From the NCBI GenBank assembly GCA_963921795.1, contig OY997639.1, forward strand, positions 63,081,394-63,145,393: a DNA stretch of 64,000 bases. The letters are read 5' to 3'. Position 1 is the stretch's first letter. Each line of letters starts with the position of its first letter. Below the pieces are notes generated by a model, which was not told the origin of the DNA, made no database searches, and saw nothing but the letters and a program-made list of their open reading frames with translations. Below, in pieces: positions 1 to 64,000 of this stretch. Made by a program: the position numbers and the translations under genes. Origin of the DNA: Nannobrachium achirus. Taxonomy: Eukaryota > Chordata > Actinopteri > Myctophiformes > Myctophidae.

Positions 1-576
1 GTGGGGAACATAGAGAGGGGAACATAGAACCTGGGGAACATAGGGTGGACTCCCTGTGCACAGTGGCTATAACACCCAAAGACACACTGAAGGAACATGT
101 GAGATATTACCTTTAAAAATCCTTATGGCCACAAGCACACTACTTCATAAACAGGTTATAGGACATTTATAAAATACAAAGATAGGATAGGACACCAATT
201 CATTTGAGTTTAGAGCTTTCCACAGCAGATTAACCCTGTTTTATACTTAAATGTTCTCAACATGTTGCATGAGCTTGTTGATTTGCCATTCTTTTGGCAT
301 AGGACACCGTCGTATGACGGAATATAGAGGGTATGTGCGTGACATCATCATCATACCCGGAAGTTATTCAAGATAGCCTACTGAGTGGCAAAAAAATACT
401 TTCTGGCCTTGACAGCCCATACATTAAACTACGTGAAACTCACTTTGCTACTCACTTTTTGCCACTCGATATCCCATTCACTATATGCATGCATGCGCAT
501 ACCCTCTATAGATACTGTATAAATTAGGCCTGGGTTCTCACTGTCATGGGCTCACATCTCTCTCACCATCTGACAG
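1..576. other. Upstream flank of styk1 coding exon 1
   Basis: No coding exon recognised. The first ~50 bases hold a short imperfect repeat of GGGGAACATAG. The stretch just before the start codon ends in a pyrimidine-rich tract and CAG, consistent with a 3' splice site, so this is probably intron or 5' flank of styk1. Confidence 0.4.
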
Positions 577-577
577 G

Positions 578-3500
578 ATGACGTCCATGTCTGAGGCAGA
601 CTTCCGCTGCAAGCAGGGAGATACCATCTGTGGTGAGTTATCTGTCTGCATGTTGGACCTTGAGGAATATGTACCAATGTTACTGTATATTATGATGTTG
701 CCTGCTGGTCATTTGACTACTGTCTGTGACTACTGTATGATTAATTTTCATTGAAATCCTTCCTAGCTCTTGTGTTTTTTTAATCTTTTTTTCAATATAC
801 AGGATCAAATAATTCCTAGGTGCAATGTAGCTCCTGAATTGGGCTACATTGAATAGGCCTATATGCACATTCAAGGTTTCCTCTGAAAGTGTCAAAATTT
901 TGTCTGCCTAAATCAGTAATTTAAATAGACTAAAGTAATTTATTTTGCCTTAAAAGTTCAGAGATCGGGCGCCCGCTGGCCTGGTGGTCAAGGCGCATAC
1001 CACATACTAGGCTATGATGCCTGTTGGCGTCGCCGGTTCGATTCCCGATCCGGACGACCTTTGCCGCATGTCATTCCCCATCTCTCTCCCCATTTCCTGT
1101 CAGTCTACTATCCTATCAAATAAAGGCATAAAAAGCCCTAAAAAAAACAAATCTTAAAAGTTCAGAGATCATTATTCAACATAAGAAAAACCTCATACAG
1201 CACAAAGTAGATATGAACATTTCTACACAATTTAGTTATCTGAGGTTGCGCTCCAGAAAGACTCTGACCAGAAAGATGGTGTTAGTATATGTCATTAAGA
1301 GGTAAAGAACGTTTTACATTTTGGTAAATTTCACAATATTATGGAACTGGCCAATTATGAAAACTTTATACTTCCTCATACAGCCACGTCACTCTCGTTC
1401 TTTTTGGAGAGTAGACGCACAGCTTCTTAATCCCTTAAAGTCGGCCATACCAGCCCTGAGGAAAAAGGATAGTCATTTTGTATTTTAAAACAAAATGCCA
1501 GACGCCAGAGGGTTTTAAAGTCACTACAGTTCTCCTACAGTGCTCCTCTTGGAGGCATGACTGATACAGACTGTTGTACATGCATGTGCAGAACTTGACA
1601 CCAGAGCGCCCTTTTCACACTCTTTCACTGGAGATGGGGAGCTTCCCTGTACTTCCTTAAAATCTGGGCTTGGCTGTGTCACCAATCCTGTGAACCTACA
1701 GTATCATGGTCCAATATGCAAATTAACCACTTGCTGAAATCTGAATTAAGTAGAAAGAGTAGATGCGCTTTTTTGGGGAAACCATTTTAAACTAAATATG
1801 AATCATACTAGAGTACTTTTACATAATCAAAAATGTGTCTAGAGGGGACTTAGAACAACAACAAAAAACTGAAAAGACGAGGATAGTGCTATGTAAAGTC
1901 ATTCTCTCAGGAATATTACATTGCCTGTAGCAATACGCAGTGAAAGGATTCACCACACAATGAAATGACTAAAGGCCCATTCCCACTGGGCCAGATAAAC
2001 AGATAAAAAAATATCTGTCACAGATATTTTTTATCTGTATCTTACCATCCACTTGAATGGAGACAGATATGTTTTAATCTGTTTATCTGGCCCAGTGGGA
2101 ATGAGCCTTTAAAGTATGGAGTAATACATATTTAAAAGCTAAATCATACTTATTCAGTGTGCAGTGTATTTTCTTTTTTATTCCACCAGCTTCCTTCATT
2201 TGAGAACTGCAGAGTGGGTAAAGGAGGAACAGGAGAACTAGTTTTTGTCTAGCTGCTGTAGGCATTCCCTGTTGAACAATGACTTGCAAAAAATGTACAT
2301 ACTGTGCAATGTTTAAAGGGAGTAAATAGGGAGAAATTTGTGTTTACATCACTCTAATTATGTGGACATGTACCCCAGGCCACCTCTGAAAGTGGCCCGA
2401 GCGATGAGGACGCAAGACATCTTGAGGTTGAGGACCATTTGATTGCGTTGACATCGGTGTTCAATCCTGTCCTTTTGTGGCCAGATAATGCAGGACACAT
2501 TTTAATGTCAAGTCTGACTCCCCCACCCCCACCCTTACACACTTGCGAGGACCTTCAGATTGTTTCCATTGACCCATATTCCCCAACCCAAACCATAATG
2601 TACTTTTAATTCTAAACCTAAGCCTTTACGTACGCTGTTGCGTAAGTGAGGAATGGCAAAAAGTCCTGATATTTCCACCATTGTGAGGGTGTGTGATCTT
2701 TGTAAATATAGCAGTAGCCTACACAAAGACACTTGCAGACACTCAGACTCAAGGATTGTGAAAGACGGACACCGGCCCAGTAGCAGACTCTTTGTGACAA
2801 TGTGGACAAGCAAGTGTCTGAGGTTTCTCAGAGCCTGGGGCTCAAGGCTCATGCGGGAACGGTTGTTTCCTCGTGGCTGTCAGAGCCCTGAATGAGGACA
2901 ATGACAAGAAAACAAAACAGCAAACCCATAAAACAATAATAGTGTACTTGATGTACCGTGTTTAGATGTGCTGTAAGTGTACATACCTTACTGCACGTCA
3001 TACTGTAAATCTGATACTAACACCCCCCCACTCCCCCAATCCTCAACATTCCGTGTGTCTGACATGTAATGTTTAACTTTATTTAAAGTATTCTGTTCTA
3101 TTTTTATCGTGTCTGTATTGTTGTTGTTGGCACAGTGTGTCTTAAAGCAGTGGTTCTCAAAGTGGATTCCAGGGACTGTGGGTTCCTTTAGGGAGGTCCA
3201 AATTGACCCATACAAGTCTGTAACTCTGACAGCGTACAAATGGAACCAAATGAACCCTAACTGGTTCATTTGGTTCCATTTGTACACTGTCAGAGTTAAG
3301 GGGAGACCTTGAAATATGAAAGTTTTAGAAACGCTGTCTTAAAGAACACGTCACACCAATATTTAGCTTCTTGTACCTGTATGAGAGAGTCACAAATAAA
3401 CGCTCTTGATTCTTGATTCACACTTTGCAAGTCATTTGTCATTCTGGATAAACAGGACAAACAGCGGCAAGGCCCTTCTTTTAGAGGACAAGTCTGCAAC

Positions 3501-5855
3501 AACTGCTCTCAGCTGAACTCTCACATAACTCAGCCGAGTGCCATTTCCTCATATCTCTCTCTGCTCTGTCTCTACAGAGATCCGTTTGTATGAGCAGGAG
3601 GTGATCGTGGTGCCAGTGTTCCTGCTGGCCTCTTTCCTGGTCACCCTGGTCTTCATCCTTCTGCTGCGCTTCTGCCCAGAGAAGGTGGACCGCATCCGAC
3701 CACAGGCCTCCGGGACCTCCTTTAGACCCCAGCGTGTCAGGAGGGTGCTGCAAGGCATCGATGGTAAGACACATGTGCTTTTATAATGTGCAGGAAAGGA
3801 GCAGGCCTGGAATTTCTTCATTTTAGGGGCAAGGTCACTTGGCCTTTGGTGTTGTCCATTTTTTGAGGGCACAAAGGCCAAATGTCAGGGCAGGAAGGCC
3901 ATAAAATAAAACAAGATTTTAGTCCATTGAAATAATTCTTTGAATCTAAGGGTTAAGGATGATAACCTAATCTGCAGTGAAATAGATAAATGATGGTATT
4001 TACAATCTGATGAATCCATGCTCAGCCCTGCACCAATCAAAGTCACTGGATTGGTTTAAGATTTCCGAATCTCAACAAAAAACACTGGTGTCTACATGAC
4101 AAGAAAGAGACACCGGTGTCTACTGTCTACATATTGACAATACAGACAGAGGAGAAAGTGGTACTGTCAGCTGGGGCATTAAGGCCACTGTGACCTCAGG
4201 TCATGCCATTGGTTTGAGTGTCACAAGGCCAAACTGAAGGGCAACAACGGCCATAGCCTTCATGGCCTCCATGAAATTACTGGCCTGGAAAGGACTGTGC
4301 AAGAATACAACGCAGCTTTGTATCAAAAAATGGTCCTTGAGCAAGACACTGAGGGACTGGTACCTTGCAAGCATGGTTCACTGCCTTTACAGTCAGTGTG
4401 TGGATGTGTGAATATAACGCACATTGTAACATGCTTCGATTAAAGGCACGATACAAATGCAGACCATCTTTTTATATTTTCTCATAAATAACGTTGTAAT
4501 CCCTGCTTTTAGATGAGTGTGCCGTAAATAAATTATTATTAACAGTTGAGATACATAATGCATGTTGATGTTGTGTAGTGAACTACACACTCAGGAGTTT
4601 GCATGGAGGTGTGTGGGCGGAGATGTTTGGTATCCGTCAGCCCATCCTTGCGCTAATATCTTTATTTATCCTGCTGATTGCCCTGGTGTATTGTGATGTT
4701 AATACTGGCACCGATTAATCCCCTCACGCCCATATCTCAACACCCTCCCCCCACCCCCATTCTCTCTCTCTCTCTCCTCAGCTCCGGCCGGTCTCAATGT
4801 CCTGGAGGGTGAGGCCATAGCCCTGGACATGCCCAGCACCTACTCCACGTTCACCCCACCCCAGCATGCCTACTCGTCCAGGAGCCTCTCTGTGGCTGTG
4901 GGCGCGCCCTGCCTCGCGTCGGCCAACAACGCCCCGCCGCCTCTCAAGTAGGCCTGTCACAATTATTACATAAACGTCTAACTGCAATTATTTGTCATCG
5001 TCATAATTGTTTCCATGTTGAAAAAATGTCATATAGTTTCAAACATTTTCAAAAATATTGGAAATAGCAGATCTACAAGCTCACAACTTGTGAGCTTGTA
5101 GATCGGCTATTTCCACTATCATGTTTTCTTTAAAGTATATAGTTGTCAAAAATGTCAGTAATTTCTTTGTATATTTAGGTTATGTGTCATATCTGCCAAT
5201 GTGCAACTTGAAAGCCTAAAAAAGCCAAACAGAAATGTAATTGTCAACGACAAAAAAACACAATTAAATCATTAAACACAATTATTTGAGTGACAATTAA
5301 TCGTCCTGTAAAATGTCATAATAATGGTGACGTCTCTACTCCCAGGCCTGTGTTCAACCCGGTGGTCCAGCCCAGGGAGCTGCCGCGCCAGCGGCTGCCT
5401 GAGTCCTTCAACCTGGTCACCCCGCTGCCCTGCGCCTTCTCCCTGCGCACCGACTCGGTGGTCTCCCTCTACAGGGCCCGCATGGAGAGCAGGAACGTGG
5501 TGCTCCGCGTGCTCAACGGTGAGGGAAACGACACAAAGGTTCACCCCAAAAACAGCTGGTGTTCGGGTCGTATTGTAGGGCGCTGGTTCTCAGTGTGGGG
5601 GGTTTAGGGACCCCCAGGAGTCCTCAGCTTAATGACTGATAGGAACTAAAGGGACCCTTGCGGTTCTGTAACTCCCGAGAGTACTAATGGGTCCATTTGG
5701 TTCCATGTGATGTTGATGTTATGTATGTTATATTTTTCATCATTATTCATCATGCTTCTTTTACTGACACATCTCTGTATGAATGTATGGCAGCTGGAGC
5801 TGTTGAACAGAAGGAATGTCCTTCAAGATTAATAAAGTATATACTGTATCTACTA

Positions 5856-5921
<66 letters not shown>

Positions 5922-8900
5922 CACTAAGTGGATGTGCTATTCTAGTTCTGGATAACTAACGATAGATCTACAACATCTCAAACAAGGTTCTCATTGTTTT
6001 GTTTTTTCCTCCTCAGACACTGCGGACGCCACAGAAAGACACAGCTTCCTGGGCTTTGCGTCCTTCCTGGCCCAGCTGGGACCTCATCCCTTCCTGCCAG
6101 AGCTGCTGGGGGTGGTCTCTCTGCGAGCCCCCCTGGTCACCGTGGTGGAGGAGCTGGAGAACAGAGACCTGCTCAGCTTTCTGTGGCGATGTCGACAGGT
6201 AGGGACAGGGGCGTCACAAGGGGGGGAAAAGTGTGACTGAGTTACTAGGGCCCAAGGTGGAGGGGCCTTAATTATTATTATTATTCCGCATGAAAAGCAG
6301 TATATCTGCTATTTTTCAATAGTTAAAGCACAAAATAATGCATAATAATGTGTTCCCAGTCTAAATGGGTTAAACCCCCTCTCCCTATGAAGAACATTCA
6401 TGGGGGGCCCGCAGTGAATCCTTGTACCCAGGGCCCAGAATTTGGTGCACCCCTGGGTAGGGACTAGGGAGTTTGTTTGACCCCGGAAAGAAATACAAAC
6501 TGACACTGCCTCAATCTGTGTGTTGGCTGCTCACTCCTAGTCTAGTGAGACCATTAACATTATTAATCTGTAACGCTTTCTGAGGTTGTAGACCGACTGT
6601 TTTCAGCAAAGACCTTTGGCATAGAGAGGGACTTAGTTTAGAGCCCTGGTTAACAAAGTATACACAGTATTATGGTTTAAGAAGTGGTCAACATAATTTT
6701 ACTCTTTTATCATTTACTTCTCATCTACTTCTCATCTTTGCACTTACACTTAATGTACGGCATGTTGTATTGCATTCTAATGTACAAAATGTGTAAAATA
6801 TTAAAAATAAAAGAATAATGTAATTGACTGATGGTGAATAATAAGCTAGTATCCTATTGTATGATAGGGTGCAGATGAAGTTGTGTGTTGATGGTATTCT
6901 TTTTCTTTCCCAGGACCACGTAGAGCCTGTGTGTGAGATGACAGAGAAACTGATATTTACCATGGCCAAGCAGGTGGCTTCAGCACTGGTCAGTATGCTA
7001 ATGTCTGCTGGATGTCTCTATGCCTGAACGTTTGACTTTCAAATCACTGCAAGCTCCCATAAATCACCCTGTCAACCACAGGAACCCTTTTCATTTTACT
7101 ATGCTGACATTTCCATTCATATTTTTGAACATGTGCAGCCCTGTACACAAACGTTGCCTGCACCACTGTATGTAAATCGTTAAATACACGAACAGACTGA
7201 ACACTAAGCAAAACTTGCAGTTCTACAAGCTCACAACGCATTTTGTTGTGACATGTTGCGAGCTTGTAGATCAGCTATTTCCGGTGAAAATATTCGGTGT
7301 AGAGGAAAAAAGGAGGGACACAAGTCAGCAAAGTATTTGGGTTTAAGTGGTTAAATCGGATCATTTGAGTCGGTGTCAGTTATAACATGGTGCATTTATA
7401 TCACATAACTCTATTATTTGATTGATGAGGAAAGATAACGTTCCTCACTGAGACAGGAATTCAAGAGTTCCATTCCCAAATGCTATAAATCTATTTCCCC
7501 TGACATCAATTTGTCAATGTCTAAATGTTCACTGTCTCTAAAAATGACACACTTTTGTCAACCAAGGACCAACAGAAGCGTGTCGACCAGTTCCTAAGAT
7601 GTTGTCTGCCCTTCTTGTTGCCAAATTAGGAGTTCCTCCACAGCAAGGATCTTCTCCATGGCAACGTCTGTGCTCACAGCGTATTGGTCAGTAAGGAGTG
7701 CACGGCCAAGCTGTGGGGCCTGGAGGCGGTGTTCGCCAGGAAGAACCCGGGAGCCACTAAGAGTGAAGACCGCGTGAAGAAATGGCAGGCACCCGAGATA
7801 CTGGTGAAGAGACCTGCCACTCAGAGCAGTGACATGTAAGTAATGACCCCACGCTGTGTGTTATAATAGACGAAACGCTCTGCGAACATTGCAGATCTAC
7901 AAGCTCACAGCAAGTTAGGTTGTAGCGCATTTTGAGCTTGTAGATCGTCTATTTATGGCAAAGAGATTTGGTGTAGTAGGAAAAGATGTGGGGCTAGTGA
8001 TAGAACCCTGATGTACACCCAACAAAGTATACGGGGTACAAGTATGTATCCGCTAGTATTCTTAGTAAATTCCTCCCCTCCAATACAGATTTAGTAAACC
8101 TGAAATGTATACATTTATATACAGAGATGGTGATTCACTTCCTTACTTAATCGCCAATTCAGCCAGGACCTTCCCCCTGCGGCTCCTCTTACACTTTGTT
8201 CCTTTTGTGCTTTTTACAAAGCTGTTTCACTAAAGAACAACACAAAGGAGAGTTAACGGACCACTCTCTCCTCATTCAAAGATTCAGATCTATCACAAAA
8301 CTGCCCGTAGAGAAGTCGCTATTGTTAAAATATTATATATGCATAATAAACAGCATTTGCTGTATGAAAGGCATGCTTCCATCCTCATTCACTAATTGTT
8401 TCTGTGTGTCTCTTTGTAGCTGGTCTTTTGGAATCTTGCTGTATGAAATGGCAACCCTTGGTAAGTTGACTTTAAGGGACTGTAAAACGAAGTAGGCTGG
8501 GTGACAATGATATGTGTCTATACAAGAATCCAATCGCATAGTTTGCAGTATTTCATGGAATTGAATTGAAATTGATTGTCTGAAACGGACCCAGACACTG
8601 TAGAACTTGCTGCTGCATGTGTGTGATCAAATTCTTCTGAAAGTACATCCTGTCTTCCAAGATTTCAGGAGTGCATGTAGTGGTCTGCTTGTATAATAAA
8701 TGATCATCCTTTAAAAAGAATCCATCCATACACAAGACTCTTATAATTGTGACACTCACCTGTCTACCTCCTCATCCTTTCCAGGGGAAGCTCCATTTGC
8801 TGAAATCCCTGTTAAAGAACTTCTACAGTTCCACCAAAGGGGAAAAACGCTGAAAAGGCCTCCTCACTCCTCCAATACACTGTAAGTATCTGCTGCGAGT

Positions 8901-9634
8901 TACTCTGTATTACAGGTGTATTAACGGGTAATCTCTCGAGAACAGACTCTGATGCTACGCAACAGATGAAAATGAAATTGAAAAGGAAAAAAACAGAGTG
9001 GGCGTTCCCTTTTATTTGACGATGGTTAGCCAGATTGATTAACGGGTAATATAGTAAAACCTAATGTTGCCTGGCTATTTGAGGGTGCTGCGTTTGCGTC
9101 CATGAAAGGTGTTGGCTGTGAACGTTTTGTTAGAAGACAGGGTTTTTAACGGCTGCCGCTCATTTTGACAGCAATTTTTTATTTAGTTTTAGTCCTAGTC
9201 TTTTGACTAAAATTCTGTTTATATTTCAGTCATTCTTTTTTGTTTCAGTCTAGTTTTAGTTGACTAAATACCATACGATTTTAGTCTACTAAATCTACAG
9301 TTGATTTAGCTGACTAAAATGTATCTTGCCGGGCCTTGATGGCCTTGAAATGCCTGATTTATACTCAGCTGTGTGCTGAAAATGGTCATAGTTTTAGTCG
9401 ACAAAATCAACACCGCTCATCCTCATCATCCTCTCTCTTAGATACTCCATCATCAAGTCCTGCTGCCACTGGAAGGAGCAGGATCGACCATCGCTAGCGG
9501 AGCTGAGCCGCAAGATTCAGTCAGGAGAGAAAAGTGCCAACGACAAAGTCATCAGAGTGCCAGAGCCAATGAACATTGAGCGCTACCTAAAGGAAGCCGG
9601 TTATGGGGAAGCGAACAGTTATACCGTCTTCTGA
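578..9634 (+). CDS. styk1: STYK1/NOK-like membrane pseudokinase, 10 coding exons, complete
   Basis: Exons (CDS): 578-632, 3578-3763, 4782-4947, 5346-5518, 6017-6198, 6914-6988, 7630-7835, 8420-8460, 8785-8881, 9442-9634. They total 1374 nt (457 aa plus stop), all introns are GT-AG and all phases agree. Seen: a short N-terminus, one membrane segment (about residues 27-48, VPVFLLASFLVTLVF core), then a kinase-like domain (about 165-430) with WSFGILLYEMATLG and a C-terminal YSIIKSCCHWKEQDRPS, which match human STYK1 (422 aa) closely. Known: STYK1 is a receptor-kinase-like protein with almost no extracellular region, linked to growth signalling. Odd: the VAIK lysine is Arg190 (VVLRVL), the catalytic HRD aspartate is Asn291 (HGN) and DFG is replaced by WGL (308-310), so phosphotransfer is unlikely. 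The first ATG lies two bases after an acceptor-like CAG, so a noncoding 5' exon probably lies upstream. Met at 578 is the first in-frame choice; a second Met lies three codons later. Confidence 0.95.
967..1152 (+). mobile_element. tRNA-derived SINE with perfect 18-bp target duplication
   Basis: The head contains an A-box-like TGGTCAAGG and a B box GGTTCGATTCC, followed by a CT-rich body and an A-rich tail. The direct repeat CTTAAAAGTTCAGAGATC flanks it at 949-966 and 1153-1170, so this is a complete, fairly recent insertion in styk1 intron 1. The body (GACCTTTGCYGCATGTCA) is shared with the copy near 46.8 kb. Confidence 0.9.
1971..2112. mobile_element. Short palindromic MITE
   Basis: Terminal inverted repeats: AAAGGCCCATTCCCACTGGG at the left and its near-exact reverse complement (CCCAGTGGGAATGAGCCTTT) at the right, with a second inner inverted repeat (ATATCTGTCACAGATAT). 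About 142 bp, noncoding, in styk1 intron 1. Confidence 0.8.
3144..3340. repeat. hAT-like MITE fragment with internal foldback
   Basis: Begins with CAGTGGTTCTCAAAGTGG, a typical fish hAT-type terminus, and contains an imperfect palindrome of about 37-bp arms built on AAATGGAACCAAATGAACC. Related pieces occur at about 5583-5710, 11640-11760 and 39027-39302. Confidence 0.6.
3845..4300. repeat. Interspersed repeat, copy 1 (undisrupted)
   Basis: Over about 450 bp this matches 55270-55579 joined to 56702-56800 (shared strings such as GGGTTAAGGATGATAACCTA and AACACTGGTGTCTACATGAC). It has a single TTAA at 4179-4182, where the second copy carries a 1.1-kb insertion, so it serves as an empty-site control. 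Element class not identified. Confidence 0.7.
4320..4475 (+). repeat. SINE-like 3' domain
   Basis: Contains CTTGAGCAAGACACTGAGG and ends GATACAAATGCAGACCATC, wording typical of teleost SINE 3' ends. No promoter head was recognised, so it is probably truncated. Confidence 0.5.
4949..5338. mobile_element. hAT-like MITE that forms almost the whole of styk1 intron 3
   Basis: Left terminus TAGGCCTGTCACAATTAT; the reverse complement of the right terminus agrees at 13 of 18 positions. The right end also aligns with the left end of the related element at 47312, and the left end with that element's right end, so the borders are supported twice. Flanking octamers are CTCTCAAG (4941-4948) and CTCCCAGG (5339-5346), 6 of 8 identical. 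The intron is 4948-5345, i.e. one G, the element and seven bases of the second duplication. The 5060-5114 hairpin lies near its middle. Confidence 0.8.
5060..5114. repeat. Recurrent hairpin, copy a (near-perfect 55-bp palindrome)
   Basis: GGAAATAGCAGATCTACAAG and its reverse complement meet at CACAACTTGTG, with one mismatched pair. This is the most compact copy of the family seen across the window. Confidence 0.9.
5851..5920. repeat. (TCTG)n microsatellite
   Basis: About 17 tandem TCTG units in styk1 intron 4. Confidence 0.95.
6206..6455. mobile_element. hAT-like MITE inserted at the styk1 exon 5 splice donor
   Basis: Termini CAGGGGCGTC and GGTGCACCCCTG. Perfect 8-bp duplication GGTAGGGA at 6198-6205 and 6456-6463. 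The left copy contains the last base of exon 5 and its GT donor, so the insertion landed on the exon-intron border and duplicated the donor. Inside, 6296-6320 holds a collapsed copy of the recurrent hairpin (GCAGTATATCTGCTATTTTT) followed by the shared flank CAATAGTTAAAGCA. Confidence 0.85.
7216..7277. repeat. Recurrent hairpin, copy b
   Basis: Arms TTCTACAAGCTCACAACGC and GCGAGCTTGTAGA surround a loop of about 25 nt; followed by GCTATTTCC. In styk1 intron 6. Host element not delimited. Confidence 0.75.
7889..7951. repeat. Recurrent hairpin, copy c
   Basis: Arms GCAGATCTACAAGCTCA and TTGAGCTTGTAGATCGTC with a diverged loop, in styk1 intron 7. The 3' flank (ATTTGGTGTAG) resembles that of copy b, hinting at a shared host element. 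Confidence 0.75.
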
Positions 9635-9683
9635 GCAAGGAAAACAAACAAAAAAATTACTGCAACAAACATGCACTATTATG

Positions 9684-10179
9684 TTAAAGTGATCCCTGGC
9701 TAATACGACAAATATGCCTTAATACATTATAATAGTCCTCTATAACTACAATGTAAAATTAAAAACACCTTAAATATTTTATTTCTCCTAGAAATAACGA
9801 ATCTTTCACTCAATAGGGGAAATGCCTGACGCAAGTTGATGATGTCATAAATGTTATGTGTGATCTATCCCTATGGAATTTACGGCATACATGTGCAAAA
9901 AACACATTTGAAATATTGATTTGATGCTCATATTAACCATAGGAAATATTAAGTTCGTTTTTATTTTCACATGCATGCCATAAATTCCATAGGGATAGAT
10001 CACACATGACATTTATGACATCATCAACTTGCGACAGGCATTTCCCCTGTTGAGTGAAAGATTAGCTATTTCTAGAAGAAATAAAATATTTAAGGTGTTT
10101 TTAATTTTACTTTGCAGTTATAGAGGACAATTATAATGTATTAAGGCATATTTGTCGTATTAGCCAGGGATCACTTTAA
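9684..10179. mobile_element. Long foldback (TTAA-type MITE) in the styk1 3' UTR
   Basis: Arms of about 220 bp start TTAAAGTGATCCCTGGCTAA and end with the reverse complement; TTAA is at both borders. Internal landmarks also mirror each other (GATCTATCCCTATGGAATTT versus AAATTCCATAGGGATAGATC). It begins about 50 bp after the styk1 stop codon and upstream of the likely poly(A) signal, so the mRNA would carry a long double-stranded arm. Confidence 0.85.
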
Positions 10180-10756
10180 GGTGACAAATGCTCCCAAGTA
10201 GCACCTTGAAAACACATCGTCTTTTAAACACTTTGTGTTTTATGAACACTTAGGGCGTTTTGGTCCTAGAATTTGTCCTGTCCTCTCGTTTTGTTCTTCG
10301 GTTTAAGGCCTGGGTCGTATAATATGAGTGTGAAGAACTCATTTGTGGTATACTTCATGGAAAGGTTGTTTACTTTTGGAAACTGTTAAATCTGTTAATT
10401 GGAAATGAGGAAAACCTCAATTTGTCATGTTTTTGGTCAGTAGTAGCCTTGAGTCCAGTGGTTCTCAAGCAACACTGGTCCTGGATAACCCAGACTGCTG
10501 CTAGTTTCCTATACGAGTGGTTCTCAACCTGTGAGTTGAGACCCCAGATTCGGGGGGTCCCCCAGATGACAGTGAAGTGACAATTTAAGGACTTCTAAGA
10601 CCTTTTTTATACCTAAAAAAAAGATTCCATTAAGTCCATTACTGCTAAAAAAAAGGAACCAACAAACTATATTGTAAAAACGTGTCCAAATTTACAATTT
10701 GGTCTAAAGACATTGGTCAAAATTGTCAAATTATATAAGAAAGAAGCAATTGTTAA

Positions 10757-10801
10757 AATCTACAAGTCAAGCTCACAACGCCTCGCAATCTGCTATTTTC
10801 A
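10757..10801. repeat. Recurrent hairpin, degenerate copy d
   Basis: ATCTACAAGTCAAGCTCACAACG followed by an abbreviated 3' side (AATCTGCTATTTTC); most of the 3' arm is missing. Confidence 0.5.
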
Positions 10802-11576
10802 CTATTTATCTGTGGAACCGAGTCAAAGTAAATTGAACGCCTCAACTCCAACATTCCAAAGTGCTTATCATGGTGGGGGGTCCCCAGGGTTCTATACTAC
10901 CAGGTGTTTACCTGGTGCCCTGAATTTGAATGATTCCTCAATTGCACAGCTAGAATGAACAGCAGCAGTACTCTTCTTCTTGGGTTTACAGGAGGTTGGA
11001 AGTCACACAGTGCTTGTCAATACTTCTCTCTGTGACGGTGGATTATTTTTATACAGTCAAAGCCGTGGAGTTGGATGAGACTTAAGATAAGTAAACTTGA
11101 TCAACACACCTTGTAGTTGTTTATCATACAGTGTATCAGTGGTGTGTTCTAGGTTTTCTTTTCGGAGGGATACGATAATCATTCCCTGCACGACATGATG
11201 CGCGTGGTCCTGGTCATGCGCTAGCATGTTTTGAATGGATGAAATGGTTAGTAGAGGGGCTACGGCTTTTTTCTAAGAATTCTGCACGTACTACGTTTAT
11301 AGTCTAACACGGTACACACCACTGCTGTGTATATAGTTATGAAGGTTTACAAATCTGGTTTACAACCTGTAGCCAATGTATAATAAGATATGTAATATAT
11401 ATAACTTCAGAATCTCAAAGTTTTTATGATTTTTCTGTTGGCATGAATTAAGTACACAAAGAGCACATATTTGGGTTTGTTAAATGCATGTATTACTAAA
11501 GGTTATAACTGTGATATGTCAGTTTTGGTGAATTTAATATGTTACTGTGCCATTCTGTTGCACAAACTCAAATGTG

Positions 11577-11582
11577 AATAAA
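11577..11582 (+). terminator. Probable styk1 poly(A) signal
   Basis: AATAAA followed 15-25 bases later by a GT-rich stretch (TTGTCCTGTTGTG). It gives a 3' UTR of about 1.95 kb. Other weaker signals exist; no transcript evidence is available. Confidence 0.5.
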
Positions 11583-11813
11583 TTATAAATATGTCGCAAA
11601 TTGTCCTGTTGTGATTTTACACGCAATTTCTCAACATTGGGTCCGGGGACCACCAGGGGTCCAAATGGATCCTTACAGATCTGCAACTGTTGTGTGTAAA
11701 ATGGAACCAAATGGACCTGGGCCATTTTACACTCTCAAGAGTGTAGATTGGAGTCCCAGTCAGGGATTTTAATCCTTTAAGACCTGAAAAATACCTAAAA
11801 AAGTATTCTATAT

Positions 11814-12174
11814 CAGTGGTGCTCAAACCTTTTAATGTCAAGGACCCCTAGAATTATATTTGACCGGACGCCCCATCTCAAAATAGTGTTCCAGGGACGC
11901 TGAGAAAGAAAGATTTGAGTTACAAACGTTCGATTTAAAAAAAAAAGATATTCAAAGATTTGCAAAAAGTTGGGTTATTTTTTCAAAATAGCAGCGGCTG
12001 TGAGCTTGTATAACTACTATTTTTATAGTTAAAGCATAAAATATTGGTTAAAGTGGTTAAAATCTAGAGTGACACAGATGGGATCCAGGTTCCATGGGAG
12101 AATCAAATGGGGGCCAGTGGCATAATGCATTATCAATTTGGGGGTCCTTGAAGTGAAAAGGTTTGAGAATCACT
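11814..12174. mobile_element. hAT-like MITE between styk1 and phc1
   Basis: Termini CAGTGGTGCTCAAACCTTTT and its complement (AAAAGGTTTGAGAATCACTG). No convincing octamer duplication. It contains a half copy of the recurrent hairpin at about 11985-12022 (only the GTGAGCTTGTA arm) and the flank ATAGTTAAAGCATAAAAT. It fills most of the 650-bp gap between the two convergent poly(A) signals. Confidence 0.7.
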
Positions 12175-12231
12175 GCTTTTATACACAAGTGAATAAAACC
12201 AAAGAAGCACTCGGGCAATAATAAGGTATGG

Positions 12232-12237
12232 TTTATT
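12232..12237 (-). terminator. Probable phc1 poly(A) signal
   Basis: AATAAA on the minus strand, about 1.25 kb downstream of the phc1 stop codon. The interval 12238-13485 has no coding exon and is read as 3' UTR. Confidence 0.5.
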
Positions 12238-13485
12238 GATACTGCATAAAAGGTAGACAGAGCATTCCCCATTGATCCCCTGAGAGAGCAAACCCAGGAA
12301 TACCCATCTTCAGGTAGTTAAGTCGAATAAAGCTACTGAAACACTACGTTGTCCTATCCGTGAAAAACTGCCCTCTGAAAAATAACTTTGATAGTAGTAC
12401 AACAGGAAAAGAACGATACAAAAGGAAATATATAACCGTCGAAATACAAGAATAAAGAGAAAACCAGGCTTTTTGAGTGTCCTTTCATCTATATGATTGG
12501 AGCCTAGGTTTGTTTGAACGTCTCCTAAAAAGCTAAAACGTTGTTACGTAAATACAAAACTGAAATGGAATGGAATCCAAATCATAACACAAGAGTTAAA
12601 GCACCGTTTGAGATACAGTAAAAAGGCAACATTTCTTTCTTTTTTTAAAACCCTATAGAAGAACTGTCCTAGCTAGCAGAACTAACGCCGATTAGCGCAG
12701 GTCTTGCACCAACAGTACATTCACCCTTCTATTTACCAAATTTAAAAAGTGATTTTACAGAAAACCGTTCTTTGTATTTAGATTTTTTTAAATTATTCTT
12801 CCGTTCGTAGAGGAGCAAATGTGAACCGCTGAGCTGGTGATGGAGTCCAAGTGCATTGAGAAGACAAATACTTTACCGTCATAATTGATCTCCCTACCAC
12901 TTCATGGATAATAATCGGTACCAAGAATTCAAATTCTGTACTTCTGCCTCAACCGAGAAGCTCTCGGCAATACTCCCGGGGTCAAAAGTGACATTGGAAG
13001 AGTTAGGGTAAGGAACAGCCCTCCAAGTCCCTGTTACACTGCTGAGTACAGGGACGAGTGTATACATAGATAATGTGTCTACTGACAATGACAGACAAGA
13101 CAAATCATTCACTAATTCCCTCTACAGACATGGATACTTCATTAGACAGACTATTAGACCGAAGACTCACTCACACTTTAACCAACAGTCCACACTTTTG
13201 CACATTCAACATCCAGAAAGAAGAGACAAAAGAATAAAAAAAAAAAAGAATCCACCATTTCTCCTCCTCCTCTGTCTGGACATACATTCATCTTTATATC
13301 CTGTATTACGGATGATTGATAGGGCACTACTGTAACACGACCTCCACCCTCCCAATGGTTCTCAATCCTCTGTTGTTCTGTATCGAGGGGAGGGGCAGGT
13401 CTGATTCCAAAGTTCCAGTTTGAAGTCACAAAAGAAGAAGAAGAGCCCTCCCGTTGTCTTTCCTCTGCGGGGTTGATGGCCAACC

Positions 13486-39589
<26,104 letters not shown>

Positions 39590-39840
39590 ACTTTCTGTTA
39601 ATACAATACAAGGGGTCATTCAATAACAACTCAATAACACTGGGATGAATATGAGGGGGAAGACAGGCAGTCCTGATGCCTGCAGTAGTTAACAAATGAT
39701 CTGTTGCAACCAATTCAAACCGCAACCAATTTAGACCTGAGGCCAAATTCTAACAAGAATCAGACAAATCTGATGGCTCACTGGCCTCTCTGCCTTTTCT
39801 CTCTCACCAAGGAAACACCAGTTATATAAACCCCCCCTAA

Positions 39841-40689
39841 TAGTCTAGTAGCCAAAATGTGAACCCGGACATTTTGAGTACCCCAAAGTTTTATGTTAGA
39901 AATGTTGAGTATGGGTCCCCAGCATGTAGAAACTGCCGGATGCTAACTTGTATATGTTGAGCAATTTGCATAATAAGCTTTAATTAGCATAATCACCTAT
40001 ATGGATATGTCAAAAAATGATAGGACGATTTGAACAATATTGGAGTGGTTTTGGGGGTTATTGAAGATGCTGAATGCAATTCTGACATTTTCTAAATTCA
40101 AAATGGCCGCTTTTAAACCGTAAATGGTCATATACCAACTTAAATTGGGATGATTTTGATACTTTTTTGTTGATTTTGATTATGAATTAAATTATAAATG
40201 TGGTTATTTATATGCTTATACATTATCTGCATTTCAAAAGCCAAATATAGACAATCCACACAAAATGATTAGAACAATGACTGCCACAATAGCCTAGCAA
40301 AAATAGTCACTTCATCATTTGGAAAATCAACAAAAAATTATCAAAATCATCCCAATTTAAGTTGGTATATGGCCATTTCCGGTTTAAAACAGCAATTTTG
40401 AATTTAGAAAGTGTCAGAAATGGATTCAGCATCCTCAATAACCCCCAAAACCACTCCAATATTGTTCAAATGAGCCAATCAGTTTTTGACATATTATCCA
40501 TTATTATAGGTGATTATGCTAATTAAAGCTAATAATGCTAATTATGAAAATTGCTCAACATATACAAGTTAGCATCCGGCAGTTTCTACATGCTGGGGAC
40601 CCATACTCAACATTTCTAACATAAAACTTTAGGGTACTCAAAATGTCCGGGTTCACAATGGGGCTCTATGGGCTGGCTACTAGACTATA
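39841..40689. mobile_element. Large foldback element, ~850 bp with ~370-bp arms
   Basis: TAGTCTAGTAGCCAAAATGT at the left mirrors CTACTAGACTA at the right; CCGGACATTTTGAGTACCC and GGTACTCAAAATGTCCGGG, and CAGCATGTAGAAACTGCCGG and its complement, pair along the arms. No ORF. In phc1 intron 1; followed by a (TCTG)n stretch at 40697-40721. Confidence 0.9.
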
Positions 40690-42088
40690 AGTGCGTGTCT
40701 GTCTGTCTGTCTGTCTGTCTGTATGTAGCTTATCGCGGATACCACAGACAAATTAGGTACAAATGATACCATGAGTCATTGTTGCAAACCGTTTGCTTAA
40801 TGGGTTTGACATTTGGAAAGAAATGCCAATATATTATGAATGCAACATCCAATCCAATTGGAAATGAATGTTGAGGGGCCTAGAGTCGTGCATCCAGACT
40901 AGAGTGCATCTCCAAAGGCACCACACAAATGCATAACGTTGCACAAATGTCATACAGTAGCACCCTGACAAGACACAACACAACAGCCCCTGCCAGGCAA
41001 CCAAGCCTGGTGTAGACATGGGCTCAATTGAGCACACTTTTCTAGTCCTTCAGTTTATAATGCATGCATAAACATGACATTCATAATGCTAGATTAAATA
41101 ATTGACTAAAACTCAGACTGTGTGCTCCTCAGATTAAGCAAAGAAGAATCAACACAAATATTGAGCACAATAAATAACTAAATTGACTCACTTTCATTGA
41201 GCCATGATAAGTGACATAATAGACCACAACAGGATTCAAACGTTACAGCTCTGCATCCGCAATCCCTGACACTGTCAGACAGTGTCTCAGCTTGACTCTA
41301 TGATGGCAATTTCATTCAGACTGACTGTCAACATGATCGATGAAAGTGAGGGAAAGGGCAGAATGGGGGAGGGACAAAAACACAGGCGAGTAAAAAAATA
41401 ATGATGGAGCTATGGCTAACAACCACGCTATTATAAAAGAAAAACAGCTAAAGACTAAACAAATGCGTTCAAAATACACATTGACAATGTGTTACCGTTG
41501 CTAAACAATAAGCGCTGTATGGAATTGTTATGTGCATGTTGAGATCATTTTGTGACAACAGCAGGAGTGCAACAGTGTGATGCTCTATTTAGCAGCAAAT
41601 GTTACACCGAAATCGGTGTCCCATCGAATATGATGACTCCATTTTTTCCCTTTCTCCCTCTTCAGTGAAAAGTACATTTTCTAAGGGGGAACGGCATACG
41701 ATCTGCACCTTCGCCGTTTTACATTGACTTTTGATTTCCCAACCGAATCTGAATAAAACAATATTACGACTAGCCTTGATACAAGAGACTGTCATTGATC
41801 CAGGGCCATAATGATTCCACGTACCAGACTACAGTCATCCCCACCATCCATCAATGCAAAACAAATCTTTTTCACTAGTGATCTCCGGAGTCACCAAATT
41901 CTATAGGTCACACATTTCGGTGTTCTGTGTTATAACTTAATGTTAGCCAGCTCGCTAACTGCGACTAGCACAGCTAGCGAGCTACAGTGGACTAAAACAG
42001 CACTAGTTCATTCATGTCAGCAATGCCTGCAAAACACCTTGGCTAGGAGTTATCGTTTGTTGCTCGCCCGGCATCCTGGGATGTTTAC

Positions 42089-42200
42089 CTCACCTCCTTT
42101 GAATAATTCAGTGTAAACAACAAGTTACTGCGTTTCTCAATCTCAGTCCCAAATGTTAACAACGACCAGCAGCGTCTCTTTGGCTCCAAATAAACTCCTC
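42089..42200 (-). promoter_or_regulatory. Probable phc1 5' noncoding exon and promoter region
   Basis: A minus-strand donor (CAAAGGAG then GTGAGG, or GTGAG then GTAAAC) lies at about 42089-42094. The first coding exon (39594) begins with an acceptor and a short 5' UTR before its Met, so an upstream exon is required and this is the best candidate. Exact start not determined. Confidence 0.4.
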
Positions 42201-42519
42201 CCCCCGCCTTTACTATTCCTTTTCCGGTCAAGGCAGCAGAATCTAAACATGTTTATTATTTTGTTAATTTATTTCTCTTCTTTCTTGCTCTCTTTCTACA
42301 ATGGGATGGGAAATGTTAAAGAACACTCTGATCCTGATGTAACGCTTCCTCTGTCTGATCATAATTGAGTAAAGTCTATCAATTACATTAGACTATTATT
42401 ACTGGCCAATAACTGTGATGTTAACTCTTCCTATGAATTAGTCTTGTACTTCTAATGCCTGAATCTGTAACTTAAAATGATATGTGCTGTCTCTAGATCA
42501 ATGAAGGTATCTATTGATC

Positions 42520-42966
42520 CAGTGTTTCTCAATCTTTTTTGGCTTGAGTACCCCCTTTCCCTGATTTCTGAATCCAAGTACCCCCTTTACCCGACAACAT
42601 TTTGCTCATAAAACTCCATGGTGCACCAAACCATAGATAATGGTAGGCCTATATGAGCACTGAACAGATTTATTCTCAACACTGTGGCCAAAACATTTCA
42701 GTCCAGTTTTCATGTCAATAACTATAAAACTTTCAAGCACATCCCAGGTCCCTGGTACTATTTAATTTGGGGTGGCAACTATCAGGCTCACACCAATGTC
42801 TCCATGTATCATCATTAAACATAACATATTTTCCCCCTCCTAATTTAATGTTTTTTAATTCTTTAACTGTGAATAATAATATGTTTGGGGGGCATTTACC
42901 TGAGTACCCCCTGCAGTACCTCTGCGTACCCCTAGGGGTACACGTACCCCCATTTGAGAAACACTG
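42520..42966. mobile_element. hAT-like MITE between phc1 and m6pr
   Basis: Termini CAGTGTTTCTCAATC and TTTGAGAAACACTG with GTACCCCC-rich subterminal regions. Octamer duplication not clear. Confidence 0.8.
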
Positions 42967-43217
42967 TTAATTGATCTATGGCTCCTTCAGAAATTGTAAT
43001 TGCATGTATGTATGTATATGGCAATATATTAAAAGGAAATGGACTGTAGGCTACGGTGTACATATTTAAGTGTAATTATTAATAAAACAATGACAATAAT
43101 GTAATGTAATGTCCTGTAATGCCATACGAGTAGAATAAATATTGTAAAAGGGGGACCATGTCACGTATACCCTTCTCAGTAAATAAGATGTGTAATAAAT
43201 AAAGTCAATCATTTCAT

Positions 43218-43223
43218 TTTATT
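43218..43223 (-). terminator. Probable m6pr poly(A) signal
   Basis: AATAAA on the minus strand about 2.2 kb after the m6pr stop. The interval 43224-45425 has no exon and is read as a long 3' UTR. Confidence 0.45.
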
Positions 43224-44252
43224 TTTTTAATGCAAAAGCCAGAAAACAAATTCTTCAAATTCTTTTCTTGCAACAACAAATAGCAAAAACAAAGGAACAC
43301 AAAATCCATCTCACACTGACAGGCTGTCAAGTCAAACACAACTATTTGGAGCTGCTTCCTTGCTTCATTTTACATTGTAAAAACCACCAGGCAGATCTGG
43401 GTGTAACAAGTGCAGTTTGTCATATTATTTGAACTGACCATAGAAATGCCAACATTTAAATTATACAACAAATAAGGAGCTAGTAAACAAACCAAACAAT
43501 AATTTTGTAATATAATCTTCTGTCCTTACTGATTTTACTGTTCAAAAAGCTTACTTTTTCCAAAGAAATCACAGCATTAATAATAACCCATAACTTATTA
43601 ACATTGACGTCAGTATCAAAGCATATTCTTGCCATCTGGTTTAGGGCCGCACAATTTATCATCTTTATAATTATTACTATAGTTTCCTCAATGCATTTTG
43701 GCATTTAAGAATCATTTAGATGCCCACTGCAGTGACTGACCAGTCACAATGTTTATATAATGCACAAAGAGTGCACTAAAAACTTTATGCTCAATAACAT
43801 TGATATGCACTTGTGAACATTGAGATAATCAGCATTATCATTAATTATTGATCACCATATTCACACAGTAGCCAGGAGTTTCCCCCAAATATGACCTAAG
43901 AGCAAAATGGCCACCTTTACTGTGAATATGGCCAATTGTGCAGCCCAACCAAGGCAAGGATCGATTTAAGAGGCATATGGAAAGCAATTTACTTCCCACA
44001 CATCTCTACAATCCTCAACAACTAGCAGATAAGATGTTACCTACTTTTGGTCAGAGCTCAATCTGAATCCTACCCTACACTAACTCTAAGCAATAAGTGT
44101 GTGTGCGTGCGCCTAGCAGTGCATCCGTTTATGTGTCAGTAATTTCAGTGGTAAGGACAGATATACAGATCAGGGTTTTACCCATGTATTTTATTATTTA
44201 GCCAGATAAAAAAAAAAGGAAAAAAACGAACAAAAACAAAACGCAAATCAAC

Positions 44253-44305
44253 AGGCTCAACGCATTGCACTGCGATGCATTGTGAGCTTATAGATCTGCT
44301 ATTTC
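44253..44305. repeat. Recurrent hairpin, copy p
   Basis: GGCTCAACGCATTGCACTGC then GATGCATTGTGAGCTTATAG and ATCTGCTATTTCC; the outer half of the left arm is lost. Within the predicted m6pr 3' UTR, so it would be transcribed. Confidence 0.65.
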
Positions 44306-45425
44306 CGTGGCACGACACCCACGTGCAACTAAGTATAAGTCTTTACTGAATAGTGCGTGAGCGGTTATGAATGTCTGATTTGGTAATGTGTGTGTACTAA
44401 AATACAAGTACATACAATATATGCTCACGCACCATTCATTGAGATCACCTGAACAGATGCACAGACTCATGTATGAATGTGTCCCTGTGCATTATCATTT
44501 ATAAGCATACATCACATGAGTGACATAAAGGGTGGAAAACTACTATCTATTTCAACTTCTTAAGACATATCCTGCAAGGCAGTGGACATGTTTGAACCCT
44601 GACCCTTCTTGAAAATGGTGTATGTATGTAAGTTTCTGGAAACAGAAATTAACCAACTATGGTTAAAATAATTATGTCAAGGTATGCCATTATTGTAGTA
44701 TGGCTGAAATTACATTCACAATCACAATAAAAGGTCAACCTTTAAAATGACCTCATATCAATGCACTAGTCTCTGCATTAAGCCAAGTATTGAATGTAGA
44801 CGGTATTGCATCAGTACTGAGTGAAGCACAATGACTTCTGCACAAAAGGAAACTCAATCGCATTTCATGACAATGAAATGAGTATTATTGTTCACTTACT
44901 TTTCTACAGGTCAATACATTGAAATAGGGCCACTGTAAAGGTGAGTCTGCAATTGTTTAGTTATTGCACACTTTTTTAACATTAAGTCAAAGTGTAATAA
45001 CATTCGTATTACACGATATGATTCAACGGAAGTACTGGTGTACAAAATGTCTGTCTTGAGTACAGTAGCATGTCTCCATTTTGTGCCAGAAAAGTCACTT
45101 TTGTGAGGTCACTTTGTAATTTGGGATGAATCCATCGACATGGAATTATATCACTGAATTACAGTAAGTGCTGGACGGGAGGGAGGTGGGATCAGAGAAT
45201 TCATCAACGTGTCCTGGGCAGTAACAATTCAGAGAGGAAGTTGCCTTTAGGCACCGGTCTACTAGGCTATGCATGTGTCGACAGGTCCAGACCTAAACCA
45301 GTAGGGAAGAACTGACTGTAGGCCGGTGTCTAGCGGCAACTTCATCTAATCTGGGACTTAGGCTGAAAACAGCATCTCACACAGTGCAAAACTCTCTCTC
45401 CCACTTGTGGAGGGGCCCACCCAGT

Positions 45426-48400
45426 TCACATGGGTAGTAGGTGGTCGTCTCTCTCCTCTGGCCCCTCGTCCAGGGGCTCTGTAGGTGCACTCCTGTAGGC
45501 CGGTGCTTCCTCTCGACTCCGCGACCGGCACACAAAGTCACACCCATCCTGTGTGATAACCAGGGAGGACAATTTACTTACTTACAAATGAAAAGTCGAA
45601 TCCATTTGTCTGTTACACTAAAATACTGTGTGTTGTAATACGCCACGAAGTCTTAAATTCATTGTGATTCTTTTAGTTTTTGTCGTATTCCTAAGCCAAT
45701 AATTTGATGACCGGCAATGACCAGCGGACCACATATCCGTATGTAAATGCAAAGTATTCCCGCAAACTGAATGCATCCAAAGAGACTCCTACTGGATAGA
45801 CTTGGATACAAGTACATTATTGGCTAAGGAATGCGAAAAGAAAACCCCCAAAAATCTCCATGAAATCAAGGTTTCAAGTAGTTCAAGAGTGAACTACTTC
45901 TTTAAGACCAATATTAATATAATATGCCTTATTTTATATATCAAATTGTTTTCTTCTGCAAATGCTGGACAAGTCAACATAAAAGACATAAAATGGGGCA
46001 TTAGTTAAATGCCAGTTAGATTATGATTATTATTATCTTCTGGTATAGCTGATTTCCGCAACACATTCTTCTTCTTCTTCTTCTTCAAAAAAAGAAACTC
46101 AGTCCCTATCGGCTACCTATTTCAATCCCATCAAAGATTTTTAAAACCATTCAATAAGAGGTAGCTCAATTTATATTATTCCTTTCAGATTTTTCCAAGT
46201 TCCAAAAACACCTTTTTATGTTCTGCTGTGTTACTTCTGCTGCAGAACAAACTTCCAGTATCTCTCAAACAGTTGAAAGTGTTTTAATGTATTTATTTAT
46301 ACATTCATGTATTCATTTGTTACTGTAGTCCTGTATTTGCCAGTCCTATTCCTGCCTGACTTGCAGACCTTCCTCAAGAGAAGCCTTTGGGTAGAGTTGG
46401 GTGGATTTCTGGTTTACCCGGTCCGGTTCAGGTTAGACCTGTTCGATTTTATGTGAACCAGCTGAACTGGTATAGTTCATTATGAGAAGTTCGGGCAAAT
46501 AAAAAATAGCCTACAAAAGCACGTGTTTGACAGCATCATATTTACATACGGATAGTGTTAAATCCATCTTGAATTGCATTAGTAAAGATAAAAAAAATAT
46601 CACAACGTGATAAAGAAATATTATGTTAAACGGAGGCGTGCACTGGGCTTGGGAATCTACATCGCGCAGCGTAGATTGTGAGATCTGGTAGCAGCTTATC
46701 ACGGATTACCTGCTTATTGTCCATTTCATCCCTGAGAATTTAACATGTATTTTTCTTCTTCTTTTTTTTTTACTATGATCAATTCAAATCTCTCTCTCGT
46801 GGCACCACTAGCCTAGCGGTTAAACCACATACCACATATAGGCTCTAATGTAGCCTGCCAGCACGTTGCCAGTTCAGTTCCCGAGCCGATGACCTTTGCT
46901 GCATGTCACTCTGTCTCTCTCCCTGTTCCCAGTCTTTCTCTACTGTGTACTATCAATAAAGGCAGACCAAAAATCTCTCACTGCAAAGTTTGTGATGTGT
47001 CCTGCGGAACCCTGATCAGGTTGCAGTCCCTTACAGCAGACTGTGAAGTAGATACTGTATGTTGGGTCTAACAATAGACACTCAAGATTTGCTCTGACAT
47101 GGTCACACACACAGAATAAACTTTGATACAGAACAGGAATAATAAATACTAGTTACTGAATTCAAGGTCAACACAACAATTAGGTCCCAGTGTGAAATCA
47201 GTTTAAAGTCTCATCTCGAGTGTCAGTGCAAAGATAGATTTACAAGTTCACAATGCGTTGCGACACATTGTGAGATTGTAGATCTGCCATTGTTGTAGAT
47301 CGGCACATGACTAAGGCTGTCATGATTATGACATTTACTTGACGATTAATTGTCATTAATTGTGATTAACAATTGAATTGTGTGGCTTTTAGGCCTTGAA
47401 ACAAAAGTTACACAGGGAAGATATGACAAGAACTTAAATATACCACACCTATACCAATAATCAAAATAAATAAAAAGTAATGTATTATTGCCAAAATACG
47501 CCATAGTCAATATTTTATACTCAAACGTTGTTATAAATATAATAATAATAGTGGAATAGTGGAATAGTTGAAATAGACAATCTACAAGCTCACAATGTGT
47601 TGCATCAAGCTTGTATTTCCATTTTTTTTTTAATGTTTCAAAATGTATGAATCTTTCTCAACATGGAAATGATTATGACGATTATGAAAAATGATTGCGA
47701 TCATCTCAAATAATTGCGATCAGGCTATTGTGCAATAATTGTGCCAGGCCTATGCATGACACGAAATACACCTAGATATAAATCAGGATAAAGCCTCACC
47801 GCTGACAGGTTGCCGACCTCCGCCCAGAAGGCGTAGTTTGGGAACTGCTCCATCCCTTTGGCTCCGACCACCAAACGCTGGTAGAGGAACCCTCCGATGA
47901 GATACACAGCAATGACACAGATGCCACTGAAAGATACAAATCATGAGGAGCTATCATTTTCATATTATGTTTTAGACATTTAGCCAATACTCCCATCCAG
48001 AAGACAGCAGCCTAGTGCAAAGGTGATTCTAGAAAAATGCAGACAAGACAAGACATGGAGTAAAACGTTTAAGGCTTAAATGGGAGTTATAGAAGAAGAG
48101 CGAGATGTAATAGACCTCTGCAGTGTTGACACCAATTCAGGGCCTTCAGAAAAAGTCTGGATTCAAGTTTATCTATCTGTAACGGAAACTGAGTGGTACT
48201 TTTCTATACAGGAATTTTCACTATTGCCAATTACTCTTTAAAAACATCTGTCTGCATATCTCCATTAACATCCAACTGATGGACTTCAAACGAAAAAGTC
48301 TTGATTCTGCGGAGAACAATCCTTGATTCCACTGCTTAAAAAAAGAAAAACAAGCCTAAAATGACCGGTTATCAAGGAAAAATAGATTTTTTTAAATAAT

Positions 48401-51400
48401 TAAGTAAAACTCCTTTATAAAATTAATTGCAATACCATCTAAAACAACGTGGAACCTAGCAATTGAGACAATACATGTTATAAAATAACTAACATTTTCT
48501 TTGTCCCTCTTGGGCAGATGTATTTTGCAGCAAGTTCAGGCAATGTAAGTGCAACAGAAACATACTATCATACAAAAGGTTTCACTCTGTCTGCCTGTCT
48601 TCAAAACTATATCCACACAAGCACATGCAGGCACGCTGCACACAAGTGTTTCTGTATAGGGACCACGTCATTCTGCTTGTTTTCTGCACCGTGCCTTGTA
48701 ATCTGCAGGCGGCCGAGAAATCATCAATACTGGGGGGTCTATTCAAATATGGTGTGTGTGGAGAGGGGCTACTTGGACATTGTTTAAAACTGCCATTACG
48801 CACATTATGAGAAGAATGGAACCGGTGCTGAGATGTGACTCCACAGCTGGACACAAAGCGGCCGAGTCCAACTCAAACAGGTAGAAACAGTCCTGTTGCC
48901 TTTCCCTGTCCTCAAGCATCACCTCCAACGGCCCCTGGGGGAAGAGATAGAGACAGAGAATGAGAGAGAACAAGAGAGAGAGTTTTGAGAGAAATAAAAG
49001 GATGGTAGAAGGAGGGGTGGTGGGGTACAAAGAGGACAAATTAATAGCGGTAGAGAGAGAGGGGATGGAGACGGAGTGGAGGATGGATGCTTTTGTTTTA
49101 AGAAAAAAGGTCCAAAAGTGTTTTTAAAACCAAGATAAACATAGTGAAAGTAAAAAATAACATCAATGGAGATGGGTATGGAGAGGTGGGGTGAAGAAGA
49201 GATGACATGCAAGTAACATACACATACAGTCATAGATTTTAAAGAGGATAGTTTAAAGAAAAAGAGGTGAGTCTGAAGCCACGCCCCTCCTCTTTGCACA
49301 CAGATCTTAGTGGGTCAAACTGCCAGCCGTCTTACCGGGTTCGCATTCCCGTTGCAAGAGATCATAATAATGGCTTTCCTCTGCTCCTTGTTGCAGTGTT
49401 CAACATATTTGTCACCGTTTTTGTAGATCAGCATCACCCAGTCACCTGCAGGGGGCAGCAGAGTGTCAGAGAGAAAGGCCAAAAGATATTTTTGAAAATG
49501 AAACTGCTGATCCACTCTGGGTTTCCTCCTGAGAAACGGATGGCATGCAGTGGCATGCTTTGAGTTCACTGCACTCTGTGAGTCATTCAGCGGATGAGAA
49601 ACCCTTTAAGTTGTTTCAAGATACAGGTTAACTGCTCAATGAACGGAACCACATGTAGATATTTAGGGCTCTATAACATGTTTTACATTTAAGGTCAGAG
49701 ATTGACAGAGAATGACTTAGTTAAAATAACATCAAATGACAATGACATAAACCAGAATTTTATTATTTGGCAAATACTTTTAACTTACTTCCGCCAATGG
49801 CCTGCGTTGAGTTATACAAGCCAACTATGGTTGCCTTCTTGCCCTTTCCCTTGTTGTCCACTTGAATAACCCCAGCTCCTGGGACACCCCCTGCATCACC
49901 ACATATCTGCAGTGTGTAGGTGTAGCTCTCTTTGGAAGCATCTTCTTTCTCTACTACGGTGAAGCTGTCAACCAGAAAACCAATATTATGTTAAAGATTT
50001 CCCCTTTTAGTGAATTGGTCAGTTATTCCTTGACCGTTGTATTAAACAACGTTTAATACAAATCTGTTTTGGGGGACTATAAAGACAAACAAATATAATT
50101 ATGCAAAAATCTGATCCCCATAATAAATGCTGTTTTGTAGCTTCAAACAAAAAAGAGACAATTTGCCCTCTTGGCCCCCAAACTATGGAATAAACTCCTG
50201 TGGAAATAAGCTTAGTCTTTTCTAGGATCTCCTTTTAGTAGACCTTGTACCAGTGAACTGTACCGTCATGAAACTGTACCTTTTCCTATGCAAACTTCTA
50301 ATAAAGTCTTCAATCAATCAATCAATCAATCAAAGCTTTGGCCGTGGCCTGAAGACTCACCTCTTCAGACTCCACCTAAGCCCATAGCACTTACTATAGC
50401 ATTCGCCTACCCTCAATGACCATACATGAAAGCTAGATACGATAGCATTCTTAGGTTTGATATAAGGTTTTTTACTAACTAGGTGCTTGGTCGGGGAAAT
50501 CCCGTTTTGCCGACGTAGCGTTAAGGCGAAGTGTACTAACATGGGCAAATGTACGAACGGGGTCTCCTACCGTACTGATGGGGCGACATGCAAATTTCCA
50601 TTCACGCTTTTCTGCCGTGCCGATAAACGACATGCAAATTTCCAATCATTTCCATGCACCCCCCGAAGTTCACACCTCGACAACTGTTTAACAAAGAAAC
50701 TAGGCCTATTTGCATATCAATAGACCTGTATAGTAGGTGTCGAGCGACGTTCGCGACCCCCCAAACATTGAATCACCACTGATCACATCACTCAAGTAAA
50801 TCCTGGCTTTTATACTTCTTCATCGTGGCGTGTTCCGTGACAAAAGTGGCTGATCTACAAGCTCACAACGCCTCGCATCCACAACGCGTTGTGAGCTTGT
50901 AGATCTGCTATTTTCCAGGCGCAGAAACTTGCAGAATGAATGAGCGAATCACTGTGTCAGACGCCCAGCGCAGCGCAGCGCACGTTATTATTTTTATTAT
51001 TTAATAATGAACGTAGCCTACAATTGAAACACTTTCACAAGCCACAGTGTGGCTTAATATTCACATTAAGGGTAACAAGCAGGCACGCTGCATGCACTGC
51101 ACATTATTAGAACAAGTTTGCTAGTGAGTGTAAATCAGTGGCTTCCTCAAAGAAAAAGAAACAAGGCGAAAAAGCGTTGGTACACTTGTATTTCGCCTAA
51201 TCGCTACGTCGCCTTAACGCTACGTCGCCTTAACGCTACGTCGCCAAAACAGGACGTGCCTGCTTGGTCTACCTAGTACCTACGTTATTTTTTCTAGATT
51301 GATATTTCTATGCAATTGATGTATTGATGCCTTGCTTATTGTAAGTCGCTCTGAATTAAGAGCGTCTGCTAAATGCCTAAACTGTAAACTACAGTGAAGG

Positions 51401-52537
51401 GTTATACACAACCACGCTAAATACTGCTGGCAGGGATACATTTACATTTCATGAGACAAACGACAGTAATGTACATAATATATAATATATATAAACACAT
51501 TTCCAGACGTCGTCACACTGATAAGAACCAGTATGCACACGCAGGCCGGGACCAAAACAAAACGAAAGACATTGTGAGCTTATAGATCATGGTCTATTTT
51601 TTGCTATTCGTCATGTTAAGTATATAGGGCTTAACACTTGGGCTGCCATAGTTTTGCCATAACTAATGTAGATTAACAGCCATGTATCTTGTATCGTGCA
51701 CGCGGCGGATCAACGTTCAACGTCTTGTCTTTCACACAGACCAAACGAGCGATGTGGGAAAACAAAGGGAGAAAAATACATTTTACCGCAGCTAGATAGA
51801 ATGGATGGGAATGAGGAAGTGGAAGTCAGGCAGCAGGCATGATATCAAAACGTAGCTACATCCGGGCAAGCGTCGCCCCCCCTGCATTCTCATTGGCTGA
51901 ATGCAAGACTGAGTAGACATGGAGACCGACATTACTTTTCCAACAAAAGCGACAGAGGCGCGCTGTTTCAGGCCACCTTAGTCACCGCCGAGCGAGCAGT
52001 AGCGAGTGAGTCGCCATGTCGAGCGTTGTGAAGGTCGCATGGGCCAACTCAGCGCCGCCCGAGTTACATCTACTGGGGGACAGAATAGTAACTAATATTT
52101 GGGGGGAAGTGTCCCTCAAAGTGCCTCTGGCCAATCACAGAGAGTATTTTCCGGGACTTGCCTGACAGTTCCTATCGTTCACTATCACGCGGGCAGCAGT
52201 GGCTTTCGAGATGCATCATGGGAAATGACGTTTTTTCACTCAGCAGCGGCCGCCACAGCACCCGTTTACCTGGTTACCATGGTAACCAATTAACACATCC
52301 CTGGACGTGTTAGGCAGCCCATGTGTTAAGTGGCTAATGTCCTGGATATCAAACAGGCCAGTACAGTGAATTAGTTTCTTACTTCTGTTTGGTAAGCGGC
52401 TCTAGCCGACGGAGGACTTTGCGTTCTGACGAGTTCAGAGAGTCCCCTATGGACAGTTTGCAGTTGTCGGTGACATCAGCAGCTCCACCGCTCAGCAGCA
52501 CCACGTGAACGGCCAGGGTCAGCAGCAGCACAGCCAT
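45426..52537 (-). CDS. m6pr: Cation-dependent mannose-6-phosphate receptor, 6 coding exons, complete
   Basis: Exons in coding order: 52383-52537, 49789-49964, 49336-49445, 48804-48934, 47800-47926, 45426-45548. Total 822 nt, 273 aa plus stop (human 277), all GT-AG and in frame. Seen: signal peptide ([20 protein letters not shown]); luminal sugar-binding domain with the four conserved mannose-6-phosphate contacts by alignment (Gln86 in VIQVDNK, Arg133 in KEQRK, Glu155, Tyr165 in CFYLF); membrane span about 186-208 ([18 protein letters not shown]); [17 protein letters not shown] in the cytosolic tail; and the acidic dileucine ending ERDDHLLPM. Known: it carries newly made lysosomal hydrolases from the trans-Golgi to endosomes, with the tail binding GGA and AP-1. 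The last exon is split from the rest by a 2.2-kb intron holding a SINE and a hAT element. It lies head-to-tail with phc1, as in mammals. Confidence 0.96.
46798..46975 (+). mobile_element. tRNA-derived SINE, diverged
   Basis: GGCACCACTAGCCTAGCGGT head, B box-like CCAGTTCAGTTCCC and the body GACCTTTGCTGCATGTCACT shared with the SINE at 967. AAATCTCTC near both ends may be a short target duplication. In the last m6pr intron. Confidence 0.75.
47232..47289. repeat. Recurrent hairpin, copy q
   Basis: AGATTTACAAGTTCACAATG and CATTGTGAGATTGTAGATCT around GCGTTGCGACA. Lies just outside the neighbouring hAT element; host element unknown. Confidence 0.7.
47312..47752. mobile_element. hAT-like MITE, same family as styk1 intron 3
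   Basis: Left TAAGGCTGTCATGATTAT, right AATAATTGTGCCAGGCCTA; flanks CACATGAC and TGCATGAC (6 of 8). Its ends align with those of 4949-5338 in reverse orientation. Contains hairpin copy r at 47571-47620, with a shortened right arm. In an m6pr intron. Confidence 0.8.
50493..51260. mobile_element. hAT-type non-autonomous element with subterminal repeats
   Basis: Target duplication TGCTTGGTC at 50484-50492 and 51261-51269. Left end GGGGAAATCCCGTTTTGCCG; right end (reverse complement) AGGCACGTCCTGTTTTGGCG. The unit CGCTACGTCGCCTTAA recurs in tandem at 51210-51245 and inverted near the left end. Hairpin copy s is at 50842-50914. It interrupts an older repeat whose 3' tail (GTAAGTCGCTCTGAATTAAG) resumes at about 51340. 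In the first m6pr coding intron. Confidence 0.85.
51566..51605. repeat. Recurrent hairpin, half copy t
   Basis: Only the 3' arm remains: CATTGTGAGCTTATAGATCA then GGTCTATTTTTTGC. Confidence 0.5.
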
Positions 52538-53270
52538 TCTGCCGGGTCTGTATGACACCTGCTGAATAAATATGGAGGAGAATGTTAGAAAAATGAGGAA
52601 CACATACAGTAGGAGTATACCCATTTATTGCATTTTATGTCTGTCCATCCAGTTGCGGGGGCAACAGCAGAGAACTCCAGACTCCCAATCATTCACATCA
52701 CAGGTGAGGTTGTTAACCACGTTAACCCTGGTGGTCTGGTGTCCCTCTTTTGAGCATGACATTATAGGCGAAAAATGTCCAAACTCAAACTCAAATATAG
52801 TGAAAAGGTGTAACCACTTAGTTTTGAAGAGTTCGCTTACGATACAAAAAGAAGCAAGGTCATGAAAACAACTGGATAGTTGACCTGACCACATAATCCA
52901 AACATCCCATCCCCATCCTAACATGTGTTGCATGTCCTTGATCCTTTCCGGCTTCATATCAGTTTCCTGTCTTATCCTCTCTAAACAACAAAGCAATTCA
53001 AAATATAACCTAACCTTTTCATACTGAATTATGTATAACTAGTCCTTACCCGTTCAAAGATATGAGCTCCGAAATGAAGTGCAGTGTGTGGGTTATGGGG
53101 TGTGCACTGTGCACACAGTATATGAGGGATGGAAAGTAACTTTAACTGGTGCTTGCATGATAATATGTAGGAGCATCAATGTAAGAAATACCCGTTTCGT
53201 TTAATGGCTACAGAGATACTGTGTACCGATCTGCATGATTTTTGGACAACATCTGTAACCCCCCCCCCCC

Positions 53271-53324
<54 letters not shown>

Positions 53325-53596
53325 CTGGTTAAACATTTTGCCTCATGCTAGATGCAGAATAGATATGCCTCATGCTAGATGCAGAATAGATAGTAGATAC
53401 ACCATTAAAATGCTAATATGCAGCATATGATTTGTGAAAGTGACAAACGGGCTTCACAGTTATGTCAGGTGTGTTCATATGCTAATGGTGATGCGATTTC
53501 AGATCAATTGCTCCAGCCACTGAGGAGAAACGCTGTGACAGACACTCAGACAGACACTCACTCAGACAGACATTCGGAAAATTATAGTATAGATGT

Positions 53597-53671
<75 letters not shown>
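53271..53671. repeat. (CA)n and (GT)n microsatellites flanking a short spacer
   Basis: (CA)n at about 53273-53320 and (GT)n at about 53598-53671. The spacer includes a 27-bp tandem duplication (CCTCATGCTAGATGCAGAAT, 53340-53391). In the m6pr 5' intron. Confidence 0.9.
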
Positions 53672-53681
<10 letters not shown>

Positions 53682-54140
53682 GTTGTTAGGGGGGAGTGTA
53701 AAAGAAAATAAAAATGGTGAAGAAAAAGTAATTTAAAAAGTTTAAGGTAATGATAAAAAAATATATTTTATAATGGCTGTTTGATGGCTCTACGTAAAAA
53801 AATGTGTCGCGTACACAATCGAAACTAAAGCAGGAAGAGGAAGGTCTGAACATGACAGTTATGACAACCGTATACTGCAGTCTGCATAGAGCATAATGTA
53901 TTCAGCGTGTCACACAATCCTCACACAATGAAAATATACAAATAAATCGACGATTGACTATTATGATAATAAAAGTTATGCGCGCAAGTAAAGTACATTG
54001 AAGTTGAACTTGAAGCCCTGCTTATAATAGCTCCTTTCGTTCCTGTATTTACCTTTTTTTATATTTTTATATTTTATATTGGAGGTGATTTTGGGGTCCT
54101 GAGAGGGGCTATGCTTATACTATTTTAGAACACCGTAGGC

Positions 54141-54665
54141 CAGGCCTGTCAACTCTCCTGGATTTCCCAGGAGTCTCCTGGATTTTGACCCCATCTCCTG
54201 GCATGCTCCTGGATTGGCAAATCTCCTGGATTTCTCCTGGATTTTGTATCAAACTCCCAAAATTCACCAGAACACAGGAAATTACATCTACTATGTTAAT
54301 TTTCTTCTGGGGGAGGACCCCCAGACCCCCCGCTTTAGGGGTGGGGGCAATCCATGCAAGATCATACAGATATTCACTTAAGTAATGACTTACAGATGAG
54401 ACATCATTATTAAAGATGTCTTACTTTGCTGCAGTCATCAAATCTGTACACCTACATTTGGCATTTTAGGCTGAAATTGTACACATGCTAGTAAAGTAAT
54501 CCTGATAAATGTATCAAACATGCACACAATTCAACAGAACACAGGAAAATATATCTATTAATACGTTTTAGGGAGAGCACCCCCCAGACCCTGGTTGGGG
54601 AGTTCCGCGCACCCCCCAAAAAATAAATCTCCTGGATTCTGACAGTCCAATGTTGACAACCCTGC
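54141..54665. mobile_element. Interspersed fish repeat rich in CTCCTGGATT
   Basis: Starts CAGGCCTGTCAACTCTCCTG and ends GTTGACAACCCTGCCG, with several CTCCTGGATT units near the left end and AGGACCCCCAGACCCCCC internally. Terminal inverted repeat is short and imperfect. Confidence 0.6.
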
Positions 54666-54815
54666 CGTAGGCTAATACATGATTAACTTTATTTTTAATG
54701 TTTGAAATTACATAGGGTTGGAAAAGAGGTTTAAATGTTCAAATACATAAAAAGCCAGTATAGCTATAGCCTTTCATAGGTCGAAAGTTTGAATAACGTC
54801 ACAAAATGGACCTAC

Positions 54816-54960
54816 CTTGACGAGTCCGGGCACAAGGCGTGTTATTTAGATATAACAGAACAGCATTCAGGATGAAGTTTTATGATGATGGTGGACCACC
54901 TGACAACTGTTAGCTTGTCTTGTCTGCTGACTTCAGCTGGAGTCCAGTCAGTGCGATGCT
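54816..54960 (-). promoter_or_regulatory. Probable m6pr 5' noncoding exon
   Basis: A minus-strand donor CGTCAAG|GTAGGT lies at 54816. The first coding exon opens with an acceptor (TTCAGCAG) 21 nt before the Met, so an upstream exon is needed. Human M6PR also has a noncoding first exon. Promoter presumed at about 54.96-55.1 kb. Confidence 0.5.
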
Positions 54961-55269
54961 AGCGACACAGAGGACCAATGCGACTCCTACTGTAATAAAT
55001 AATGTACACACAGCAGTGTAGCTGACGGCTGCTGAGTTTACAATAAATGTGAGCTTCGCTCAGTTATGAAGGAAACCGTTCTTAAATGTTTTAGATAATT
55101 TCAAGTTGCAGCCAGTGTGTTAGCAGCCAGCTAGGTAGTTACTCAATGCGGAAGTGAAACTAAACACACACAAACCCATGTGATTGACTGGCGTCCAATG
55201 AACGGATGGATCCCATAGCCCGGAGGGACAGGCTGTTTTAACACTGTCACACATTTGAATTGAAAATAA

Positions 55270-56800
55270 ATTCAAAATGCCAGGGCAGGTCGGCAGGAAG
55301 GCCATGAAATGAACAGATTATTTTTAGTCCATTGAAAGAATGTGTTGAATTTAAGGGTTAAGGATGATAACCTATAATCTTCAGTGAAATAGATAAATTA
55401 TGGTATTTACAATCTGATCCATGCTCAGCCCTGCACCAAACACTGGATTGGTTTAAAGATTGGATTCGGGGGAGTTTAATAAGATTTCAGAATCTCAACA
55501 TAAAAACACTGGTGTCTACATGACAAGAAAGAGACACTGGTATTGACAAGGAAGAGAGAGGAGCTTAGGTAGGCATTAAAGGAGTAGTTCACCCCCAAAA
55601 TGACTTTTTAGTTTTTTGTCACATTCCTAAGACATAAATGTTATAACAATAAATGTACCCCCATTCATTTCGGATGGTGACCCGTTTCGAAACGGGTCAC
55701 CATCCGGAATCAATGGGGGTAAATTTACTCAAATCACATTTTTGTCTTAGGAATGCGACAAAAAACAAAAAATATTATTAAGTGTGCCGCCATACTTAAG
55801 TAAGTAATGTCGCCACAAAATTTCGGCACGTAATAAGTGCCGCACGATTTACGCCACCGCCGCAATATATACATCAAAACGTGCGGCTCGGCCGGGAATG
55901 GGGTGCTATTACTTTTCTAAGAGAAAAGTTGTATCGTTTAATTGATATTAATTTATTAGTGAATTAATTTTACCCATTGACTTATAATGGGAATCGCAAA
56001 AACTCACATTCAATATTTTTTTTCTCGCAAACCATAGGGGCTACAGTTTCAAAACTTGGAGAGGAGATTTATAATGATATCAAGGATTAAATAAAAAATA
56101 ATTTCGTCAGTTGGCCTCATGGTGGCGCTATAACAGTCCACTTTACCTTTCGGCCTGTAACTCTTGAACCGTGGGTCGGAAAATTAAAATTCCCTTTTCC
56201 CTGGATTCCTTGGGTCATGACGCATCTCCTCATATAGGCCACGCCCATTTGCGTCAGGATAGATTTTCCGCCATTTTGAATTTTCTTCAAAACACACTTT
56301 TTGCTCCTTTTCCTACATATTTTCTCCAAATGTCACAAAAATCGATACACACGATCTATGGACTCATGCGATAAACATATTTAAACGATATTTTGATAGT
56401 CCATACCGTTCTTCCGTAACAGGGTTCCAAAGTTAGCGGGAGGAGCCCGTTTTGTAAGAAGTAGCCATAAATCACAAACGAAACATCCAGTCAACACCAA
56501 ATTTTCCACTTCGACCCATAGGGGGCACCACAAACGCGCAAAACGTAACCGTTTCATGCCAAAACGTGTTTTTCAGGGGACTTAGCGAGCTGCAGGCACA
56601 CAAATTTCTTAGAAATTTTGTTTTCTAGTTTAACTCTACTATCCATGGCATGAGTAATCAATAGGGAAAAAAGTCATTTTGGGGGTGAACTACTCCTTTA
56701 AGGCCACAGTGGCCTCAGGTCATGCTGGTTTGAGCCTTTGAGGGGCACAAGGCCAAACTGAGGGCCTTCATGTCCTCCATTCAATTCCTGCCCTGGCTAT
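55270..56800. repeat. Interspersed repeat, copy 2, split by a TTAA MITE
   Basis: The left part (to 55579) and the right part (from 56702) match 3845-4300. The break falls exactly at the TTAA of copy 1. Confidence 0.8.
55576..56701. mobile_element. TTAA-flanked element, 1126 bp
   Basis: TIRs TTAAAGGAGTAGTTCACCCC and its complement; a second inverted segment near the left end mirrors CATTCCTAAGACA / TGTCTTAGGAATG. No long ORF. TTAA flanks are typical of piggyBac-like or Kolobok-like movement. Confidence 0.9.
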
Positions 56801-57165
56801 AGTGTCAACTTTCAATTTAATTACAAAGTACTCAACACCTCCCCAAAGGAAATGCTTATTATCTCCAAAAAAACAAACAGGTGACATCTGTCGATCTGTG
56901 ACTGCAGACAGTTTCTGTCCACAGAGTAAAAGAGCTGTGCAGTGTTTGATCTGACTGTAACCCATGACAGTGACATTGTCAGTGGAATTGTGTTGCCAGG
57001 TAACATGCAGCTTGGGTCCACCCGCCACCCTACTGATGTTCATAAACACGACGAACAAAAACAGCAATAGGGGAAAAGGTTTATGATATCAAGTGAAACA
57101 AAAGGTAAATGTTGCATACAATAAAAGGCTATTATTAGTTGTAGTTATGCTGGAGATAATAAAAG

Positions 57166-57321
<156 letters not shown>

Positions 57322-57758
57322 ATCATTATCGTTATTATTATTGTTATTATTATGTATTCATAATATTAAATGAGATTGTTGTGTGCTCAGTCCTCTGCCT
57401 CTGACGTTTAATCGTCAACGGGACAACCAACTAGGCAATCACAGATCAGTGAGTCGTCGTGTCCTTCCAGGATATGGGACATTGGGACTAGGGTTCACAC
57501 ACATGCTTCAAAGCTGGTGTGTGTCTGAATGAAGAATGACCGGAGTCTGAAGACGAGATACGACCTGCAGAACTTAGTGAATGATGTTTTCAGGCTGTTT
57601 GTCTGCTTCGTCTGCAGCTTGAGGTATCATTTGGAACTTTATACGACCACCATTGCATGCTGTGTTCACAATCTGAAGCATTAAGAACTTCTGAACCTGT
57701 GATAACATTTAGAGAGAACATTTATGAGAAAAGGATTTAATCTGTCATTTCATTATAA

Positions 57759-57823
<65 letters not shown>

Positions 57824-58404
57824 ATGAGGAAATCAGTAAAACCTCATGCCAGCTATATCAGAATTCATTGAGCGGAAGAGGAGAGTAACTTAATAATGGC
57901 CACAATTTAAACAACTACATTAATACAAATTGCATTGTCATCAGTTTAATTTCATTTAGACTAGAGCCTTATCCCTACAGTCAGTAGGCCTACATGTGTG
58001 CCTATTTGCAATAGACCGTTTGTCAGCCTTCTGATTGGTCCCTGAGACTCCCTGACTGGCCAACCAGAAAAAAACATTCACTTTTTGCTATCGGGGGTGG
58101 AGTTTGTGCAGTGGAGAATGTTGCTTTAGGCTTTCAAAAACTGTCCGCAGTGCGCGACACGGAGATCGGCCGGTACGGTGATAGCGACGGCAAGCGTCAA
58201 GCGATCTCGCTCATCATAACGAATAAGCTTCAACAAACTAGTTCACATGTACCTTATCAATGGTCTAAGAGTCACGATTGGGTACATATAATTTAAATGG
58301 GCAGAATTACGAAAAGCCAGCCTATTATGTGAGGAGAAACATTCTCTCTGTCCTCTTCCTAGTACCCAAGATGCAATGCGCTTCTCTTTCTATCTCTGAT
58401 CCAG

Positions 58405-58820
58405 AGGATTAAACTAATTAAAACATTTATTTTTCGGGGGAAAACTACTGTTTTGCTATGTAATTACTGTACCTTTTTCTTCCCTTTTTATTAATATCAC
58501 GTAGATGTGTTTTTTGTGGTACTTTATATAGCTGTAATGAGGCTATGAAGGGAAAAAAAATCGCATCCACTACCACTATAAAAGAATCTGCAAAGAGGAT
58601 TCTGTCCCACTGGGATTAAACAAATTAAAACATGTATTTTCGGGTAAATCCCCTGTTTTGCAATGTAACTACTGTACCTTTGTCTTCCCTTTTTATTAAT
58701 ATCACCTAGGTGTTTTTCCTTTGGTACTTTATATAGCTGTAATGAGGCTATGAAGGGAAAAAAAAAACCCATCCACTTCCACTATAAAAAACAATCTGCC
58801 CAGGGTTAATGTCCCATAGT
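58405..58820. repeat. Diverged tandem duplication, 2 x ~205 bp
   Basis: Both units contain CTTCCCTTTTTATTAATATC, TGGTACTTTATATAGCTGTA and ATGAGGCTATGAAGGGAAAA in the same order. Confidence 0.9.
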
Positions 58821-59355
58821 AACAGGGCAGAATGGGGCGGGATTTGCAAAAGGGTTTATTCAGCTCTAGAGCAATATGATATCAAATAACAAGTGACCAT
58901 CCAAATGCTGAAATCATGGCACACATTTGAATCCTCCATCCATCCTGTCAATATGTCCTTGAGGCTTGTAGGACCCTACTTCACCCTGTCCCTGAAATGT
59001 AAATGTTTTTGGGTCCAGGACGCAAACATTTATTATTACTTAAGAAATCTTTTATGTTTATAGATCACAAAGAGATTGTTGGCCCAAAACTTAAGCAAGA
59101 TATTGTGTTGTCATTTTCAATATAGATTCATTACTAACTGTTATATCTCTTGCGGTCATCCGACTCCACAATAATATTTAGTCTATAAAGATCTTCATTT
59201 ATGTGAACACAAAGGATTATCTCTACTGCCTCCCAGCTATAACAGGCAGGCTAAAAGGTGCATCTCAAGTGCAGGACAAAATGTACACACACACAGGCAG
59301 TTAAAGCTTTTTTGAGCGGTGGTCACAACGCTCCTATACGTGGCCGTGTGTGTGG

Positions 59356-59401
<46 letters not shown>

Positions 59402-59509
59402 ATGCGTGTCTGTCTGTATGTAGCCTCAAGTCTGCAGTACCTTTTCTGACCACACATGTTAAGGGAGGGGCGCTGTTCTTCAGCCTCAGGCCAGGCACAC
59501 TCACACTCA

Positions 59510-59650
<141 letters not shown>

Positions 59651-60647
59651 GCAGCTTCCACCGCTCAGTTCACACGAGTGTGATTTTTTTTAATTGCAGG
59701 TTCCCTCAGATCAGTCAAACATACAGTATACAGAGGTACTACAGGGGGTACTTGAGAGAAAATGGAAAATGGAAATATTTATTTTACTGTTATGTTTAAT
59801 GATAAAACATTGAGAAAATGTGAACGTGCTGCTCCGTAAAGCTTTAAACCAAATTAAGAGAATTTTACTGTTACTGAATAGAAATCAGGCTACTTATTTT
59901 TGCCAGACCCATGAAATGGGTAGGCCTACATAAGCAAATGTCGGTCTGTCTGTCCGGGTTTTCTATATAAAGGGTATATATGATGATGACATGATGATGA
60001 CATGCCTACAAAAGGCATGATGTCATAAATGATGATGACAGACAGGGGGTCTGGCACAACCAGGTTGACCTGGTCTAGTTATTTAACATATTGATTTAAA
60101 AGCTGGACATTTGATGTCAGTATTTTCTAGTCAAAATGTTGCTATCAATTAAAGGGGTACTTGGATTCAGCAATCAGGAAAAGGGGGTACTGAAGCCCAA
60201 AAAGTTTGAGAACAACTGCACTACACGAACAGTACATAAAAACATGACTGTTGCAACTCCCAGCTTTAGACCAGAAGTGTGTGTGGATCCTATATGCTTC
60301 TCTGCATAGTATTTCTCTCTTTTTTTATTTATGACATCACCGCCTCTAGGACACTGAAACTTTTTCAATACCTTAGGGGGAAAAAAACAGAAAACATTTC
60401 TGGGTATTAACACACTTGAGCCGTCTGCTTTGTATCTGGTGACGTGAGGTTATGTTTTGTATAGACGGTGCTGTTTTGAAGGGGCCTGCTTAGGCCCCGC
60501 TGTGCCCAGATGTTTATTGTTGCTATAGTGAATCTGAATAGTGATGTTATGGTGTCATCTGAGAGTATCTGTAGTGCTTTTACTCATGTTTTTTCCTACT
60601 GATGTTTTACGTATGTATAATGTTGCAGTGTATGTCTTTTCTAAAGG

Positions 60648-60992
60648 GCATAGCAGCAGTGGGCATGGTTTTCTGTTGTCACTATAAAATTGGCCATTAT
60701 TCTTTCCTATAGAGATTTACAACAAAAAAATATTCATTATTTTAGGCCTAGACTCCTGGTTAATCATGACCATAAAACCTTTGATTCTGTGGGAAAAATA
60801 AATACAAATACCCCAAAAAAAGCTAAAAAAAGAAAAGAAAAAAAGGGGTATTTATTAAATGTAGTATAGCATATAATTATTCACCAAGATCCTGGATGGC
60901 TTGAGTCTAGGCTTAATATCATTCAAAATGAAAAATGAATGGCCGATCTTTTAGTGGCACCAGAAAACCATGCCCACTGCTATGGCCTTTGA
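60648..60992. repeat. Foldback repeat
   Basis: AGCAGTGGGCATGGTTTTCT near the left end is mirrored by AGAAAACCATGCCCACTGCT near the right end; about 35-bp arms. Confidence 0.7.
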
Positions 60993-62531
60993 CTACACTG
61001 TTGTGGTGTGGCAATTGGTGCACTGTCAACCACATTGATTATTGCTGGATCACACAGACAGGCTCATCTGGAAGGTGATAGCCTATAATATAACATTTGT
61101 CTCTGTGTTTCTTTGATTCTGATAATGATGTACTAATAATCAAAATGTTAGTCTGCTCCTACAATTTAAAAAAAGGCTTTAACTGCCTGTGTGCGCCTCC
61201 TATATTTAACTCCATTTATGTATGTGTAGCATTTCTCTACAAAAAGTCACATGTAGTAGGAGTTTGACTTGACTGCAAGATGATCAAAAATAAGATGGTA
61301 AAAATAGATATGCTTCATCAGCCACACAAACAATGCTTTTAGTGATTCAGTCACAGCCAGCCAGTCAATATTATTTGTAACATCAACAGAGAACACAGAG
61401 GCCTCCACCCGTCCTCACTCGTCAGTGTGTTGTCACCACCAGTGTGTGGCTGGTGATGATCAGGTCACAGTGTGAACAGACAGACGCATACACTGTTGAC
61501 TTTGTTTATGTATTCACTCTTCACACTGCTTTGATTACATTTTTTTTAAATCTTTTACAGGAAGTTCTTGTGCAGTAAGGAAGAGTCACAGTACGTATAC
61601 GTTGAGGCCTTGCATGTACAGTATAACCGTTCAAAACAGACATTGTACTTAAAGATTGCATAATAGGCTACATATCTGACAAATGTACATACATGCAGTG
61701 TGTGCGTGTGATTAAGATCTTCTTGAGTGTTAACTTTGACGAGATAATTGAGCTTTGCCCAACACTAAAGTCTCAACCACCCATACCACTGTTAATTAAC
61801 ATATAGTGTGACAAGATTAGCTTGGGTCAACAATTCACATGAAGCCTGTTTGCTATCCTATTTGCTACATGTATTTTGGCTACACCCAGTAGTTATAATA
61901 AGGCAGCAGTGAGCGGTTGACCTAGTTTTGGCTACAGCACAATAGTTTAACATTGAATTGTATATATCATAATTTTAGTTCCCACAATTATCAATCGTAA
62001 CATATGATTTATTATTAATTTCATTTAGAAATTATTGTCATTAATCAAAACAAATCACAGGTTTCTCATTTTATTCATAATCATCATGCAGGCTGTGTGT
62101 TACGGCCGTGGCTGGAGGGCTTGCTCACGTGGAAGGAAATAGAGTACTTCTGGTGGACTCTTGCTCAAGTGGAAGAAAATCCTTCCAAATGAGTATAAAT
62201 GACACACATGGGAATAGTGAGCAACTTAAGTGTGTCATTATTGGGCTCAGTTTTAGTATGGGCCCGTTATAGCTCAGAGTTAATTTCCTTATGGGAATTG
62301 GACTCTTTACCCTAAAGGAATGAAGGTTGCACTCTAGAATAGGCATTCCCAAAAGCTTAAGTCAATGACCCTCCAGGTAAATACACAACATTAGTATAAC
62401 TTCGTATTAGTATAAGAGCTTCTCTGCTGTCTATACCAATGGTTCTCAACTGGCTTTGTACTGGGACCTGAATTTAATTTAATGTTTATTCTTAAAGCAT
62501 CCCATCGTGCATTGCGCAGAATTCGCAGACA

Positions 62532-62620
62532 GCTTCCGGCAGCTGAGAGTGATCTACAAGCTCACAGCGGTTGCATCTGCGACGCGACGTGAGCTTGTAT
62601 GTCTGCTGTTAACCGGAAGT
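62532..62620. repeat. Recurrent hairpin, copy u
   Basis: GTGATCTACAAGCTCACAGC and GACGTGAGCTTGTATGTCTG around a GC-rich loop, itself framed by CTTCCGG/CCGGAAG. A lone copy with no recognised host element. Confidence 0.7.
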
Positions 62621-63109
62621 GTCCCGCAAATAATGCTACGGTAAAGTCTTGCGGAAACAGGTGGATACATTTTCATAATGACCCTACCATAAAATGTTTG
62701 TATAAATGCTAGTGTAGCGTGAACTTTAAAACATTTAAATAAATATGGCCCCTAAACCCTAGTTTGGGACCCACTAGCCTATGTCTGAGGAATGTGTAAC
62801 CTTTCTTGTTTTCATTGAGTAGGGCCCAGCCAACAGAAAACAGTGAAAACAGCCTGTGATTAAATTAAGCAGTATTATGTTACCCTGATACAGGGTAAGA
62901 TCACCTACTGTACAACACATGCAGCACAGTGGCGTTAGACTCCTCCTCTGCACTCCTTTTTTGTGCATTGCCTCATTCTGTTGTTTTTCCACTTCTTTCC
63001 CATATTTATTACTTCTCAGGGGAATGTCTGGGGAGTTTTTATAGGCCCCAGCGAAAGCTCAGAACTGCATGTAGCTCTCCAAAGTGGTGAGTGCACATTT
63101 CTATGTCCA

Positions 63110-63211
<102 letters not shown>

Positions 63212-63680
63212 CTGTATCTCCCCTCCCCCACTGTCCACCATTGTATAATCACAGCTCTTACCTGGCTGTGTGTGTGTGTGCAGAGTCTGCAGACACACCC
63301 GGCTACTCCGTATAGACCAATCGCGTCCCGGGGAGATACACCCTCCAAGGAGGTGTTGTTGTACTTCCTGTGTTTGGTGGTGAGAGAAGAATGGGGCAGG
63401 AGAGAAAAGAGACTGCATTTTTTGCTGAGGGGGTCAAATGCAAGAAGAAGTGATCACGTTGGCGTTAGGGGTTTGTGGAAAGGACAGGAGTGATTTGTGG
63501 TCCTACTTGGCGGCCTTTCAACTTGATTTGTGGCATTTTGCCCCGTTCTGTAAACCGGGACTGGTGGGCAGGGAAGAAGACGGAGAGAGAGAAGCAGAGG
63601 AGGGGGAAGATAAGTGTCAATCTGTTGAAACTTGTTTGGGAATTCGAGGAGGGAAGAAGGGGAGGTGGGTGGGGGGAGCC

Positions 63681-63683
<3 letters not shown>

Positions 63684-63725
<42 letters not shown>
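63684..63725. repeat. (GA)n microsatellite
   Basis: About 20 GA units in a purine-rich stretch. Confidence 0.9.
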
Positions 63726-63729
<4 letters not shown>

Positions 63730-63828
63730 CAATGAGTGCTAAGGCATAAACATTAGGCATTTCCAGAGCAACACATTTGAAGTTACAGCTATCGAACAAG
63801 AGTGTGAGACAGAGCATCAGGATTACAT

Positions 63829-63987
63829 TATAAAAGAGCAAAGCTTTTTTGTTATTTTCAAAGCCACCTAGGCAGACATTCGGTGAAGGAATGCTTGTGA
63901 GTTGTGCAATCTCATGCTTCCACCTCTGACTTAGACAGGAGGGAGGGAGGGGAGTGGGGACTAGGTCTCCAAGATTCTTCTATTCAG
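63829..63987 (+). promoter_or_regulatory. Candidate promoter and first exon of the next gene
   Basis: TATAAAAG at 63829-63836 and a consensus donor CAG|GTGAGT at 63987/63988, with no start codon context recognised between. This would be a 5' noncoding exon running off the window. Two short motifs only, so weak. Confidence 0.25.
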
Positions 63988-64000
63988 GTGAGTCTCTCAG

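Follow-up and report, generated by a model that had tools for sequence, protein, structure and literature searches.

Can a transposon that lands in a coding exon of a vertebrate gene become an intron of that gene? Vertebrates are held to gain introns rarely, and where a new intron came from can seldom be seen. In maize, Giroux et al. (1994) are reported to have described de novo intron synthesis by Dissociation (Ds), which is a hAT element; that case, reportedly an allele of shrunken-2, is a plant one, whereas the case considered here is an intron of a vertebrate gene. It lies in a window of 64,000 nucleotides (the whole stretch of DNA analysed) from the myctophid fish Nannobrachium achirus, on the contig that we call C2, for which an earlier note had proposed that one intron of a styk1 gene was born by the insertion of a hAT-like MITE.

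Introns made by transposons, or introners, have been described by Gozashti et al. 2022 (PMC9860276); some introner families carry inverted repeats and target duplications, and the splice sites come from the element, from the duplication or from both. Among animals and land plants, these authors found introners in two groups only, and they found no gain pattern in vertebrates; within one genome, their families number from 5 to more than 2,000 copies. Transposon-like new introns are in print for slc26a2 of notothenioids (PMC12357937), fish melanocortin receptors have gained introns, those new in the stickleback/medaka lineage containing repetitive elements (PMC3151243), and fish serpins have gained introns without similarity to known repeats (PMC2746811). 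Insertion into AGGT has been reviewed as a route from transposon to intron (PMC3443670), and human intron gains have been studied as well (PMC12124190).

The styk1 gene and the intron at the MITE

We take the gene to be styk1, the name used in the earlier note. Its modelled 438 codons (Table 1) are free of stops and 8/8 introns are GT-AG; the protein contains a tyrosine kinase domain (Pfam PF07714, 1.3e-45) and has the layout of STYK1, i.e. a hydrophobic stretch followed by a degenerate tyrosine kinase domain, in which DFG is replaced by GLE (by GLG in a second copy on contig C10, see below). In Table 2 of a review (PMC13259870), STYK1 is listed with GLG in place of DFG and with the catalytic loop HKD, whereas this loop reads HGN in the window gene; the same review gives a STYK1 structure for matching as unavailable. 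Published STYK1 exon borders were sought in the literature, and none were found.

Re-measurement confirmed that the intron consists of one 390-nt MITE (copy A) and one 8-bp target copy, with flanking octamers identical at 6/8 sites; apart from the element, the intron contains exactly 8 nt. The coordinates proposed earlier for the octamers, the element and the GT-AG intron were all right, and the sequence agrees with the earlier reading of the donor, formed from the G of the first target copy and the TAGG of the element, and of the acceptor CAG within the second copy. The G+C content is 30% in the element versus 67% and 69% in the flanking exons. Splicing at the predicted sites keeps the reading frame intact; retention of the intron leads to an immediate stop, CTC AAG TAG, in which TAG is the first three bases of the element. 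The donor (5.34 bits) and the acceptor (5.85 bits), scored with splice-site frequencies, are the weakest among the eight modelled introns. The next styk1 intron contains a TCTG tandem repeat of 15.8 perfect copies (window 5856-5918).

Table 1. Positions in the window of the styk1 gene model, the intron and the MITE features (a slash marks a splice point)
Feature	Position	Strand	Remarks
styk1 gene as modelled	3578..9634	+	9 exons, 438 aa, kinase domain; CDS start farther upstream, outside the model
styk1 exon 5' of the new intron	4782..4947	+	ends CTC AA, phase 2; gene model
Left target copy CTCTCAAG	4941..4948	+	final base supplies the G of the GT donor; C10 paralogue agrees at both discordant sites
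Predicted intron	4948..5345	+	398 nt, phase 2, CAA/GTAGGC ... CTCCCAG/G
hAT-like MITE copy A	4949..5338	+	390 nt
Internal palindrome of the family	5055..5119		32-nt arms, 94% complementary
Right end of copy A	5326..5338	+	family's CGTGACAGCCCTA changed to GGTGACGTCTCTA; 3-nt insertion just upstream; built-in AG gone
Right target copy CTCCCAGG	5339..5346	+	contains acceptor CAG/G
styk1 exon 3' of the new intron	5346..5518	+	gene model
Stronger in-frame acceptor within the downstream exon	5473..5475	+	ACAG/G, exon start would be 5475; 8.61 bits; skips 43 codons
Related MITE copy B	47312..47752	-	flanks CACATGAC / TGCATGAC, 6/8

The MITE family, its ends and its target duplications

A search of the 1.66 Gb genome gave 4000 first-look candidates, 40 of which were scored; the 39 scored copies other than copy A were fetched and, being those nearest to copy A, do not sample the whole family. 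Their consensus starts with TAGGGCTGTCACAAT and finishes with ATAATCGTGACAGCCCTA, and TAGGGCTGTCAC is found at both of its ends as terminal inverted repeats of a short element with many copies; in copy A itself the ends pair as inverted repeats over 22 nt at 77%. Both ends are present in 31/39 copies, and among these 31, a count that leaves out the 8/39 copies without a clear end, the flanking octamers are alike at 6/8 or more sites in 19, against 6/248 in shifted comparisons; they are identical in 12/39 copies. Duplications of 8 bp and ends of this kind are those of hAT elements. Ac-type elements prefer targets of the form nTnnnnAn, and in the 18 copies whose octamers differ by at most one mismatch, T is found at position 2 in 11 and A at position 7 in 7.

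Copy A differs from the consensus at 31/380 sites (8.2%), or at 21/353 outside its last stretch; for the 39 fetched copies the divergence is 3.3 to 8.1%. The right end of the family has a built-in AG, within GACAGCCCTA in 28/39 copies and within GACAG in 8 more; neither form occurs in the remaining 3/39. The ends of copy A coincide with the family ends, flanked by 8-bp duplications. The borders had previously been placed by alignment to copy B alone, where the right one is blurred; it is the genome copies that now make them firm.

Several other observations concern the family. The family palindrome, GATCTACAAGCTCACAA..., is also present at some 15 or more further places in the window. A third MITE copy (32111-38544) is flanked by a perfect duplication of 8 bp, CACAAGAA, and contains a minus-strand LINE, which has a 1265-aa open frame with Pfam endonuclease and reverse transcriptase matches and a second open frame of 362 aa with no Pfam match; this region had been considered as a full-length hAT element, a candidate that was dropped for a MITE copy interrupted by a LINE. 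Viral contigs scanned for the terminal repeat, for a second family pattern and with the styk1 protein gave no match.

A second styk1 gene with an unbroken exon

A protein search of the genome identified a second styk1 gene on the minus strand of contig C10 (C10:40917352-40907333), with 240/400 aligned residues identical; its exon borders were placed by eye at GT/AG beside the tblastn matches. The seven other modelled styk1 introns coincide between C2 and C10 in both position and phase, and the phase-2 intron at the MITE is absent from the C10 gene, where a single 243-nt exon (C10:40916171-40915929) spans both C2 exons. A 31-residue gap in the alignment adjoins the junction, the C2 linker being longer, so that the exact junction point rests on LKP versus VKP. 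The C10 paralogue reads GTC AAG CCC there, and at the two discordant octamer sites it has T and A, as in the left copy. Judged by the C10 gene alone, it is possible that an older intron was lost from that gene.

Weighing the readings of the intron

The flanking octamers by themselves support insertion but are no proof. The chance of a 6/8 match is P = 0.0042 for random octamers and P = 0.033 for ordinary introns (the latter computed with splice-site frequencies), because the splice-site consensus makes both flanks of an intron look like CAG/G. The same comparison over the eight modelled styk1 introns gives 2, 6, 2, 5, 3, 2, 3 and 1 matches, and the best alternative register within 6 nt gives 4/8. 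Taken alone, the octamers carry little weight. The geometry is the stronger evidence, as the part of the intron outside the element is merely 8 nt, far too short for an intron that predated the insertion.

This bears directly on the reading in which an intron was already present at this site, the MITE entered it and a later deletion removed the old intron save for 8 nt. Although 3.3% of ordinary introns would show octamers as similar as these, such a history needs trimming on either side that stops exactly at the element and spares the very 8 nt that a hAT duplication predicts, and it faces a C10 gene without an intron here but with the seven others in common; we regard it as very improbable. 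The same holds for the reading that the insertion broke the gene, with the intron left unspliced and our model joining a dead exon. The weak splice sites would suit this, and the second styk1 gene could compensate for the loss; on the other hand, the 438 codons are still open and the eight introns still GT-AG although copy A has diverged by about 6-8%, and a GT-AG pair lies exactly on the duplication with the frame kept. It is also conceivable, if unlikely, that the intron is new and real but that the main form uses the in-frame acceptor at 5475, 129 nt into the next exon, which would drop 43 codons and is compatible with intron birth. This site scores higher than the modelled acceptor (8.61 vs 5.85 bits), and a similar CCACAG/GG is found in the paralogue exon; its use would delete residues kept by the paralogue (VTPLP), and past the branch point it is usually the first good AG that the spliceosome uses.

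The reading that we prefer is that, in one of the two styk1 genes, a MITE landed within a coding exon and gave rise to a new intron with the predicted splice sites. In its favour are the ends of the family with their 8-bp duplications, the unbroken C10 exon, another exon that a copy of this family splits and five further genes whose coding sequence reaches the first base of the element (see below); we put its probability at about 0.9.

Proposed steps of intron birth

A non-autonomous hAT-type MITE would have inserted into the styk1 coding exon, duplicating CTCTCAAG, and a GT donor would have arisen at the first base of the element, because the target had G as its last base and the element starts with TAGG. 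The acceptor of the first in-frame intron was probably the one in the right end of the family, GACAG/CCCTA. Joint use of G/TAGGG and GACAG/CCCTA adds 8 + 5 - 1 = 12 nt, in frame and without a stop in styk1, so the first message would have gained Asn-Pro-Thr-Leu. Later, a change of A to G in the right target copy may have created CTCCCAG/G, which removes exactly the element and one target copy, and the old family acceptor would then have been lost (CAG to CGT). We infer both this order of steps and splicing of the RNA as predicted.

The earlier note held that splicing removes exactly the element and the duplication and restores the frame. This stands as a prediction for the present gene, but exact removal was probably not the first state: the C10 gene sides with the left octamer, and with an unmutated right copy CTCTCAAG exact removal is impossible, because the AG there loses one nucleotide. 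Modelled acceptor scores are only 0.46 bits for the family AG in the consensus, i.e. the proposed first acceptor, -0.21 bits for the old target AG, 4.6 bits once CAG/G is present and 5.85 bits today. The last 13 nt of copy A have 4 substitutions (hand count), accompanied by a 3-nt insertion, loss of the family AG and a gain of pyrimidines; compared with 21/353 elsewhere, 4 substitutions in 13 nt give P = 0.006 for a stretch that was picked after inspection.

A second copy that splits a coding exon

The earlier suggestion to look for further copies coinciding with introns yielded one more candidate. A pattern that joins a target ending in MAGG to the terminal repeat matches the genome exactly at 270 places (reversed control: 0). 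From 100 listed matches, 82 were examined (30 loci and 52 fetched), the 18 within 8 kb of another match being left out. Of the 82, 42 pass limits of 2 mismatches in the duplication and 4 in the right end. One of these 42, L114, near position 16574340 of contig C5, clearly splits a coding exon, with 259 aa open over the joined site. In PDB, the open frame on its upstream side is matched by 2fc6, target of EGR1 (E = 0.0033), although the joined 259 aa gave no PDB match at 0.01; the downstream part and four upstream-exon pieces give five Pfam CAF1 matches, three of them above the cut-off (9e-15, 4e-12 and 8e-8) and two just below it (4e-5 each). In view of these matches, we call the gene presumably TOE1-like. 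The duplication GCAGAAGG is perfect, and without splicing a stop is reached after 8 codons. Between the AG of the repeat itself and the end of the duplication, the possible acceptors would add 12, 6, 3 or 0 nt and thus all keep the frame; the one in the repeat scores best (7.76 bits). The whole predicted intron is element plus duplication, although it could be a young, harmful insertion instead, since its duplication is perfect.

Screens covering part of the family found two exon-splitting copies, in styk1 and in the TOE1-like gene. A third candidate from 16-nt flanks (C17:33647761-33648134, octamers 6/8) was rejected, having only 9 open codons upstream in frame, and L118 was left uncounted: it has a perfect duplication and a Myb/SANT-like frame (E = 0.014, below the cut-off), and its coding-looking frames differ by side. 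At L137 and L121 long open stretches are present and a Pfam match is absent; L071, L080, L069, L070 and L131 were assessed by eye. Among the 100 listed matches, nine pairs of CAGGTAGGCCTG ends lie in inverted orientation at a distance of some 7.4 kb (e.g. C2:12015501/12022975, C3:2515821/2523187 and C5:6413922/6421404), which perhaps represent a longer element family with related ends.

Coding sequence that ends at the element

In five genes (CDCP1-, potassium-channel-, POM121-, RPC1- and ESRP1-like) the coding sequence reaches the first base of the element. A CDCP1-like exon (L089; Pfam CDCP1_CUB_6, 3e-24) does so at a copy with a perfect duplication; here the insertion seems to have hit the border between an exon and an intron, because no coding sequence follows beyond the element and the former donor, CAG/GTTTGC, lies on the far side. 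A second pattern, with G or C at every third upstream base, gave 58 matches, 20 of which were picked by eye as coding-like and fetched. Among these 20, a BTB exon (L151; BTB_2, 2.3e-9) that we take to be potassium-channel-like and a POM121-like exon (L161; 5.9e-10) both have a perfect duplication and, beyond the element, the former donor. An RPC1-like locus of the 20 (L159; 2.8e-19) and an ESRP1-like locus of the first screen (L134; 7vki, 2.8e-20) likewise have coding sequence that extends as far as the element; at both of them a right octamer copy was sought at the element end and not found. Three loci (L144, L146 and L155) are coding-like with no Pfam family match, and inspection by eye of the 20 fetched loci for same-frame coding on both sides found none. 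These cases suggest that the TAGG end of the element works as a splice donor; because the loci were selected, the counts give no rate.

Comparison with known transposon-made introns

As in introners, the intron equals element plus duplication in styk1 and, by prediction, in the TOE1-like gene, and it is absent from a homologous gene, styk1 on C10. The introners of Aureococcus add 12 bp, made up of 4 bp of element and 8 bp of duplication, and the first state proposed for styk1 would likewise add 12; the present case differs from the introners described in PMC9860276 in comprising one intron and one strong candidate, found by screening part of a MITE family that is very abundant. The account of slc26a2 intron 3 and NTE-1 (PMC12357937) resembles ours in concerning a fish gene and a recent intron with GT-AG in the direct and inverted repeats of an inserted element, but NTE-1 begins with tgt, ends with aca and has 4-nt direct repeats, whereas the styk1 element family starts with TAGGG and has 8-bp duplications. 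The expectation that a vertebrate case would be notable must be narrowed accordingly: with slc26a2 a vertebrate precedent is in print, and the styk1 intron is a variant of the transposon-made intron. The literature searched, outside which most subscription journals lie, yielded no vertebrate intron reported to derive from a hAT MITE.

Conclusions

In styk1, the source element, its ends, the duplication and an intron-less sister gene are all found in one genome. We put forward, tentatively and as a possibility that we hold to be short of even odds, the wider idea that the very build of this highly abundant hAT MITE family of teleosts makes it splice-competent and that it may act as a vertebrate introner, having made several introns and taken over donor sites. 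If this is true, any target ending in G would allow the terminal repeats to give both donor and acceptor, and their joint use would always add four codons. This frame arithmetic makes the prediction testable across fish: exonic copies that follow a G would be spliced with a gain of 12 nt, and older copies would evolve exact excision.
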